In this document: piece by piece, positions 1 to 64,000 of the stretch
How the letters are laid out: each line of letters starts with the position of its first letter
How positions within the stretch are numbered: position 1 is the first letter of the stretch
NCBI GenBank assembly: GCA_003553945.1
Contig: PWEL01000025.1
Span: 1-64,000, forward strand
Source of the DNA: Mollicutes bacterium
Lineage (GTDB): Bacteria; Bacillota_I; Bacilli_A; Izemoplasmatales; Izemoplasmataceae
DNA: 64,000 bases
Direction: 5' to 3'
Notes under the pieces: generated by a model
Seen by the model: only the letters and a program-made list of their open reading frames with translations
Database searches by the model: none
Told to the model about the DNA's origin: nothing
Position numbers and translations under genes: made by a program

Positions 1-16
1 GTGCTATACTACACAT

Positions 17-86
17 GTGGTTCGTATCCTCCCTTAGTGTGGTTTGGTCGTTACACTCATAGGATACGGACCACCTTTTATTTATT
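17..86 (+). terminator. Long hairpin with U-rich tail at window edge
   Basis: Arms 17-30 and 61-74 pair over 14 positions with one G-U pair. A smaller inner stem (AGTGT/ACACT) lies in the loop, and a T-rich run (76-86) follows. This fits an intrinsic terminator of a gene upstream of the window. The inner stem would also allow a structured leader. The short reading frame over bases 1-216 has no ribosome binding site and no recognisable product. Confidence 0.6.
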
Positions 87-151
87 CAAGCGAAGGTCTC
101 ACATGTATTGTATATCTACACGATTTTACACCACCGAAATGAGAAAAGGGC

Positions 152-180
152 TTGCATTATGGCGATGGATGTCTTATACT
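152..180 (+). promoter_or_regulatory. Promoter of the glpP operon
   Basis: A -35 box TTGCAT (152-157), a 17-base spacer and a -10 box TATACT (175-180) form a SigA-type promoter. Transcription would start near 187 and include the leader hairpin before glpP. Confidence 0.7.
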
Positions 181-198
181 GTACATAAAGTTAATAAA

Positions 199-254
199 AG
201 AGAGCCGAGAGAGTAAGCGCAACCGACAATATCGGGCTTATTCTCTCGTTTTTT
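199..254 (+). promoter_or_regulatory. GlpP-type leader with terminator, upstream of glpP
   Basis: The motif AGAGAGCCGAGAG (199-211) overlaps the 5' arm of a terminator. Arms 209-218 and 236-245 pair over 10 bp with one wobble pair, an inner CCGA/TCGG stem lies in the loop, and a T run covers 249-254. Related motifs precede the dehydrogenase operon (847-858) and the hydrolase gene (4026-4037). Because motif and terminator arm overlap, a bound antiterminator would prevent the hairpin. GlpP binding is inferred from the family, not shown. Confidence 0.65.
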
Positions 255-275
255 ATCCTACATCAGGAGGCCGCC

Positions 276-821
276 ATGTTTGAATCGCAGAAGATTCTCC
301 CCGCCATCAGTTCCCATCAGGACCTCAGGAAATTCTTAAAGACCTCGATGCCCTACGGCATCCTGATGAATTTCCAGCTCGCGCAACTCCCTTCCTTGAT
401 AGAAGCCATGCAGCACGCGGACAAGAAGATTCTCATCCATCTGGACATGATCAAGGGCCTGAGCAGCGACGAATACGGCGCGATCTATCTCATCCAGCAT
501 TTCAAGGTCGACGGGGTCATCACCACGAAACCCCGCGTCATAGACCTCTGCAAGAAGCGGGGGGTGATAGGCATCATGAGGTTCTTCCTCAAGGACTCCA
601 TCTCCCTCTCACAAAGCCTCGAGATATTGAAACGGAGCGCCCCGGACGCAGTGGAGGTCCTTCCCGCGAAGCACAGCGAGATCATCGACACCATCAGGGG
701 CCACACATCCGCCGAGATACTCATGGGCGGACTCATCGAGACAAAGGAAGAGATCCGGAGCTGCCTTGCGGCGGGCGCCGCGGCGGTCACCACCTCGAAT
801 TTCGAGCTCTGGTCGGAATGA
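276..821 (+). CDS. glpP: Glycerol uptake operon antiterminator GlpP
   Basis: This 181-residue protein matches GlpP, the glycerol-3-phosphate-responsive RNA-binding antiterminator, over its full length. Family blocks are present: HLDMIKGL near residue 55, DGVITTK near 79, VEVLPA near 127, GGLI near 151 and the end TTSNFELW. The family folds as a TIM-like barrel, binds leader mRNA when glycerol-3-phosphate is present and lets transcription pass a terminator. The start follows AGGAGG (265-270). Its own mRNA leader carries the putative target motif, so it may control itself. The dehydrogenase genes follow after a second such leader. Confidence 0.93.
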   Translation: MFESQKILPAISSHQDLRKFLKTSMPYGILMNFQLAQLPSLIEAMQHADKKILIHLDMIKGLSSDEYGAIYLIQHFKVDGVITTKPRVIDLCKKRGVIGIMRFFLKDSISLSQSLEILKRSAPDAVEVLPAKHSEIIDTIRGHTSAEILMGGLIETKEEIRSCLAAGAAAVTTSNFELWSE

Positions 822-846
822 CAGGACACACAATTTAATAAAGACG

Positions 847-889
847 AGAGACCGAGAGCGCAAGAACACGCGATGTTTTTGCGCTTTTT
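847..889 (+). promoter_or_regulatory. GlpP-type leader with terminator before the dehydrogenase operon
   Basis: Motif AGAGACCGAGAG (847-858) overlaps the 5' arm of a hairpin (857-863 with 879-885, seven perfect pairs) followed by T residues. It matches the motif at 4026-4037 at 11 of 12 positions. It lies between glpP and the first dehydrogenase gene, so it could control readthrough into that operon separately from glpP. Confidence 0.65.
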
Positions 890-915
890 CTCAGTTCAAT
901 GAAAGGAGACATGAC

Positions 916-2355
916 ATGAAGGATTTTCTGATCATCGGCGCCGGCATCACCGGGGCGTTCATCGCCAGGGAGCTCGCCAAATATGATGTGGACACCGTCG
1001 TGATCGAAAAAGAGAGCGATGTCGGCAATCACGCCACGCTCGCGAACAGCGCCCTCGTCCACAGCGGACACGACCCCGAGGCGAATACATTGAAGGCGAA
1101 GCTCTGTGTGGAAGGCAACGCCATGTACCCCGACCTCGCAGAGACGCTGGAGTTTCCGCTTCTAAAGAGCGGCGGCCTTCTGCTTGCGGGGGACGATGAG
1201 CGCAAGGCGCTCATGGACAAATACAGGAATGCCCTGGATAACAACGTCCCCTCCGTTCGCTGGTTTGAACGTGCAGCGCTTTTGGAAAGGGAGCCCGGCC
1301 TCGCCTCGCGCGTCGCAGCCGGGCTGGACCTGCCGACGACAATGGTCACGTTCCCCTGGGAGGTCGCCATCGCCGCGATGGAGAACGCCATCGACAACGG
1401 CGTCGCCTTCCATAAGAACACAGAAGTGACCCGCATCGATCAAGAAAGTGAAGGCTTCGCCGTCCACACCGACCGGGGCGTCTTCCGCGCCGAGTACGTC
1501 ATCAATGCGGCGGGCGCCTTCGCTGAGCGCATCGCGGCCATGGCCGAAGAGGAACCGCCCTTCCGCATCACGCCGAGGAGGGGCGAATACATGGTACTCG
1601 ACCGCCGCAACGAAGGTCTCATCAAGCACGCCCTCTACCCTGTCCCGAGCGAGAAGGGCAAAGGCGTTCTGATCACGCCCCAGACGCACGGCGAGATCCT
1701 CCTCGGCCCCACGAACACCGCGCAGGAGTCCCTGGAAGCCGTCCCGACCACAAAGCAGGGGATGGAGCGCATCAAGACCGGTGCGGGCAGCCTCCTCGAG
1801 AAGATCCCCTACGAAGAGACCATCCGGACGTTCGCCGGCGTGCGGGCGAGTTCTTCGCATGAGGATTTCTACATACAGCCTTCCAAAGCGGATGAACGTT
1901 TCATCCATGTCGGCGGCATCGACTCCCCCGGGCTCACTGCCGCGCCGGCGATCGCGGCCTACGTCGTCGATACATTCATCAGACCACGCCGTCCGCTTGA
2001 TTCGAATCCGCATTTCAATCCCAAAAGAAAGACAAAACCGCTCTACAAGACATTGGACGACGTTGACAAAAATGCGCGCTTCAAGGCCGACGGCCGTTAC
2101 GGACGCATCATATGCAAGTGCGAACGCATCACGGAAGGGGACGTCGTCGACCATATCGGACGGACGCTCGGCGCTACGAGCGTGAAAGGCGTCAAGAAGC
2201 GCGCCCGCGCCGGCAGCGGACTCTGCCAGGGCGGCTACTGCGAAGGCGAAATCATCAAGGTCCTCGCCCGTGAGCACGGCACTTCGCCGCTCGACATCGA
2301 TTATTACGAACAAGGGACCCCCATCTTCCTCAAGGAAACGAAGGTGAAACCATGA
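916..2355 (+). CDS. FAD-dependent glycerol-3-phosphate dehydrogenase-like protein with [2Fe-2S] BFD domain
   Basis: This 479-residue protein starts with an FAD-binding GAGITG motif (residues 8-13) and has a DAO oxidoreductase body. Its C-terminal BFD-like domain has four cysteines (400, 402, 437, 442) that fit a [2Fe-2S] cluster. It resembles the catalytic subunit type of anaerobic glycerol-3-phosphate dehydrogenase, which makes dihydroxyacetone phosphate. ATG 916 was chosen because GGAG lies just upstream; the frame is open further 5' without a binding site. It overlaps the next gene by four bases (ATGA). The glpP and glpK context supports glycerol oxidation, but the exact electron acceptor is unknown. 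Confidence 0.85.
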   Translation: MKDFLIIGAGITGAFIARELAKYDVDTVVIEKESDVGNHATLANSALVHSGHDPEANTLKAKLCVEGNAMYPDLAETLEFPLLKSGGLLLAGDDERKALMDKYRNALDNNVPSVRWFERAALLEREPGLASRVAAGLDLPTTMVTFPWEVAIAAMENAIDNGVAFHKNTEVTRIDQESEGFAVHTDRGVFRAEYVINAAGAFAERIAAMAEEEPPFRITPRRGEYMVLDRRNEGLIKHALYPVPSEKGKGVLITPQTHGEILLGPTNTAQESLEAVPTTKQGMERIKTGAGSLLEKIPYEETIRTFAGVRASSSHEDFYIQPSKADERFIHVGGIDSPGLTAAPAIAAYVVDTFIRPRRPLDSNPHFNPKRKTKPLYKTLDDVDKNARFKADGRYGRIICKCERITEGDVVDHIGRTLGATSVKGVKKRARAGSGLCQGGYCEGEIIKVLAREHGTSPLDIDYYEQGTPIFLKETKVKP

Positions 2356-3614
2356 AACATTTCGACATCGCCGTCATCGGCGGCGGCGCGGGCGGCCTCG
2401 CCGCCGCGGAAAAAGCCGACCGGCTCGGCATGGACGTTGTGCTCTTGGAGCGGGAACCCTTTCTGGGAGGGATCCTCAACCAATGCATCCACCACGGCTT
2501 CGGCCTGCACCATTACAAAGAGGAGCTCACTGGCCCCGAATACGCCATGCGGGCGATCGATGACATAGAGCGGAGCGGCGTCACCATCAAGACCGACACC
2601 ACGGCGCTCGACTATAAAAAGCTAGGCGGTCGGTTCACCATCAGATATACGAATGCAGAAGAAGGGGAGAGGACGATAGAAGCGAATGCCGTCATTCTCA
2701 CCTCTGGAAGCTATGAACGCACCGCCGGCGGCATCCGTCTGCCGGGCGAGAGGCCGAAGGGCGTCCATACCGCCGGCAAGGCGCAGCGCTATCTCAATAT
2801 CGAAGGCTACATGGTGGGTCGGAAGGTCTTCATCCTCGGAAGCGGCGACATCGGATTGATCATGGCGCGGCGCCTCACATTGGAGGGTGCCGAGGTGAAA
2901 GGGGTCGCTGAGATCAAGCCGCATCCCGGAGGTCTCACGCGCAATGTCGTCCAGTGCCTGCACGATTTCGACATCCCGCTCTATCTCTCCCATACAGTCA
3001 CTGACGTGCGGGGCGATGAAAATCTCGAAGGCATCACCATCGCGGAGGTCGATGATGCCATGCAGGTGAAGGAAGCGACAGAGAAGCATTTCGAGGTCGA
3101 CACCCTGCTTTTGTCGGTGGGGCTGATTCCCGACATTGCCACGCTAGGTGATGTCCATTATGCGATCGACCCGCGCACCAACGGCGCAATCGTCGACCAG
3201 ACCTACCAGACGACGCAGGACGGCCTCTTCGCGGCCGGCAACGCGCTGCATATCCATGACCTTGTGGACTTCGTGACAGAGGAGAGCCTGCGCGCCGCCC
3301 TGCAAGCGGCCGCTTACGTCAAGGGCGAGGTGCCGCCGCGGGAGAAGCAGGTCGATGTGGTGACAGGAGAGACTATCAGCTACGCCCTGCCTCAGCGGCT
3401 GAACGGGGATTACCTTGACAAAAGCGTGACCTTCTCCCTAAGAAGCAGGCACGCTTATGAGAAGGGGACTTTTCTCATCAAGCAACGCGGTGAGACGATC
3501 GAACGCTTCAAAAGGCGCTTCATCAATCCCGCCGAGATGGAGCACCTCGTTGTGGAGGGCGGGCGCATCGCTCGAGGAAGCGGTGTGGAGATCATTCTGG
3601 AGGGATCCTCATGA
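2352..3614 (+). CDS. NAD(P)/FAD-dependent oxidoreductase, second subunit of the glycerol-3-phosphate dehydrogenase-like complex
   Basis: This 420-residue pyridine-nucleotide-disulfide-type oxidoreductase has two dinucleotide-binding motifs, GGGAGG (residues 10-15) and GSGDIG in the middle. It also has the block GGILNQCIHHGFG near residue 40 that is typical of this operon-borne family. It is translationally coupled at both ends (ATGA at 2352 and at 3611). In many Firmicutes such a protein sits between a GlpA-like subunit and a DUF1667 protein. Inference: it passes electrons between the flavin/iron-sulfur subunit and NAD(P) or another carrier. Confidence 0.85.
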   Translation: MKHFDIAVIGGGAGGLAAAEKADRLGMDVVLLEREPFLGGILNQCIHHGFGLHHYKEELTGPEYAMRAIDDIERSGVTIKTDTTALDYKKLGGRFTIRYTNAEEGERTIEANAVILTSGSYERTAGGIRLPGERPKGVHTAGKAQRYLNIEGYMVGRKVFILGSGDIGLIMARRLTLEGAEVKGVAEIKPHPGGLTRNVVQCLHDFDIPLYLSHTVTDVRGDENLEGITIAEVDDAMQVKEATEKHFEVDTLLLSVGLIPDIATLGDVHYAIDPRTNGAIVDQTYQTTQDGLFAAGNALHIHDLVDFVTEESLRAALQAAAYVKGEVPPREKQVDVVTGETISYALPQRLNGDYLDKSVTFSLRSRHAYEKGTFLIKQRGETIERFKRRFINPAEMEHLVVEGGRIARGSGVEIILEGSS

Positions 3615-3958
3615 AAAAGGAACTGATCTGTATCGTATGTCCGGTAGGGTGCCACCTCACCGTCGATGAAGCGTTGAACGTCTCCGGGAACCGCTGCAAG
3701 CGCGGCATCCCCTACGCGAAAAAGGAGATGACGAACCCTGAACGGCAGATCACCAGCACAGTGCGCATCCATAGCGAAGTGTTCAACCGTCTGAGCGTCA
3801 AGACCTCCGCGCCGATCCCGAAAGCAAAGCGTTTCGACATCATGCGGGCGCTTGATGAGATCGACCTGACACCGCCCGTCGAGACAGGCGATGTCATCAT
3901 CGAGAATGTCGCCGGAACGGACGCGGACATCGTGGCCTCGAGACGGATTGAAAAATGA
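3611..3958 (+). CDS. DUF1667 family cysteine-rich protein
   Basis: This 115-residue protein carries CxxCxxxC (Cys7, Cys10, Cys14) and a fourth cysteine at 29, a pattern suited to an iron-sulfur cluster or zinc. The family (DUF1667) is found encoded after the two oxidoreductases seen here. It has no membrane segment or signal peptide. It overlaps the preceding gene by four bases and ends the operon. Its biochemical role is not established; an electron-transfer or assembly role is inferred from its neighbours. Confidence 0.85.
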   Translation: MKKELICIVCPVGCHLTVDEALNVSGNRCKRGIPYAKKEMTNPERQITSTVRIHSEVFNRLSVKTSAPIPKAKRFDIMRALDEIDLTPPVETGDVIIENVAGTDADIVASRRIEK

Positions 3959-3986
3959 AAAACATCTTTTTAGGAAAGCGGTATCA

Positions 3987-3995
3987 TGTTATAAT
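3987..3995 (+). promoter_or_regulatory. Extended -10 promoter of the hydrolase gene
   Basis: TGTTATAAT is an extended -10 element (TG at 3987-3988, TATAAT at 3990-3995). No good -35 box lies 16-18 bases upstream. The predicted start near 4002 leads into the leader hairpin at 4026-4090. Confidence 0.65.
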
Positions 3996-4025
3996 GACTT
4001 GTGTCAGACAATTTCATAATGCGAA

Positions 4026-4090
4026 AGAGACTGAGAGGGATCCGAAAACAGCGCTTCATGAGCGCTTTGTTTCAGGGTCCCTTTATTTAT
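4026..4090 (+). promoter_or_regulatory. GlpP-type leader with terminator before the membrane hydrolase
   Basis: Motif AGAGACTGAGAG (4026-4037) differs at one base from that at 847-858. Its end overlaps a long imperfect hairpin (4036-4055 with 4061-4082; inner AGCGCT/AGCGCT) followed by TTTATTTATT. The arrangement is the same as in the two leaders of the glp genes. This suggests that GlpP also controls the hydrolase. Confidence 0.6.
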
Positions 4091-4115
4091 TGAATATAAA
4101 AATAGGAGGTAAATG

Positions 4116-6131
4116 ATGAATGTGAGAAAACGTACGCTGATCCTGCTCGCTGTATCGCTCGGTCTGATTCTCGTGAGCGGGATCTTCGCATCCATGTTGC
4201 AGACGAACTTCTACAACGTGGAAATCGAGGACATCAGGGAGGATTTCGGGGACGGTGTGCAGTACAGCGCACTGCTCTATAAGCCCGAAGAGGCGGATGA
4301 GGACAATCCATTGCCCGCCGTCATCACCTCCCACGGGTATCTGAACAACCGCGAACTGCAGGCGCAGAACGCCGTCGAACTCGCGAGGAGAGGGTTCATC
4401 GTGCTGAGCGTCGACCGGCTGGGCCACGGACACAGCGCCCTGCCTGAAGGGGTCGACGACCCGCTTGTGGGGGATCAGACCGGCATGGTGAACGCGGTCG
4501 AGTGGATCTATGAGAAGGAGTATGTCGATCGGGATAAGATCGGCATCACCGGACACTCCATGGGCGGTTTCGATGTGGCGATGACCCTCGTGCATTACGC
4601 ACAGGAGGAGGGCGCGGCCATCGAAGCCTACTATGAGGATGAAGGCATCGACCCCGACACCGCGACGCCTGAAGAACACGCCGCGGCGTTCGCCGCGGGG
4701 GATGAGGCGAACAAGATCGATTCCGCCCTCATCCAGGCCTGGTCCGATTTCTATGCCGCGCCCCAGCAGACCTCGGTGGGGAACCTGGCCGCCAAGTACG
4801 ATGAATTCTTCTACAAGGAATCCACACCTGGCAGCGAGGAAGCGGAGCACAATGAAGCGCTCGACCCGAACGATCCGAACTATGAGAACGACATGAAGTA
4901 CGAATACCTGCCGAAGGACTTTCTTGAAAGCCCCACCGCCATCAGTTTCATCGAAGGCCTTTATGAAGGGTTCGATGATGATGAAGTCGAGATGGGCGCC
5001 TTCTACACAGCGCAGGGCGTCGAGGAGTTCGATCATGAGAATCCCGCCGATGAGCCCTTCAGGGTCATCTATCAACCGGATGAGATCCACCCCCGCAACC
5101 ACTGGTCCACTGAAAGCGCGGAATACATCACGGAGTTCTTCTATGCCGCGATGGGGGCTCCGGACGGCTTCGATTATGTTGAAGAGGATTCGCAGGTGTG
5201 GAACGTGAAGGAATTCTTCAACTTCGTCGGCATGGTCGGTTTCTTCCTTCTGCTCGTCCCCTTCGTCGACCTACTCCTCAACACGAAATTCTTCGGATCA
5301 CTCAAGGGAGAACCCAAGGAGGAAACGTCGCTCACGGGCTGGAAGCGCTACGTACAGTTCTTCGGCGCCGGCGCAATCATCACGCTCCTCGCCGGATTCC
5401 TCATTCGTTATTTCTACACCGACGCCTATGGATGGGGCACGAACTTCTTCCCCACGACTGAACGCTTCCCGCAGCCGACGACGAACCCTGTCGTCCTCTG
5501 GGCCACGGCGATCGGCGTCATCTCGCTCGTCATCTTCCTGATCGGGCATTACCTGGTCGGCAAACGCGAAGGCGACGCTCCGGCGAGCGTGCTGTGCATC
5601 ACGAAGAAGAACTTCGGCAAGACAGTGCTGCTCACCTTCCTCACGGTCGGCGCGCTCTATCTCGTGCTGTTCCTCATCCACGGCATCTTCACCACCGACT
5701 TCAGGATCTGGACCTTCAACATCCGCACATTCGAAAACATCAAGTTCATGACCATCATCCGCTACGCATTGATCCTGGCCGTCTTCTTCACCATCAACGC
5801 CTTCATCAATGCCAACAGCCGTTTCAAGGAACTCCCAGAATGGGCGACAACGGCGATCATCGCGGCGGTCAACGTCCTCGGTATCGTCATTGTCATGTTG
5901 ATCCAGTATATCACGTTCTTCGCCACCGGCGCGCTCTGGCAATGGGATATGGCACTCGGCTACATCGTGCTCTTCCCCATCGTCCCGATCCTCATCCTCG
6001 CCGCCATCTTCGGAAGGCTTCTCTATCTGCGCACCGGCAACATCTGGCTCGCAGGCTTCGTCAATGCCCTTCTCTTCGGCGCCATCACTGTGGCGAACAC
6101 CGCGACCGAATTCAACTACATCCTCTTCTAA
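4116..6131 (+). CDS. Alpha/beta hydrolase with multi-pass membrane domain
   Basis: This 671-residue protein has an N-terminal membrane anchor (about residues 7-26). An alpha/beta-hydrolase domain follows with SHGY near 73 and the nucleophile elbow GHSMGG (146-151, Ser148); a histidine near 325-330 could complete the triad. About eight hydrophobic segments fill the rest (roughly 367-670). A long acidic insert (about 165-310) separates the nucleophile from the histidine. ATG 4116 is preferred over 4113 because of its spacing from AGGAGG. The substrate is unknown; the glp-type leader and the glpK neighbour suggest a glycerol ester or lipid. Confidence 0.75.
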   Translation: MNVRKRTLILLAVSLGLILVSGIFASMLQTNFYNVEIEDIREDFGDGVQYSALLYKPEEADEDNPLPAVITSHGYLNNRELQAQNAVELARRGFIVLSVDRLGHGHSALPEGVDDPLVGDQTGMVNAVEWIYEKEYVDRDKIGITGHSMGGFDVAMTLVHYAQEEGAAIEAYYEDEGIDPDTATPEEHAAAFAAGDEANKIDSALIQAWSDFYAAPQQTSVGNLAAKYDEFFYKESTPGSEEAEHNEALDPNDPNYENDMKYEYLPKDFLESPTAISFIEGLYEGFDDDEVEMGAFYTAQGVEEFDHENPADEPFRVIYQPDEIHPRNHWSTESAEYITEFFYAAMGAPDGFDYVEEDSQVWNVKEFFNFVGMVGFFLLLVPFVDLLLNTKFFGSLKGEPKEETSLTGWKRYVQFFGAGAIITLLAGFLIRYFYTDAYGWGTNFFPTTERFPQPTTNPVVLWATAIGVISLVIFLIGHYLVGKREGDAPASVLCITKKNFGKTVLLTFLTVGALYLVLFLIHGIFTTDFRIWTFNIRTFENIKFMTIIRYALILAVFFTINAFINANSRFKELPEWATTAIIAAVNVLGIVIVMLIQYITFFATGALWQWDMALGYIVLFPIVPILILAAIFGRLLYLRTGNIWLAGFVNALLFGAITVANTATEFNYILF

Positions 6132-6142
6132 GGATTGAATGA

Positions 6143-7702
<1,560 letters not shown>

Positions 7703-7708
7703 TTTGAA

Positions 7709-7737
7709 TTGACTTTATGCGCAAGTTTCTCTATAAT
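7709..7737 (+). promoter_or_regulatory. Promoter of the riboflavin operon
   Basis: TTGACT (7709-7714), 17 bases, then TATAAT (7732-7737). Transcription would start about ten bases before the FMN aptamer. Confidence 0.75.
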
Positions 7738-7746
7738 ACGGATAGA

Positions 7747-7903
7747 CATCTTCAGGGCAGGGTGAAACTCCCGACCGGCGGTACAGTCCGCGAGCGCAAG
7801 CTGAATGGGTGAGATTCCCATACCGACAGTCAGAGTCTGGATGGGAGAAGATGTGAACGCTTTGCTTTTTCTATGCCCTGAATGTCTTTTCAGGGCATTT
7901 TTC
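7747..7903 (+). promoter_or_regulatory. FMN riboswitch (RFN element) with terminator
   Basis: The aptamer spans 7747-7853, closed by CATCTTC/GAAGATG. It has the conserved RFN blocks AGGGTGAAACTCCC, GACCGGCGGTACAGTCCGCG and the GATTCCCATACCGACAGTC region. An intrinsic terminator follows: ATGCCCTGA (7873-7881) pairs with TCAGGGCAT (7890-7898) and leads into T residues. FMN binding is expected to stop transcription before ribD. The leader ends just upstream of the ribD start. Confidence 0.96.
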
Positions 7904-7923
7904 TTTGATTGGACGGGATGATT

Positions 7924-9021
7924 ATGGACTACATGCAGCGTGCGTTCGAACTCGCTGAAAAAGGACGCGGATTCGTCAACCCCAACCCGCTCGTGGGTGC
8001 TGTCATCGTCAGAAACGGCACCATCATAGGGGAAGGGTATCATGCGGAATACGGCGGCCCGCATGCAGAGGTGAACGCCATCAGGGACGCCGGCGACTGC
8101 AGGCATGCCACAATGCATGTGACCCTCGAACCCTGTTCGCATCACGGCAAGACCCCGCCCTGCACGGACGCCATCATCGACGCCGGCATCGAAAAGGTCA
8201 TCATCGCTTCAAAAGACCCCAACCCCGAAGTCGCGGGCAGCGGGGTCGAAAAGCTCAGAAACGCCGGCATCGAGGTCGAAGCCGACGTCGATGACGCGCG
8301 CAACCGGGAACTCAATGCCTTTTTCTTTCATTACATAAAAAAGGGAACACCGTTCGTCATGCTGAAGACCGCGATGAGCGCTGATGGCAAGATTGCGACG
8401 CGGACAGGGGATTCAAAGTGGATCACCAACGCCGCTTCCAGACAGTTCGCCCACGAACTCAGGCATCGCGCCATGGCCATCATGGTCGGCGCCGGGACCG
8501 TCTTGGCTGACGACCCCCGGTTAACTAGCCGGATTGAAGGCAGGGAGACCGCTCATCCTGTGCGTATCATCCTCGACCGGCGCGGCGACATCGGACCGTC
8601 GACGAAAATCTTCAGTGATGACGCCGAGACGATCATCGTCACCTCGCGTGCATCAAAAGAGAGAATGGAATCCTACGAGCGCGCCGGCGCCGAAGTGCTC
8701 CACATGCCCGAAAAGGACGGCGCAATCGATCTGAGCGCACTCATGCGTACGCTCGGAGCGCGCGGCATAGACAGCGTGCTTCTAGAGGGCGGCAGCCGAC
8801 TCAATGAAAGCGCCCTCCGCGCAGGTATCGTGCACCGGGCCTATGTATTCATCGCGCCCAAGTTCATCGGCGGAAAAAGGGCGCCCACCCCCCTTGACGG
8901 TACGGGTGTGGCGTCAGTGAAGGACGCCTGCGCTTTGAAACGGAAATCGATAGATACATTCGAAGGTGATGTGCTCATCACTTATGATATCGAGGTGGTT
9001 CAATGTTCACAGGACTCATAG
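7924..9021 (+). CDS. ribD: Bifunctional diaminohydroxyphosphoribosylaminopyrimidine deaminase / reductase RibD
   Basis: RibD performs the deamination and side-chain reduction steps after GTP cyclohydrolase II in riboflavin synthesis. The N-terminal deaminase domain has the zinc site HAEV (His47, Glu49) and PCSHHGKTPPC (Cys71, Cys80). The C-terminal half is the reductase domain. ATG 7924 was chosen because GGACGGG lies six bases upstream; ATG 7918 is also possible. The gene overlaps ribE by 19 bases. It is first in the FMN-riboswitch operon. Confidence 0.96.
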   Translation: MDYMQRAFELAEKGRGFVNPNPLVGAVIVRNGTIIGEGYHAEYGGPHAEVNAIRDAGDCRHATMHVTLEPCSHHGKTPPCTDAIIDAGIEKVIIASKDPNPEVAGSGVEKLRNAGIEVEADVDDARNRELNAFFFHYIKKGTPFVMLKTAMSADGKIATRTGDSKWITNAASRQFAHELRHRAMAIMVGAGTVLADDPRLTSRIEGRETAHPVRIILDRRGDIGPSTKIFSDDAETIIVTSRASKERMESYERAGAEVLHMPEKDGAIDLSALMRTLGARGIDSVLLEGGSRLNESALRAGIVHRAYVFIAPKFIGGKRAPTPLDGTGVASVKDACALKRKSIDTFEGDVLITYDIEVVQCSQDS

Positions 9022-9638
9022 AAGAGATCGGCACGCTGAAATCCATCAAACGCTCCTCGAAGAGCGCGCGGCTCACGATCGCCGCACAGAAAGTGCTCGA
9101 GGAGACCAGAATCGGCGACAGCATTTCCTGCGACGGCATCTGTCTGACGGTGACGGACATGAACGACGCCTCATTCACCGTCGACACGATGCACGAGACG
9201 CTCGAGAGGAGCACCTTCGCCGCAGCGCGCCCCGGGGGAAAGGTCAACCTCGAACGCGCCCTCAAGGCCTCCGACCGACTGGGCGGCCACATCGTGGCCG
9301 GGCACGTCGACGGCACGGGGCGGATCAATGCCGTGTGGAAGGACGATATCGCCTCCTGGGTGGAGATCGAGACGGAAGAAGCTCTCATGCGCTATATCGT
9401 CGACAAGGGCTCCATCGCCGTAGACGGCATCAGCCTTACCGTCGCCGAAGCGAAGGCATCATCCTTCACAGTCTCCATCATTCCCCATACAAAGGATGAA
9501 ACCACGCTTCTCAGCAAACGGCAGGGAGATTACGTCAATCTCGAATGCGATATCGTCGGGAAATACGTCGAGCGGCTTGTCAAGCCTTACAAGGGAAGCA
9601 CGCTTGATCAGACATTGAAAAAACACGGCTACAGATAA
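9003..9638 (+). CDS. ribE: Riboflavin synthase alpha chain
   Basis: This enzyme converts two 6,7-dimethyl-8-ribityllumazine molecules into riboflavin and the pyrimidine substrate. The 211 residues begin with the family signature [10 protein letters not shown]. They contain two lumazine-binding repeats (about 1-97 and 98-195), as expected for the trimeric enzyme. The start lies inside the end of ribD, which suggests coupled translation. Confidence 0.96.
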
Positions 9639-9648
9639 GGAGGATTGG

Positions 9649-10860
9649 ATGGGATTCAACACGATAGAAGAAGCCGTCGACGCCATCAAGGCAGGCGAGA
9701 TGGTCATCGTCGTCGACGATGAGGACCGCGAGAACGAGGGGGATCTGCTCATGGCGGCACAGCACGCCTCGCCGGAAGCGATCAATTTCATGGCCACATA
9801 CGGACGAGGCCTCATCTGCATGCCCATGGAGCAGGACCGCTTGAAACGCCTCGGCATCGACAAGATGGTCGACAACAATACCGATTCGCTGCATACCGCG
9901 TTCACGGAATCCATCGACGCCATCGACACGAGGACCGGCATCAGCGCCTTCGAACGTGCGCACACCATCCAAAGAGCGCTCAAGGATGATGCGGGCCCCG
10001 AGGATTTCAAGAAGCCCGGGCATGTCTTCCCCCTGATCGCACGGGACGGAGGCGTCCTCAAGCGCGCCGGCCACACGGAGGCCGCCGTCGACCTCGCCCG
10101 CATCGCCGGGCTCAAGCCCGCAGGCGTCATCTGCGAGATCATGAACGACGACGGCACCATGGCGCGCGTCCCCGACCTCAAGGAATACGCAAGACGGCAC
10201 GACCTCAAACTCATCACCATCGCCGACCTCATCGCCTACAGGCGGAAGGAGGACATCTACATCCGCCGTACCGCCGAGAGCGACCTCCCGACCGAGCACG
10301 GGGAGTTCAAGCTCTTCGGCTATGAGAACACATTGAGCGGCGAACACCATGTCGCACTTCTCAAGGGCGAGGTCGATGCAGAGACCCCCGTCCTCGTACG
10401 GGTGCATTCGGAGTGTCTCACGGGCGATGCCTTCAGCTCCAAGCGCTGCGACTGCGGCGAGCAGCTGAACGCCGCCATGCACAAGATACAAAGAGAAGGG
10501 CGCGGCATATTGCTCTATATGCGACAGGAAGGCCGCGGCATCGGCCTCATCAACAAGATCAAGGCCTATCATCTTCAGGATGAGGGCATGGACACCGTCG
10601 AGGCCAACGAAGCCCTCGGCTTCCCGCCGGACGCGAGGGATTACGGCATCGGCGCGCAGATTCTGAGGGACCTCGGCGCCCGCAAGCTCAAGCTGATGAC
10701 CAACAATCCCAGGAAATTGAGCGGACTGAGCGGCTACGGCCTCGAGATCGTCGAGCGCGTCGGCATCCAGATGAACCACAACGAACGCAACGAATACTAT
10801 CTGAAGACAAAGAAGAACAAGCTTGGCCACTACCTAAAATTCAAGGAGGATGAAGAATGA
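9649..10860 (+). CDS. ribBA: Bifunctional DHBP synthase / GTP cyclohydrolase II RibBA
   Basis: The first half (about 1-200) is 3,4-dihydroxy-2-butanone-4-phosphate synthase, with [10 protein letters not shown] (23-32) and the HVFPL region. The second half is GTP cyclohydrolase II, with zinc-binding Cys256, Cys267 and Cys269 and the [10 protein letters not shown] block. Together they supply both riboflavin precursors from ribulose-5-phosphate and GTP. AAGGAGG precedes the ATG. The stop overlaps the ribH start by four bases. Confidence 0.97.
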
Positions 10861-11318
10861 AGACATTTGAAGGCAATTTTGATGCGAAAGGGCTCAAGGT
10901 CGGCATCGTCATCGGCCGCTTCAACGAGTTCATCGGCAACAAGCTCCTCGATGGCGCTTTCGACGCACTGAAGCGCCACGGCATGGAGGAAGAGACACTT
11001 GAAGTCACCTGGGTCCCCGGAGCGTTCGAGATCCCCCTCGTCGCCAAGCGCGCCGCGAAGAGCGGACGCTACGACGTGGTCCTCACCCTCGGCACCGTCA
11101 TCCGCGGGGACACGCCGCATTTCGAGTATGTCGCAAGCGAGGTCACCAAGGGCATCGCGAACGCCTCCCTCGACACAGAGACTCCGATCATCTACGGCGT
11201 GCTGACCACCGACACCATCGAACAGGCCATCGAGCGCAGCGGTACAAAGGCCGGCAACAAAGGCTATGACGCAGCCATGAGCGCCATCGAGATGGCGAAT
11301 CTGTTCAAGGCGTTCTAA
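10857..11318 (+). CDS. ribH: 6,7-dimethyl-8-ribityllumazine synthase
   Basis: The 153-residue lumazine synthase joins the pyrimidine with dihydroxybutanone phosphate. It has the family blocks WVPGAFEIP (52-60) and [15 protein letters not shown], including the general base His88. Length and motifs are those of the icosahedral class. It starts in an ATGA overlap with ribBA, and a HAD phosphatase gene begins two bases after it. Confidence 0.97.
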
Positions 11319-11319
11319 G

Positions 11320-11979
11320 ATGGACCCGAGGCAGATCCGCACCGTCTTTCTAGATTACGACGGCACGCTGCACAACAGCATGCGCGTCTACGCCCCGGCC
11401 TTCCGCGAGGCCTACCGATACCTCGTCGAGGAATACGGGTTCGAAGACAAGGAGTGGAAGGACGAGGATATTGAGAAATTCCTCGGCCTGACACCGAAGG
11501 AGATGTGGGACATCTTCGGACGCGACATCCCTGAAGCGATCAAGAGCGCCGCCTCTAAACGTCTGAGCAATGCGATGGACCGCTTCATAAGAGAAGGCAG
11601 GCCGGAACTCTTCGAAGGCGCCCTCGAGACACTCAATACCCTCAATTCGCGCGGCTATGACCTCGTCTTTATCAGCAACTGCAAGGACTACTACATGCGC
11701 GCACACAATGAACTGTTCGGCCTGGACCGCTATTTCACACGAATGGTCTGTTCAGAGACCTATGAAGGCATCGAAGAGAAGTACAAAGTCCTCGAACTCA
11801 CCAAGAGGGACTTCAAGGACGACATGGTCATCGTCGGCGACCGCCACCATGACATCGAGGCCGGACGCTACAACGGCATCCACACCATCGGCGCCCGTTA
11901 TGGATTCGGCGACGATGAAGAACTCTCTGTCGCCGACATGAGGATCGACGACATCCGGGAACTCAAGGACATCCTATAA
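11320..11979 (+). CDS. HAD-family phosphatase at the end of the riboflavin operon
   Basis: This 219-residue HAD hydrolase has nucleophile motif DYDGT (Asp12, Asp14), motif II in FISNCK, a motif III lysine in EEKYKVLEL and motif IV GDRHHDIEAG, with a helical cap between. It begins two bases after ribH and ends at a terminator, so it is very likely in the riboflavin transcript. Riboflavin synthesis needs a phosphatase for the ribitylaminopyrimidine phosphate, usually a HAD protein encoded elsewhere. That role is an inference from position; phosphoglycolate phosphatase-like activity is the alternative. Confidence 0.85.
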   Translation: MDPRQIRTVFLDYDGTLHNSMRVYAPAFREAYRYLVEEYGFEDKEWKDEDIEKFLGLTPKEMWDIFGRDIPEAIKSAASKRLSNAMDRFIREGRPELFEGALETLNTLNSRGYDLVFISNCKDYYMRAHNELFGLDRYFTRMVCSETYEGIEEKYKVLELTKRDFKDDMVIVGDRHHDIEAGRYNGIHTIGARYGFGDDEELSVADMRIDDIRELKDIL

Positions 11980-12004
11980 AGCGCTTCTTCGGAAGTGCTT
12001 TTTT
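11980..12004 (+). terminator. Terminator of the riboflavin operon
   Basis: AGCGCTTC (11980-11987) pairs with GAAGTGCT (11992-11999) around TTCG and is followed by a T run. Confidence 0.85.
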
Positions 12005-12046
12005 ATAGGGATTTTCAAAAATGGTTTCATCTTTTTCATCAACCTA

Positions 12047-12055
12047 TGTTACAAT
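12047..12055 (+). promoter_or_regulatory. Extended -10 promoter of the PfoR-like gene
   Basis: TGTTACAAT, with TG at 12047-12048 and TACAAT at 12050-12055; no convincing -35 box. Confidence 0.55.
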
Positions 12056-12093
12056 TGTTTTCGGTGTTCAAAAAATTCGCAAAGGGTGTTGAC

Positions 12094-13113
12094 ATGGACG
12101 CAGGCACGCTAGGCAGACGCATACTGAACTATCTGATCAAGACAATGAACGGCATGGCGCTCGGGTTGTTCTCGACGCTCATCATCGGCGTCATCATAGA
12201 ACAGATTGGGATTCTCACCAATATAACGCTTCTATTGGACCTCGCGGGCATTCTGAAGGGACTGATGGGCGTCGGAATCGGTGTCGGCATCGCCTGGAGC
12301 CTGGGTCTCAAGGGCCTGGCCCTGATCGGCGGCGCGGCCGCCGGCGGCGTCTCCTCGGAAGTGCTCGTCACCGTCCTCGAAATGCCTAGCGGCGATCCGG
12401 TCGTCGCCTATGTGACCACGGTGGGCGCGATCGAGGCTGTCAAGTTCATCCTCAGAAAGCGCACCCCCTTCGATATCATACTCATCCCCTTCGTATCGGG
12501 AATCGTCGCCTTCGTCATCGCGTATCTGATCGGTGGTCCCGTATCCACCTTCATGAGCGCAATCGGCGATTTCATCGAGCACGCGACAGAGTATCAGCCC
12601 TTCATCATGGGCGTCGTCATCGCCACCATCATGGGCATGGCGCTGACCTCCCCCATCTCGAGCGCCGCCATCGCGGTCTCCATCGAGCTCGGGGGCATCG
12701 CCGGCGGGGCTGCCGTGGCCGGCGGCGCCGCGCAGATGATCGGCTTCGCGGTCATGGCGAGGAAGGACAACAACGTCGGCGGTGTCATCTCCGTCGCTTT
12801 AGGCACCTCGATGCTGCAGTTCAAGAACATCCTGAGGAAACCCCTCATATGGATTCCGCCCATCATCGCCTCCGCCATCATCGGCCCGATTTCCACGCTC
12901 GCCTTCACCCTCCGGAGCACGCCCATCGGCAGCGGCATGGGGACGAGCGCCTTCGTCGGGCAGATCGGCATCTTCGACGAGATGGGGTACGCACCGACCG
13001 TATTCATCGGCATCGGCCTGATTCATTTCATTCTGCCCTTCGCCCTTGTCCTAGCGATCGATTTCTATTTCCGCAAAAGAAGGCTCTTCAAGGAGGGCGA
13101 CTTCACACTCTGA
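12094..13113 (+). CDS. PfoR / PTS EIIC-like integral membrane protein
   Basis: This 339-residue, strongly hydrophobic protein has about eight to nine membrane segments and glycine-rich loops such as GGAAAGGVSSE and GGIAGGAAVAGGAAQM. It resembles the PfoR/COG3641 family, which is related to PTS EIIC permeases but lacks EIIA and EIIB parts. ATG 12094 was chosen because AAAGGGTG lies upstream; the frame is open further back without a binding site. It is monocistronic between a promoter and a terminator. Substrate and role are unknown; the link of PfoR to toxin regulation in Clostridium should not be carried over. Confidence 0.75.
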   Translation: MDAGTLGRRILNYLIKTMNGMALGLFSTLIIGVIIEQIGILTNITLLLDLAGILKGLMGVGIGVGIAWSLGLKGLALIGGAAAGGVSSEVLVTVLEMPSGDPVVAYVTTVGAIEAVKFILRKRTPFDIILIPFVSGIVAFVIAYLIGGPVSTFMSAIGDFIEHATEYQPFIMGVVIATIMGMALTSPISSAAIAVSIELGGIAGGAAVAGGAAQMIGFAVMARKDNNVGGVISVALGTSMLQFKNILRKPLIWIPPIIASAIIGPISTLAFTLRSTPIGSGMGTSAFVGQIGIFDEMGYAPTVFIGIGLIHFILPFALVLAIDFYFRKRRLFKEGDFTL

Positions 13114-13115
13114 TG

Positions 13116-13142
13116 AAAAAACGCCACGCTGGTGGCGTTTTT
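13116..13142 (+). terminator. Terminator after the PfoR-like gene
   Basis: AAAAACGCCAC (13117-13127) pairs perfectly with GTGGCGTTTTT (13132-13142). Confidence 0.9.
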
Positions 13143-13195
13143 AATTGATAAACACATCCATAAAGGATAAGATGATAGATGAAGGAGGCGAGACG

Positions 13196-14122
13196 ATGGA
13201 ATTCAACTATATCTACGGCCCGATTAATTCCCGGCGGTTCGGACTCTCCCTCGGCATCAGCCCCGTCGTCGACAACACCTGCAACTTCGGCTGTGTCTAC
13301 TGTCAGCTCGGCAAAACGCGCTACAGCGACCATAAACGGGAGGAGCACGTCCCGCTGCAAGCGATCATCGATGAATTCGAAACGGTGCTCGAGTGCGGCG
13401 AGCATTTCGATGTCGTGAGCATCGTCGGCGACGGTGAACCGCTCCTGCACAAAGACATCATATCGCTCATACGCGCGCTTAAAAGCCGCACCTCTCGACC
13501 CGTCGCACTGATCACCAACGGAGCGATGCTGCATGAAAAAACGGTGCGGACCGACATATACGAAGCGGATATCGTCTCCCCGTCGCTCGATGCCTTCGAC
13601 GAGACGTCCTTCAAACGCATCAATCGCCCCTACGGCGGCCTTTCCTTTGAAGCGTACTATGACGGCATCAGGACCTTTTCCAAAGCCTACAGCGGAGAAC
13701 TCTGGCTGGAAATCATGTTCGTCAAGGACATGAATGATACGGACGAGGCGCTTGAAAAGCTTAAGGAGAAGCTTCAGGGCATTCATTACGACAGACTCTA
13801 TCTCAACACCCCTGTCCGTCCGCCGACAGAGACAGATGTCCGCGCACCGGACACAGAGCGCATGAAACACATCCAGAAGACCCTTGGCGGCATCCCCATA
13901 GACTATCTCAGCGCACCGTGCTATCAAAGCTACGCGGAAGACGACATGCAGGCGATCAAAGGGCTCATCCGCCGCCATCCGATGCATCAGTTCGAAATCG
14001 AGGGGTTTTTGAAGGACCGCGGCAGGGAGGACATCGACGCCTTTATGCAGAGGCTCGCTAAAGAGAACGATGTGGAAATCATCAGGAAGGGCCGTTACCG
14101 CATGCATCGCTTGAAACATTGA
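13196..14122 (+). CDS. Radical SAM protein (COG0731-like)
   Basis: This 308-residue radical SAM enzyme has the cluster-binding motif CNFGCVYC (Cys29, Cys33, Cys36). The preceding NSRRFGLSLGISP block is typical of COG0731 Fe-S oxidoreductases. A GDGEP motif in the following strand contributes to S-adenosylmethionine binding. The C-terminal part is a small winged-helix-like segment. ATG 13196 follows GAAGGAGG. It is a single gene between terminators, convergent with rarA. The substrate is unknown; bacterial members are poorly characterised. Confidence 0.85.
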   Translation: MEFNYIYGPINSRRFGLSLGISPVVDNTCNFGCVYCQLGKTRYSDHKREEHVPLQAIIDEFETVLECGEHFDVVSIVGDGEPLLHKDIISLIRALKSRTSRPVALITNGAMLHEKTVRTDIYEADIVSPSLDAFDETSFKRINRPYGGLSFEAYYDGIRTFSKAYSGELWLEIMFVKDMNDTDEALEKLKEKLQGIHYDRLYLNTPVRPPTETDVRAPDTERMKHIQKTLGGIPIDYLSAPCYQSYAEDDMQAIKGLIRRHPMHQFEIEGFLKDRGREDIDAFMQRLAKENDVEIIRKGRYRMHRLKH

Positions 14123-14157
14123 TGCCCTCGGCGCCACGGCGCACGCCGCTAAAGAAG

Positions 14158-14194
14158 AGGCGCGTTGCAAGAGGTCATTGCAACGCGCCTTTTA
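14158..14194 (+). terminator. Terminator between the radical SAM gene and rarA
   Basis: AGGCGCGTTGCAA (14158-14170) pairs perfectly with TTGCAACGCGCCT (14178-14190), followed by TTTAAAA. It is stronger for the plus-strand gene; a pyrimidine-rich tail on the other side could also serve rarA. Confidence 0.85.
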
Positions 14195-14231
14195 AAATGG
14201 CCTGTGGTCGACCCGGCCTTGAAAAGACCGT

Positions 14232-15473
14232 TCAGCGGTCCTGCTTTTTCAGTATCTTCATTATGGCTTCATAGCGCTCTTTCAGACGCCGCTCGTACTT
14301 TCCGGTCTCGGCGGGTGTGTAGTAACCGCCCGCGACGCCTTCGGGAAGATACCGCTGGCGGACGATATGGTTCTCGTAATCATGCGGATAGAGGTAGGAA
14401 GGCTTTTCTTCGAAGTTGTCGATGTTGATCAGATGATTCGGCACTTTCTTCATATCGCCCTTTCGAAGGGATTCAAGCGCTTCATCCATGGCTTTGTAGG
14501 CGCTGTTGGACTTCGGGGAGAGCGCGAGGTCGATGACAATCGCACTCAAGGGAATCCGGGCCTCGGGGAAGCCTACGCGCTCGCACGCATTCGCACATGC
14601 GTCCATCTTGGCGAAGACAGAAGGGTTCGCCAGTCCGACATCTTCATATGCAATAACCGTCAGGCGCCTGAGAATGCTGTCCAGATCCTCCATCTCGACG
14701 AGACGCGCTAGGTAATGGAGGCTTGCATCCACATCGCTGCCGCGGATGGACTTCTGCAAGGCCGATAGGATGTTATAATAGTTGTCCTCGTCCTTATCAA
14801 GGGAAAGAGCGGGCTTCAATATGATTTTCTTCGCCGCATCGATATCGACATCCTGTCCGGGATAGGCGATATCGATCAGTTCAAGCATGTTGATCGCGGT
14901 ACGGATTTCACGGTTGCTAGAACGTACGATGTATGTGAAGACATCATCGAATAATTTTGTACTCAAACCATTTTTTTCATCAGCATGAATCTTCTTCAAG
15001 AATCTTAAAAGATCATTTTCAGTGATCGGCTTCAGCTTCAAAATATGAGTTCGTGAACGAACTGCCGGGTTCACGCTGTGATATGGATTGTTAGTGGTCA
15101 AACCTATAAGGATGACGTTACCGGTCTCGACTTCGGGCAATAAAAAATCCTGGATATCCTTCTTCATCCGGTGAATCTCATCGACAATCATGAGCGCACC
15201 ATAACGTTTCGCCTGCTCGACGATCTCCTTGAGCGCCGCCTTGGTGTCCGTGCTGGCGTTGAATGTATAGGTGTTGAGCCCGTAGTGCGCGGCGACGACC
15301 TGCGCGATGGTCGTCTTGCCGATTCCCGGAGGACCATAGAGAATCAAGCTGAAATACTGGCCGTTCTCGACCATCTTCCTGATGACGCCTTCCGGTCCGA
15401 CGAGATGGTCCTGGCCGATGATATCCCCGAAGTTCTCAGGACGTACACGGTAGGCCAGCGGACGCTTCTGCAT
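14232..15473 (-). CDS. rarA: Replication-associated recombination protein RarA (MgsA) AAA ATPase
   Basis: RarA is a clamp-loader-like AAA+ ATPase that acts at stalled replication forks. The 413 residues contain Walker A GPPGIGKT (47-54), Walker B MIVDEIHR near 100, the sensor segment and the conserved C-terminal MgsA helical region. The start MQKRPLAYRVRP follows AAAGGGG. The gene is divergent from a PHP hydrolase gene and has an extended -10 promoter. Full length, no defects seen. Confidence 0.95.
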   Translation of the reverse strand: MQKRPLAYRVRPENFGDIIGQDHLVGPEGVIRKMVENGQYFSLILYGPPGIGKTTIAQVVAAHYGLNTYTFNASTDTKAALKEIVEQAKRYGALMIVDEIHRMKKDIQDFLLPEVETGNVILIGLTTNNPYHSVNPAVRSRTHILKLKPITENDLLRFLKKIHADEKNGLSTKLFDDVFTYIVRSSNREIRTAINMLELIDIAYPGQDVDIDAAKKIILKPALSLDKDEDNYYNILSALQKSIRGSDVDASLHYLARLVEMEDLDSILRRLTVIAYEDVGLANPSVFAKMDACANACERVGFPEARIPLSAIVIDLALSPKSNSAYKAMDEALESLRKGDMKKVPNHLINIDNFEEKPSYLYPHDYENHIVRQRYLPEGVAGGYYTPAETGKYERRLKERYEAIMKILKKQDR

Positions 15474-15497
15474 AGTATCAACCCCTTTGCATGTCGT

Positions 15498-15506
15498 ATT
15501 ATAACA
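15498..15506 (-). promoter_or_regulatory. Extended -10 promoter of rarA
   Basis: On the minus strand TGTTATAAT occurs here, 25-33 bases before the rarA start codon; the -35 region is weak. Confidence 0.6.
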
Positions 15507-15553
15507 CTTTTGCAAGGGTTTATGGCGGCTGGATGGAAAAGGATGCATGAAAC

Positions 15554-15562
15554 TGATATAAT
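15554..15562 (+). promoter_or_regulatory. Extended -10 promoter of the PHP hydrolase gene
   Basis: TGATATAAT, with TATAAT at 15557-15562 and a weak -35 box TGGAAA at 15534-15539 (17-base spacer). It faces away from the rarA promoter. Confidence 0.6.
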
Positions 15563-15592
15563 GGCCTTATACATAAAGCGAGGATGAGACCC

Positions 15593-16381
15593 ATGGGCAT
15601 CAAAACCAACTACCACACGCATCACGAGCTCTGCAAACACGCCGACGGCGACGCAGAAGCCTATATACAGAAAGCCATAGAACTCGGATTCGACTTCCTG
15701 GGGTTCACCGACCATGTCCCTAGCCGCGTCTTCAACGACAGGGCGCGCATGGACGAAGAGGATTTCGCGACGTATCTGAAGGACCTGGAACACAATTTCC
15801 AGCGTTTCAAGGGACACATCAAGCTTTTATCCGGGCTGGAGGCCGAATACAACCCCAAGGACCCTGGCGAACCGGAGCGCTGGCTCAGAGAAGTCGATTA
15901 TCTGATCCTCGGACAGCACTATACCTCGCGCTACCCCACCAAATCCGGCGAACACTACACGTTCGACCTTAGAAAGGGTAAATCCCTCATCACTTATGCG
16001 CACACTGTGAGAGAGGCGATTCAGACGAATTGTTTCTCCATCGTCGCTCATCCCGACATCTTCCTGGGAAGCTATCCGTCCTTCGATCGATACGCCGCGA
16101 ATGCCTCGGAGATTATCATAGATGCCGCCGTCGAACACAACGTGGCGCTGGAATTCAATGCCAACGGCATCAGAAGAGGCAAGCGGAAAAGCCAGGACGG
16201 ACTGCACTATGCCTACCCGAGGGAGCCTTTCTTCAGGATGGCGCAGGCGAAAGGCGCCTCAATCGTCCTGAACTCTGACGCACACGATCCGGACCAGCTA
16301 TATGACGATGCCATGCGGAAAGCTGAACAACTTATCGAGGACTGGAATCTGAAGATCACGCAATATCCTGAACTTAAATAA
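15593..16381 (+). CDS. PHP-domain phosphoesterase, histidinol-phosphatase-like
   Basis: This 262-residue PHP-family hydrolase has metal-ligand motifs HTHHE (from His8), FTDH near 42 and the late NSDAH motif. It resembles HisK-type histidinol-phosphatases. No other histidine genes lie in the window, so the substrate may be another phosphate ester. The start at 15593 follows GCGAGGA with good spacing; ATG 15584 is possible. It is monocistronic, and the AT-rich gap follows it. Confidence 0.85.
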   Translation: MGIKTNYHTHHELCKHADGDAEAYIQKAIELGFDFLGFTDHVPSRVFNDRARMDEEDFATYLKDLEHNFQRFKGHIKLLSGLEAEYNPKDPGEPERWLREVDYLILGQHYTSRYPTKSGEHYTFDLRKGKSLITYAHTVREAIQTNCFSIVAHPDIFLGSYPSFDRYAANASEIIIDAAVEHNVALEFNANGIRRGKRKSQDGLHYAYPREPFFRMAQAKGASIVLNSDAHDPDQLYDDAMRKAEQLIEDWNLKITQYPELK

Positions 16382-16404
16382 TACAGGTTCAAATTTGGAC
16401 GCTC

Positions 16405-16458
16405 ATCGATTTTTGCGTGTAAAGGATATGTGATTATCCTTGATAGATAAAAATCGAT
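16405..16458 (+). repeat. Nested inverted repeat
   Basis: The outer arms ATCGATTTTT (16405-16414) and AAAAATCGAT (16449-16458) are perfect complements. Inside, AAGGATA (16422-16428) pairs with TATCCTT (16435-16441). No T run follows, so it is not a classic terminator, although it lies just behind the PHP gene. Confidence 0.6.
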
Positions 16459-16529
16459 TCTACAGCATCCATTCTTTTCAATCCCGAGAGAACAAGAGGC
16501 GGTCATTAAATATGGTCATCTTAAAAATT

Positions 16530-16583
16530 TGACTATGTTCTTAGGGTCGGGGGAGGTTGGTGCGCCCCAAATAAACATAGTCA
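16530..16583 (+). repeat. Inverted repeat around a G-rich loop
   Basis: TGACTATGTT (16530-16539) and AACATAGTCA (16574-16583) are perfect complements. They enclose a 34-base loop with a strongly purine/GC-rich core, which contrasts with the AT-rich surroundings. It could be a small RNA fold or a mobile-element end. Confidence 0.5.
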
Positions 16584-16831
16584 TATCATTCAAGTTTGTA
16601 GGATTCGCTCCGGAAGAAGCGGGTTTTATAAAAGGCATCTTACTTCTTATAATATATATTATGTTAACTTATTTGATTGTCTAAAGAAAGGTTTCAAGGG
16701 TATTTTCAGCGTAAATCATATTTTATAATGTTGCAATACGGTTGTCGAGTGACGGGTGTTAATATAATATCCGGATTTTTGATCTGAGCGTCGATGGTCC
16801 GTGAATTTATTATCTCCTGAACGTCTGGACA

Positions 16832-16840
16832 TGTTACAAT
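16832..16840 (+). promoter_or_regulatory. Extended -10 promoter of the asparaginase gene
   Basis: TGTTACAAT, with TG at 16832-16833 and TACAAT at 16835-16840; 19 bases before the start codon, so the leader is short. Confidence 0.55.
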
Positions 16841-16858
16841 AGCTTTTGAGGTGATGCT

Positions 16859-17845
16859 ATGAATCGTGTGGCGCTGATCTTTACCGGCGGGACGATCGGA
16901 ATGACTGTGACTTCGTCATCCGAAGGTGCGGTTCCAAGTCTGAGCGCTGATGATCTTGTTTCTACATTGAAAAAGGCCACTGGCCTTGAAAATCTCGAGT
17001 CTCATGAATTTTCAAGGCTTCCCAGTCCTCATATCACTCCTGGCCATATGTCCAGCCTCAAAGAAAAAATTGACACGTTTTTGAAGGATGACGAATATTC
17101 CGGCGTCGTCGTCGTCCATGGGACTGACACTTTAGAGGAGACCGCCTTCTATCTGGATGCTGTCAATGACAGTGAAAAGCCCATTGTGGTCACGGGATCG
17201 ATGAAAAACGCGAGCGAGCTCGGTTATGACGGCCTCACGAATCTCGCTTCAAGCATCAAGGTCGCTTCAGACCCCGAGTCTAGGAAACGCGGTGTTCTCG
17301 TGGTGATGCACTATGAGATCCATGCGGCCTGCGAAGTCGCCAAGACGCATACGTTAAGCCTCGATACCTTTAAAAGCATCGATTTCGGCCCCCTGGGCAT
17401 CATCGACGAGGATGAGGTGCTTTATTACAGGTCAATGGCTGTGAGAGCCGGTTACAATCTGGCGAACACCTTCTCCGAGGATGTAGCGTTGATCAGGGCA
17501 TACAGCGGCATAAAGCGCGATATCATCGATTTCTACATCAATGCAGGCTATAAGGGCCTCGTTCTCGAGGCGCTAGGACGCGGAAATCTCCCCCCCTCCT
17601 TCGCCGAGGGTATAAAAAAAGCCCGGGAAACGGGCTTGGAAGTCGTCATCACCTCCCGAGCGCCTTCCGGGCGGGTGCTCGACAGCTATGGCTATGAAGG
17701 CGGCGGGAAGGATCTTGTCCGACATGGATGCATCCTCGGCGGCCGTCTTTCAGGACCCAAGGCGCGGCTGCTTCTGATGCTGGGGCTCGGGAACGGGCTC
17801 GCCCACGCCGGCATCAAGCGTCTATTCCACACTTCGCCTTCCTAG
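16859..17845 (+). CDS. ansA: Type I L-asparaginase
   Basis: This 328-residue cytosolic-type asparaginase hydrolyses asparagine to aspartate and ammonia. The N-terminal catalytic motif TGGTIG (9-14, Thr12) and the second threonine motif VVHGTDTLEE (Thr89) are intact. No signal peptide is present. GAGGTG precedes the ATG. It is a single gene, and its stop codon lies inside the terminator hairpin. The symbol is by family similarity. Confidence 0.93.
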   Translation: MNRVALIFTGGTIGMTVTSSSEGAVPSLSADDLVSTLKKATGLENLESHEFSRLPSPHITPGHMSSLKEKIDTFLKDDEYSGVVVVHGTDTLEETAFYLDAVNDSEKPIVVTGSMKNASELGYDGLTNLASSIKVASDPESRKRGVLVVMHYEIHAACEVAKTHTLSLDTFKSIDFGPLGIIDEDEVLYYRSMAVRAGYNLANTFSEDVALIRAYSGIKRDIIDFYINAGYKGLVLEALGRGNLPPSFAEGIKKARETGLEVVITSRAPSGRVLDSYGYEGGGKDLVRHGCILGGRLSGPKARLLLMLGLGNGLAHAGIKRLFHTSPS

Positions 17846-17859
17846 GCGGAGTTTTTTTA
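17831..17859 (+). terminator. Terminator of the asparaginase gene
   Basis: ACTTCGCC (17831-17838) pairs with GGCGGAGT (17845-17852), then seven T residues. The stop codon falls in the loop. It also overlaps the 3' end of the minus-strand peptidase gene. Confidence 0.85.
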
Positions 17860-18996
17860 TGCATTCACTCCAGGGAGAATCGTTGTTTCAGGGGTTCTAG
17901 CGAGCTTCAGCACAAAGGCGCTTTTATCCGTTACATCTTCCAAGGTCTTCAGAACATCGAACGCCTGCCGCCTTCCAATTGCATAATACTGGACCATGAA
18001 CGGATCGAGGCTGCGGAATGAATCGAGTGTCCAGTAGTCAGGATGCTCGATGGGCATCAATTCTCCGTAACGTCCGGCGAATGCGGCTTCAGGGGCGGAC
18101 ACCCTGTCCCAGAGGTCGAGTTCAAAGAGTGCGCTCAGAGCGAGTCTCGAATACTCAAGTGCATTAACCTTTTCAATTGCATCGGGCTCTGTTTGTGTAC
18201 AAATTATTTGTATGAGGCAATGTTCGATGACGGTGGCCGCCATTTCATCGATCTGTGGAATTAAAAAATCATCCTGTGAATCCGACGCTCTTTCGATATA
18301 CAACAGCGCATGAGAAAGTTCGTGTAAAAACGTCTTGAGGGCGGCGGGATTCTCCAACGGTCTTGCATGCACATGGACTGATGCATCGGAAAATGTCCGG
18401 GCGAACCCGGCGATTCCTGCGGAGGATATGTGCAGTGTCAGACGGGATGCGAGGTCCGTCTTCAGGGCGTTTTCCACCTTGCGCAGGACATCTTCGGCAT
18501 CCAGGGCCTCATCGAAAGGCTCTATCCGGCGCAGGTCGTCGAAATAGGATTCCCAGGCGATGTTCTCTTCCCTCACAATGTCAAGGGCGTCATCGATGTG
18601 CGTCACTTTCACATCCTCGAGCAGTTCGCGCGCGGTGCCTTCATTGATGCCGCTTAGCGCAAGGATAAAGTCGGGGTAGTCATCGGCGCCCTCTCGCTGC
18701 GAGAGATGGGTGCGCAGCTGCATCAACTTCTCGACGACGGGGCGCATCGCGCGCGCCAGGGTGAGCAGGCTGTCCTTGGGGAGCCCTTCAAGCGTGTCCA
18801 GCTTGTCCTTCAGGGCGGAGACTTCCGGGTGTCTCTCGATGCGCGTGTAGCGCACGAACGGCGAGTCTTCCTCTTCATGCGCTTTATCATAGAGGTCGCG
18901 CTCAGTCTCGGCGAGCGAGACGTCCCTCTCTTCGATATAACGTGCCCACTCCTGCTTGTGGTGGGCGTACTGCGCGGCTTTGAATGCGGCGCTCAT
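17857..18996 (-). CDS. Divergent HExxH metallopeptidase, possibly M3-like
   Basis: This 379-residue protein is not assigned to a known subfamily. It has a zinc-protease motif HELSHALLY (225-233) and a downstream acidic candidate ligand in IDEMAATVIEH (Glu251). Its helical layout and C-terminal MVQYYAIGRRQAFD block recall the M3 (oligoendopeptidase F) fold, but the usual HEFGH sequence is absent. The N-terminal third is charged and helical. There is no signal peptide, so it is cytoplasmic. It overlaps ruvA by four bases (ATGA), so the two are translated together. An ImmA/IrrE-type protein was considered and judged less likely because of length. Confidence 0.7.
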   Translation of the reverse strand: MSAAFKAAQYAHHKQEWARYIEERDVSLAETERDLYDKAHEEEDSPFVRYTRIERHPEVSALKDKLDTLEGLPKDSLLTLARAMRPVVEKLMQLRTHLSQREGADDYPDFILALSGINEGTARELLEDVKVTHIDDALDIVREENIAWESYFDDLRRIEPFDEALDAEDVLRKVENALKTDLASRLTLHISSAGIAGFARTFSDASVHVHARPLENPAALKTFLHELSHALLYIERASDSQDDFLIPQIDEMAATVIEHCLIQIICTQTEPDAIEKVNALEYSRLALSALFELDLWDRVSAPEAAFAGRYGELMPIEHPDYWTLDSFRSLDPFMVQYYAIGRRQAFDVLKTLEDVTDKSAFVLKLARTPETTILPGVNA

Positions 18997-19553
18997 TTGC
19001 TTGCGATCTCCCGGAGCGCATCCTTGATCAGCTCGGCGGTGCTCTTCTTACGGTCGAGTTTCTTCGTAGCGCGCTCGATCTCCTTGTTCTTGTAGCCGAG
19101 GGCCCTGAGTGCATCCTCGACTTCATCGAGTTTCCGCTGTGCCTTCACCGTGAGTCTGTCGGTCTCGACTTTGCCTTTCAAATCGAGGACGATCTGCTGG
19201 CTGGCCTTGGGCCCTATGCCGGGGAAACGGTTGAGATACTTCGCATCCGATGTCTCGATCGCCTTGATGATCTCATCGACCTCGGCGGCGGCGATCAGGG
19301 CGAGGGCGCTCTTCGGACCGATGCCCTTGACAGAGAGCAGCTGGTCGAACAGGCGTTTCTCCCTGAGGGAGGGGAAGCCATAGAGTGTATGGGCGTCCTC
19401 GCGGACATGCTGGTAGACATAGACCTTTTTCTCCGAGCCCTGTTCGAACTCAAAGGGATTGGGGACGACGATATGGAAACCGATCCCCCCTACATCGAGC
19501 GTGACCTTTTCCGGCTCGATCTCCGTGACAATGCCTTGCAGATAGCTATACAT
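18993..19553 (-). CDS. ruvA: Holliday junction DNA helicase subunit RuvA
   Basis: RuvA binds four-way junctions and directs the RuvB motor. The 186 residues show the N-terminal OB fold (MYSYLQGIVTEIEP), two helix-hairpin-helix motifs (LLSVKGIGPKSALALI; RFPGIGPKASQQIV) and the small C-terminal domain III. ruvB, normally the next gene, is missing; a peptidase-like gene is coupled here instead. The start follows AAAAGGGAGTGG. Conservation is clear throughout. Confidence 0.95.
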   Translation of the reverse strand: MYSYLQGIVTEIEPEKVTLDVGGIGFHIVVPNPFEFEQGSEKKVYVYQHVREDAHTLYGFPSLREKRLFDQLLSVKGIGPKSALALIAAAEVDEIIKAIETSDAKYLNRFPGIGPKASQQIVLDLKGKVETDRLTVKAQRKLDEVEDALRALGYKNKEIERATKKLDRKKSTAELIKDALREIASK

Positions 19554-19587
19554 ACGCAGCCACTCCCTTTTAGTTTGTGTAGGAACT

Positions 19588-20991
19588 TTAAGTGATGGTG
19601 CTGAACGTCAGAACGATTATTACATAGATGACGACCGAGATGAAATCGGATATAGAATGCATCATCGGCGCGCCGAACAGCGCAGGTGTTGTCTTTCTCC
19701 GCCGGAACCAAAGCGGCAATGCGGCGGCGAGCATAGAGGCCACGAGGCCGCTTAAAGCGACACTCGCGGCGATGATCATGGCGAACTCAATGCTGGAGAG
19801 GGACCCGGTGAGCGCTTCAGGGTCAACATTCGAAACCCCCCACGCAAGCAACAGGGCCAGAGCGCCGAGAAAGACTGCGGTCAAGGCCGTCACTGTGGTC
19901 TCTTCCAGGAAATAACGCATTTTCGCGCCGGCGGGCCTGAGCACATGACGCCGGACCTTCACGATCGATTGCGCGAGGGACTGTGATGTCAAATGGTTGC
20001 TGGTGGCGAGCACGAAGGGCAGGAACGCGACAAACAGCCAGACATCGCTGAAGTGCGCGTCCAGGAGGAAAAGCAGTCCCGAGGCCGCGAACAGCCACGC
20101 CATCATGACAAAAAACCATGGCAGGCGGCGCTTCAGGTGTTTTGAGGCACTCTCGAACACCGCATCGCCGGTCGGTAGGCCGCTATAGCGGTCGGTGTCG
20201 GCGAGCGCAGATTCCTCGACGACGTCGATGGCGTCGGTCAGCGTCAGGACACCCTCGATGCTCTGCTTTTTATTGATGGCCGGGAGGACATGAAGATTGT
20301 ATCTGTCCATCATCTCGACGGCGTCATAGATGTTCGCCTCTGTAAACACGAACCGGTATACATCGGTCATGACATCGCGCAGCACACTTCCTTTGGAAGC
20401 ATCCAGGAGTTGCTTGAGCTCGACGATGCCTTCGAGGCGATTCGCTTCATCGACAATGAACAACGTATCTATGGCCTCGACCTCTTCAGCATTTTCATGA
20501 AGCGCCTTGAACGCCTCGGATACAGTGGTGTCGGGCTCGAGAGCGATGAAATCGGAGGTCATCTCGCTGCCGACGGTGTGGTGCTTGTAGCTCGAAAGCC
20601 TGCGGAGCGCGTTACGATGATCATGCTTGATAAGCGCCATGTATTCGATGGCATCCTTGTGTCTCATCGACTGCAGGATGTCGACAGCGTCATCCGGCGC
20701 CATGATCTCGAGGAGTTTAGCACCGTAGGCGACGGATACATCATTCAAAAGCTCCCTCGCCTTGCGTTCGGGCAGGTGTGCGAATACATCGGCGAGCGTC
20801 TTTTCATTCAGATAGTCATAGAGGCGTGCGCGCTCGGCGTGGCGCATCATCAGCAGCGCCTCTTTCAAGTCGTATGGGTGATACTTGTTCAAGCGGGTCC
20901 GGAGAATGTTGTCCCGCCGCTCATGCTTGATAAGGCCGTGGATCTCCGCTGATTTATTCCGGCTGAGGCGTGTCAGCTTGCGTTTTCTCAT
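19588..20991 (-). CDS. MgtE-family magnesium transporter, second tandem copy
   Basis: This 467-residue protein has the MgtE plan: an N-terminal superhelical domain, a CBS pair (about 135-255) and five C-terminal membrane segments. The acidic pore residue expected in the last helix is present (MMHSISDFISVV). The usual glycine/asparagine loop near the second helix is altered to LATSNHLTSQSL. The start overlaps the upstream mgtE stop by four bases. It is clearly diverged from its neighbour, which suggests paired or specialised subunits rather than a recent duplication. Confidence 0.88.
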   Translation of the reverse strand: MRKRKLTRLSRNKSAEIHGLIKHERRDNILRTRLNKYHPYDLKEALLMMRHAERARLYDYLNEKTLADVFAHLPERKARELLNDVSVAYGAKLLEIMAPDDAVDILQSMRHKDAIEYMALIKHDHRNALRRLSSYKHHTVGSEMTSDFIALEPDTTVSEAFKALHENAEEVEAIDTLFIVDEANRLEGIVELKQLLDASKGSVLRDVMTDVYRFVFTEANIYDAVEMMDRYNLHVLPAINKKQSIEGVLTLTDAIDVVEESALADTDRYSGLPTGDAVFESASKHLKRRLPWFFVMMAWLFAASGLLFLLDAHFSDVWLFVAFLPFVLATSNHLTSQSLAQSIVKVRRHVLRPAGAKMRYFLEETTVTALTAVFLGALALLLAWGVSNVDPEALTGSLSSIEFAMIIAASVALSGLVASMLAAALPLWFRRRKTTPALFGAPMMHSISDFISVVIYVIIVLTFSTIT

Positions 20992-22373
20992 AGCGTCCAC
21001 CCCCAGGAGAGGAATGCATAGAGACTAGCGATATAGACCGCTGTACTCAGGATGTCCGCCAGCACGTGGAGGAACGGAAGGGACAGCCAGGCGCCGCGGC
21101 GAATCTTTTTGTGTGCGAACGGAATGAAGAGCCCCGCCAGGGCGCTCAAAATGACGGCGCCCCAGGTCGCCGCACCGATCAAGGCCGACAACGTCAAAAG
21201 ATCATAAACATTCAAAGAGCCGGTCTCCGGCACGGTATAAAGGCGCATCACGACGCCGGCGAATATCGCGACTGCGAGACCGATCAGAAGGCCGCTTGTC
21301 ACGGCGAATGCCGTTTCTTTCAAAAGATGAGCGCGCGCGCCGCTCGGATGGCTGTAGAAACGTTTGTCGATGCCGCGAAGCGTCAGCGTGAAGGAGTTCG
21401 AGGCGGTGTTTCCGGCCATGCCGAGCACGATGGGAAGGAAAAAGACAGGCAGCATGGCTGCGGTGTTCTCCGGGGCCACCTGCATGATGAGGAACACGCA
21501 AAGAAGCGATAATACGCTGTGCCAGAGCAGCGGCAGCCACCGTGCAGGCACGGAATCGAACGCACGTCGTTTCACAAGGCCCGGGAATGATGTGAGCCGG
21601 CTGTAATCCGACCGCGTCTCCTCCCTCAGGTCCCTGAGCGCATCGTCGAGCGTGACAACGCCTAGCAGGCGGTTGTTCTGATTGACGACCGGAAGGATGG
21701 GGATGCTGTATTTCTGCATCGTCCGCGCGGCCGTCACCGTGGTGTCCGCATAATGCACCGTGGTGGCATCGGGGAACATCACATCATCGATGCGCGACTC
21801 TTCATCCGCAAGCAACAGGCGGTTGATGCGCACTGCACCCACGATAAAATCATCATCATCGACCACGAAGAGTCGACTGTGGTTGGTCCGTTGCGCCTTT
21901 TCTTCAAGCGCCTCCCAGGCATCCTTGACACGGGCCTGGTCGAGAATCTTGATATAATCGTCCTTCATGATCGCCCCGGCAGAATCAAGGGGGTACTGCA
22001 CCATGGTGCTAAGCTGCTGATGCACCTTCTCATCATAATCCTTGAGCCCCTCAAGACAGTCCTGCCTGAGTCTCTCATGCAGCCCCTTGAGCATCTGGGA
22101 GGCTTCATCGGCTGTCATCGTCGCGAGGATACGCGCCGTCTTGTCATTGTCCATCTCCTCGATCAATGGCCGCAGTATGGCATTGTCGAGGTACTCGAAC
22201 AATGCGGCGAGTTCATGGTGGTTGAGGTCCATGACAATCTGAAACTGCCTTTCACGGGAGAGCTTTCTGAAAACCTCGGCGACATCCGCAGGATGATAAT
22301 CGAGTATTTGGTTTTGAAGGGCTTTGGGGGACCCCTGTTCAAGGAGTTCCCTGAGTGCGCGCTGTCCGTCCAT
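20988..22373 (-). CDS. mgtE: MgtE-family magnesium transporter, first tandem copy
   Basis: This 461-residue magnesium channel/transporter has an N domain, CBS domains (about 130-250) and five membrane helices. The family loop is recognisable as MAGNTASNSFTLTLRG, and the pore acidic residue lies in LHVLADILSTAV. The start at 22373 follows GGAGGTG; ATG 22394 lacks a good site. It is coupled to the second mgtE copy (ATGA) and lies 24 bases after obgE. No magnesium riboswitch was seen; the family is gated by magnesium through the N and CBS domains. Confidence 0.9.
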   Translation of the reverse strand: MDGQRALRELLEQGSPKALQNQILDYHPADVAEVFRKLSRERQFQIVMDLNHHELAALFEYLDNAILRPLIEEMDNDKTARILATMTADEASQMLKGLHERLRQDCLEGLKDYDEKVHQQLSTMVQYPLDSAGAIMKDDYIKILDQARVKDAWEALEEKAQRTNHSRLFVVDDDDFIVGAVRINRLLLADEESRIDDVMFPDATTVHYADTTVTAARTMQKYSIPILPVVNQNNRLLGVVTLDDALRDLREETRSDYSRLTSFPGLVKRRAFDSVPARWLPLLWHSVLSLLCVFLIMQVAPENTAAMLPVFFLPIVLGMAGNTASNSFTLTLRGIDKRFYSHPSGARAHLLKETAFAVTSGLLIGLAVAIFAGVVMRLYTVPETGSLNVYDLLTLSALIGAATWGAVILSALAGLFIPFAHKKIRRGAWLSLPFLHVLADILSTAVYIASLYAFLSWGWTL

Positions 22374-22397
22374 ACGGCACCTCCGTTCGTTCACAAA

Positions 22398-23681
22398 CTA
22401 TTCAAACATCTCAAAGGGCTGGCCCATGATTCTCACTGTGTCGCCGGGCTCGACCCCGAGGTCCTTCAGCTTATCTTCAACCCCCATGTCGCGGAGCTGT
22501 CTCGCGAAGCGTCTGATCGCTTCATCGTTCGAGAAATCGGTCATCTTATAGAGTTTCTCGACACGTTCGCCCTTGACATCGAATACGCCGTCGTCCCCTT
22601 TTTCGATCTCGAAGGGCTCGGGCTCGTCCTCGAACGTGTAGGTCACATAATCCGCATAGGCGTCCGGTTCATAGAGGGGGAACGCCGGCGCCTTTTCAAG
22701 GAGGTCGGCGGTCTGATAAAGCAGCGTCTCGACGTTTCTTTTCGTGTAGGCGCTGATGGGGATTATGGGCGAGTCCCCTTCATGAAGGGATTTGAATCTT
22801 TCCAGATGTTCATCTGCGCCCGGCATGTCCATCTTGTTCGCGACAATGATCTGGGGACGCTGTTCGAGCTGATAGTCATAGGCGGACAGTTCGGCATTGA
22901 CGGCCTTGTAGTCCTCATAAGGGTCCCGGCCCTCGAAAGCGCTCATATCCACCACATGAAGAAGCACTCTTGTGCGCTCGATGTGCCGAAGGAACTGCTG
23001 TCCGAGACCGCGGCCGGCAGAGGCCCCTTCAATCAGGCCGGGCATATCGGCGGCGACGAAGCTTCTTCCGTCCTCGAGGCCGACGACGCCTAGATTCGGC
23101 TGCAGAGTCGTGAACGGATAGGATGCAATCCTGGGCTTGCTGGCGGAAATGACACTGATCAGGGTGCTCTTGCCGACGCTCGGCATGCCGATCAGGCCGA
23201 CATCCGCGAGCAGTTTCAGCTCCATGCGGATCGAGAGCGCCCTTCCCGGCTCGCCGTTCTCCTTCAAGGTCGGCGCCGTGTTGCGGCTGCTCGCGAAACG
23301 GGCGTTGCCGCGGCCGCCCCGGCCGCCCCTGAGCACCGTGGCGCGCTGCTTGTCCTCCGTGATGTCGGCGAGCACCTTGCCGTTTCCCGCGTTGAATATC
23401 GTAGTGCCGACAGGGACTTTAAGCACGAGGTCCTCTCCGTCCCTGCCGTGCATCTTCTTCGCTTTTCCGTTGCCGCCGTCCTCCGCCTTCCTGTGACGGT
23501 CGTAGTGGAATTCGAGGAGCGTCGAGAGCCCCTCGTCCCCTTCGAAGACGACATCGCCGCCACGGCCGCCGTCGCCGCCGGAGGGACCGCCTTTGGGCAC
23601 GTATTTCTCCCGGCGGAAGGCATGCATGCCGTCCCCGCCTTTTCCGCTTTCTATGTCGATGGTCACATGATCTACAAACAT
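22398..23681 (-). CDS. obgE: GTPase ObgE/CgtA
   Basis: Obg is an essential GTPase that binds the 50S subunit. The 427 residues include the glycine-rich Obg fold (1-158, with GGDGGRGGDVVF), the G domain with G1 GMPSVGKST and NKMD, and the C-terminal OCT domain (about 355-427). It normally follows rplU-rpmA, but here a GNAT/P-loop fusion gene lies between. It is followed by the mgtE pair. Full length. Confidence 0.97.
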   Translation of the reverse strand: MFVDHVTIDIESGKGGDGMHAFRREKYVPKGGPSGGDGGRGGDVVFEGDEGLSTLLEFHYDRHRKAEDGGNGKAKKMHGRDGEDLVLKVPVGTTIFNAGNGKVLADITEDKQRATVLRGGRGGRGNARFASSRNTAPTLKENGEPGRALSIRMELKLLADVGLIGMPSVGKSTLISVISASKPRIASYPFTTLQPNLGVVGLEDGRSFVAADMPGLIEGASAGRGLGQQFLRHIERTRVLLHVVDMSAFEGRDPYEDYKAVNAELSAYDYQLEQRPQIIVANKMDMPGADEHLERFKSLHEGDSPIIPISAYTKRNVETLLYQTADLLEKAPAFPLYEPDAYADYVTYTFEDEPEPFEIEKGDDGVFDVKGERVEKLYKMTDFSNDEAIRRFARQLRDMGVEDKLKDLGVEPGDTVRIMGQPFEMFE

Positions 23682-23692
23682 AATCTCACGCC

Positions 23693-24697
23693 CTATTTTT
23701 GAATCGTTTCAAGGTAGTCTTCAAGCGCCTTCGCACTAGAGAAGGCGAGGATGTGTTTCTTGTGACGGAGCGCATTAAGCCGCCCCTCGATATATTTGCG
23801 GTGTCTGTCGAAGAATGACACGTACTTGAGGAACGCCTGGTCGATCTCCTCGATACATCCCGTGGCCATGTCGCTCCTGTAGGTGTGTCTGTATCTGGCT
23901 TCGCGCTCCCTGATCCCCTTCAACGCCTCCTTGCGGTCATATTTCAGAAGAATCACTGTATCCGCGCATGCAAGGCGGTCTTCAAAGGTCGGCGTATGCA
24001 GATAGTTGCCGTCCATGACGAATTGCTGGTGGTCCTTCATGAATGCCCGGAGCTTGGCCTTGAACTCTTCAGGCGGGATGGCTGTCCATTCCCTCCGCCA
24101 ATAGATTGTATCGAGATGAAGGATGGGGAGATTCAACACACTGCCGAGCCTTCTCGCCAGTGTCGTCTTGCCCGTCCCCGGGCTGCCCAGGATGAGTATG
24201 CGGTTCAAGAAGCTCTTATCGATCAATCGCTCATAGGCCAGCCGGTGGATGGAGGCTATGTAGCCGCGGTATTCGAACTGATGATGGGCGAGGAGTCTGC
24301 GCATAGGGTTGTTGGCGGGATAGGTGTCGATCTTGATGGACGCCCTACCCCGAGCTTGTCCGAGCTTGATGGCATAAAGAAGAAGCGCGCTCCCCACACC
24401 GCGGCGCTTAAGCGACGGGTCCACGATGAAACGGTGGATGATCAGGCTCTTTTGCCTTTGCCATCCAATGACGCGATAGGCTTCCTCGTCTTCTTCCTGC
24501 ACCGCCATTACACCATTGATACGGCCGGCGGCGGTGTGCACATAGAGCGCGCCCCTTTCAATGTCCGTTTCAAAATGCCGGCGTCTCGGATAGGAGAGGT
24601 CCCACTGATCAATGCCTTCAGCGTGCATCGCTTCAATCGAACGTGCGCTCAATGCATCGATGGCATTCAAGTCTTCTTTTTCAGCTTGTCGTATCAT
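23693..24697 (-). CDS. GNAT acetyltransferase fused to an adenylate-kinase-like P-loop protein
   Basis: This 334-residue protein joins two domains. Residues 1-155 are a GNAT N-acetyltransferase with acetyl-CoA loop KRRGVGSALL (98-107). From about 163 it is a P-loop kinase-like domain of the FlaR/topology-modulation type, with GSPGTGKT (171-178), HLDTIYW (194-200) and the basic REREARYRHTYRSD lid-like segment. I see no stop or frameshift at the junction, so the fusion appears real. It has its own promoter after the rpmA terminator and precedes obgE. Substrates are unknown. Confidence 0.8.
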   Translation of the reverse strand: MIRQAEKEDLNAIDALSARSIEAMHAEGIDQWDLSYPRRRHFETDIERGALYVHTAAGRINGVMAVQEEDEEAYRVIGWQRQKSLIIHRFIVDPSLKRRGVGSALLLYAIKLGQARGRASIKIDTYPANNPMRRLLAHHQFEYRGYIASIHRLAYERLIDKSFLNRILILGSPGTGKTTLARRLGSVLNLPILHLDTIYWRREWTAIPPEEFKAKLRAFMKDHQQFVMDGNYLHTPTFEDRLACADTVILLKYDRKEALKGIREREARYRHTYRSDMATGCIEEIDQAFLKYVSFFDRHRKYIEGRLNALRHKKHILAFSSAKALEDYLETIQK

Positions 24698-24714
24698 ATT
24701 TTCACCTAGAAGTC

Positions 24715-24720
24715 ATTATA
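24715..24720 (-). promoter_or_regulatory. -10 box upstream of the GNAT fusion / obgE operon
   Basis: TATAAT on the minus strand, about 18 bases before the start codon and preceded by TATAG. The -35 box is weak. AGGTGA lies between it and the start codon. Confidence 0.5.
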
Positions 24721-24784
24721 CTATACCTTGAAGATTTAAGGAAGAATTCACCCGAAAAAGAGGCATGGACTGGCCGCTGCGCAC

Positions 24785-24810
24785 AAAAAAACCGCCGGGA
24801 TGCCGGCGGT
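24785..24810 (-). terminator. Terminator after rpmA
   Basis: ACCGCCGG/CCGGCGGT (24791-24798 with 24803-24810) is a perfect 8-bp stem. On the minus strand it is followed by seven T residues. Confidence 0.9.
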
Positions 24811-24815
24811 TGTGA

Positions 24816-25100
24816 TTACTCGGGATATACGGATGCGCGTTTCTTGTCCCTGCCCATGCGTTCAAAGCGGACAATGCCATCGACTTTGCTGAAGAGCGTA
24901 TCGTCGCCGCCGATGCCCACGTTCATACCGGGGTGCACCTTGGTGCCCCGTTGACGGTAGATGATGGAACCGGCCTTGATTCTCTGCCCGTCCGCACGTT
25001 TGGAACCGAGGCGTTTCGCTTCGGAATCGCGCCCGTTCTTCGTCGAGCCGACACCTTTTTTCGTCGCCATGAATGGCATCAATTGAATATCTATCAACAT
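24816..25100 (-). CDS. rpmA: 50S ribosomal protein L27 with N-terminal extension
   Basis: L27 lies near the peptidyl transferase centre of the 50S subunit. The 94 residues carry the core [20 protein letters not shown] from residue 11. The ten residues before it ([10 protein letters not shown]) resemble the cleaved leader MLxLNLQFF of Firmicute L27. GGAGGTG seven bases upstream supports the long form. In Firmicutes the protease Prp, usually encoded between rplU and rpmA, removes this leader; here only 37 bases separate the genes. The cleavage site residues also differ from the usual QFF-A. Confidence 0.95.
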
Positions 25101-25137
25101 CGTTCGTCACCTCCGTGTGCATTCGCGATATTTTAAC

Positions 25138-25446
25138 TTAACTGGTGATGTCTGTGATTTCAAGCTTGGTGTAAGGCTGTCTGTGGCCTTGTTTGCGGTG
25201 ATACATCTTCTTGGGCTTGTATTTGAAGACGGTGATTTTCTTCTGCTTGCCATGTTTCAGGACTTTCGCCTTCACTTGGGCGTTTTCAACGTAGGGATTC
25301 CCGATGACCGGGGTATCGCCACCGATCAGAAGAACCTCGTCGAACGTCACCGTGTCGCCCTCTTCGGCGTCAATCTTTTCAACGAACACCTCTGCGCCCT
25401 TCTCGACGCGGAGCTGTTTGCCGCCGGTCTCGATCACTGCGTACAT
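25138..25446 (-). CDS. rplU: 50S ribosomal protein L21
   Basis: The 102-residue protein [17 protein letters not shown] is full-length L21, including the C-terminal [17 protein letters not shown]-binding signature. The start was set at 25446 because GGAGGTG lies seven bases upstream. It is the first gene of the rplU-rpmA transcript, behind a structured leader. Confidence 0.97.
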
Positions 25447-25553
25447 GCCTGAGCACCTCCTCATTCATAAGACTCGCCATAGGGGTGGCTATGCTTTAAT
25501 ACCCGTTCTGAGCGGTATGCTGCCTGGCATTTGGATGCTGGTCTGAACAGCTT
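25447..25553 (-). promoter_or_regulatory. rplU leader, probable L21 leader element
   Basis: About 105 untranslated bases precede rplU, with paired segments such as CCAGCATC and GGATGCTGG-like partners and a CGGGTATTAAAGC block. Firmicutes carry an L21 leader RNA at this place that mediates autoregulation. Assignment rests mainly on position and length; I could not align it to the family model. Confidence 0.45.
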
Positions 25554-25558
25554 TTTAC

Positions 25559-25587
25559 ATTATACAGGATATGCCGCCGGTTGTAAA
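25559..25587 (-). promoter_or_regulatory. Promoter of rplU-rpmA
   Basis: On the minus strand TTTACA (25582-25587), a 17-base spacer and TATAAT (25559-25564). Confidence 0.75.
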
Positions 25588-25603
25588 GGTTTTTAGACCT
25601 CTT

Positions 25604-26281
25604 TTACATTTCTCCCCGTGCTTTGAAGGAAAAGTACTCGCCCTTGCCGATGATGATGTGGTCCAGGATGGCTATATCCATCAGCTTGCCGTTCTCGACC
25701 ATGACGTTGGTGATGCGCCGGTCGCTTTCCGAAGGGGTGGGGTCGCCAGAAGGATGATTGTGGACGAGCACAATGGATGCCGCACTGAGGGTGACTGCGT
25801 GCTTGAAAAGCTCACGTGGATGCACAAGCGCCGAAGAGAGCGAACCGACGAAGAGCTTCTGCTTTTCGATGAGGGCGCCCTTTGTATCGAGATAAAGGGA
25901 ATGGAAGGTCTCCTGCGTGCACATCTCGAGGTCCGTCTTCATGAATTCGTAGACTTTATCAGGGGAGAGGAGCGTTATTTGCTCGGGAAACGATTCGCTT
26001 ATCAGACGACGGCCGATCTCGAGTGCGGCGAGCAGCTGGATCGCCTTGGCCTCCCCCATGCCCTTTGACCGTGTGAGTTCACGTACATTCGTCTGACTGA
26101 GCTTCTTGAGTGTCTTGTATTGACAGGTGATGCGCTGGGACAGTTCAAGCACCGAGCACTGTCTGGTGCCGGTGCGAAGGATGATGGCGATGAGCTCCTG
26201 GGTGGAGAGGGCTTCACGGCCGTAACGGAGAAAACGTTCTCTCGGACGTTCCTTGAATGGCATCTCTTTAATCAAAAACAT
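25604..26281 (-). CDS. radC: RadC/MPN-domain protein
   Basis: This 225-residue protein has the N-terminal helix-hairpin-helix region of the RadC family and a C-terminal JAB/MPN metal-site motif VLVHNHPSGDPTPSESD. Despite its name, a role in DNA repair is doubtful, and a general function is not settled. The start at 26281 follows AAGGAGAG. It is the last gene of a minus-strand group with mutY and the PLD-family gene. Confidence 0.92.
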   Translation of the reverse strand: MFLIKEMPFKERPRERFLRYGREALSTQELIAIILRTGTRQCSVLELSQRITCQYKTLKKLSQTNVRELTRSKGMGEAKAIQLLAALEIGRRLISESFPEQITLLSPDKVYEFMKTDLEMCTQETFHSLYLDTKGALIEKQKLFVGSLSSALVHPRELFKHAVTLSAASIVLVHNHPSGDPTPSESDRRITNVMVENGKLMDIAILDHIIIGKGEYFSFKARGEM

Positions 26282-26325
26282 GATATCTCTCCTTTCGGAC
26301 GAATAATTCATCCGAAAGCAGGGAA

Positions 26326-27351
26326 TTACTCCTCAAGCGCATCGATGATTTTTCTGTGCGCCCTGGAGATGGCATGAGGGAACGTTGCAAGAGCATGCGC
26401 GAAGGGGCTTCTCCGCGGGCTGCTTGCCTTATAGACATGCATATGCCAGACCTTGTGCGTGAAGGTGTGTGTGAAGGTCTGCATGAACTCGGGTTCGGAG
26501 AGTTTCACTCCATAATCCTCCTCGAACGCTCCGATCGCCTGTTCAAGGGTGCCGGTGTATTGAGGGAATTCATACATGTTCGCAAGCAGGCCGGCTTTGG
26601 GACGCTTGCGCAGGAAGTATCCGTTGCCGGCATCAACTAGCAATGTAATATAGTGTTCATGCGTTTTACGACGCGATGCGCTCTTGAAAGGGAATTCATC
26701 CTGCCTTTTTTGTTTGTATGCGAAGCAATGAGCCGGCAGTGGACATTCGCCGCACCGCGGCCGCTTCAGACATATGAGCGCGCCGACCTCCATGAGCCCC
26801 TGGGTGAAATCACTCGGCGTGGTCTGCGCGATCGGTGTCTTCAGCACATCCTCGATCTCCCGCATATGTTTCACCTTGCGCACGTCCTTCTCATAAAGCA
26901 GGATCCGGCTCATCACACGCATCACATTGCCATCGACGGCAGGGATGGGCTTTTCGAAGGCTATGGAGAGGATGGCGCCGGCAGTGTAGCGTCCGACGCC
27001 CTTGAGTTTCTTCATCTCCTCGAAAGTATCTGGAAAGGCGCCGTATTCATAGACGATCGTCCGTGCAGTTTCATGCAGATAGCGGGCGCGGCTGTAATAG
27101 CCGAGCCCCTCCCACATCTTGAGGACAGTTTCGAAAGGAGCGTCCGCAAGCGTGTTGACATCCGGGAAGCGCTGCATGAAACGTTCGTAGTAGGGAAGCA
27201 TCGTGGCGATCTGTGTCTGTTGGAGCATGAGTTCGCTCACGAGAATCTCGTAGGGGTCCCGGCGATGCCTGAAAGGGAGGTCCCGCCGGTTGAGACGATA
27301 CCAGCGAGAAAGGTCGTGCGCGAACTTTTTCGGGTCTGTGAGTTTTTCCAT
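26326..27351 (-). CDS. mutY: A/G-specific adenine glycosylase MutY
   Basis: MutY removes adenine mispaired with 8-oxoguanine. The 341 residues contain the catalytic glutamate in SELMLQQTQ (Glu40), the helix-hairpin-helix LKGVGRYTAGAI (116-127), catalytic Asp140 in VDGNVMRV and the [4Fe-4S] cysteines 194, 200, 203 and 209. The C-terminal NUDIX-like 8-oxoG recognition domain is present. The gene starts 15 bases after the PLD gene stop, with AGGAG in the gap. Confidence 0.96.
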   Translation of the reverse strand: MEKLTDPKKFAHDLSRWYRLNRRDLPFRHRRDPYEILVSELMLQQTQIATMLPYYERFMQRFPDVNTLADAPFETVLKMWEGLGYYSRARYLHETARTIVYEYGAFPDTFEEMKKLKGVGRYTAGAILSIAFEKPIPAVDGNVMRVMSRILLYEKDVRKVKHMREIEDVLKTPIAQTTPSDFTQGLMEVGALICLKRPRCGECPLPAHCFAYKQKRQDEFPFKSASRRKTHEHYITLLVDAGNGYFLRKRPKAGLLANMYEFPQYTGTLEQAIGAFEEDYGVKLSEPEFMQTFTHTFTHKVWHMHVYKASSPRRSPFAHALATFPHAISRAHRKIIDALEE

Positions 27352-27366
27352 ATGCAGGGGTCTCCT

Positions 27367-28755
27367 TTATAACAATGGGTCGAACCAGTATGTAAGGCCG
27401 TAAAGCATGATAAGAAGGACGCGCCACGGCCATGACTTCTCGAGCGCCTCGCCGCCGTCATCGACATATTCACCGTCCGGACCTACGATAAGCGATTCAT
27501 CGAGCGAGTCCTTCAGTATATCGTGAAGGTGCTCATGAAACGCTTCATCCCGTATCAGAATGGCGCTCTCGGTGCTCAGATACGTGCTCCGCGGGTCCAG
27601 ATTATAAGCACCGATGATGCTTATGTCGTCTCCGAAGGTCATCGTTTTCGCGTGCAGACTGTCCACACCTTGATACTCATAGAGTGTAGTGCGCTCCGCC
27701 AAGGGCTCCCGGTATCGAAGATACCCAGCGGTGGTGAATGGATTGGGGTTGGTCGCCGGCGCATTCGTCAACATGCGGACATCCCGCTGTTCAGTGTCGG
27801 GGATCAATTCAAGCATCTGCTCGGAGAAGACGATGTAGGGGCTCTGGACAAACCATTCATCCCTTGTTTCGGCGAGTTCCGCAAAAGTCCCGAGCATCAC
27901 CGGCTCCTTCTCGAAGCGCGTCAAAGGGTTTCGGAGAAAGGAGGTGTGTTCGACCTCAAGCGCTTCCTCCCGCATGGTCTCATAGGCTCTCGGGACATCC
28001 CTGCGTTCGCTGTGCGCTTCATATGCATCCTGCATGAGGGTTCTTCTTTCCAAAAGCGCGAGGCGTTCCTCAGCGGAAGATGTCCATGAAAACCTCGAAT
28101 TGAAGAGTTCCTCGTAATAGGCGGACATCTCACGCACGGTCTCATGCGTGCCGGACTCCCCGAACACCACGACATCCCGGTCGCGAGTCTCATCGGCGGG
28201 GTCGTCCTTCTCCATGAAATAGCGGTCACCGATATTCCTGCCGCCGCTCATTCCATAAGTCTCATCGACGATGATCAGCTTGTCGTGCAGACGGTTTTGC
28301 AGGGTGTGGGGGAGGAGCGGATTATACGGTTCGTACAGGGCCGCCTCCACATTCTCGTGACTGATCAGCGCCTCGTAGCGCCTTCCCGATTCAAAATACT
28401 GCGTGTGGAACACGGCGTCCAATACGAGGCGTACCTGCACGCCCCTGTCCGCCGCATCCAGAAGCGCCCCATAGAAAATGTCCCTGCTTTCACCGTCGTG
28501 CACGGTATAGTAGGAGACATCGACCGTTTCCTCGGCCTCCTCTATAAGGGCCAGTCTGAGATCCAAAGCCAGACCGCGGTCGTCGAACGCATAGGCGTAG
28601 GTAGTCTCCTCGTTGTCTTCCATGAACGTTTCCACATCGTAGGTGACGTCGCCTTCCATGATGACCGGATGCAAAAATACGAGCCCACCGAAGATAAAGG
28701 TGTGCCCGAACATGAAAAAAAGCGCAAGCATCAAGGGTCTTACCAGTCTGGACAT
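27367..28755 (-). CDS. Phospholipase D / cardiolipin synthase-family protein
   Basis: This 462-residue protein has an N-terminal membrane anchor (about 8-30) and two HKD motifs: HDKLIIVD (His157) and HAKTMTFGDD followed by GAYN (His368). Paired HKD motifs form the PLD catalytic site used by cardiolipin synthases. The single N-terminal anchor and an extended central region differ from classic ClsA with two helices. Cardiolipin synthesis or phospholipid transfer is likely, with the catalytic domain outside the membrane. ATG 28755 follows GAGAGGTG. Confidence 0.85.
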   Translation of the reverse strand: MSRLVRPLMLALFFMFGHTFIFGGLVFLHPVIMEGDVTYDVETFMEDNEETTYAYAFDDRGLALDLRLALIEEAEETVDVSYYTVHDGESRDIFYGALLDAADRGVQVRLVLDAVFHTQYFESGRRYEALISHENVEAALYEPYNPLLPHTLQNRLHDKLIIVDETYGMSGGRNIGDRYFMEKDDPADETRDRDVVVFGESGTHETVREMSAYYEELFNSRFSWTSSAEERLALLERRTLMQDAYEAHSERRDVPRAYETMREEALEVEHTSFLRNPLTRFEKEPVMLGTFAELAETRDEWFVQSPYIVFSEQMLELIPDTEQRDVRMLTNAPATNPNPFTTAGYLRYREPLAERTTLYEYQGVDSLHAKTMTFGDDISIIGAYNLDPRSTYLSTESAILIRDEAFHEHLHDILKDSLDESLIVGPDGEYVDDGGEALEKSWPWRVLLIMLYGLTYWFDPLL

Positions 28756-28816
28756 ACGCATCACCTCTCATATTATAGCGTTTTTTTAATCTTTTGGCTA
28801 TATACGCTCATGTCTT

Positions 28817-28846
28817 TTGTCGAGGTACTGCATATTGTGTTAGAAT
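28817..28846 (+). promoter_or_regulatory. Promoter of ptsI
   Basis: TTGTCG (28817-28822), 18 bases, TAGAAT (28841-28846) with an extended TG at 28838-28839. Confidence 0.55.
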
Positions 28847-28867
28847 TGATTTGAAGGAGGCGATTCA

Positions 28868-30583
28868 ATGAAAGGTAAAGTCGCAAGCACAGGCTATGGC
28901 ATCGGTGAAGCCGTTGTCGTTGAAAAGGAGACATTGAAGGCCGATAAAGAACACTGTGAAGATGTGAATACATGCATCGATGCTTTCCGCGAAGCCATCG
29001 AAAAGAGCACGGAAGAACTCAGGACCATCCGTGAGAAGTCGACGGAGTCCCTCGGCGAGGAGCACGCAGCCATCTTCGACGCCCACATCGAGATGGCGAA
29101 TGATGTCGAGATCAAGCAACAGGTCGAAAGCAAGATTGAAAACGACGGCGTCAAAGCCGCCTATGCATTCCAGGAAGTGACGGAACAGTTCATAGAGATG
29201 TTCGAGAATATGGAGGACGATTATTTCGCGGCCCGCGCCGCCGACATCAAGGACATCCAGCAGCGCGTGCTCGGGCATCTTCTGGACAAGCCCGTCAAGG
29301 ACCTCTCCCTGCTCGATTCGGCGAGCATCATCGTCGCGCGCGATCTTGCGCCGAGCGACACCGCCGGACTCAATATCGAACACGTCCGGGGGTTCGTCAC
29401 TGAAGCGGGCGGCACCACCTCCCACACCGCCATCATCGCCAGGGCCCTCGGCATCCCCGCGCTCGTGGGCGTGGAGGGAGCGCTTGAAAATGTCGAGGAG
29501 AAGGATACATTGCTGCTGGACGCCCATGAAGGCGAGCTCCACGTCAATCCTGACGAAAAGACGCTCGCGGATGCGAAAGAGAAGATACGGGCGCAGGAAG
29601 CGGAGCGCGAACGGTTAAAACCCTTTGCAAAGAAGAAAACTGAGACCGCCGACGGCAAGGCGATGCCGCTTTACGCCAATATCGGCACCCCCAAGGAGCT
29701 CATCGCCACGAACGAACACGGCGCCGAAGGCATCGGGCTCTTCCGCACGGAGTTCCTCTTCATGGACACTGCCTCAATGCCTGATGAAGGCACGCAGCTC
29801 GAAGCCTATAAAGAAGTGTTCGACACCATCCAGCCTGTCATCGTGCGCACGCTCGATATCGGCGGCGACAAGGCGCTCCCCTATCTCGAGATGCCCGAAG
29901 AGGCGAATCCCTTCCTCGGGCACCGCGCCGTGCACCTCACACTGAGCGAACCCGAACTCTTCAACACGCAGCTTCGCGCGCTTCTTCGCGCCGCGAAGGA
30001 CCAAAAGGAACTCCGCATCATGTTCCCCATGATCGCGACCGTTGAGGAGTTGAAGCGCGCGAAAGAATCCCTCGCGCGCGCAGAAAGTGAGCTAGAGAAG
30101 GAAGGAAAGGACTATCAGCGGAATGTCAAGGTCGGCATCATGATTGAAATCCCGGCCGCGGCGCTCAACGCACGCGCGCTCGGTAAGCACTGCGATTTCT
30201 TCAGCATCGGCACCAACGACCTGATTCAATACGTCTACGCCGCCGACCGCATGAACGAGCACGTCGCCTACCTCTACCGCCCCCTCGACCCGGTGCTTCT
30301 CTCACTGATCAAGGATGTCACCGACGCCGCCCAAGAGACCGACACTGAAATCGGCGTATGCGGCGAGATGGCCGGCGACTTCGACGCCGCGCTCATCCTC
30401 TTCGGCCTCGGACTCGATGAACTGAGCATGTCCCCGGCGCGCATCCTGCCCATCCGCGAAGCGCTCAGCCGCCTGCGCCTGGAACAGCTATCCACCCTCG
30501 CCGACGATGCGCTGAAGGCAGACGGCCCGGAGGAAGTGAGACGCATCGTCCAAGCCTTCAAGGATAAACATCTGAATACCTGA
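28868..30583 (+). CDS. ptsI: PTS enzyme I (phosphoenolpyruvate-protein phosphotransferase)
   Basis: Enzyme I takes phosphate from phosphoenolpyruvate and passes it to HPr. The 571 residues contain the phosphorylated histidine in GGTTSHTAIIAR (His186), the HPr-binding helical subdomain and the C-terminal PEP-binding TIM barrel with GxGTNDL-type motif SIGTNDLIQY. GAAGGAGG precedes the start. ptsH is not adjacent; it lies at 39237-39500 on the other strand. A strong terminator follows. Confidence 0.97.
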   Translation: MKGKVASTGYGIGEAVVVEKETLKADKEHCEDVNTCIDAFREAIEKSTEELRTIREKSTESLGEEHAAIFDAHIEMANDVEIKQQVESKIENDGVKAAYAFQEVTEQFIEMFENMEDDYFAARAADIKDIQQRVLGHLLDKPVKDLSLLDSASIIVARDLAPSDTAGLNIEHVRGFVTEAGGTTSHTAIIARALGIPALVGVEGALENVEEKDTLLLDAHEGELHVNPDEKTLADAKEKIRAQEAERERLKPFAKKKTETADGKAMPLYANIGTPKELIATNEHGAEGIGLFRTEFLFMDTASMPDEGTQLEAYKEVFDTIQPVIVRTLDIGGDKALPYLEMPEEANPFLGHRAVHLTLSEPELFNTQLRALLRAAKDQKELRIMFPMIATVEELKRAKESLARAESELEKEGKDYQRNVKVGIMIEIPAAALNARALGKHCDFFSIGTNDLIQYVYAADRMNEHVAYLYRPLDPVLLSLIKDVTDAAQETDTEIGVCGEMAGDFDAALILFGLGLDELSMSPARILPIREALSRLRLEQLSTLADDALKADGPEEVRRIVQAFKDKHLNT

Positions 30584-30594
30584 TTACCTACGCA

Positions 30595-30642
30595 AAATGT
30601 CAGCGTCTGGGACTAAGTCATCCCAGTCGCTGACATTTTTTA
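30595..30642 (+). terminator. Bidirectional terminator between ptsI and folC
   Basis: AAATGTCAGCG (30595-30605) pairs with CGCTGACATTT (30629-30639), with an inner CTGGGA/TCCCAG stem. T runs follow on the plus side; an A-rich 5' flank allows use on the minus side as well. Confidence 0.9.
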
Positions 30643-30661
30643 ATAGCGCGTGCCATGGTAT

Positions 30662-31921
30662 TCACGATGTCATGAAACGTCGGAGGGCACTGATGAAATA
30701 GAGCGACCCGGTCGCATAGAGGATGGCGTTCTCGCCATCCGGTCTGGCATGTTCATAGGCCTCCCTGTAATCCTTGAAAGCATGGACGTTGTTGTGGTCG
30801 CTCTGTTCGGCGAGGACATCCGCTTTCTCGCTGCGCGGATAGGGGATCTCCGTCACATAGAGTTCGTCCGCGAACGTCTCGATGCGCTTGAGCATCGGGA
30901 CATACGCTTTATCCTTCATCACATTGAAGAGGATGCGGATCGTCGCATCGGGATAATAGGTGCGGAGCGCTTCAAGGCTCCTCTCAAGGCTGCTTATGTT
31001 GTGGGCGCCATCGAGGATGACATTGCCGAATCGTTCAAAGCGGCCGGGAAGGTGCGCCTTTTCAAGCCCTTTTTTCTTAGCCTCAAGCGAAAGGTGGAAA
31101 TCATCGCGTTTAGCGAGGATATCAGCGGCTAAGAGTGCCGTATGGGCGTTTTCAACCTGATGCATGCCGAGCATGGATACATTGTAGCGTTCATTCCTAT
31201 AGACGATGACAGTGGGAAGGCCGAGGTCGACGTGTTCAAGGGGGTAATCCTTGGTGAAGTAGACCGGGCTTTTCTTGCTTTTCGCATGCGAACGGAACTG
31301 TTCTAGAAGGACGGGGTCCTTGACGCCGCTTACGAGCGGAACGCCGTCCTTGACAATGCCGAGCTTGTTCTCGGCGATGCTCTCGAGCGTATCGCCGAGA
31401 ATGTGCATGTGGTCGTATCCGACGCTCGTGATGACACTCAGGACAGGCGAAATGACATTCGTCGCATCGAGCGTGCCGCCGAGGCCGACTTCATAAAGGA
31501 CCACATCCACATCGGAGGCCTTGAAATAGAGAAAACTGATGAGCGTCACCATCTCGAAAAACGTGATCTGATCGTTGTAACGCTCCTTGTAGGACGCCTG
31601 CAGGGTGTAGACCTCTTCGATGTAATGCTTCAGGGCGTCATTTGGAATCGGAGCATCATTGATGGCGATGCGTTCGTTGAAGCTTACAACGTAGGGGCTC
31701 GTGAAGGTGCCGACGTTGTAGCCGGCCTCCATGAGCATCTGTTTTAAGAACGTGAGGGTCGAGCCCTTGCCGTTCGTCCCGCCGATATGGATGGTCTTGA
31801 AGCTGATTTCGGGATGCCCGAGCATCTCGCAGGCCTTCTGCATGCGCGTGAGGTCGTATTTATCGCCGAACTTCTTGACTGATTCAATCCAGGACTGCGC
31901 GTCTTTCAAAGTATCAAACAT
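30662..31921 (-). CDS. folC: Folylpolyglutamate synthase / dihydrofolate synthase FolC
   Basis: FolC adds glutamate to folates using ATP. The 419 residues contain the P-loop GTNGKGS near 47, the SPYVVSFNERI block and a C-terminal glutamate ligase domain. The start at 31921 lies inside the valS end (8-base overlap), so the two are coupled. folP and folK are not in the window, so its share in de novo synthesis cannot be judged. thyA and folA lie about 20 kb away. Confidence 0.94.
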   Translation of the reverse strand: MFDTLKDAQSWIESVKKFGDKYDLTRMQKACEMLGHPEISFKTIHIGGTNGKGSTLTFLKQMLMEAGYNVGTFTSPYVVSFNERIAINDAPIPNDALKHYIEEVYTLQASYKERYNDQITFFEMVTLISFLYFKASDVDVVLYEVGLGGTLDATNVISPVLSVITSVGYDHMHILGDTLESIAENKLGIVKDGVPLVSGVKDPVLLEQFRSHAKSKKSPVYFTKDYPLEHVDLGLPTVIVYRNERYNVSMLGMHQVENAHTALLAADILAKRDDFHLSLEAKKKGLEKAHLPGRFERFGNVILDGAHNISSLERSLEALRTYYPDATIRILFNVMKDKAYVPMLKRIETFADELYVTEIPYPRSEKADVLAEQSDHNNVHAFKDYREAYEHARPDGENAILYATGSLYFISALRRFMTS

Positions 31922-34517
31922 CGCGTCTGAGTTCCTCGATACGCTTCTTGACGAGCGCATGTTCTTTTTTATAGCGTTCGAGCTTCCTGCGTTCTTCTTC
32001 GACTTTCTCCTTCGGGGCCTTCTCGACGAACTTCTCATTGCCCAGCATGCCCTCGGCGCGCTTGATCTCGCCTTCGAGCCGCTTGAGTTCTTCGCGCTGC
32101 CGCTCGAGCTCGGCGCTTAGGTCGACGAGGTCTCCGAGGGGGATATAGAGCGTGAAGCGGGCGTCGACGAAGGAGACGTTCTCCTTCTGCATCTCGATGT
32201 CCCGAGCGATTTCAAAGCGTCCGGGCGTGATGAAGGCGTCGAAGAGCTCGCGGTGCGCGGTGAGGATCTTCTCCGTGTTTGCATCGCAGGCGATATGGAT
32301 ATCGACCGGCTGACTGTTCGCGACCTGGTATTCATTGCGGACCTTGCGCACGCGATGAATCAGGGCTTTCACGATGTCGAACTGCTCGACGGCCTCCTCA
32401 TCCCTGATGAATGCATCCGCTTCAGGCCAGGGGGCGACCATGATCGATTCGGCGTCGCGCACGGGGAGGCGCTGATAGATCGATTCCGTCACGAAGGGCA
32501 TGAACGGGTGCAAGAGCTTGAGCACGGCGCGCCACACGTGATAGAGCACGGCTTTCGTGGCCGATTTCTCCGTACCTTCCTTCCTGAGAGCGAGCTTGCT
32601 GACTTCGACATACCAGGAGGCGACCTCCTCCCAGCTGAATTTATAGAGGTCCTTCGCGGCCTCGCCGAATTCAAAGGCGTCGTACTGGCGGTTCACCGCC
32701 TCGATGGTCTCCTTGAGACGCGTGAGGATCCAGCGGTCCTTGACATCCAGGGCGTCAGGGTCGATGCGTGCGTCCTCCTCGCTCATGTCCTCGATGTGCA
32801 TGAGGGTGAAGCGGGAGATGTTCCAGAGCTTGTTGATGAAATTCCAGCTGGATTCGACCTTCTCCATCTCGAAGCGAAGGTCCTGCCCGGGGGCGGAGTT
32901 GGTGGTGAGGAAATAACGGAGCGTGTCGATGCCGTGGCTCTCCTTGATGTCCATGGGGTCGACGCCGTTACCGAGGGACTTGCTCATCTTGCGGCCGTAG
33001 CGGTCGCGGATGAGGCCGTGGATGAGAACGTGTTTGAACGGTGTCTCGCCGGTGAACTCGAGGCCCTGAAAGATCATCCGGGCGACCCAGAAGAATATGA
33101 TGTCATAGCCCGTGATCATCGTCTGTGTGGGGTAGTAGCGTTTGAAATCCTCGGTCTCTTCAGGCCATCCGAGCGTAGAGAAGGGCCAGAGCGCTGAAGA
33201 GAACCAGGTATCGAGGACATCCTCGTCCTGTTCGTACCCTTCGGGCGGATTGTCACCGACATAGACATCGCCGTCCTCGCTGTAGTAGGCCGGAATGCGA
33301 TGCCCCCACCAGAGCTGTCGGGAGATGCACCAGTCCTGCACCTCCTCCATCCAGCGGCGGAAGGTCTTCTCGAAACGGGACGGGATGAACTCGGCAGCTG
33401 AATGTTCGAGCGCCTGATCCGCGAGCGGCCTCATCCTGACGAACCACTGAAGGGAAAGTCGCGGCTCGACGGGGACGCCCGTGCGTTCGCTGTGACCGAC
33501 GTTATGCACATGGTCCTCGACCTTCTCGAGGAGGCCTTCATCCTTTAAATCATCAAGCAAAGCCTTCCGGCACTCGAAACGATCCATGCCCTCATAAGGG
33601 CCGGCCATGTCGTTCATGCGGCCGTCCTCCTCCATGCATAGCGGTTTCTCAAGGTCATGGCGCTCACCCACCTCGAAGTCGTTCGGGTCATGTGCGGGGG
33701 TGACTTTGACGGCACCGGTGCCGAACTCCCTGTCGACCTGTTCATCGGCGATGATGGGGATGGCGCGCTCCGTCCCCGGAATCAGAACCTTTTTCCCGAG
33801 ATGCTTGCGCCGTTCACTATCATCAGGGTGGATCATGAGCGCGGTGTCGGCAAACATGGTCTCCGGACGCGTGGTGGCGATCAGGATGTAATCGCTCTTG
33901 TCCTCGAGACAGTAACGGAAATAATAGAGCTTGTCCTCCACTTCTTCATACTCGACTTCGATATTGGAGAGCGCGGTCTTCGCCTGCACATCCCAGTTGA
34001 TGATGCGGGCCTTGCGGTATATGAGCCCTTTCTCATAAAGGCGGATGAATACTTCGTTGACCGCACTGGAAAGCCCTTCATCCAGCGTGAACCGCTCCTT
34101 GTCGTAATCCACGCTGATGCCGAGGGCCGCCCACTGCGAGCGGATGATATCGGCGTAGCGCTCCTTCCACGACCACGCCTCTTCTAAAAACGCCTCGCGT
34201 CCGATTGCGCGCGGGTCGTCACCGCGCTCGCGGATCAGTGCGTCAATCTTCGCCTGTGTGGCGATGCCGGCATGGTCCATGCCGGGGAGATAGAGCGCAT
34301 CATAGCCTTCCATGCGCTTCTTGCGGATGATGAGGTCCTGAAGAGTGTTGTCCCACGCGTGTCCGAGGTGAAGGTTCCCCGTGACATTCGGGGGCGGGAT
34401 CACAATCGTATAGGGAGGCTTCTCAGAATCCCCGCTTTTGAAGAACCCCTGCTTCTTCCACCATTCATACGTGTCCGCTTCTACTTGTTTGTGCTCATAC
34501 TTCTTCGCCATGTCCAT
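31914..34517 (-). CDS. valS: Valyl-tRNA synthetase
   Basis: ValS charges tRNA-Val. The 867 residues have the class I motifs PPPNVTGNLHLGHAW (HIGH type) and [12 protein letters not shown], an editing domain between them, the anticodon domain and the C-terminal coiled coil (about 800-867) typical of ValS. AGGAGG precedes the start. The gene is under T-box control and is followed directly by folC. Confidence 0.97.
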   Translation of the reverse strand: MDMAKKYEHKQVEADTYEWWKKQGFFKSGDSEKPPYTIVIPPPNVTGNLHLGHAWDNTLQDLIIRKKRMEGYDALYLPGMDHAGIATQAKIDALIRERGDDPRAIGREAFLEEAWSWKERYADIIRSQWAALGISVDYDKERFTLDEGLSSAVNEVFIRLYEKGLIYRKARIINWDVQAKTALSNIEVEYEEVEDKLYYFRYCLEDKSDYILIATTRPETMFADTALMIHPDDSERRKHLGKKVLIPGTERAIPIIADEQVDREFGTGAVKVTPAHDPNDFEVGERHDLEKPLCMEEDGRMNDMAGPYEGMDRFECRKALLDDLKDEGLLEKVEDHVHNVGHSERTGVPVEPRLSLQWFVRMRPLADQALEHSAAEFIPSRFEKTFRRWMEEVQDWCISRQLWWGHRIPAYYSEDGDVYVGDNPPEGYEQDEDVLDTWFSSALWPFSTLGWPEETEDFKRYYPTQTMITGYDIIFFWVARMIFQGLEFTGETPFKHVLIHGLIRDRYGRKMSKSLGNGVDPMDIKESHGIDTLRYFLTTNSAPGQDLRFEMEKVESSWNFINKLWNISRFTLMHIEDMSEEDARIDPDALDVKDRWILTRLKETIEAVNRQYDAFEFGEAAKDLYKFSWEEVASWYVEVSKLALRKEGTEKSATKAVLYHVWRAVLKLLHPFMPFVTESIYQRLPVRDAESIMVAPWPEADAFIRDEEAVEQFDIVKALIHRVRKVRNEYQVANSQPVDIHIACDANTEKILTAHRELFDAFITPGRFEIARDIEMQKENVSFVDARFTLYIPLGDLVDLSAELERQREELKRLEGEIKRAEGMLGNEKFVEKAPKEKVEEERRKLERYKKEHALVKKRIEELRRDV

Positions 34518-34532
34518 CTTGCATTCCTCCTA

Positions 34533-34753
34533 TAAAAAACGCCTTATGTCAAAAGACACAAGGACGAAACTCTGTTCGCGGTACCACCTTTATTCCGGCT
34601 TCGTGCCGGCGCTCGAGACGTTAACGCCGTCGACGGGTCCGACTACGTATCACCGGACCACTCCGAGGTGACGTTCAACGGTCCGTCTACCGGTTCGCAG
34701 CTCCACCGGCTCTCTTCAAGACTTACCCGCCTACTCTTCCTCATCTTCGTGTT
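34533..34753 (-). promoter_or_regulatory. T-box leader of valS, specifier GUC
   Basis: The minus strand carries the T-box sequence AAGGTGGTACCGCG (34578-34591) and an upstream AGAGAGCCGGTGG stem I distal motif. A terminator CCTTGTGTC/GACATAAGG ends in a T run (34534-34562). The specifier-loop context GTCACCnnnGAG places the Val codon GUC at 34670-34672. It matches the ileS leader position for position, where the codon is AUC. Uncharged tRNA-Val should favour antitermination. Confidence 0.95.
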
Positions 34754-34759
34754 ATTCGT

Positions 34760-34788
34760 AGTGTATCACACCGTGAAGGGCTTTTCAA
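34760..34788 (-). promoter_or_regulatory. Promoter of the valS T-box transcript
   Basis: On the minus strand TTGAAA (34783-34788), a 17-base spacer and TACACT (34760-34765) with an extended TG. Confidence 0.7.
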
Positions 34789-34797
34789 CGCCAGGTT

Positions 34798-34830
34798 GAA
34801 AAAAGCGCGGAATGTATCCGCGCCTTTTTA
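34798..34830 (-). terminator. Terminator of the pseudopilin gene
   Basis: GCGCGGA (34805-34811) pairs with TCCGCGC (34817-34823). On the minus strand it is followed by a T run and begins at the stop codon. Confidence 0.85.
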
Positions 34831-35958
34831 ATCGATGCGCTCCCAGGGGTGCCCGGGTTCGCCATGATTGGATTGCGGAGGGTCTCCCTCCGTCCAGTAC
34901 TGAGCCACAAAACGGTCGCCGCCATGTGTGACTTCATCGCCTTCTTCATAGATAGAATTCGGATGCCATTGTTCAGTGGATGATGCTTGCCACACTAGGC
35001 TTTGATCCGGACGGTCGCCTTGACTCCACCATGAAGCTTCATAAGAACTCCCCTGATATACGACTTCATCGCCGGCCTCATAGGTGTTATAGTAGCGCCA
35101 TTCATCGGTCAGGGCCTGCCAGCTGTAGGACGCTTCCGGCGATTCGCCTTGGTTCCATTCGTGGGCCTCGTATGTCTCCCCTTCATAAATGACTGTATCT
35201 CCGGCATCATAGGTGTTCGTAGGATGCCATTCACTAGTGAGGGCATTCCATGCATAGGAGTCAGAGGGAGGTTCTCCTTCATTCCAATATTGTGCACGGT
35301 ACAATGTCCCCTCATACTCTATTTCATCGCCTTCTTCATACCAATTATGTTGATGCCAGTTGTCGGATACGGCCTGCCAGACGGGGTCGGTCCCCGGTTC
35401 CGTCCCCTCTGTCCACCATTGGGCATAATAAACCGTGCCATTGTGGATGACTTCCTCGCCTTCTGTGTAAGTTGTTTCAGTAGACCATGATGAGGCTTCC
35501 TGATCGCTTTCTTCGTCTTCATCGGGAATTGCGGGAGTATGCTGTGCACGATGGACATGGTCCTGCTCACCGCTCGAAGGGACCTTTCCTGAAACGATGC
35601 GAATGCCATCCTCATCATAAGGGAATGACAATTCACCCTCCTTGGCGTATACGACTTCGAAGGCCCGCAGGTTCTGCACGCGGACAAAATAGGCATAATC
35701 ATCCTCAATGTTATTCACGAAGTCATCCAGTTGAGACTCCAATAAGACATCTCCTGTTTCGCAGCTATGATGCCCTATGCTTCGGCAGTACTCGCCCGCG
35801 GCATATTCAATCTCCCGGGCCTGCTGGAGCACGGTGTCCTTCTGGGTGTTCTCAAGAGTCCTCGACGCTACGGGGTAGGACACCCCTGCAACGATCGCAA
35901 GCAACACGATGACGATCAGAACTTCAAAAATCGTCAGTCCTTTTTGATTCAAAGCCAT
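34828..35958 (-). CDS. Type IV pilin-like protein with five CBM5/12-like carbohydrate-binding repeats
   Basis: This protein of about 376 residues begins with a prepilin leader and methylation motif, QKG then LTIFE, plus the hydrophobic helix VLIVIVLLAIVAG, which suits cleavage by a prepilin peptidase after the glycine. A short pilin-like head (about 30-125) has two cysteines. An acidic linker (about 130-157) leads to five tandem repeats (158-196, 201-240, 244-283, 287-326, 331-374). Each has W, then YxxGD/E, a V-x-Y/H-x-G strand and A-x-W/Y-W-x-E/Q-G, the ChiC/CBM5-12 pattern that binds chitin or similar glycans. The start is uncertain: ATG 35967, ATG 35958 or TTG 35952, the last with the best spacing to GGAGG. 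No other pilus genes are in the window. Confidence 0.85.
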   Translation of the reverse strand: MALNQKGLTIFEVLIVIVLLAIVAGVSYPVASRTLENTQKDTVLQQAREIEYAAGEYCRSIGHHSCETGDVLLESQLDDFVNNIEDDYAYFVRVQNLRAFEVVYAKEGELSFPYDEDGIRIVSGKVPSSGEQDHVHRAQHTPAIPDEDEESDQEASSWSTETTYTEGEEVIHNGTVYYAQWWTEGTEPGTDPVWQAVSDNWHQHNWYEEGDEIEYEGTLYRAQYWNEGEPPSDSYAWNALTSEWHPTNTYDAGDTVIYEGETYEAHEWNQGESPEASYSWQALTDEWRYYNTYEAGDEVVYQGSSYEASWWSQGDRPDQSLVWQASSTEQWHPNSIYEEGDEVTHGGDRFVAQYWTEGDPPQSNHGEPGHPWERID

Positions 35959-35968
35959 CTCCTCCATG

Positions 35969-35991
35969 GCGCAGCTATTAAAAAGCTGCGC
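35969..35991 (-). repeat. Hairpin next to the pseudopilin ribosome binding site
   Basis: GCGCAGCT (35969-35976) and AGCTGCGC (35984-35991) pair perfectly around a 7-base loop. It lies between the riboswitch candidate and GGAGG. It has no T run, so it is more likely to influence translation or mRNA stability than to end transcription. Confidence 0.6.
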
Positions 35992-36002
35992 ATTCGATTG
36001 AA

Positions 36003-36072
36003 TGGAAGCTGGCTGTCTCGATGAGACCCTCTAGCTTTCCGCCGCCGGGTCACCCCGGTTTTGGCTTTGGCA
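36003..36072 (-). promoter_or_regulatory. Candidate c-di-GMP-I (GEMM) riboswitch
   Basis: On the minus strand CCGGG-GTGA-CCCGG forms a stem with a GNRA tetraloop. It is followed by the linker GCGGAAAGCTA, close to the GEMM consensus ACGCAAAGCYA, and then a stem of the form GGGTCT...AGACAGCC, the usual tetraloop-receptor side. These parts occur in GEMM order. The outer closing pairing and two linker bases deviate, so the ligand could differ (cAG variant) or the element may be divergent. Position upstream of a pilin gene is typical of GEMM targets. Confidence 0.55.
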
Positions 36073-36084
36073 TTTTAATATAAT

Positions 36085-36111
36085 ACTATATCATACTGAA
36101 CGAGTTGTCAA
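36085..36111 (-). promoter_or_regulatory. Promoter of the pseudopilin transcript
   Basis: A perfect -35 box TTGACA (36106-36111) overlaps the engB stop region. TGATATAGT provides an extended -10 (TATAGT at 36085-36090). The spacer is short (15 bases). Confidence 0.5.
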
Positions 36112-36692
36112 GCTCCCTCTCTCAATGAGGCGCTGTCTTCGGTGAAGATTCCGCGGACTTGCTCGACATTCATCCCATCCTTCGAGAAGGGGATGACGTC
36201 GATGTCTTCGGTGAAATGGGACTCGAGGCGCTCGATGTAGTGCTTTCGCCTGCCCTTGGAGATCTTGTCCGTCTTGGTGGCGACGATGGTGAAGGGGACG
36301 TTGTGATGCGCTAGGTATTCAGCCATCAACAGATCGTCCTCGAGGGGCGGATGCCGGAAGTCCACAAGCAAAAGGGCGTGTCTCAAGACACCACGGGTGG
36401 CGATATAGGTCTCGACCATCTCGCCGAAGGTCTCGCGCTCGCGCTTGCTCTTCTTCGCGTAGCCATACCCCGGTGCGTCGACGATATAGAAGGCGCGGTC
36501 GACACGGTAGAAATTGAGCGTGCGCGTGCGCCCGGGCTTCTGGGAGATATAGGCGATATTGCGGTTCAGGACGGTGTTGATGAGCGTGCTCTTGCCGACA
36601 TTGCTTCTGCCGAGGAGGAGATATTCATCGAGGCCGTCCTCGGGGAAATCCGACGGCGTGGCGACGATCTTCGGCTGTTCGACTTTGTACAT
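36108..36692 (-). CDS. engB: Ribosome biogenesis GTP-binding protein EngB (YsxC)
   Basis: EngB is a TrmE-Era-type GTPase needed for 50S assembly. The 194 residues show G1 GRSNVGKS (28-35), G3 DAPGYGYA and G4 TKTDK. It follows lon, the usual Firmicute order. The short gap between them holds a hairpin and the ribosome binding site. Full length. Confidence 0.96.
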   Translation of the reverse strand: MYKVEQPKIVATPSDFPEDGLDEYLLLGRSNVGKSTLINTVLNRNIAYISQKPGRTRTLNFYRVDRAFYIVDAPGYGYAKKSKRERETFGEMVETYIATRGVLRHALLLVDFRHPPLEDDLLMAEYLAHHNVPFTIVATKTDKISKGRRKHYIERLESHFTEDIDVIPFSKDGMNVEQVRGIFTEDSASLREGA

Positions 36693-36714
36693 GGCTTCAC
36701 CTCTTCATGAAGAA

Positions 36715-36736
36715 AAGGCAATCCGGAGATTGCCTT
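36715..36736 (-). terminator. Hairpin between lon and engB
   Basis: AAGGCAAT (36715-36722) pairs with ATTGCCTT (36729-36736). On the minus strand it is followed by TTCTTC, a weak tail. It may act as a partial terminator or mRNA processing site that lowers engB relative to lon. Confidence 0.5.
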
Positions 36737-39065
36737 ATTGCTGGATCAGTGATTGTTCAAGCACGGCGCCTACGCTGTCGACTGTCTGGATGTCGATGGC
36801 TTCGCGTACTTCATCGGGGACATCGTCGATGTCGCGGGAATTCTCCTCGGGGATGAGGATTTTCTTGAGACCGCCCCTGTGCGCGGCGATGGCCTTCTCT
36901 TTAAGGCCGCCTACCGGAAGGATGCGTCCGCGGAGCGTAATCTCGCCCGTCATGCCGATGGTGGGGTCGACTTTCTTGTTGGTGAGGGCGCTGATCAGGG
37001 CGATGGCGATGGTGATGCCTGCGCTTGGTCCGTCCTTGGGGATCGAGCCCTCGGGCACGTGGATATGGACGTTGCTGTTTTCGAAGATGTCCTTGCTGAC
37101 GCCGAAGGTCTCGTGGTTGGCCTTGACATAGGAGAGCGCCGCCTCGGCGGATTCCTTCATGACATCGCCGAGCTGTCCGGTGAGCGAGAGCTTGCCGTTG
37201 CCTTTGTAGTAGGCGACTTCAACGGCGAGCGTGTCGCCGCCGAACTGGGTATAGGCGAGGCCGGTCGCGAGGCCCACCTGCGGTTCCTTGTCGGTCGCGG
37301 AGCGGACATACTTGGGCTTGCCGAGGAAGTCCTCGAGGTTGTCCTTCGTGACGTCGACTTCCTTCTCCTCCTTGGCGAGGATGCGCTTGATGGCCTTGCG
37401 TACGATCTTGCCGATGACCCTGTCGAGCTGTCTGACGCCGGCCTCACGCGTGTACTCGCGGATCATGCGCATGATGGCGTCCTCGGAGATGGAGAGTTTC
37501 TTCTCTTCAAGTCCGTGCGTCTCGAGCTGCTTGTGGATGAGATGGCGCTTGGCGATGTTATATTTTTCGATCTCGGTGTAGCTCGAGAGCTCGATGATCT
37601 CCATGCGGTCCCTGAGGGGTGCGGGGATGTTGCCGAGGTAGTTGCCGGTCGTGATGAAGAGGACCTGCGAGAGGTCGTATTGGTCTTCTAGATAGTGGTC
37701 GCTGAAATATTTGTTCTGGCCGGGGTCGAGGACCTCGAGCATTGCGGACGAGGGGTCGCCCTTGTAGTCGTAGCCGAGTTTGTCGATCTCATCGAGGAGG
37801 AACAGCGGGTTGATGACCTTGGCCTTGCGCATGCCTTGAAGAATGCGGCCGGGGAGCGCGCCGAGGTAGGTCCGCCTGTGTCCGCGGATCTCCGATTCGT
37901 CCTTGATGCCGCCGAGCGACTGCTTGACGAACTTGCGGTTGAGCGCCGTGGCGACGGACTGGGCGAGCGATGTCTTGCCGACGCCGGGCGGGCCGACGAG
38001 GCAGAGGATGGTCTGGGGATTCTTGCCGGTCAGGAGCTTGACGGAGAGATATTCAACGATGCGCTCCTTGACCTTCTCAAGCCCGTAATGCGTCTCTTCA
38101 AGTGTCCGCTGGGCCTTCCTGATATCGGTCTCGTCCTCGCTTTTCTCCTGCCAGGGGAGGTCGATGAGGAAGTCGAGGTATGTGCGGATCACGCCGCTCT
38201 CGCCGCTGGATGCGGGGAGCGATTCGTAGCGAGAGAGCTCATAGAGGGCCTTCTCCTCGATATGCTCCGGCATGCCCTTGGCTTTGATCTTCTCGCGGAG
38301 GTCTTCTATCTCGGATTCCTTCTTGGCCTTGTCGCCGAGTTCTTCCTGGATGGCGCGGAGCTTCTCGCGAAGATAGTACTCGCGCTGGTTCTCGTCGATG
38401 TTCTTCTTGACGGTGCGGTTGATCTTCTCCTCGATCTCGCTCATGTGGCGCTCTTTCTCCATGTCCTGCAGGAGATAGTTGAGACGCTGTTCGACAGAGT
38501 CGGTCTCGAGGTATTTGAATTTTTCATTCTCGGCGATCTTCAGGTTGCTCGCGAGCTTGTCGACGAGCTTGTCGCTGCTGATGCCGGACTGGATCGCCTC
38601 GAGGCACTGCTTGGGGTTGTTGAGGAGGGACTGCGCGTTCTCAGTGACCTGCTTTTGGATCATGCGGACGAGCGCGACCTCTTCATCCTGGTCCTTGAAT
38701 ACCGAGGGACGGGTCTCGAAACGGACGTTCATATAGGGGTCCGTCTGCTCGTATTCCTCGATCTCCGCCCGTACGATGGGGTCGAACTTGACCTTGAAGT
38801 TGCCGTTGGGCAGCTTGATCTTGATGCCGATCTTCGCGACGACGCCCCACGAAAGCATATCCGACTCGCCGGGTTCCTCGACGTTCGGATCCTTCTGTAT
38901 GAGAAGCAGCACATAGCTGTCGTGATTGCGTTCAGCTTCTAAGAGCGCGCTCTTGGAAAGCGAACGCCCCACCTCGGTGCGTACGTCCGTGTTGGGAAAG
39001 GGAGCGAGACCGCGTATGGCGATGCTCGGGAGCGATTGTTGTACTTGTTCTTGGGAATCAAACAT
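36735..39065 (-). CDS. lon: ATP-dependent protease Lon
   Basis: Lon degrades damaged and regulatory proteins in the cytoplasm. The 776 residues have the N-terminal LON domain (about 11-200), a coiled helical linker, AAA+ Walker A GPPGVGKTS and the C-terminal Ser-Lys protease domain with PKDGPSAG. The start follows GAGGTGACC. clpX, usually located between tig and lon in Bacilli, is absent here. Confidence 0.97.
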   Translation of the reverse strand: MFDSQEQVQQSLPSIAIRGLAPFPNTDVRTEVGRSLSKSALLEAERNHDSYVLLLIQKDPNVEEPGESDMLSWGVVAKIGIKIKLPNGNFKVKFDPIVRAEIEEYEQTDPYMNVRFETRPSVFKDQDEEVALVRMIQKQVTENAQSLLNNPKQCLEAIQSGISSDKLVDKLASNLKIAENEKFKYLETDSVEQRLNYLLQDMEKERHMSEIEEKINRTVKKNIDENQREYYLREKLRAIQEELGDKAKKESEIEDLREKIKAKGMPEHIEEKALYELSRYESLPASSGESGVIRTYLDFLIDLPWQEKSEDETDIRKAQRTLEETHYGLEKVKERIVEYLSVKLLTGKNPQTILCLVGPPGVGKTSLAQSVATALNRKFVKQSLGGIKDESEIRGHRRTYLGALPGRILQGMRKAKVINPLFLLDEIDKLGYDYKGDPSSAMLEVLDPGQNKYFSDHYLEDQYDLSQVLFITTGNYLGNIPAPLRDRMEIIELSSYTEIEKYNIAKRHLIHKQLETHGLEEKKLSISEDAIMRMIREYTREAGVRQLDRVIGKIVRKAIKRILAKEEKEVDVTKDNLEDFLGKPKYVRSATDKEPQVGLATGLAYTQFGGDTLAVEVAYYKGNGKLSLTGQLGDVMKESAEAALSYVKANHETFGVSKDIFENSNVHIHVPEGSIPKDGPSAGITIAIALISALTNKKVDPTIGMTGEITLRGRILPVGGLKEKAIAAHRGGLKKILIPEENSRDIDDVPDEVREAIDIQTVDSVGAVLEQSLIQQ

Positions 39066-39099
39066 ATGGTCACCTCATTTAACAGTGTGCGCTATGGCA

Positions 39100-39128
39100 A
39101 ATATACCGTATCCTGCGTCACTGTGCAA
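39100..39128 (-). promoter_or_regulatory. Promoter of lon
   Basis: On the minus strand TTGCAC (39123-39128), 17 bases and TATATT (39100-39105). No perfect CIRCE or CtsR operator was found nearby. Confidence 0.7.
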
Positions 39129-39206
39129 TTTATTAACACTGACATGAGTGCATGCGCATTTATTATGCATTATACAAATCATTTAGCGTTTAGGCAATGA
39201 AAAAGG

Positions 39207-39237
39207 TAAAAAAATAGTGTGTCCGAAAACACACTAT
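39207..39237 (-). terminator. Terminator after ptsH
   Basis: ATAGTGTGT (39214-39222) pairs perfectly with ACACACTAT (39229-39237). On the minus strand a run of T residues follows. Confidence 0.9.
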
Positions 39238-39500
39238 CACTCCGTCAGACCGAGTTCCTTCATCGTCTCGACGAGTGTGTCGAGCACTTCCTCTGCGTCA
39301 TCGCCGTCGGCTTCTAGTGTCACTTCGGCGTTCTGCGGGATGCCGAGTGACATCACGCCCATGACGCTCTTGAGGTTCGCCTCGTTGTCCTGATAGGAGA
39401 TCTGGATGGTGTTTTCGTAAGTGCCCGCTTTCTTGGATAGCTGAGAGGCGGGACGGGCATGCATTCCCGCTTCATCTGTGATGGTCACAGTCCGTTTCAT
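39237..39500 (-). CDS. ptsH: Phosphocarrier protein HPr
   Basis: HPr carries phosphate from enzyme I to sugar permeases and, in Firmicutes, to GlpK. The 87 residues contain the active-site histidine in GMHARPAS (His14) and the HPr-kinase serine in LKSVMGVMSLG (Ser45). Ser45 implies catabolite control through CcpA-like regulation, though neither hprK nor ccpA is in the window. The start overlaps the HAD gene upstream by four bases. A terminator follows at once. Confidence 0.96.
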   Translation of the reverse strand: MKRTVTITDEAGMHARPASQLSKKAGTYENTIQISYQDNEANLKSVMGVMSLGIPQNAEVTLEADGDDAEEVLDTLVETMKELGLTE

Positions 39501-40309
39501 CGGTTTTCACCTTCTTTAAAGATGTCATGATGGGCGAGCGTATCCGCGACCCCGTCCCTGTCAGCTTCAAGACGTGTCACGAATGTCGCCGCCTGTTTCG
39601 CCTTAATTGTACCATTTTTCATCGCGAATGAAAAACGAACCGCTTGCAGCATCTCTTCATCGTTGTCGTTGTCGCCGAATACGGCGACCTCTTCGGAACT
39701 CAGACCGTAATAGGCAATCAAGCGGCGTATGGCCGTGCCCTTGTCCGCGCCTATAGGTGTGATGTCGAGGAAGGTGTCCTGGCTCTTCGTTACATGGGCG
39801 GAGAGAGGCTCAAAGCGTTTCTGGAGCGCTTCTTCCTGCTTCTGGGTCTTGAGTTCGACAAGAATCTTGTAGGCATCGATGCCGCACAGATACTCGAAAT
39901 CATCGGTGTATTTGATATCGAAGGAAGCGCCGGCCGACCTTGCGAACGCTTCAATCAGCCGCATGCGCTCACTGTCCGGGCCGACGATGCGCTCTCTTTG
40001 ATAGATCGCGACACTGACACCCGCCTCGAATGCGTCTTCGAGGACCTTCCTCTGGGCATCCTTTTCAATGATTGTCTCGACGAGCGTCGTGTCCGCCTCG
40101 ATGATCGCGCCGTTATTGTAGATGGCGGCGGAGACGACGCCGATGCGCTCTATGAAAGGGCGGGCCGTCGATTCGGTGCGGCCCGTGGCCACAGCGACAT
40201 CGACGCCGCGTGCATCGAGGGCGCTCAGGGCTTCGACGGTGCGCTCGGAGAGATGCTTGTCGCTATGAAGCAGAGTGTTGTCAAGGTCGAACACGGCGAG
40301 TTTAATCAT
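39497..40309 (-). CDS. Cof-type HAD phosphatase
   Basis: This 270-residue HAD hydrolase of the Cof subfamily (IIB cap) has motif I FDLDNTLL (Asp8, Asp10), motif II TGRTES and motif IV GDNDNDEEML. Such enzymes remove phosphate from sugar phosphates or nucleotide-like metabolites. It is translationally coupled to ptsH, which hints at a link with sugar phosphate metabolism. The specific substrate is unknown. Confidence 0.9.
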   Translation of the reverse strand: MIKLAVFDLDNTLLHSDKHLSERTVEALSALDARGVDVAVATGRTESTARPFIERIGVVSAAIYNNGAIIEADTTLVETIIEKDAQRKVLEDAFEAGVSVAIYQRERIVGPDSERMRLIEAFARSAGASFDIKYTDDFEYLCGIDAYKILVELKTQKQEEALQKRFEPLSAHVTKSQDTFLDITPIGADKGTAIRRLIAYYGLSSEEVAVFGDNDNDEEMLQAVRFSFAMKNGTIKAKQAATFVTRLEADRDGVADTLAHHDIFKEGENR

Positions 40310-40321
40310 ACGTCACTCCCT

Positions 40322-40350
40322 AAAAAAACACTTCCGCGGAAGGGTTTTTT
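40322..40350 (-). terminator. Terminator of tig
   Basis: AAAAAACnCTTCC-GC-GGAAG-GTTTTTTT on the minus strand forms a stem with U-rich 3' arm. Confidence 0.8.
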
Positions 40351-40355
40351 GCGGT

Positions 40356-41642
40356 TCATTTGATTTCAAGATTGTCAACAAGGAAATCAATGGTCTTCTT
40401 GAAGATGACCTCCTGGCGGACAGCCGAATCCTGTACCTGGCTGCGCACCTGTTCGACATCCATGTCGTGCTGCTCGACGAGCTCCTTGAGCTTCTCTTCC
40501 ACTTCTTCGTCGCTCGCTTCGATGCCCTCGGCCTTCGCGATGGCGTCGATGGTGAGGTTATAGCGGATGGAGCGTTTCGCATCGCGGCGAAGGTTCTCTT
40601 CGAATTCCTCTTTGTCCATACCGGTGAGCTGAAGGTAGGTGTCGAGGTCGATGCCGTATTGCTGGGCCTGACGCTTGGTGTTGTCCTTCATGCGGTTCTT
40701 CTCTTCTTCAATCATCTCGTCGGCGATGGTCATGTCCGCTTCCTCGCTGGCTTTCTCGACGGCGAAGTCGATGATCTTGTTTTCGTTTGTCTTCTGTTTC
40801 TGTTCTTCGAGGTTCTTGCGGGTGTCTTCCTTCAGATCCTCGACCGTCTCGATGTTCTCCTTGTCGAGGTCCTTGACGAATTCATCGTCGAGTTCCGGCG
40901 TCTCTTTGACTTTGACTTCATGGATCTTTACTTTGAACGTGGCGTCCTGTCCGGCGAGCTTCTCGACCTGATAGTCTTCAGGGAACGACACTTCGATCTC
41001 GCCTTCGTCGCCAGCCTTCATGCCGACGAGCTGTTCCTCGAAGCCGGGGATGAAGCGCTGCGCGCCGATTTCAATCTCCTGGTTCTCGGCATTGCCGCCT
41101 TCGAACGGCTCACCGTCGATGAAGCCTTCGAAATCAAGGACAACGGTGTCGCCTTCCTCGATAGTGCCTTCTTCCTTGACGACGAGTTCCGCTTGCTGTT
41201 CACGGAGCTTGTCGATCTCCTTCTGAATATCTTCTTCAGAGACTGTGTCTTCGGGTTTTTCGTATTCGAACCCTTTATACTGACCCAGGGTCACTTCGGG
41301 CTTGATCGCGACCGTTGCCGTATACGTGAACGGCTTGCCCTTTTCGATGTTATGCACATCGAGGTCGATCTGGGGCTGGGAGACCACCGCGAGGTTCTCA
41401 TCGGTGACCGCTTCGGTGTAGGTCTGCTGGATGACGTGGTTCAGCGCGTCTTCGTAAAGCGTTTCAACGCCTTTTTTCTGTTCATAGACGGCACGGGGTG
41501 CCTGTCCTTTCCTGAATCCTTCAATCTCGACATCGTCCTTGATCTTCTCATAGGCGTGGTCCAATCCCTCTTCGAACTGTTCAGGGCTGACCTCTACGGT
41601 GATCTTGACGCGAGAGTCGTCTAGATATTCAACTTTAGCCAT
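40356..41642 (-). CDS. tig: Trigger factor
   Basis: Trigger factor is the ribosome-bound chaperone and prolyl isomerase. The 428 residues have the ribosome-docking signature EGFRKGQAPR in the N domain, an FKBP-type PPIase domain (about 160-245) and the long helical C-terminal domain. The start MAKVEYLDD at 41642 follows GGAGGTACC. It is a single gene with its own promoter and terminator. The usual clpX-lon neighbours are separated by the HAD and ptsH genes. Confidence 0.96.
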   Translation of the reverse strand: MAKVEYLDDSRVKITVEVSPEQFEEGLDHAYEKIKDDVEIEGFRKGQAPRAVYEQKKGVETLYEDALNHVIQQTYTEAVTDENLAVVSQPQIDLDVHNIEKGKPFTYTATVAIKPEVTLGQYKGFEYEKPEDTVSEEDIQKEIDKLREQQAELVVKEEGTIEEGDTVVLDFEGFIDGEPFEGGNAENQEIEIGAQRFIPGFEEQLVGMKAGDEGEIEVSFPEDYQVEKLAGQDATFKVKIHEVKVKETPELDDEFVKDLDKENIETVEDLKEDTRKNLEEQKQKTNENKIIDFAVEKASEEADMTIADEMIEEEKNRMKDNTKRQAQQYGIDLDTYLQLTGMDKEEFEENLRRDAKRSIRYNLTIDAIAKAEGIEASDEEVEEKLKELVEQHDMDVEQVRSQVQDSAVRQEVIFKKTIDFLVDNLEIK

Positions 41643-41673
41643 TTGGGTACCTCCTAAATTTAATCCGCGGTTA

Positions 41674-41701
41674 ATTATAACACATGGCGCGTGTTTGTAA
41701 A
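41674..41701 (-). promoter_or_regulatory. Promoter of tig
   Basis: On the minus strand TTTACA (41696-41701), 16 bases and TGTTATAAT (TATAAT at 41674-41679). Confidence 0.75.
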
Positions 41702-41766
41702 TGCAAACGCTAAATCGGCTTATATAAAATACCGTTGAAACCGCACATAAAAAACAGCGATATTTT

Positions 41767-42243
41767 TTAGATGCTGTGCATGAGCGCGATGAGCTCCCGC
41801 CGCTGGATCTGGTTGAGCACAGCGTCGCCCGTCTCCTTCCCCAGGTATTCGAGCGCTTCCTCCAAGGGGACGAAGCGGGGGGTGAGACCGAGGCGCTTTT
41901 CTTCCTCGGAGCGTTCAAGGGGGCGCTTGCATTCGCCGGGCCTTACGCGGAAGAAATCGTGGTGCCACACGGAATCAACGAAGTGCTCCTTGATCCTCAC
42001 CGATGGCTCCGCGTGCTCCACATCGCAGCCGCTCTCTTCACGGACCTCCCGTCTTACGGCCTCTTCAGGCGATTCATCGGGATGAACGCCGCCGCCGGGA
42101 AGTGTGACATGGCCGGAATGCTCATGGAACAAAAGACAGACCTCGCCGTCTTTCTCAATGATGGCCCGGGCGCCGCGATGCGGCGTCAGATGCGCGACAT
42201 CCTCCTTGTTCAGTTCGTCCGCGAAAATCTCGATGGTGATCAT
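41767..42243 (-). CDS. NUDIX hydrolase
   Basis: This 158-residue protein has a complete Nudix box from GGGVHPDE to REVREESG (about residues 50-72). The family splits nucleoside diphosphates linked to another group. It starts in a four-base overlap with the rnjA stop. The substrate cannot be predicted; the HHD-rich central region suits an MutT/DHNTP-like member. A weak ACAGC/GCTGT hairpin with T residues follows. Confidence 0.9.
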   Translation of the reverse strand: MITIEIFADELNKEDVAHLTPHRGARAIIEKDGEVCLLFHEHSGHVTLPGGGVHPDESPEEAVRREVREESGCDVEHAEPSVRIKEHFVDSVWHHDFFRVRPGECKRPLERSEEEKRLGLTPRFVPLEEALEYLGKETGDAVLNQIQRRELIALMHSI

Positions 42244-43916
42244 TCTTTCACCACGTCGATGAGTACGGGGATGACGATCGGACGGCGGTTCGTGCTTTTC
42301 GAGAGATAGCGGCTCACCTCGTTGCGCACGGTGTCCTTGAAATCCTTCCAGTCGATGCGCTTCTTCTTGAGCTTCTCGGCGGCGACGTCCTTATAGATGG
42401 CCTTGACTTTCTCGATCATCGCTTCGTTCTCCTTCATAAAGACGAACCCTCTCGAGACGATGTTAGGCTCCCCCACCATGGATTTTTGCTTCGGGTCGAT
42501 GTGGCCGATGACAAGCATGACCCCATCCTGGGAGAGAATCTCCCTGTCCTTGAGCACGACATCGTGGAGGTCGCCCTCCAGTATGCCGTCGACCAGCGTG
42601 TCGTCGGTATCGACGCTGCGCACGATGCCCTTCGGCTCCCCATCCTCAAAGCGGAACACCTGGCCGTTGTCGAGGGTATGCACACGGTCGCTCTCATACC
42701 CGAGGCTCCCGGCAATCTGTTCGAGTGCGAAGAAATGGCGGTACTCCCCGATTACGGGGATGATGTGGGAGGGCCTCAGGATATTGGTGAGCAGCTTGAT
42801 GTCCTCGCTCCTCGCATGCGCCGCGGGAAGTGTGGCGGGATCGATCTTGGTGATGGTGATGTCATGCCGCGCCAGGATATCGAGCGTTTTGGCGGCGATC
42901 TTCTCCGTGCCCGGGACCGGCGGGGTCATGAGGATGACATTGTCGGTCTCGTTCAAATGGATCAGCCTGTCGAGTTTCCTCACCATCCGCTGGAGCATGT
43001 AGAAGGGTTCATGACGGTCGCCGGTGACCAGCACGACGGCGTCTTCGAGTGTGTTCTTGTTTTTCTCGTCGATGAATTTCAACGTCAGGAGTTTCTCTTT
43101 GGGAATCTTCAAGGCGCCCAGATTGATCGCGATATCGACCATGCGCTGCGCCTTCCTGCCGATGATCGCAATCTTCCTGTCGTACTCGAGGGCGATGTCG
43201 ACCGCTTTCTGGATCCGGAAGATATCCGTGGAGAAGCACGAGATGACAACCCTTGCGGGCGCGTTCAGAAACGCTTGATTGAACTGGTATTCCAGCTCCC
43301 TCGTGGTGTGGGAGTATCCGCTCTCCTCGGCCCCGAGCGTTTCAGTAAGCAGCGCGAGGACATCCTGGCGTGCGATGTGCGCGAGGCGCTCGAAGGACGT
43401 GGCATAGGCGCTGCTCACGTTCTGGTCGAAGGTGTAGTCGGGACTGTAGACGATGACGCCGTCTTCCGTCTTGAACGCCATGCCGACTGATTCGGGGATG
43501 GAGTGCGTCGTCTGGTAGAAAGATATTTCGACGTTCTTGAAATTAAAGACGCTGTCCTTGTCGATGGTTATGAGCTTGAAATCCTCCTCCGGGAGGGATT
43601 GTTCTTTCAGCGCGTCCTTGAGAAGCGCCAACGTGAAATAGGTGCCGTACACCGGGATGTTGATCTCCTTCAAAAGCTTCGGTGCGGCGCCTATGTGGTC
43701 TTCGTGGCCGTGGCTTAGAAAAAGGCCCTTGATGCGGCTCTGGTTGTGGACGAGATAGGAATAATCGGGAAGAATGGCGTCGACGCCATAGAGCTCGTCG
43801 GTGGGGTATTTAAGACCGGCGTCGAGAATGTAGATGGCCTGGTCGATCTCCAGACAATACATGTTCTTGCCGTCTTCCCCCAGACCGCCGAGGGCGAAAA
43901 AATCGATGCGACTCAT
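42240..43916 (-). CDS. rnjA: Ribonuclease J
   Basis: RNase J is the metallo-beta-lactamase-fold 5'-exonuclease/endonuclease of Firmicute mRNA decay. The 558 residues show the zinc motif SHGHEDHIG near 74, the beta-CASP domain and the C-terminal dimerisation domain. Only one copy is seen here; Bacilli often have two. The start follows GAGGAGG. It is coupled to a NUDIX gene. Confidence 0.95.
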   Translation of the reverse strand: MSRIDFFALGGLGEDGKNMYCLEIDQAIYILDAGLKYPTDELYGVDAILPDYSYLVHNQSRIKGLFLSHGHEDHIGAAPKLLKEINIPVYGTYFTLALLKDALKEQSLPEEDFKLITIDKDSVFNFKNVEISFYQTTHSIPESVGMAFKTEDGVIVYSPDYTFDQNVSSAYATSFERLAHIARQDVLALLTETLGAEESGYSHTTRELEYQFNQAFLNAPARVVISCFSTDIFRIQKAVDIALEYDRKIAIIGRKAQRMVDIAINLGALKIPKEKLLTLKFIDEKNKNTLEDAVVLVTGDRHEPFYMLQRMVRKLDRLIHLNETDNVILMTPPVPGTEKIAAKTLDILARHDITITKIDPATLPAAHARSEDIKLLTNILRPSHIIPVIGEYRHFFALEQIAGSLGYESDRVHTLDNGQVFRFEDGEPKGIVRSVDTDDTLVDGILEGDLHDVVLKDREILSQDGVMLVIGHIDPKQKSMVGEPNIVSRGFVFMKENEAMIEKVKAIYKDVAAEKLKKKRIDWKDFKDTVRNEVSRYLSKSTNRRPIVIPVLIDVVKE

Positions 43917-43945
43917 AGTGCTGCCTCCTCTTGCAATATCATATC

Positions 43946-43954
43946 ATTATAACA
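43946..43954 (-). promoter_or_regulatory. Extended -10 promoter of rnjA
   Basis: On the minus strand TGTTATAAT (TATAAT at 43946-43951), followed by the rnjA leader of about 25 bases. Confidence 0.6.
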
Positions 43955-44053
43955 TATACAGAGAAAACACGCTGCCTTCCGCACAGTTTTCCCCGGATTT
44001 TTTCAAAGAATTTACACGTCGCATATGATACACTGGAACCGAGGTGAGCGACG

Positions 44054-44632
44054 GTGATCAAATACCCTACCACGAAGAAACGCTATCAACGCCCCAGAAT
44101 CGGCAAGCAGAACCGCGGCATGGCACTCGAGAAACTCATAGACGCCTCCAACCAGCACTACCGCGAGAGCGGCCGGGCCGTCATTCACAAAAAACCGACC
44201 CCGGTCCAGATTGTCAACGTCGACTATCCTGAAAGGGCGCGGGCGAAGATAACGGAAGCCTACTACCGAAGGCCCTCCACAACGGATTACAACGGGATAT
44301 ACAAGGGCCGCTACATCGATTTCGACGTCAAGGAGACGCATCACGAAACCTCGTATGCGCTCAAGAACATCCACCAGCATCAGATCGAGCATCTCCGCTC
44401 GGTGCACCGCCATGGCGGCATCGCCTTCCTGCTGATCCGCGTCGCCGCCGAGGACGCCATCTTCCTTCTGCCCTTCGAGACGCTTGAGAAATTTCTAGAA
44501 CGGGCGAAGACGGGGAGGAAGTCAATGACGCTCGAAGAGATCGCGGCGAACGGCTACATCGTCAGGGAGACACTCGCACCCCGAATCGACTATCTCGAGG
44601 CTGTGGACCGTTATATAAAAGGTCAAGCGTGA
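44054..44632 (+). CDS. recU: Holliday junction resolvase RecU
   Basis: RecU resolves four-way junctions and is the Firmicute counterpart of RuvC. The 192 residues show the family blocks NRGMALEKLI, HKKPTPVQIVNVDYP, STTDYNGIYKGRYIDFDVKET and HQIEHL, with the metal-binding acidic residues in place. The start is GTG, with GAGGTG seven bases upstream. The usual neighbour ponA is not present. It is monocistronic with a shared terminator. Confidence 0.95.
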   Translation: MIKYPTTKKRYQRPRIGKQNRGMALEKLIDASNQHYRESGRAVIHKKPTPVQIVNVDYPERARAKITEAYYRRPSTTDYNGIYKGRYIDFDVKETHHETSYALKNIHQHQIEHLRSVHRHGGIAFLLIRVAAEDAIFLLPFETLEKFLERAKTGRKSMTLEEIAANGYIVRETLAPRIDYLEAVDRYIKGQA

Positions 44633-44647
44633 AGGCTTGACCTTTTT
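44617..44647 (+). terminator. Bidirectional terminator between recU and glgC
   Basis: AAAAGGTCAAGC (44617-44628) pairs perfectly with GCTTGACCTTTT (44635-44646). T runs exist on both sides. It overlaps the recU stop and the glgC stop region. Confidence 0.9.
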
Positions 44648-45864
44648 CAAAGCGTGCTGCCGCTCGTGATGCGGCCTTTCACGGTGCGTCTTGAGAAGAT
44701 ACGGCAATTGCGTTCGATGATCGCGGACGCTTCTATGTGCGCACCCTTCCCGAGGACGTTCAGACCGCTCGAGAGAAGGTCGGGGCGTTCTTCGTTGGGA
44801 ACGGAGGCGTCCCCCGTGCCGATCCGCGCATTCTCCCCTACGTGGACATTCTTATCGATGATGGCGTCCTCGATGAGGGCACCGGCTTCGACAACGGTGT
44901 CGTTCATGACCACACTCCGCTTGATGGAGGCCCTGGGATGAACGACAACGCCGGGTCCGAGCACGCTGCGTTCGACATTGCCTGCGACTATGGAGCCGTT
45001 GGAGATGAGCGCTTGATTGATCGAGGCCTTGCTGCCGATCTTCACCGAGGGGAGCTCCTCGCTCTTGGTGAAGATCCGCCAGGACCGGTCATACATGTCC
45101 AGAGGGATCTTGTCGACGGTGTTCGTGAGCTCCAGATTGGCTTCCAGATAGGCCTGATAGGTACCGACATCCTTCCAGTATCCGTCGAACAGATGGGTGT
45201 AGACCTCGTCGCCGATCAGCGAGGGGACCACGTGCTTGCCGAAATCAAGGCCTTCACGCTCCAAGGACTGAAGCGTCGAGATCAAGAAATCCTTCTCAAA
45301 GACATAAATCCCCATCGACGCGAGGTTGGAGTCGGCGTCCTCGGGCTTCTCCCTGAAACGTGTCACCCTTCCGTTGGCATCCGTGCTCATGATGCCGAAA
45401 CGGTGGGTCTCCTCCCAGGGAACCTCTTGAACGGCGATCGTGAGCTTGGCGCCTTTCTTTTCGTGTTCAGCGAGCATCTTCCTGTAATCCATCTTATAGA
45501 CATGGTCACCCGAGAGGACCAGCACGCGCTCCGCGCCGGAGCGCTTTATGTATTCGATATTCTGGGCGACGGAATCGGCCGTGCCCGTATACCATTCCTT
45601 ATAGGGCTGTAAAAGCGTGAGCTTCGTGTCCCTTCTGTCGAGGTCCCAGGGCTTCCCCACACCGATATGCTCATTCAAGGAGAGGGGATGGTACTGCGTG
45701 AGGATGCCGATATGATAGATTCCGGAGTTGCTGCAATTGCTCAATGTGAAGTCGATGATGCGGTATTTCCCGGCGAAAGGCACCGCCGGCTTCACGCGGT
45801 GCTCACTGAGGATGTCTAGTCGCGAGCCTCTTCCGCCCGCTAAGATCAAGGCGAGTGTCTTCAT
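44647..45864 (-). CDS. glgC: Glucose-1-phosphate adenylyltransferase
   Basis: GlgC makes ADP-glucose for glycogen-type polymers. The 405 residues contain GGRGSRL near 11, the KPAVPFAGKYRIIDF block, SGDHVYKMDY and a C-terminal left-handed beta-helix with hexapeptide repeats. The complete catalytic motif supports GlgC rather than the regulatory paralogue GlgD. It begins directly after the glgA-side junction: glgA (45865) is the upstream partner in the transcript. No glgB or glgP lies in the window. Confidence 0.93.
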   Translation of the reverse strand: MKTLALILAGGRGSRLDILSEHRVKPAVPFAGKYRIIDFTLSNCSNSGIYHIGILTQYHPLSLNEHIGVGKPWDLDRRDTKLTLLQPYKEWYTGTADSVAQNIEYIKRSGAERVLVLSGDHVYKMDYRKMLAEHEKKGAKLTIAVQEVPWEETHRFGIMSTDANGRVTRFREKPEDADSNLASMGIYVFEKDFLISTLQSLEREGLDFGKHVVPSLIGDEVYTHLFDGYWKDVGTYQAYLEANLELTNTVDKIPLDMYDRSWRIFTKSEELPSVKIGSKASINQALISNGSIVAGNVERSVLGPGVVVHPRASIKRSVVMNDTVVEAGALIEDAIIDKNVHVGENARIGTGDASVPNEERPDLLSSGLNVLGKGAHIEASAIIERNCRIFSRRTVKGRITSGSTL

Positions 45865-47289
45865 CTATCTTCCTCCTATCATGTCTTCATAAAGCGACGC
45901 ATAGGCTTTTGCGCTGTGGCTCCAGCTGAAATCCTGTTTCATGCCGCGCCGCCGCAGGCGCCTGAAGGCGCGGGTGTTCTGATAGGTATCGAGCGCCTCT
46001 CTTATCGCATGACGGAGGTCCTGTCCGTCGAAATTCAAAAATCCGAACCCGTTACCCTCGCCGCTGTATTTATTGTAGGGGGTGATGGTGTCCCTCAGTC
46101 CGCCGGTCTGGCGGACGATGGGCACGGCCCCGTAGCGGAGGGCTATAAGCTGCGCGAGCCCGCAGGGCTCGTACTTCGATGGCATGAGCAGGAAGTCGGC
46201 GCCGGCGTAGATCTGCCTGGCGATCTTGTCGCTTTGGCCGAAATAAAGCCCGATAAGATGAGGGTGTTTACGCCTTAAGTATTCGAAATACCCCTTAATG
46301 TCCTCATCGCCGCTGCCGAGGACGATGAACTGGAACTCCTCCCGCTCGAGGAAGAACTCCAGAGCGACGCGCAACAGGTTGAACCCCTTCTGCTCGGTGA
46401 GACGGCTGACGACACAGATGAGGGGCTTGTCGAGCGGTTCGAGGTAGAACATGTTGAGCAGGGCCTCTTTATTGGCGTTCTTGCCCTTGACGTGATTGTA
46501 GGTGCTGTAGTTCTCTGCGATATGCGGGTCCGCTTCAGGATTGAACACACTGTAATCTATGCCGTTCAGGATGCCCTTCAGGCGGTCGCTCCTCTCCTGC
46601 AGGAGCCCTTCCATGCCGTAACCGAAATACGCATAGGTGAGCTCCTCGGCATATGAAGGGCTGACCGTGCTCAAGTGATCGCTCTTCACAATGCCTGTCT
46701 TGAGGAAGTTGATCTGATTGTCGTATTCAAGCGCATCATCGTAGGGGATGTTGAGATAGGGGAACAGCGCCTTGTCGAAGGCACCTTGATAGGCGATGTT
46801 ATGAATCGTGAACAATGTCGGGACATTGGAGAGGGAAGGGTACATGTCCGTCTCATCCAGGATAAAGGGGATAAGTCCAGTCTGCCAGTCATTGAGATGC
46901 AATACGTCGGCATCGGGGCAAAGCGCATCAACAAGCGCCAGGGCGGCGTGGTTGAAAAACCCGTACCGTTCCCCGTCGTCGAAATCGCCATAGAGGTTCT
47001 CGCGATAGCCGAAATAATATTCATTGTCGACGAAATACCAGGTGACGCCGTCGCGTGTCATTGACTGAAAACCGGCGTACTCGCGCTTGTCATGAATCTT
47101 CACGCGCGTGTGGCCGTGGTCTTCAAGCCATTCATCATAATAAGCTTTGACGACATTGTGCTTCGGGAGCACCACCCTGATGTCATGACCGAGTACGGCA
47201 AGCGCCTTGGGAAGTGCGCCGAGCACATCGGCCAGGCCTCCGCTCTTTGCGAAAGGAGTGGCTTCGCTGCCGATGAAAACAATTTTCAT
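45865..47289 (-). CDS. glgA: Glycogen synthase (ADP-glucose type)
   Basis: GlgA extends alpha-1,4-glucan chains from ADP-glucose. The 474 residues have the ADP-glucose site KSGGLADV (15-22), a GT5/GT1 two-domain fold and the late EPCGLAQLIALRYG motif. GGAGGG precedes the start, and TATAAT lies at 47307-47312. The stop directly abuts the glgC start. Together with GlgC it points to a storage glucan. Confidence 0.95.
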   Translation of the reverse strand: MKIVFIGSEATPFAKSGGLADVLGALPKALAVLGHDIRVVLPKHNVVKAYYDEWLEDHGHTRVKIHDKREYAGFQSMTRDGVTWYFVDNEYYFGYRENLYGDFDDGERYGFFNHAALALVDALCPDADVLHLNDWQTGLIPFILDETDMYPSLSNVPTLFTIHNIAYQGAFDKALFPYLNIPYDDALEYDNQINFLKTGIVKSDHLSTVSPSYAEELTYAYFGYGMEGLLQERSDRLKGILNGIDYSVFNPEADPHIAENYSTYNHVKGKNANKEALLNMFYLEPLDKPLICVVSRLTEQKGFNLLRVALEFFLEREEFQFIVLGSGDEDIKGYFEYLRRKHPHLIGLYFGQSDKIARQIYAGADFLLMPSKYEPCGLAQLIALRYGAVPIVRQTGGLRDTITPYNKYSGEGNGFGFLNFDGQDLRHAIREALDTYQNTRAFRRLRRRGMKQDFSWSHSAKAYASLYEDMIGGR

Positions 47290-47385
47290 ATAATCCCTCC
47301 AGTTTCATTATACACAAAGGCGCCACCGGCAAAAAGGGGGAATTGCTCGTAAATGGAGAAAACGGCGGAATGGTAAACGTTGTAA

Positions 47386-47412
47386 TAAAAAAAGCACCCG
47401 TGAAGGTGCTTT
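47386..47412 (-). terminator. Terminator of thiT
   Basis: AAAGCACC (47391-47398) pairs perfectly with GGTGCTTT (47405-47412). On the minus strand a run of T residues follows. Confidence 0.88.
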
Positions 47413-47456
47413 TCACCCCGAAGGGTAAGATGTCCGGATAAAATAAGGGAATGCGT

Positions 47457-48044
47457 CTATTCAGTGAATGCGAGGCGGTCTTTCAGCCTGGCGAACACGA
47501 GGCCGCCGATGACGGCGGTGAGGATGATGATGGGAATCATGTAGCTGCCGTTGATGAGGGCGCTGCCGATGACGACATTCGTCTCGGGATAGTCCGCTCT
47601 CACGAACTCTCCGAAGAGCACCACGCCGCTCACGATATGAACGATATACCTGAGAAGTCCGCCGACAACGATGCCGGCGACAAAATGCGCAGTGCTTCCG
47701 CGGTCGATATTGAAAATCAACGCGCCGAGGGCGATGATGCCGAAAGCAAGGACATAATCGGCGAAGGTGATCGCCATGAACATGCCGGCGCTGTCGGCGA
47801 GTGCGCCGATGAATCCGGTGTACATGGCCATCTCGACAAGGCCGTAGAGAACGCCGGACAATGCGCCCAGCTTGAAGCCATGACGATATGCGATGATGAA
47901 GAGCGGCAGCATGGAGAGGCTTATGCTCCCGGCTGTCGGGAGGACAAGTCCCAAGGTGAATGTAAGCAGCTGCAGGATGATGGCGACGGCGAGCAGGAGC
48001 CCCACATCGGCCAGTTCTCTGGTGCTAAGGCTCGTACTTTGCAC
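47457..48044 (-). CDS. thiT: Energy-coupled thiamine transporter ThiT
   Basis: ThiT is the thiamine-binding S component of an ECF transporter. The 195 residues have six membrane segments and the family region YGLVEMAMYTGF, with a C-terminal GSYMIPIIILTAVIGG. The TPP riboswitch directly upstream supports the substrate. The shared ECF ATPases and EcfT must be encoded elsewhere. Transcription ends at a hairpin 45 bases downstream. Confidence 0.92.
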   Translation of the reverse strand: MQSTSLSTRELADVGLLLAVAIILQLLTFTLGLVLPTAGSISLSMLPLFIIAYRHGFKLGALSGVLYGLVEMAMYTGFIGALADSAGMFMAITFADYVLAFGIIALGALIFNIDRGSTAHFVAGIVVGGLLRYIVHIVSGVVLFGEFVRADYPETNVVIGSALINGSYMIPIIILTAVIGGLVFARLKDRLAFTE

Positions 48045-48061
48045 AGAATCACTCCTTTGAC

Positions 48062-48190
48062 TAAAAAAGGGGTCCGCCTAGGAACCCCTCTGCTTGTGAA
48101 AGATTGCTTCCTACGCTGGCATTACCCAGATCAGGTTGGGTCCATTCTAGTATCAAGAATGTCTCAGCCTAGTACTCTAAGCTCCCCTTA
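48062..48190 (-). promoter_or_regulatory. TPP (THI-box) riboswitch with terminator
   Basis: On the minus strand GGGGAGC...GGCTGAGA, GACCC, ACCTGATCTGGGTAATGCC and AGCGTAGGAAGC occur in THI-box order (about 48106-48188). A terminator with AGGGG/CCCCT arms and a T run covers 48063-48090. Thiamine pyrophosphate should repress thiT. Confidence 0.96.
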
Positions 48191-48206
48191 TTTTATGGAC
48201 ATGTTC

Positions 48207-48234
48207 ATTGTAACACAGTTCATCAAAGACGCAA
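48207..48234 (-). promoter_or_regulatory. Promoter of the thiT transcript
   Basis: On the minus strand TTGCGT (48229-48234), 16 bases and TGTTACAAT (TACAAT at 48207-48212). Confidence 0.65.
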
Positions 48235-48244
48235 GCATTATGTT

Positions 48245-48598
48245 TCAGCTCAAGAACACCTGGAACTCGAGCGTGTGTCCGTCCGGGTCCTTGGTGAAGA
48301 AATGATAGATCTTGAACTCGTCATTGAGCGTCGGCTCCGAGATCTCATCGACTTCCGTCCGCAGACGATGGTACATACGCTCGACTTCACGCTTGCGCTC
48401 ATACACGAAAGTGATGCATGTGGATTCGGCATGGTTCTTGGGGTGATGCGTACAGAACCCTACCTTGCCGTGACCGTTCATGTCGAAGATGAGGCATTTG
48501 CCCTGGTCCTTGTAGAGTTTCAGATTTAGAATGTCCTCATAGAAACGGCGTGTCTCTTTAAGGTCATAGCTCTTGTAGAAATGAATGGCGTCCTTCAT
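48245..48598 (-). CDS. VOC-family (glyoxalase-like) protein
   Basis: This 117-residue single-domain protein has paired beta-alpha-beta-beta-beta modules with FYKSYDLKETRRFYEDILNL at the start and DPDGHTLEFQVF at the end, the VOC superfamily pattern. Metal ligands could be His6 and Glu near 113. It follows pdp by 20 bases and is probably cotranscribed. VOC members include glyoxalases, dioxygenases and resistance proteins; no specific activity can be assigned. Confidence 0.85.
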   Translation of the reverse strand: MKDAIHFYKSYDLKETRRFYEDILNLKLYKDQGKCLIFDMNGHGKVGFCTHHPKNHAESTCITFVYERKREVERMYHRLRTEVDEISEPTLNDEFKIYHFFTKDPDGHTLEFQVFLS

Positions 48599-48618
48599 GA
48601 CATACCCTCCTAAGGCGT

Positions 48619-49911
48619 TTATTCGATGATATCGATGATGAGAGGCGGTTTTTCGATGTACGACTCGCTGATTTCGAATGCGTTCAGGATTGTCCTGAGC
48701 TCTTCTGTGATGTCGTCCTTGTTGTTGTAGACGTAGGCCAGGACATCCCCTTCTTCGACCTTGTCGCCGACCTTCTTGTTGAGCACGATGCCGACATCCA
48801 TGTCTATGGTGTCCTCCTTCGTCGCCCTGCCGGCGCCGAGACGCATGGCAGAGAGACCGATATCAAGCGCGTTCAAGCGCTTGACATATCCTGCATCTTC
48901 ACTCTTGACCGCGACGATGTCGCGCACCTTGATGAAATCGTTGAGGTCGGGATATTCCCCTCCTTGAGCGCTGATGAGTTTCTTGAACACATCCCGAGCC
49001 TCGAGAGACTCGACTTTATTTTCAATCAGTGACCTCGCCGCATCAACGCTTTCAGCCTGTTCAGCATCCTTGATCAGATAGCTGCCGATCTCTTTGCAGA
49101 GCTCTTCAAGGTCCTCGGGGCCGTTGCCTTGCAGCGTCTGGATGGCCTCGATGACTTCAAGCTTGTTGCCCACGGCGTTGCCGAGCGGCTGACTCATATC
49201 GGTGATGAAGGCGGTGACTTTCTTGTTGAAGTTCTTGCCGATCTTCACCATGAGACGTGAGAGCTCCCTGGCATCATCGAGCGTCTTCATGAAGGCGCCC
49301 TCGCCGATCTTGACATCGAGCACGATGACATCGGAGCCGCTCGCGAGCTTCTTGCTCATGATCGATGCAGCGATCAGCGGGATGCTCGGCACCGTGCCGC
49401 TCACATCGCGTAGCGCGTAGAGATGCTTGTCCGCGGGTGCGAGCGAGGCTGTCTGGCCGGCGATGGCTATGTTGATGTCGTTCACCTGCTCGATGAAGGC
49501 TTCGCTGGATAGGGAGACATTCAGTCCCGGGATGCTCTCTAGCTTGTCGAGCGTTCCGCCCGTATGGCCGAGGCCGCGTCCGGAGAGCTTGGCGACCTTC
49601 GCTCCGTTCGCAGCGACAAGAGGTCCGAGGACGAGCGAGGTCTTGTCGCCGACGCCGCCGGTCGAATGCTTGTCGACCTTGATGCCCTCGATGGCGCTGA
49701 GGTCGATGATGTCGCCGCTGTTCAAGGTGGCTTCGGTGAGATGTGTCGCCTCTTCGTCACTCATCGACTGAAAGTAGATGGCCATCATCAGGCTGCTCGC
49801 CTGATAATCAGGGATATTACCCTCCGTGTAGTTCTCGATGAAATAATCGATCTCCGCCTTCGAAAGGGCATGTCCGTCGCGTTTCTTCTCAATGATGTCC
49901 ACCATTCTCAT
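48619..49911 (-). CDS. pdp: Pyrimidine-nucleoside phosphorylase
   Basis: This enzyme splits uridine and thymidine into base and (deoxy)ribose-1-phosphate. The 430 residues have the phosphate-binding signature KHSTGGVGDKTSL (80-92) and the SGRGLGHTGGTLDKLESIPG block. Full length for the Pdp/DeoA family; Firmicute enzymes usually accept both nucleosides. It complements deoC and deoD found at 56842-58224. GAAGGAG precedes the start. Confidence 0.94.
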   Translation of the reverse strand: MRMVDIIEKKRDGHALSKAEIDYFIENYTEGNIPDYQASSLMMAIYFQSMSDEEATHLTEATLNSGDIIDLSAIEGIKVDKHSTGGVGDKTSLVLGPLVAANGAKVAKLSGRGLGHTGGTLDKLESIPGLNVSLSSEAFIEQVNDINIAIAGQTASLAPADKHLYALRDVSGTVPSIPLIAASIMSKKLASGSDVIVLDVKIGEGAFMKTLDDARELSRLMVKIGKNFNKKVTAFITDMSQPLGNAVGNKLEVIEAIQTLQGNGPEDLEELCKEIGSYLIKDAEQAESVDAARSLIENKVESLEARDVFKKLISAQGGEYPDLNDFIKVRDIVAVKSEDAGYVKRLNALDIGLSAMRLGAGRATKEDTIDMDVGIVLNKKVGDKVEEGDVLAYVYNNKDDITEELRTILNAFEISESYIEKPPLIIDIIE

Positions 49912-49932
49912 GGTATCACTCCTTCATAAGTA

Positions 49933-49941
49933 ATCATAACA
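49933..49941 (-). promoter_or_regulatory. Extended -10 promoter of pdp
   Basis: On the minus strand TGTTATGAT (TATGAT at 49933-49938), about 20 bases before the start codon; the -35 region is weak. Confidence 0.5.
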
Positions 49942-49964
49942 TATTCTCGACTTCCGCGCACATT

Positions 49965-50780
49965 TCATGTATTCCTGAAACGCTCTATCTGCGCCGATAT
50001 GGTGGCACGAACCTCATCTGAGAGCGCCTGTGTCGTCATGCCCTCGTATTCGGAGGGCTTTATCGGCGGGTGGAAGTGGATCCGGGCGCGGTTGCGTCTG
50101 AAGGGCCAGCCCTTCCACGTCTTATAGAAATCGAAAAGCGTTGCAACGATAATGGGCGCCTTCGGCTTCATGGCGAGCTTGAAGGCCCCGGCCCTGAAGG
50201 GAAGCATTTCATTGGAACTCGTCCTGTGCCCTTCGGGGAAGATCGATACAGGGGCGCCGTCCTTGTAGCGCTTAATCCCTTCGAGGATCGCCTTGGCAGC
50301 GCTTCTGTCGCTTTCGCGCTCGATGGGCACGTTGCCGAGGAGGTCCGTCATGTTGCCGACAAGCGGCCACGAGAAGATCTCTTTCTTGGCGATGAACAGC
50401 AGGGGTCTGTCCGAAAGCGCGACTTTGAGCGCAAGGATGTCGTAGACGGTCTGATGGTTGCTGATGAGGATGAAGGGCTCCTCCGGCGGCGGCAGGTGTT
50501 CTTTGCCGCTCACATCGACCTTGAGGCGGAGTCCGCGGATCAGAAGCCGCATGAGGCTCAAGCCGAGGCGGTGGTTCGTCATGTCCAAGGGGTCCTTCCT
50601 GCGGACCTTCGGCACCGTCCAGACGAATGCGAACAAGATCAGGATGGAGATGATGACCCCGATCAAAAGACTTGCCACCCATAAGAATAAAGCGATCAGC
50701 GAAAGTTCGAACGCGTTGAAGATGAATGCGAAAAGAACGGTGAAAATAGCCACGGAAAGAAAGAACAGCACTGTAAGCAT
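49965..50780 (-). CDS. plsC: 1-acyl-sn-glycerol-3-phosphate acyltransferase
   Basis: PlsC acylates lysophosphatidic acid to phosphatidic acid at the membrane. The 271 residues have two N-terminal membrane helices (about 3-54), the catalytic NHQTVYD (His109, Asp114) and FPEGHRTS, a slight variant of the usual EGTRS. The start MLTVLFFL at 50780 was chosen because AAGGAGCG lies upstream and the folA stop ends at 50782; the open frame further upstream only covers folA. It follows thyA-folA in one transcript. Confidence 0.9.
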   Translation of the reverse strand: MLTVLFFLSVAIFTVLFAFIFNAFELSLIALFLWVASLLIGVIISILILFAFVWTVPKVRRKDPLDMTNHRLGLSLMRLLIRGLRLKVDVSGKEHLPPPEEPFILISNHQTVYDILALKVALSDRPLLFIAKKEIFSWPLVGNMTDLLGNVPIERESDRSAAKAILEGIKRYKDGAPVSIFPEGHRTSSNEMLPFRAGAFKLAMKPKAPIIVATLFDFYKTWKGWPFRRNRARIHFHPPIKPSEYEGMTTQALSDEVRATISAQIERFRNT

Positions 50781-50781
50781 C

Positions 50782-51258
50782 TTAACGCTCCTTCCGTTCG
50801 TAGACTCTGAACAAGAGCGGCGGTTTCGATTCTTCATGGCGCACCCGGTACGCGGAGAGGTCCACATCGGGGAAATAGCTGTCCCCTGTGAACGTATCAT
50901 CGATATGGGTGATGTAGAGCTCGTCGGCGTAAGGAAGCGCCGCTTCATAGACTGAACGTCCACCGATGACGAAGAGTCTCTCCTCCGGGGGGAAACTGGT
51001 CAAAAACGCATCGAGGTCCCTGACCACATGTGCCCCCTCGAACCCGTTCGCACTTCTCGAGAGAACATAGTTCTCCCGCTTTGGAAGCGGTCCACCGAGT
51101 TTATCGACGATGGATTCATAGGTCTTGCGACCCATCAGGACTTTATGGTTCTTTGTCGTGCGTTTGAAATAGCGAAGGTCCTCGCTGAAATGCCAGGGCA
51201 GCGCATTGTTCCTGCCGATCAGGCGGTTTCTGTCCATGGCCGCGATTATAGCGATCAT
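50782..51258 (-). CDS. folA: Dihydrofolate reductase
   Basis: DHFR reduces dihydrofolate, which thymidylate synthase produces. The 158 residues begin [15 protein letters not shown], with the LPWHFSEDLRYFK active-site region, GRKTYES and the IGGRSVYEAAL NADPH motif. Its start overlaps the thyA stop by one base (TGATG), so the pair is coupled. Confidence 0.95.
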   Translation of the reverse strand: MIAIIAAMDRNRLIGRNNALPWHFSEDLRYFKRTTKNHKVLMGRKTYESIVDKLGGPLPKRENYVLSRSANGFEGAHVVRDLDAFLTSFPPEERLFVIGGRSVYEAALPYADELYITHIDDTFTGDSYFPDVDLSAYRVRHEESKPPLLFRVYERKER

Positions 51259-52136
51259 CAGACGCTCACCTCGGCTTTTATGGCGGGATGGGGATTGTAG
51301 TCTTCAAGCGAGAAATCCTCATAGCGAAAGTCGAAAAGGCCGCTCACCCTTCGGCTGATGTGTAGTGAGGGAAGCGCCCGCGGCGTCCTTGAGAGCTGGG
51401 TCCTGACCTGGTCGAGATGGTTCTTATAGATATGCCCGTCGCCGATGGTATGGATGAAATCCCCTACCTCGAGATCGCTTACATGAGCGACCATCTGTGT
51501 CAGCAGTGCGTAGCTGGCGATATTGAACGGCACACCAAGGAAAGCATCGGCACTCCTCTGATAGAGCTGGCAGGAGAGTTCGCCGTCGATGACGTAGAAT
51601 TGAAACATCGTATGACAGGGCGGCAGCGCCATCTTTCCGAGCGATGGCGGATGCCAGCTGTTGACGATGAGGCGGCGGGAATCGGGGTTGTGTCGAATCT
51701 CTTCAAGCACCCACTCGAGCTGGTCCACTTTCATCTCGCTTCCGGCGAACTGCCGCCACTGCTTGCCGTAGACAGGGCCGAGGTCGCCGTGCTTTTCTGC
51801 GAACGCCTCATCATGCTTGATGCGTTCGATGAATTCCTTCATGCTTTCCCCATTATACTCATCGCTCTCCTTGAAGCGTTGATAGGGCCATTCATTCCAG
51901 ATGCGGACCCCGTTCTTGACAAGGTAGCGGATATTGGTATCGCCCGAGATGAACCAGAGCAGTTCATGCAGGATGCTCTTGAAATGCACCTTCTTCGTCG
52001 TCAACAAGGGGAAACCCTCCCTGAGATTGAACCGCATCTGATAGCCAAAGACGGAATACGTCCCGGTCCCCGTACGGTCGGGCTTCTCCCTGCCGTGATC
52101 GAGGATATGCCGCAGGAAATTGTGATATATCTTCAT
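51258..52136 (-). CDS. thyA: Thymidylate synthase
   Basis: ThyA methylates dUMP to dTMP with methylenetetrahydrofolate. The 292 residues contain the substrate arginine in RTGTGTYS, the catalytic cysteine in LPPCHTMFQ (Cys174) and the dUMP site [13 protein letters not shown]. The start at 52136 follows CAGGAGG. It is followed by folA and plsC and preceded by the GGDEF gene. Confidence 0.96.
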
Positions 52137-52194
52137 TAGGAACCCTCCTGGTCTTTTCATGATAGTCTATCATATTCCAAGGTTTCTGTGGATG

Positions 52195-53694
52195 TCAGGT
52201 TTCAATCATCCGCTTCATATTTTCATCGCTTCCCGTGCGTCGCTTTCTCTTTTCATCATAGAGCCTTCTGTCGGCGCGGCGGATGGTGTGTTCAAGGGGT
52301 TCCTGTCCAGAACGCCTCGCTGTCCCGATAGAGACGGGGATCTTGTCGCGGTCCTTGTCGCAGGAACGCCGGATGGCATCGGCAAGTGCTTCGAGTGTCG
52401 TTTCATCCGTCTCGACGACGGTGATAAGGAACTCGTCGCCACCATGACGGATGATGTCCGCATCCATTTCATCCGGCACAACTTCCTTGAGAACATGTGC
52501 GTAACGTTTGATTATTGCATCCCCGGCACGATGCCCTTGGGTATCATTGATTCTTTTCAGACCGTCGAGGTCCGAGACCACAACGCCAAAGACAGTGTCC
52601 GAGGCATCATGTTTCTCTTTCAAGGTTTCAAGGTAGTTGCGGTTGTAGAGACCGGTCATTATGTCCGTGTTCTTCAGATATTCGAGCTGGTCGATCAATG
52701 TCACGAATGCCGTCTCGTCGTAGAGAAGGAAGAGCCTCCCCTTCGTGCCATAGATATTCGGCAGCACGATAGGTTTTTCAATGACGTATAGGTAGGGCTT
52801 GTCATGGCGTTTGTCTTCAAGGGCGTTGATATCATCATAGAGCACGGCCCGCTCTGAAAGTTGAGCAGTGAGATCGGAAAGGTTGCGCGCATCGAGATTG
52901 AAACGCTCTGTGAGCGCATCCGAGCACTCGATGACCCTGTCGTCCTCCGTCGCGAAGACATACATTTCGCGCATGGCGCCGAGCAAAGTCTTTCTGCCTT
53001 CACGGCGGAGCGCGTAGTGCGGGTCCCTGCGAAAAACGACAACATAGAGGAGCACGCTGAAAAGCACAACGGCAAGATAGGTCGGGTCGACATAAAAGGT
53101 ATAGAAAAAGACATGTATGACATTCAAGATCACGGCTGCTACAATCGCGACACCGAACACCAGCATCGATTTCCGCCGCAGAAAGCACACACCGCTCGTG
53201 AAGCGATAATAGACAAGGCCTCCTAACGCCGATGTCAACAGAACGTACGACAACGCAGTATGGACATAGAAGAAAACACCCTGCGAGGCCTCGCGCACAT
53301 CTTCGAGCGTCGCCGCATTCGCCATGCTCATGCCGAGCACCCAACCATGGAGGTCATTCGTGAGTTGCACGAGAAGATGACCCGCAATGACGAGGATTGC
53401 CGCCTTGTCAATCCAGGCGGGGAAACTGACATCCATGTAGTGAAAGACAGTCCGGAAACCGTAGTAGGCGACAGTGAGTACGACGGTATAGATGAGTAGC
53501 TGGGCAATATAAGCCCCTCCGCCCGTGGGGACGATATGCTTGAATAAAAGCAACCATGACCAGAGCGCGATGGCGAATACAAAACGCCTCAGATAACGAA
53601 ACCGTACGTTATCCATGTAGGAAAAAAGGTGCACGGCAGGAACGAAGCTTATAAACGCCGCCACAAGGAGAAGGCCTGTCTGGAAAGACACCAT
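52195..53694 (-). CDS. Membrane diguanylate cyclase (GGDEF) with 7-TM sensor
   Basis: This 499-residue protein has seven predicted membrane segments (5-27, 35-53, 62-80, 98-115, 140-163, 177-200, 205-221), a PAS-like region (about 242-330) and a C-terminal GGDEF domain with intact motif RHGGDEF (416-422). This predicts c-di-GMP synthesis from GTP. The inhibitory RxxD site is replaced by EMDA (409-412), so product inhibition at that site is unlikely. No EAL or HD-GYP gene is in the window. It has its own promoter behind the ssb terminator. Confidence 0.9.
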   Translation of the reverse strand: MVSFQTGLLLVAAFISFVPAVHLFSYMDNVRFRYLRRFVFAIALWSWLLLFKHIVPTGGGAYIAQLLIYTVVLTVAYYGFRTVFHYMDVSFPAWIDKAAILVIAGHLLVQLTNDLHGWVLGMSMANAATLEDVREASQGVFFYVHTALSYVLLTSALGGLVYYRFTSGVCFLRRKSMLVFGVAIVAAVILNVIHVFFYTFYVDPTYLAVVLFSVLLYVVVFRRDPHYALRREGRKTLLGAMREMYVFATEDDRVIECSDALTERFNLDARNLSDLTAQLSERAVLYDDINALEDKRHDKPYLYVIEKPIVLPNIYGTKGRLFLLYDETAFVTLIDQLEYLKNTDIMTGLYNRNYLETLKEKHDASDTVFGVVVSDLDGLKRINDTQGHRAGDAIIKRYAHVLKEVVPDEMDADIIRHGGDEFLITVVETDETTLEALADAIRRSCDKDRDKIPVSIGTARRSGQEPLEHTIRRADRRLYDEKRKRRTGSDENMKRMIET

Positions 53695-53728
53695 GGTTTC
53701 GTCATCCTTTCTTCAGCGGTTTGTTTTT

Positions 53729-53737
53729 ATTATATCA
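53729..53737 (-). promoter_or_regulatory. Extended -10 promoter of the GGDEF gene
   Basis: On the minus strand TGATATAAT (TATAAT at 53729-53734), directly behind the ssb terminator tail. Confidence 0.55.
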
Positions 53738-53739
53738 TA

Positions 53740-53780
53740 AAACAAGAGGGGACCGATGCAAAATCGGTCCCCTCTTGTTT
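53740..53780 (-). terminator. Terminator of ssb
   Basis: An 18-bp perfect stem (53740-53757 with 53763-53780) with a 5-base loop. On the minus strand it ends in a T-rich arm and TTTTATG. Confidence 0.92.
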
Positions 53781-53782
53781 CA

Positions 53783-54115
53783 CTAGTCCTTGGGTTTAGG
53801 GCTGATGAAGCTGATCTTCTCCACGACAACCTCCGGATAGGAGAACGACTTCTCCTCGTCGATCTCATAGAAGCGCTGTCTGAGCCTGGCTTTAACGCCG
53901 ATCGTCGACCCTTTCCGGCAGTGCTCGACGGTGTTCTCCGCGATGCCGCTCCAGAGCGTGCACTTGATGAAATCCGTCTCGTATGTGCCACTCTCGGCGC
54001 TCTTGAAACTTCGCTGCAGCGCCAGCGTCACGGTCGAGACTTTCTTCCCGTTCGTTGTCTCCCTGAGTTCGGGGTCATAGACAAGACGTCCGACCAGTAT
54101 CACTTGATTGACCAA
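53783..54115 (-). CDS. ssb: Short single-stranded DNA-binding protein
   Basis: This 110-residue protein is a bare OB fold: MVNQVILVGRLVYDPELRET at the start and VVVEKISFISPK at the end. It has no linker and no acidic C-terminal tip (DDxIPF), so it resembles SsbB-type accessory proteins rather than the essential SSB, which usually lies between rpsF and rpsR. The start is TTG, with GGAGG seven bases upstream. A near-palindrome (54130-54152) lies just before the ribosome site. Confidence 0.9.
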   Translation of the reverse strand: MVNQVILVGRLVYDPELRETTNGKKVSTVTLALQRSFKSAESGTYETDFIKCTLWSGIAENTVEHCRKGSTIGVKARLRQRFYEIDEEKSFSYPEVVVEKISFISPKPKD

Positions 54116-54129
54116 GACGATCCCTCCTT

Positions 54130-54152
54130 CCCCTGCATGCTAGCATCAGGGG
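54130..54152 (-). repeat. Near-palindrome upstream of ssb
   Basis: CCCCTG and CAGGGG arms flank ATGCTAGCAT, itself a perfect palindrome, with one unpaired base. It abuts GGAGG of ssb. It could be an operator or an mRNA hairpin controlling translation. Confidence 0.55.
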
Positions 54153-54184
54153 GAGAAAGGACAAACCTGCACAAAACGCCCTTT

Positions 54185-54213
54185 TTTATAAAGAAAGCGC
54201 ATAATCGCGCCAA
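54185..54213 (-). promoter_or_regulatory. Possible promoter of ssb
   Basis: On the minus strand TTGGCG (54208-54213), 17 bases, TATAAA (54185-54190). Confidence 0.5.
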
Positions 54214-54230
54214 AAGTCGCATGCACTATT

Positions 54231-54263
54231 GAAAACAGCCGGATCTTTCGAAAATCCGGCTGT
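54231..54263 (-). terminator. Terminator after the M16 peptidase pair
   Basis: ACAGCCGGAT (54235-54244) pairs perfectly with ATCCGGCTGT (54254-54263); TTTTC follows on the minus strand. Confidence 0.85.
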
Positions 54264-54295
54264 CTTTTCAACACGAAGGGTGATTTCCGCAGAGT

Positions 54296-55573
54296 TCAGT
54301 GTTTTGACCTCGCGATGTGGCTGCTTATGTTTGTCATCTCGAGGCTGCGCTGCAGCCGCTCGATCTCCTCGAGCGTGATCGATTGCGCGATGTCGAGGAT
54401 ATCGTGGAAGACCATCCCTTCAGCGGCATGTTCCGTGAACTGCTGGGCCAGCGCCTCGAGGCTGTCGAGGCCGCGGATGAAATTGCCGATCATCTGGCGT
54501 TTGATGCGCCGGAAATCCGTCTTGTCGATGACGAAGTCATTAAGCGCGTGCAGCGCATCGCGCATGTAGGTCTCGAATTGTTCGGGGGAGGGGCTCTCGC
54601 TGCCGATGAGCACATGGGCGTAGTGGCGTTCGTAGGCGAGTTCAAGGCCGTAGGAGTCGTTGATCAGGTTCTTCTCGAGCATCGTCTCATAGAGGTCGCT
54701 GCTCTTGCCATAGAACATATCGAGAAGCATGGAGAGCTTCAGGTGATTGCGGACACGCCGGGAGGGGGAGTCCGGTAAGGGCGGCAGCTTGATGCCGATG
54801 AGCACGCTGGGTGTCAATACATCGAGCGTCGTCTCCTCCTTCTCCTTCTTCACCTCGGGCGGTTCATCATAGGAGGGGTAGGCGGGTCTCAGCGCCGTCC
54901 GCTCCGGGAGATCGACACAGGAAGTCAGCGTGCGTTCGAGCGTCCCCGCGTCGAGGTCGCCGACAATCACCGCGATACTGCTTTCGGGCTGATAGTAGGC
55001 CGTGTGCATCGCTTTGAGCTCCTCCATCCCGAGTGAGGAGATGCTTTCCTTCGTCCCCAGGATGTCGTCCTTCAGGGGGTGCTTGTGATAGAGGTTCTGC
55101 ATCAGTCTGTGATACTGCAGATAATGCGGATCGTCGAGATGCATGTTCAGCTCCTCGGCGATGATGTTGCGCTCCTTCTCCACCCCCTCCTCGGTGAAAT
55201 CGGGGTGGAAATACATGGAGAAAAGACGTTCGAGGTGGTCGTAGACCTTGTCGGTCGCGTGGAAGAGATAGGTCGTACGGGTATGCTCAGTGAAGGCGTT
55301 GAGCTGCGCCTCGTCGAGGCTGAACACCTCGGAGATGTCCTTGCCGTCCTTCTCGAACACCTTGTGTTCGAGAAAGTGGGCCGCGCCACCGGAGACCTGC
55401 TTGAGACGTCCTTCCCCGTCCTTGTAGTGACGGTGGATGGAACCTAGGGGGGCTGAAAGCGTGGCGTAGGTCTTCGCATAGCCCGCCTTGTGGATGTAGT
55501 AGACATCCATCCGGTCCTTGAGCGCGAAATGATAGATGGTCTCGCCGTATTTTTCATAGTCCATTCTACGCAT
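54296..55573 (-). CDS. M16 metallopeptidase, catalytic subunit (YmfH-like)
   Basis: This 425-residue M16 peptidase has the inverted zinc motif HFLEH (66-70) and the downstream glutamate in AEELNMH (Glu140/141), so it should be catalytic. A second, inactive M16 half follows. The start at 55573 was chosen because GGGAG lies about eight bases upstream; ATGs at 55579 and 55564 are possible. It overlaps the upstream M16 gene by eight bases. Bacilli have a similar pair, YmfF/YmfH; its natural substrate is unknown. Confidence 0.88.
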   Translation of the reverse strand: MRRMDYEKYGETIYHFALKDRMDVYYIHKAGYAKTYATLSAPLGSIHRHYKDGEGRLKQVSGGAAHFLEHKVFEKDGKDISEVFSLDEAQLNAFTEHTRTTYLFHATDKVYDHLERLFSMYFHPDFTEEGVEKERNIIAEELNMHLDDPHYLQYHRLMQNLYHKHPLKDDILGTKESISSLGMEELKAMHTAYYQPESSIAVIVGDLDAGTLERTLTSCVDLPERTALRPAYPSYDEPPEVKKEKEETTLDVLTPSVLIGIKLPPLPDSPSRRVRNHLKLSMLLDMFYGKSSDLYETMLEKNLINDSYGLELAYERHYAHVLIGSESPSPEQFETYMRDALHALNDFVIDKTDFRRIKRQMIGNFIRGLDSLEALAQQFTEHAAEGMVFHDILDIAQSITLEEIERLQRSLEMTNISSHIARSKH

Positions 55574-56807
55574 GATCATCGCTCCCGAGTATGAAAGTGA
55601 AGACGTGTTCAAGACGCTTCGCCGCTTCGTGCACATCCTTCTCTTCTACGCGTTCGATGCGGGAGAGATAGTAGTCTTCATCAAAGGGCACATCGAACAG
55701 TGTATGCCTCAGGGCGTAGAGCGTCAGTGTCGCCGGTGAGTCGAAACTCTGCTTGATCGCTCCGGTGAGCTGTTTCTTCGCAAGGCGGAGCTGCTTTTGG
55801 TCGATCGCGCCGTCCTTGACCTCCTCGACTGTATCCTGGATGCGGCGCTTTGCGTATTCGACATTCTCCCCGCGCATCGCGGACTGGATGCTGATCAATC
55901 CCGACATCGCCATATAGCGGGCGAAGATATAATAGGCGAGGCCGTCCTCCTCGCGGATGCGCCGGAAGAGCAGCGAGTCGCTGCCCTCGCCGAGCATCGT
56001 CGAGAGGACGATCATGGGGAAATATAATCTGTCCCCGTAGTAGATGTCGGAGTCATACGTCATGAAAAGCCGGTCCTGCGCGAGGGGCAGCGTCTCCTTG
56101 ACGCTTTCCTTCCTGTCGAATGAACGCCGGACGAAGAGCTCGGAAGGAAGCGGCGCGTTATCCTTGAAAGAAAATGGAAGCGCCTCGGCGAGAGCGTCGC
56201 GGTCGAAATCACCGATGATGCTCACGGTGACGGGGTTCTGAGAAAGCATCTCCTGATGCGCTTTTTCGATATCAGACAGCGTGATGTTGTCGATGAAGCG
56301 CTCGTCGCCGAAAGGGTTGACGCGGTGGGGATGCCCTTTGAACAGATGCTCGAGATAGCGCTTCTGCGCATAGCGGGACTTGTTGGCGTATTCCGCGTTG
56401 AAGTAGTCCTTGAGGAAGCGCTTCTCCTCTTCGAGCGACTTTTCATCGAAAAGCGGCTGGTAGAGGATGGTGCCGAGCAATGCGCCGATCTGCGCATAGG
56501 TCATATCCTCGGTGAATGACGGGTTGACGCATCCGAAGGTGATCTGATTGACATGCGAGTGCCCGAGCTTCAGCGACTGCACCCTGAACGATGTGTCATA
56601 AAGGTGTTCAAGATGCTTGTTGAAGACCTTGCGGCTCGGGAACGCAGCGTTCTTCGCCCGCAGCATCATCAACATGAGATGGCGCGTCGTCGCCTTTTTC
56701 TCGCTGAGCGTGTCGAAAAACCTGAGCGTCATCTGCAGGCTCTTGAACTGAGTGGTTTGGATGTAGTGATAGACAGCGTGTGCATCCTTTTCAATGGTAA
56801 GCTTCAT
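55566..56807 (-). CDS. M16 peptidase-like protein, non-catalytic partner (YmfF-like)
   Basis: This 413-residue protein has the M16 two-domain fold but lacks the HxxEH zinc motif in its first half. It is therefore predicted to be a substrate-binding partner of the next gene product, as in other paired M16 peptidases. GGAGGTCG precedes the ATG at 56807. The ribosome site directly abuts the T run of the deoD terminator. I see no separate promoter, so expression may rely on readthrough. Confidence 0.85.
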   Translation of the reverse strand: MKLTIEKDAHAVYHYIQTTQFKSLQMTLRFFDTLSEKKATTRHLMLMMLRAKNAAFPSRKVFNKHLEHLYDTSFRVQSLKLGHSHVNQITFGCVNPSFTEDMTYAQIGALLGTILYQPLFDEKSLEEEKRFLKDYFNAEYANKSRYAQKRYLEHLFKGHPHRVNPFGDERFIDNITLSDIEKAHQEMLSQNPVTVSIIGDFDRDALAEALPFSFKDNAPLPSELFVRRSFDRKESVKETLPLAQDRLFMTYDSDIYYGDRLYFPMIVLSTMLGEGSDSLLFRRIREEDGLAYYIFARYMAMSGLISIQSAMRGENVEYAKRRIQDTVEEVKDGAIDQKQLRLAKKQLTGAIKQSFDSPATLTLYALRHTLFDVPFDEDYYLSRIERVEEKDVHEAAKRLEHVFTFILGSDDHA

Positions 56808-56816
56808 ACGACCTCC

Positions 56817-56843
56817 AAAAAAAAGTGCCGGAGCACTTTTTTT
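56817..56843 (-). terminator. Terminator of deoD, immediately before the M16 genes
   Basis: AAAAAGTGC (56820-56828) pairs with GCACTTTTT (56833-56841). On the minus strand eight T residues run straight into the M16 ribosome site GGAGG. Confidence 0.88.
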
Positions 56844-57552
56844 ATTCTGCAAGACGGAGTGCGATCTCCATCATGTTCGTGAAAGATTTCTGGCGTTCTT
56901 CCGGGGACGTCTCCTGTTTTGTGACAAGCGAATCCGACACAGTGAGAATCGTCGCCGCCCTTTTGCCCGTGATGCGCGCATTATGGAAGAGCGCATACGC
57001 TTCCATCTCCACTGCGATCGCACCGTAGGTATCACGGATGCGTTTGAAATCCTCGAAATTCTCCCTGTAGAAGACATCCGAGGAATGGATGGTCCCCTTG
57101 TGCAGCTCGATGTCGAGGCTGTCGGCGATCTCCTCGATACGGCCGTTCAGCGTTTCTGAAGGGTGGGTGTAGGGTTCATAGGCTTCACCGGCCTGCACGG
57201 AGGCATAGGTCGATTCGCTGTAGGCGCGTTCGGCGAGGATGACGTCGTAGAGGTCGAGCGTGTCCGTGTAGGCGCCGCAGGAACCGATGCGGATGATGTT
57301 CTCCACATCATAGAATTTGAAGAGTTCATAGGAATAGATGCCGATGCTGGGCATGCCCATGCCGCTGCCCATTACACTGATGCGGCGGCCGTTGTAGACG
57401 CCGGTGTAGCCGAACATGTTGCGGACGGCATTGAAACGCTCCACGTCCTCTAGGAAGTTCTCCGCTACGTACTTCGCCCTGAGAGGGTCTCCGGGCATCA
57501 GTACGGTCTTGGCGATCTGGTTCTTCTGTGCTTCAATGTGCGGGGTGCTCAT
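56842..57552 (-). CDS. deoD: Purine-nucleoside phosphorylase DeoD
   Basis: DeoD splits purine (deoxy)nucleosides into base and (deoxy)ribose-1-phosphate. The 236 residues match the hexameric PNP class: MPGDPLRAKYVAE near 19, GSGMGMPSIGIYSYEL and the substrate-site VEMEAYALF. It follows deoC by 12 bases. Together with Pdp and DeoC it completes deoxynucleoside catabolism. Confidence 0.95.
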   Translation of the reverse strand: MSTPHIEAQKNQIAKTVLMPGDPLRAKYVAENFLEDVERFNAVRNMFGYTGVYNGRRISVMGSGMGMPSIGIYSYELFKFYDVENIIRIGSCGAYTDTLDLYDVILAERAYSESTYASVQAGEAYEPYTHPSETLNGRIEEIADSLDIELHKGTIHSSDVFYRENFEDFKRIRDTYGAIAVEMEAYALFHNARITGKRAATILTVSDSLVTKQETSPEERQKSFTNMMEIALRLAE

Positions 57553-57564
57553 GGAATCTCCTCC

Positions 57565-58224
57565 TTAATAGTCTTCCTGGCTTTTTTCGCCTTGAAGTAT
57601 TTTAACGCCGCTCGAAGCGCCGATGCGTGTCGCACCGGCATCGACCATGCGTTTCAAATCCTCATATGAGCGGACACCGCCGCTCGCCTTGACTTCCTTG
57701 TCGCCTGCGATTCGCTTCATCAGGCGGACGTCTTCCGCGTTCGCGCCGTCGCTGCCGAATCCGGTCGAGGTCTTGAGGAAATCGGCGCCGCCGGCGATCG
57801 CGGCCTCCGAGACCTTCTCCTTCTCATCCTCATCGAGATAGCATGTCTCGATGATCACTTTGAGCACCTGCGCGCCGCAGACATCCTTGAGGGCGCGGAC
57901 CTCTTTCTCGATCTTATCGAAGGTATGGTCCTTCGCCGCGCCGATGTCGATGACCACGTCGATCTCATCCGCTCCCTTCTTGAGAGCGTCGCGGGTCTCG
58001 AACACCTTCGTCTCCGTGGTGTTCGCACCGAGCGGAAACCCGATGACGGTGCAGGCGAGGACATCGCTCTTCTTCAGGCTCTCCGCCACGTATTCTGTCC
58101 ACTTGGGATGTACGCAGACGCTCTTGAACCGATGCTCGATCGCCTCCTCGAGGATGCGGTCGATATCGGCTTTTGTGCCGGTCGGTTTCAGATAGGTGTG
58201 GTCGATCAGTCGATTGATTTCCAT
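57565..58224 (-). CDS. deoC: Deoxyribose-phosphate aldolase
   Basis: DeoC cleaves 2-deoxyribose-5-phosphate into acetaldehyde and glyceraldehyde-3-phosphate. The 219 residues have the Schiff-base lysine in FLKTSTGFG, Lys in VKASGGVR and the N-terminal IDHTYLKPT. It overlaps the upstream YczE-like gene by 19 bases and precedes deoD. deoB (phosphopentomutase) is not in the window. Confidence 0.96.
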   Translation of the reverse strand: MEINRLIDHTYLKPTGTKADIDRILEEAIEHRFKSVCVHPKWTEYVAESLKKSDVLACTVIGFPLGANTTETKVFETRDALKKGADEIDVVIDIGAAKDHTFDKIEKEVRALKDVCGAQVLKVIIETCYLDEDEKEKVSEAAIAGGADFLKTSTGFGSDGANAEDVRLMKRIAGDKEVKASGGVRSYEDLKRMVDAGATRIGASSGVKILQGEKSQEDY

Positions 58225-58859
58225 ACTGGAATCCTCCTAAGCAGGGTGATATAGAATTTGAGCAGCGGGCCCGAGAGCACGACGAACAGCAAGGTACCGA
58301 AATGAAGCGCGCCGAGGGTGCCCTTGAAATACCCGGTGATCAATACAGCAAGCAGTACGAATGACGCTTCCATGATGACGCGGACCAGAGCGAACCGCGA
58401 CGTGCCCAGCACTTTCATGATCGCCAGCATGAACTCATCATAGACGCCGGCTGGAAAGCGGCTGAGGATATGCAGGGACGCACCGAGGGGAACGCTGAAG
58501 AGGCCATAGGCGTAGAGAGCGAAACGAAGCCATCCTTCAGGTTCGAAATCGGCGAAGACGATGAGTTCGAAAAAATCGAGGAACGCACCGACCAGAAGAA
58601 AGGGGACAATCATGAAGAGGTATCGGAAAGATTTTTGTACGACGATGATGAAAAGACTCAGGATGCTCGTCACGATCACCATGGCCGCGCCGAATGTCAG
58701 AAAGGGCGGTGTCACAGAGCGGATGGCGTGATGAAGCGTGTCCCAGGTGCTCGGACCGAGGTCCGTGACAAGCACTAAAGCGACGCCGAAGGCGATGATG
58801 AGGGCGCCCAGGAGATAGAGGGCCCCGTCAATGATGAGATTTATCGGAGGTTCGTTCAT
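58206..58859 (-). CDS. YczE-like membrane protein, second copy
   Basis: This 217-residue protein has about five to six membrane segments and the family features LGPSTWDTLHHAI near 35 and LSRFPAGVYDEFM near 130. It belongs to the COG2364/YczE-type family, whose members are poorly characterised transporters or regulators. The start at 58859 follows AAAGGTG. It overlaps both neighbours, the upstream paralogue by 32 bases and deoC by 19. The coupling with deoC hints at a nucleoside-related role, unproven. Confidence 0.8.
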   Translation of the reverse strand: MNEPPINLIIDGALYLLGALIIAFGVALVLVTDLGPSTWDTLHHAIRSVTPPFLTFGAAMVIVTSILSLFIIVVQKSFRYLFMIVPFLLVGAFLDFFELIVFADFEPEGWLRFALYAYGLFSVPLGASLHILSRFPAGVYDEFMLAIMKVLGTSRFALVRVIMEASFVLLAVLITGYFKGTLGALHFGTLLFVVLSGPLLKFYITLLRRIPVWKSID

Positions 58860-59514
58860 AGATAACACCTTTCATCCAATGCATCTGATACGCCAGGATC
58901 GGCGCGATGATGAAGGCGAGCACCAGACTGCCGACACCGACGACACCGAACCCCTCACCCGCCGCGAAACCGAAGATGCTAGCGAGCGTGATGGCGAAAA
59001 GTTCAAGACCGAGGCGGACCGCGAAGATACTCCTGATGTTGAAGGCGTCCATGATCAGAAGCATCAGCTCCTCGAACACCATCGCCGGAAACCCGCTCAT
59101 GACAATAGTGCTCAGACCGAACGTCAGAACGACGGTGCCGAAGAGAAAGAGCAGCGCCACACCGATGATTTCAAGATCTTCCAATACACCGGCGAGCAGG
59201 AATTCATTCCAAATATCGATCGAGGCGCTGATGCCGAGGATCGGCACCAGCATGAACAAGAATCTCGGCCGTTTCCTAAGCAGCGTCACACTCAGCATGA
59301 TGGTGACATTCACCGTGAAACTCCCCATGCCGACCGTGAAGCCCTCCCAGAGGAAGTGGGAGATGAAAGCGCTGAAATTCGCGGAGACCGCATCCCAGGG
59401 GCCGGCGTGCTCCGTGCGGATAAGGAGCACGACGCCGGCGCCGGTGATGAAGAACCCGACGAGATAGATCGCTATCCTCGACAGCATTGAAGCGAATACC
59501 GGGCGTCTTTTCAT
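58828..59514 (-). CDS. YczE-like membrane protein, first copy
   Basis: This 228-residue protein is a paralogue of the next gene product: the block AGPWDAVSANFSAF aligns with GPSTWDTLHH, and MSGFPAMVFEELML aligns with FPAGVYDEFML. It has about five to six membrane segments. It lies 34 bases after ileS and so is probably in the T-box-controlled transcript. Function unknown. Confidence 0.8.
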   Translation of the reverse strand: MKRRPVFASMLSRIAIYLVGFFITGAGVVLLIRTEHAGPWDAVSANFSAFISHFLWEGFTVGMGSFTVNVTIMLSVTLLRKRPRFLFMLVPILGISASIDIWNEFLLAGVLEDLEIIGVALLFLFGTVVLTFGLSTIVMSGFPAMVFEELMLLIMDAFNIRSIFAVRLGLELFAITLASIFGFAAGEGFGVVGVGSLVLAFIIAPILAYQMHWMKGVIYERTSDKSHH

Positions 59515-59548
59515 ACCTTCTCCATTCTACTCGATAGCGGCGTAAAAA

Positions 59549-62281
59549 TCAATCGTGCCCCATCGTCTCGAGCACGTTCCTGCAACGTGGACAGATATTG
59601 TCTTCATCAACTTCGCCGACCTGCCAGCAGCGTTCGCATCGCTCACCTTCAGCGCGTTCGACATCGAGCGATAGGCGTTCTCCCGTGTAGGCCCCCTCGC
59701 CTTCCTCGATGGCCACCTGGCTGACGATGAAAAGCTGCGGCAGGTTGTCGACGCTTTCAAGAAGCTCGCGCGTCGGCGCATCCTGGGGATAGAGGATGAC
59801 CTTCGCCTGCAGGCTCTTGCCGATCGTCTTCGCGTCCCTTGCGGCCTCGAGCGCTTTCAAGACATCGTCCCGGATGTCCATGAAGGCGTCGTATTTCTCA
59901 AGGACGGCATCCTCCTCCCTGAGCGTACGGACGGGCATGTCCTCGAGATAGACGCTGCTCTCCCGCCGGCCCGGATAGTGCTGATAGACTTCCTCGGCGG
60001 TGTGGGGAAGGATGGGGGTGATCAACCGGACGAGGACAAAGAGCGCATGATCGACGACTGTCTGGGCGCTTCTTCGTTGCGGGTCGTCGGCCGCCTCGAT
60101 GTAGACGATATCCTTGATGTAGTCGAGATAGAAGGCGCTGAGGTCGCGGATGAAGAAGCGGTTGGCAAGCCGCATGACGTCATCGAACGCATAGCGTTCG
60201 TAATAGCCGTTGACGTCCTCGATGAGTTTCTCGACCTTCTGCATCATGTAGCGGTCGACCTCGCCCATATCGTCATAGGACACCGTGTCCTTCGACGGGT
60301 CGAAGTCGGAGAGGTTGCCGAGCATGAAGCGGAGCGTGTTGCGGATCTTCCGGTAGGACTCGGCGATCTGCTTCATCATTTTGTCGCTGATGCGCACATC
60401 GGCGGTATACTCCACGCTCGCGACCCAGAGCCTGAGGATATCCGCGCCGAGCGTGGTCATGACTTCGTTGGGGTCGACGACATTGCCGAGCGACTTGCTC
60501 ATCTTGTGGCCTTCGCCGTCGAGCGTGAAACCGTGCGTGAGCACCTGTCTATAGGGGGCGGCGCCGCGGCTGGCAACGCCGGTGACGAGACTGCTGTTGA
60601 ACCATCCGCGGTATTGGTCGGAACCCTCCAGATAGAGGTCTGCGGGGTAGGGCATGCCGAAATCCTCCATGCCGCCCTGATGGCTCGTGCCTGAATCGAA
60701 CCAGACATCGAGGGTGTCCGTCTCCTTGATGAAGGCGCCGTTCGGGCTCTTCTCGCTTTTGAACCCCTCGGGGAGAAGGTCCTTCGCCTCCCATTCGTAC
60801 CATACATTGGACCCGTGCTCGGCGAACACTTTCGAGACATGCCGGATGACGTCGGCATCGAGAATCGCGTCGCCGTCCTCATGATAGAAGACAGGGATGG
60901 GCACACCCCAGGCGCGTTGCCTGCTGATGCACCAGGAGACGCGGTCCTTGAGCATGTTGACCATGCGTGTCTCGCCCCAGGCCGGCATCCATTCGACGTT
61001 CTCGACCTCCTCGACCAGACGGTCCTTGATGCGGTCGATAGACGCGAACCACTGGTCCGTCGCACGGAAGATGACCGGCTTTTTCGTCCTCCAGTCATGC
61101 GGGTAGCTGTGCGTCATCCATTCGAGCCTGAGGAGGTTCCCCGATGCTTCGAGGTCCTCGACGACGGCCTTCGAGCATTTCTCCACGAACATGCCCTCAT
61201 ACCGTCCGGCTTCGGCTGTCATATGGCCCTTCTCATCGACGGGACAGAAGGTGTCGAGCCCTTCCTGCTGGCCGATGATGAAATCGTCCTCGCCATGGCC
61301 CGGCGCGATGTGCACGAGGCCTGTCCCCGACTCGATGGTCACGTGATGGCCGCTCACGATGCGTCCTTCGCGGCCATAGAGGGGGTGCTTGTAGGTGAGG
61401 CCAATCAGGGCGTCCCCCTTCACATGCCGGATGATCTCGACGTCTTCGAAACCGAGCTTCTCGCTCAGCACGCCGAGAAGGGCCGTCGCAAGCACGTAGA
61501 CCTCGCCGCCGGTGCGGATGAATACATAGTCGATCGCCTCGCTCACGGCGGTCGCGAGGTTCGCGGGGATGGTCCACGGCGTGGTCGTCCAGACGAGGAA
61601 CTTGAAGGACTCCTCGAAATCACCGGTGTCCAGGGCATCGAGGGTGAAATAGATCGAGGGCGAGGTCTTCTCGGAGTACTCGATCTCCGCCTCGGCAAGC
61701 GCGGTCTCGCTCGAAGGACTCCAGAACACGGGCTTGAGGCCCTTGTACACCAGCCCCTCCTCGACCATGTCGGCGAACACTTCAAGCTGCGAGGCCTCGT
61801 AGCTCCCGCTGAGGGTGAGATAGGGGTTCTCCCACTCCCCCAGCACGCCGAGACGCTTGAACTGCTGACGCTGCACGTCGACCTGCCGCAATGCATAATC
61901 CGCGCATTTCGAACGGAACTCCGCGACGGAGAGCGCCTTCCTGTCGACGCCTTCCTGCTTGGTGAGCGCCGTCTCGATCGGCAGACCGTGCGTGTCCCAT
62001 CCGGGGACGTAGCGCGTGTAATAGCCCCGCATGCTCTTGTCACGGACGATGATGTCCTTGAGGATCTTGTTCAGGGCATGGCCGATATGGATGTCGCCGT
62101 TGGCGTAGGGAGGACCGTCCGGAAGCACGAAGGGCGTGTTCCCCTCGTTCTTCTTTAGCCTTTTTCCGTAAACGTCCTCTTCCTCCCAGAACGCCTGGCG
62201 TCTGGGTTCGTTCTTGCCGAGCCTGCCCCGCATGGGGAAGTCGGTCTTCGGCATGTTCAAGGTATCCTTGTAGTCTTTCAT
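59549..62281 (-). CDS. ileS: Isoleucyl-tRNA synthetase
   Basis: IleS charges tRNA-Ile. The 910 residues have the HIGH motif [13 protein letters not shown], an editing domain, [12 protein letters not shown] and a C-terminal zinc finger with four cysteines (CERC...CPRC) of the bacterial type. ATG 62281 follows AAGGAG with adequate spacing; GTG 62290 would be too close to it. It is preceded by a T-box. divIVA and ylmH, which usually precede ileS in Firmicutes, are missing. Confidence 0.97.
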
Positions 62282-62323
62282 TGTTCTCACGCTCCTTGCA
62301 GTGATTGGAAATAATGTATATAT

Positions 62324-62536
62324 AATAAAAAAAGCACCTAGACAAAGGACGAACGGAAGTCCGCGGTACCACCTTTATTCTAGCCGCCTAGCACTCGTTC
62401 CTTTAACGCAGGAGGCGGAGGCGCCTTTCGACGCCCCATCTCCACGGTGATACCCTTCCGGCTTTGTCCGGGTTCGCAGCGCCACCCGGTCTCTTGTACA
62501 AAGGACTCGAAAGAGCGTGTCCGCTTCATTGATGTT
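62324..62536 (-). promoter_or_regulatory. T-box leader of ileS, specifier AUC
   Basis: The minus strand carries AAGGTGGTACCGCG (62362-62375), the stem I element AGAGACCGGGTGG with GAACCCGG, and a T run at the end (about 62324-62332). The specifier-loop context ATCACCnnnGAG places the Ile codon AUC at 62449-62451. It aligns with the valS leader, which has GUC at the same place. Confidence 0.95.
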
Positions 62537-62542
62537 AATGGT

Positions 62543-62571
62543 ATTATACTAACGTTTGTAGTGAATTGCAA
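62543..62571 (-). promoter_or_regulatory. Promoter of the ileS T-box transcript
   Basis: On the minus strand TTGCAA (62566-62571), 17 bases and TATAAT (62543-62548). It overlaps the yggT stop region. Confidence 0.75.
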
Positions 62572-62574
62572 GCA

Positions 62575-62832
62575 TTATAGGGATGCGACCATCTGCGTGA
62601 AGGCGTTGAGGCCGAACCTGTAGAGCATGATGCCGATAATCGGCGTGAAATCCAGCCCCCCGAATACCAGCAGGCCGCGGAAGATACGCATGTATGGATT
62701 GGTGAGCGTGAAGAGATACATGTAGAATCTGCTCTCCCTGAGGCTCGGAATCCAGCTGAGGATGATAGTGGCGATGATCATGAAGAAATAGATCTCCAGT
62801 ACATACACCAGCGTTTCCAGTAAAAAAACCAT
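62575..62832 (-). CDS. yggT: YggT-family membrane protein
   Basis: This 85-residue protein has two membrane segments and the family signature LTNPYMRIFRGLL. YggT/YlmG proteins are linked to cell division or osmotic response by gene neighbourhood. It follows sepF after six bases. It ends directly at the ileS promoter. Confidence 0.88.
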   Translation of the reverse strand: MVFLLETLVYVLEIYFFMIIATIILSWIPSLRESRFYMYLFTLTNPYMRIFRGLLVFGGLDFTPIIGIMLYRFGLNAFTQMVASL

Positions 62833-62838
62833 ATATGT

Positions 62839-63126
62839 CTACTCCTTGTATTTATTGATGAACTTTCGCAAGTCCTTGTCCTTCAGGTCCTTCTTGGTCG
62901 CAAAGGCGAATATCTTGTCGCGTATCACTTCCACATCCCCATCAAGTGCATAGATGACACCGCTCAGAAACACGATGATGCGGTTGCTCTCCACGACGTC
63001 GAAATCCTCGAAATTGAGTATCAAGGGGTTCCGATACATCAATTTGTCGGCGAGCGAGAACACATCCGTGTCATCGTCGACCTTGATGAATTCCGTGCGT
63101 TCATAAGCGTTTTTCTTCTTCTTCAT
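62839..63126 (-). CDS. sepF: Cell division protein SepF
   Basis: SepF anchors and aligns FtsZ filaments in Gram-positive bacteria. This 95-residue form contains the SepF core (NPLILNFEDFD, IVFLSGVIYALDGDVEVI) but only a short basic N-terminus in place of the membrane-binding helix and long linker seen in B. subtilis (about 150 residues). It is translationally coupled with yggS (four-base overlap). The short form may lack membrane anchoring. Confidence 0.88.
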   Translation of the reverse strand: MKKKKNAYERTEFIKVDDDTDVFSLADKLMYRNPLILNFEDFDVVESNRIIVFLSGVIYALDGDVEVIRDKIFAFATKKDLKDKDLRKFINKYKE

Positions 63127-63755
63127 AGCATATCCTCCGATATAAGGATACGTCCCAGCCTTACTACATCGGCCCCTTCCTCGAGGGCGATATCATAGTC
63201 CTCGCTCATCCCCATCGACAGTCTGCCCGCCTGCGGATGCTTCGAGACGACCTCGTCCCTGAGCCGGCGCAGTGTTCTGAACTCCTCCCGGACGGTCTCT
63301 TTGTCCGAGTAGGACGCCATGCCCATGAGTCCTTCGATCCGACAAAGGTCATAGGGGGCGAGGCTGTCGATGAAATCGAGCGTCTTTTCCGGCGCGACGC
63401 CGTGCTTCTGGGGCTCTTTTGATATGTTGACCTGGACATAGCACGAAAGGGGCTGTTCGCGACGCTTTTGAATCTCTCGTGCAAGCTTCAGCCTGTCCAG
63501 GCTGTGCAAGGTGTCGATGGCGTTGATGATCTTCTTCACTTTCTTCGTCTGCAGTGTGCCGAGGAAATGCCAGCGGATCGGAAGTGAGATGCGTGGGTGC
63601 TTCTCGAGGAACCCTTCAACACGGCTTTCGCCGAAATCCTCTATGCCGGCGTCGTAATAGAAGGGGATGTCGTCGGCGTCGATATATTTGCTGGCCATCA
63701 CGATCTGCACGTCGGGATGGGCTTCTCTCAGCTGTTCGAGCAGTGCCTTGTTCAT
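63123..63755 (-). CDS. yggS: PLP homeostasis protein YggS/YlmE (alanine racemase-like fold)
   Basis: This 210-residue PLP-binding protein (PROSC family) has the cofactor lysine in MASKY (Lys23), the HFLGTLQTKK block (HxIGxLQ type) and the C-terminal SMGMSEDYDIALEEGADVVRLG signature. The family buffers pyridoxal phosphate and lacks racemase activity. It lies between ftsZ and sepF, the Firmicute order. Confidence 0.94.
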   Translation of the reverse strand: MNKALLEQLREAHPDVQIVMASKYIDADDIPFYYDAGIEDFGESRVEGFLEKHPRISLPIRWHFLGTLQTKKVKKIINAIDTLHSLDRLKLAREIQKRREQPLSCYVQVNISKEPQKHGVAPEKTLDFIDSLAPYDLCRIEGLMGMASYSDKETVREEFRTLRRLRDEVVSKHPQAGRLSMGMSEDYDIALEEGADVVRLGRILISEDML

Positions 63756-63765
63756 CTAATCTTCC

Positions 63766-64000
63766 TTATTTGAAACGTGATTTGAGCCAGGAAGGGATGT
63801 TCTCCTTCTTCGGTTTCTCCTCTTCTTTATCTTCCTTCTTCTCTTTTTCCTTTTTCTTCTTGCCGGATTTCTTGTCGCTCCTCGGGGCGTACTCGCCTTC
63901 GACATACTCGCTTTCGCCGAGCGTCTCGAGCTCGACAGTCTTGCTTTCGTCGAAGCCGGTGGCGATCACTGTGACGATCACTTCATCTTCTAAGTCTTCG
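63766..64000 (-). CDS. ftsZ: Cell division protein FtsZ, C-terminal part (5' end beyond the window)
   Basis: The frame runs off the window edge, and about 77 residues are visible. It starts within EDEVIVTVIATGFDE, the conserved end of the FtsZ GTPase core. A highly charged Lys/Glu linker (about 40 residues) follows, and it ends in IPSWLKSRFK, the C-terminal peptide that binds FtsA, SepF or similar partners. Position next to yggS and sepF agrees. The GTPase domain cannot be assessed. Confidence 0.93.
   Translation of the reverse strand, partial: EDLEDEVIVTVIATGFDESKTVELETLGESEYVEGEYAPRSDKKSGKKKKEKEKKEDKEEEKPKKENIPSWLKSRFK

Follow-up and report, generated by a model that had tools for sequence, protein, structure and literature searches.

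A gene within the 64-kb window (the whole stretch of DNA analysed here) appears to encode an adhesive type IV pilin that is induced by c-di-GMP and displays chitin- or glycan-binding CBM5/12 modules, a reading to which we give a probability of roughly 0.7 on the evidence of sequence. At high c-di-GMP the leader RNA would fold round its ligand, so that no terminator forms and transcription from the gene's own promoter goes through; PilD would then cut the prepilin, and PilB and PilC, whose genes lie elsewhere in the genome, would build it into a surface filament, in tip or shaft position. The filament would display five CBM5/12 modules and so attach the cell to chitin or to a different polymer of GlcNAc or glucan type. 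Sequence establishes the gene with its domains, the riboswitch aptamer and the assembly genes. We call the product the CBM-pilin.

The CBM-pilin open reading frame (P0001) occupies 34828-35967 on the minus strand, 379 aa counted from the first ATG, and the plus strand across the same interval is closed, with no ORF. An earlier sequence-only reading had extended the feature to 36111, which proves to be exactly where the -35 box begins. We prefer TTG at 35952 as the probable true start because GGAGGAG lies six bases ahead of it, whereas the first ATG overlaps GGAGGAG. Read in the direction of transcription, the features are as follows.

36083-36111, minus strand: sigma-70-type promoter TTGACA-17-TAGTAT, from sequence
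36001-36075, minus strand: c-di-GMP-I riboswitch aptamer RF01051, 49.9 bits (gathering score 35), E 9.1e-7
35980-36010, minus strand: candidate terminator, -8.4 kcal/mol, with an overlap between its 5' arm (AGCU) and the 3' strand of P3 in the aptamer
35969-35991, minus strand: second hairpin, GCGCAGCU...AGCUGCGC, which takes the 3' arm of the candidate terminator
35959-35965, minus strand: Shine-Dalgarno sequence GGAGGAG
35938-35952, minus strand: probable true start TTG (35952) and prepilin leader MNQKG, from sequence, Shine-Dalgarno position and N_methyl
35548-35937, minus strand: pilin module, in which a small globular part containing Cys61 and Cys69 comes after a hydrophobic alpha-1 helix
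35377-35487, minus strand: CBM5/12 module 1, AQWWTEG, residues 161-197, 35.6 bits
35248-35361, minus strand: CBM5/12 module 2, AQYWNEG, residues 203-240, 23.8 bits, alone under the cut-off of 26.2
35119-35232, minus strand: CBM5/12 module 3, AHEWNQG, residues 246-283, 37.4 bits
34990-35103, minus strand: CBM5/12 module 4, ASWWSQG, residues 289-326, 33.1 bits
34843-34971, minus strand: CBM5/12 module 5, AQYWTEG, residues 333-375, 31.9 bits
34805-34823, minus strand: hairpin and T-run after the stop codon, from hairpin scan and sequence

The last of these was detected on the plus strand, and its reverse complement is likewise a hairpin followed by T; because such a hairpin with T-run follows the stop codon, the gene is probably monocistronic. 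Its neighbours, both on the minus strand, we take from their sequences to be ysxC/engB (36108-36692) and valS (31914-34517), the latter preceded by a T-box leader (34557-34756). Other RNA elements in the window are an FMN riboswitch (7744-7856, plus strand), a second T-box leader (62342-62538, minus strand) and a TPP riboswitch (48090-48198, minus strand) that only just passes threshold (54.5 vs 54.3).

The N-terminus has the makings of a class III signal: a short leader ending in Gly, Glu at +5 and about 20 hydrophobic residues. Cleavage is predicted after the G of MNQKG, leaving a mature protein that would start LTIFE with Glu at +5. Profile searches bear out the prepilin-type N-terminus first proposed from the letters alone, with scores above cut-off for both Pfam N_methyl (24.5 vs 21.2 bits) and NCBIfam TIGR02532 (19.6 vs 16.3). 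Alignment of seven pilin modules shows Glu+5, two cysteines and an SFP motif common to all, the cysteines being the invariant Cys61 and Cys69. The predicted model contains a helix (13-64) and strands (91-115) in a block with pLDDT of about 59-86, within a whole-protein model of moderate quality (mean pLDDT 68, pTM 0.41).

For the remainder of the protein, the proposal of five CBM5/12 repeats held up, since Pfam CBM_5_12 matches five stretches (E 2.9e-33, 114.1 bits for the whole protein), four of which exceed the curated cut-off individually. The AxWW pattern said to run through them is found in modules 1 and 4, the only two with a WW aromatic pair; its place is taken by YW in modules 2 and 5, and in module 3 by EW, without the first aromatic residue of the pair. 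The closest solved relatives by sequence are the chitin-binding domains of chitinases (2d49, E 4e-7). Structure prediction had been suggested as a check when the repeats were first described. The predicted modules superpose on 2d49, the model matching it with a TM score on the target of 0.74 and 43 columns at 1.4 A; no pilin is among the 50 matches listed when the CBM-pilin model was searched against solved structures. Neighbours in sequence, and in fold among the matches listed, are mostly binding domains of chitinases and chitin deacetylases. CBM5/12-like folds also occur in phage fibres among those structure matches, a caution that the ligand may be a glycan other than chitin.

No catalytic domain was found in the CBM-pilin. 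A search for GH18, the one chitinase family sought, found it in none of the six genomes of the genus and in just 3 of 49 family genomes, a scarcity that favours surface holding over chitin digestion. The device had been proposed to serve adhesion or substrate capture: of the two, substrate capture is the less supported, given the six genomes lacking a GH18 match, and adhesion gains support from the c-di-GMP-I riboswitch and from the relatives in which the CBM-pilin gene lies inside a pilus cluster.

The promoter and aptamer sit between ysxC and the CBM-pilin gene, and the aptamer was recovered again in a wider c-di-GMP-I search. In three related genomes (G003, G005, G006) the CBM-pilin genes are likewise preceded by a c-di-GMP-I aptamer (54.6 and 48.5 bits, and 60.5 bits for RF03167) and by TTGACA, a spacer of 17-18 bases and a second hexamer like that of the window gene. 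The order of promoter, aptamer, some 40 bases and pilin is kept in all three with conserved spacing, and this same leader cassette is found despite flanking genes that differ among them and the window. A c-di-GMP-I match was not found upstream of two further relatives (L046, L054), and the riboswitch is therefore not universal.

Downstream of the aptamer in the three relatives, a hairpin followed by T (-16.0 to -21.5 kcal/mol) starts within the aptamer's last helix (AGCCAGCUGC...). Because this terminator uses the aptamer P3 strand, aptamer and terminator should be mutually exclusive, and an ON switch is predicted; c-di-GMP would turn the CBM-pilin gene on. The sign is less certain in the window itself than in the relatives. 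There the candidate terminator is weak and imperfect, and the competing second hairpin, which uses bases in common with it, adjoins the Shine-Dalgarno sequence. A simple terminator scan reported a terminator in L061 (G003) and none in the window or in L047 (G006).

The fusion of pilin and CBM5/12 is also present in L044/L061 (G003), L045/L060 (G005), L046 and L053 (G022) and L161 (G080). A scan of genome contigs succeeded with a two-sequence alignment; the same scan with P0001 alone returned no relative, nor did a scan of viral contigs. N_methyl and CBM_5_12 occur in combination in the window gene, L044, L045, L046, L053 and L161, with the N_methyl score of L044 (19.9) under the 21.2 cut-off. 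Two copies, L047 (G006) and L054 (G018), end at contig ends with the pilin part and the beginning of a repeat visible, and the incomplete L047 gives no CBM profile match. Bacterial Ig-like domains stand where relatives have CBMs in L048 (G015), so the C-terminal module is swapped. L053 (1595-3043), the second CBM-pilin of its genome, is another pilin type with a minor-pilin-like N-terminus. Matches in plasmid and phage collections are confined to the CBM region or parts of it, and are annotated mainly as polysaccharide monooxygenases or carbohydrate-binding proteins, or carry no annotation. Recent horizontal acquisition was considered and set aside, the pilin module being conserved over several genera of the family.

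Two other genera provide a link, through gene order, between the CBM-pilin and the pilus machinery. In G080 the gene (L161) lies directly after pilC, beside a gene like the relatives' last minor-pilin-type gene; in G022 (L046) the CBM-pilin gene has three minor-pilin-type genes on one side and, on the other, the gene found ahead of pilB in relatives. The window's own genome has one PilB-type ATPase (T2SSE with MshEN), one PilC (T2SSF) and one prepilin peptidase (PilD), so that genes for the assembly system presumed to lie elsewhere do exist, with three more pilin-like genes near pilB and pilC. Neither finding named in advance as refuting the proposal, a lack of any CBM5/12 profile match or of a pilus ATPase or prepilin peptidase in the genome, was thus made. 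The only matches to PilB, PilC and PilD are on contigs other than that of the CBM-pilin, and a motif search of the 64-kb window found no second pilin-like ORF, in agreement with the original remark that no other pilus genes are within it. At locus L041, which carries PilB with its MshEN domain (16429-18117), the pilin gene after pilC (19543-20000) runs off the contig end. We do not claim c-di-GMP action through the MshEN domain, because the Gln of both binding motifs (PMC5013675) is replaced, by eye, by Arg and Ser.

The bacterium probably makes c-di-GMP, because its genome encodes 14 GGDEF domains. One of these is within the window (52195-53694, minus strand), in a HisKA_7TM and GGDEF protein that is a possible diguanylate cyclase. 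Matches to c-di-GMP-I occur in 48 of 61 genomes searched, the window's included. Among 65 family sites examined, a pilin-like ORF is downstream of 11, three of them with recognised CBM repeats, counts that follow a crude motif rule and are indicative. At other family sites the sequence downstream encodes an MreB protein, or small secreted proteins with a SipW-like signal peptidase alongside. SipW-type proteins with CBM5/12-like repeats occur in G004, G028 and G001 (profile match for G004 and G001), and the counterpart in the window's genome has no such repeats. It is about an even bet that free-living, apparently wall-less Mollicutes run a c-di-GMP attachment programme through class I riboswitches that turn on an MreB-type actin, surface proteins of SipW type and modular pilins that bind chitin, and that CBM5/12 arrays have been shuffled between these pilins and the SipW-type proteins.

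Some of these loci have features of their own. The SipW-type secreted proteins of L049 (7157-8002), L050 (1480-2322) and L051 (3699-4553) have CBM5/12-like repeats inserted, and both their ends resemble, by eye, a 140-aa CBM-less protein of the window's genome. An MreB-type protein lies behind c-di-GMP-I riboswitches at nine loci (L107, L108, L110, L112, L113, L121, L122, L136, L144), with a profile match at L110 only. A second c-di-GMP-I locus of the window's genome (L043, 7566-12745, G000 contig C7) has three aptamers, two in tandem, preceding small secreted proteins that, where tested, had no match among Pfam and NCBIfam families; nearby are another pilin, a protein of GGDEF/HD-GYP type and a SipW-like signal peptidase.

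The genome assembly is 1.17 Mb, 64% complete and fragmented (48 contigs). A soda-lake sediment study described 16 Tenericutes MAGs in the NB1-n group, similar to Candidatus Izimaplasma (PMC6146748), and a soda lake is the presumed habitat of the window's organism. The CBM-pilin is strongly acidic (76 D+E vs 16 K+R), as would be expected for a haloalkaliphile. A penicillin-binding transpeptidase was sought in 49 family genomes, 20 of them at least 90% complete, and found in none, which is consistent with a wall-less cell insofar as this one wall gene is indicative.

Four other explanations bear on different parts of this reading. The prepilin segment might only anchor or export the CBM array, making the protein a membrane-anchored pseudopilin-like surface adhesin without a long pilus. 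The gene does lie apart from other pilus genes in the window, G003, G005 and G006, the C-terminal part exceeds the pilin part in size, and no second T2SSE (a PilT-like retraction ATPase) was found in the 64%-complete genome. We nevertheless think this improbable, as Glu at +5 and the long alpha-1 helix are conserved, the gene in G080 directly follows pilC and that in G022 is inside a pilus cluster, and Streptococcus sanguinis PilB, which also bears a bulky module, is a pilus component (PMC8179133). Still less probable is an OFF switch, with pilin made at low c-di-GMP: c-di-GMP riboswitches of either sign are known (PMC6366702), and the window leader has its second hairpin beside the Shine-Dalgarno sequence together with a weak terminator, but the strong terminator of the three relatives takes the aptamer P3 strand, and a ligand-bound aptamer would exclude it. 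That pilin and CBM parts were joined through mis-assembly or an accident of frame might be entertained for an assembly in 48 contigs, and is refuted to the point of near impossibility by independent genomes: other species and genera have the same fusion with a pilin module like this one, and three of these genomes share the leader of the window gene.

The remaining alternative concerns the ligand only and is compatible with both pilus and switch: the modules would bind matrix glycans, made by the cell itself or by a neighbour, for biofilm cohesion, instead of environmental chitin. It draws on the search that found no GH18 in the genus, on the occurrence of CBM5/12-like folds in phage fibres and on family c-di-GMP-I sites before small secreted proteins beside a SipW-like peptidase, some with CBM5/12, an arrangement that resembles biofilm fibre loci. 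Set against these are the chitinase and chitin-deacetylase binding domains that dominate the sequence and fold neighbours, and the canonical aromatic pair retained in modules 1 and 4; we consider this ligand unlikely, if by a smaller measure than the readings above. The c-di-GMP-induced adhesive pilin, for its part, predicts a sugar-binding pilus made only at high c-di-GMP. It indicates elaborate pili and c-di-GMP signalling in bacteria without a detectable penicillin-binding transpeptidase, and its CBM array could be a multivalent chitin binder for laboratory use.

The fusion had been called unusual, and is less isolated than was supposed: modular pilins are widespread, one survey reporting more than 1,200 such proteins in 264 architectures from monoderms and diderms (PMC8179133). 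CBM5/12 is not named in that survey's text on the 15 commonest architectures, and no description of a pilin-CBM5/12 fusion was recognised in the literature searched, which was covered in part. S. sanguinis PilB (vWA) and PilC (lectin) resemble the CBM-pilin in having the binding module C-terminal to the pilin module (PMC8179133, PMC9934059); the CBM-pilin differs in its tandem array of five CBM5/12 modules and the c-di-GMP riboswitch ahead of it. Chitinase CBM5/12 domains (S. griseus ChiC, 2d49; Serratia ChiB) are alike in sequence and fold at the level of the single module, but are attached to enzymes, whereas the CBM-pilin has five repeats and no catalytic domain that we could find. Vibrio cholerae GbpA is, to our knowledge, not a pilin. 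Its likeness to the CBM-pilin is one of adhesin type and riboswitch class, with no whole-protein homology claimed: it is a GlcNAc/chitin-type adhesin under positive control by Vc1, a class I c-di-GMP riboswitch (PMC4744006). In Clostridioides difficile, c-di-GMP turns on the type IV pilin gene pilA1 through antitermination at Cdi-2-4, which unlike the riboswitch described here is of class II, and pilA1 is a major pilin whose account includes no CBM modules (PMC6366702). Precedents thus exist separately for modular pilins, for pilins switched by c-di-GMP and for a chitin adhesin under such a switch; as far as could be checked, the combination of all three in a single gene of a bacterium of this kind is new.
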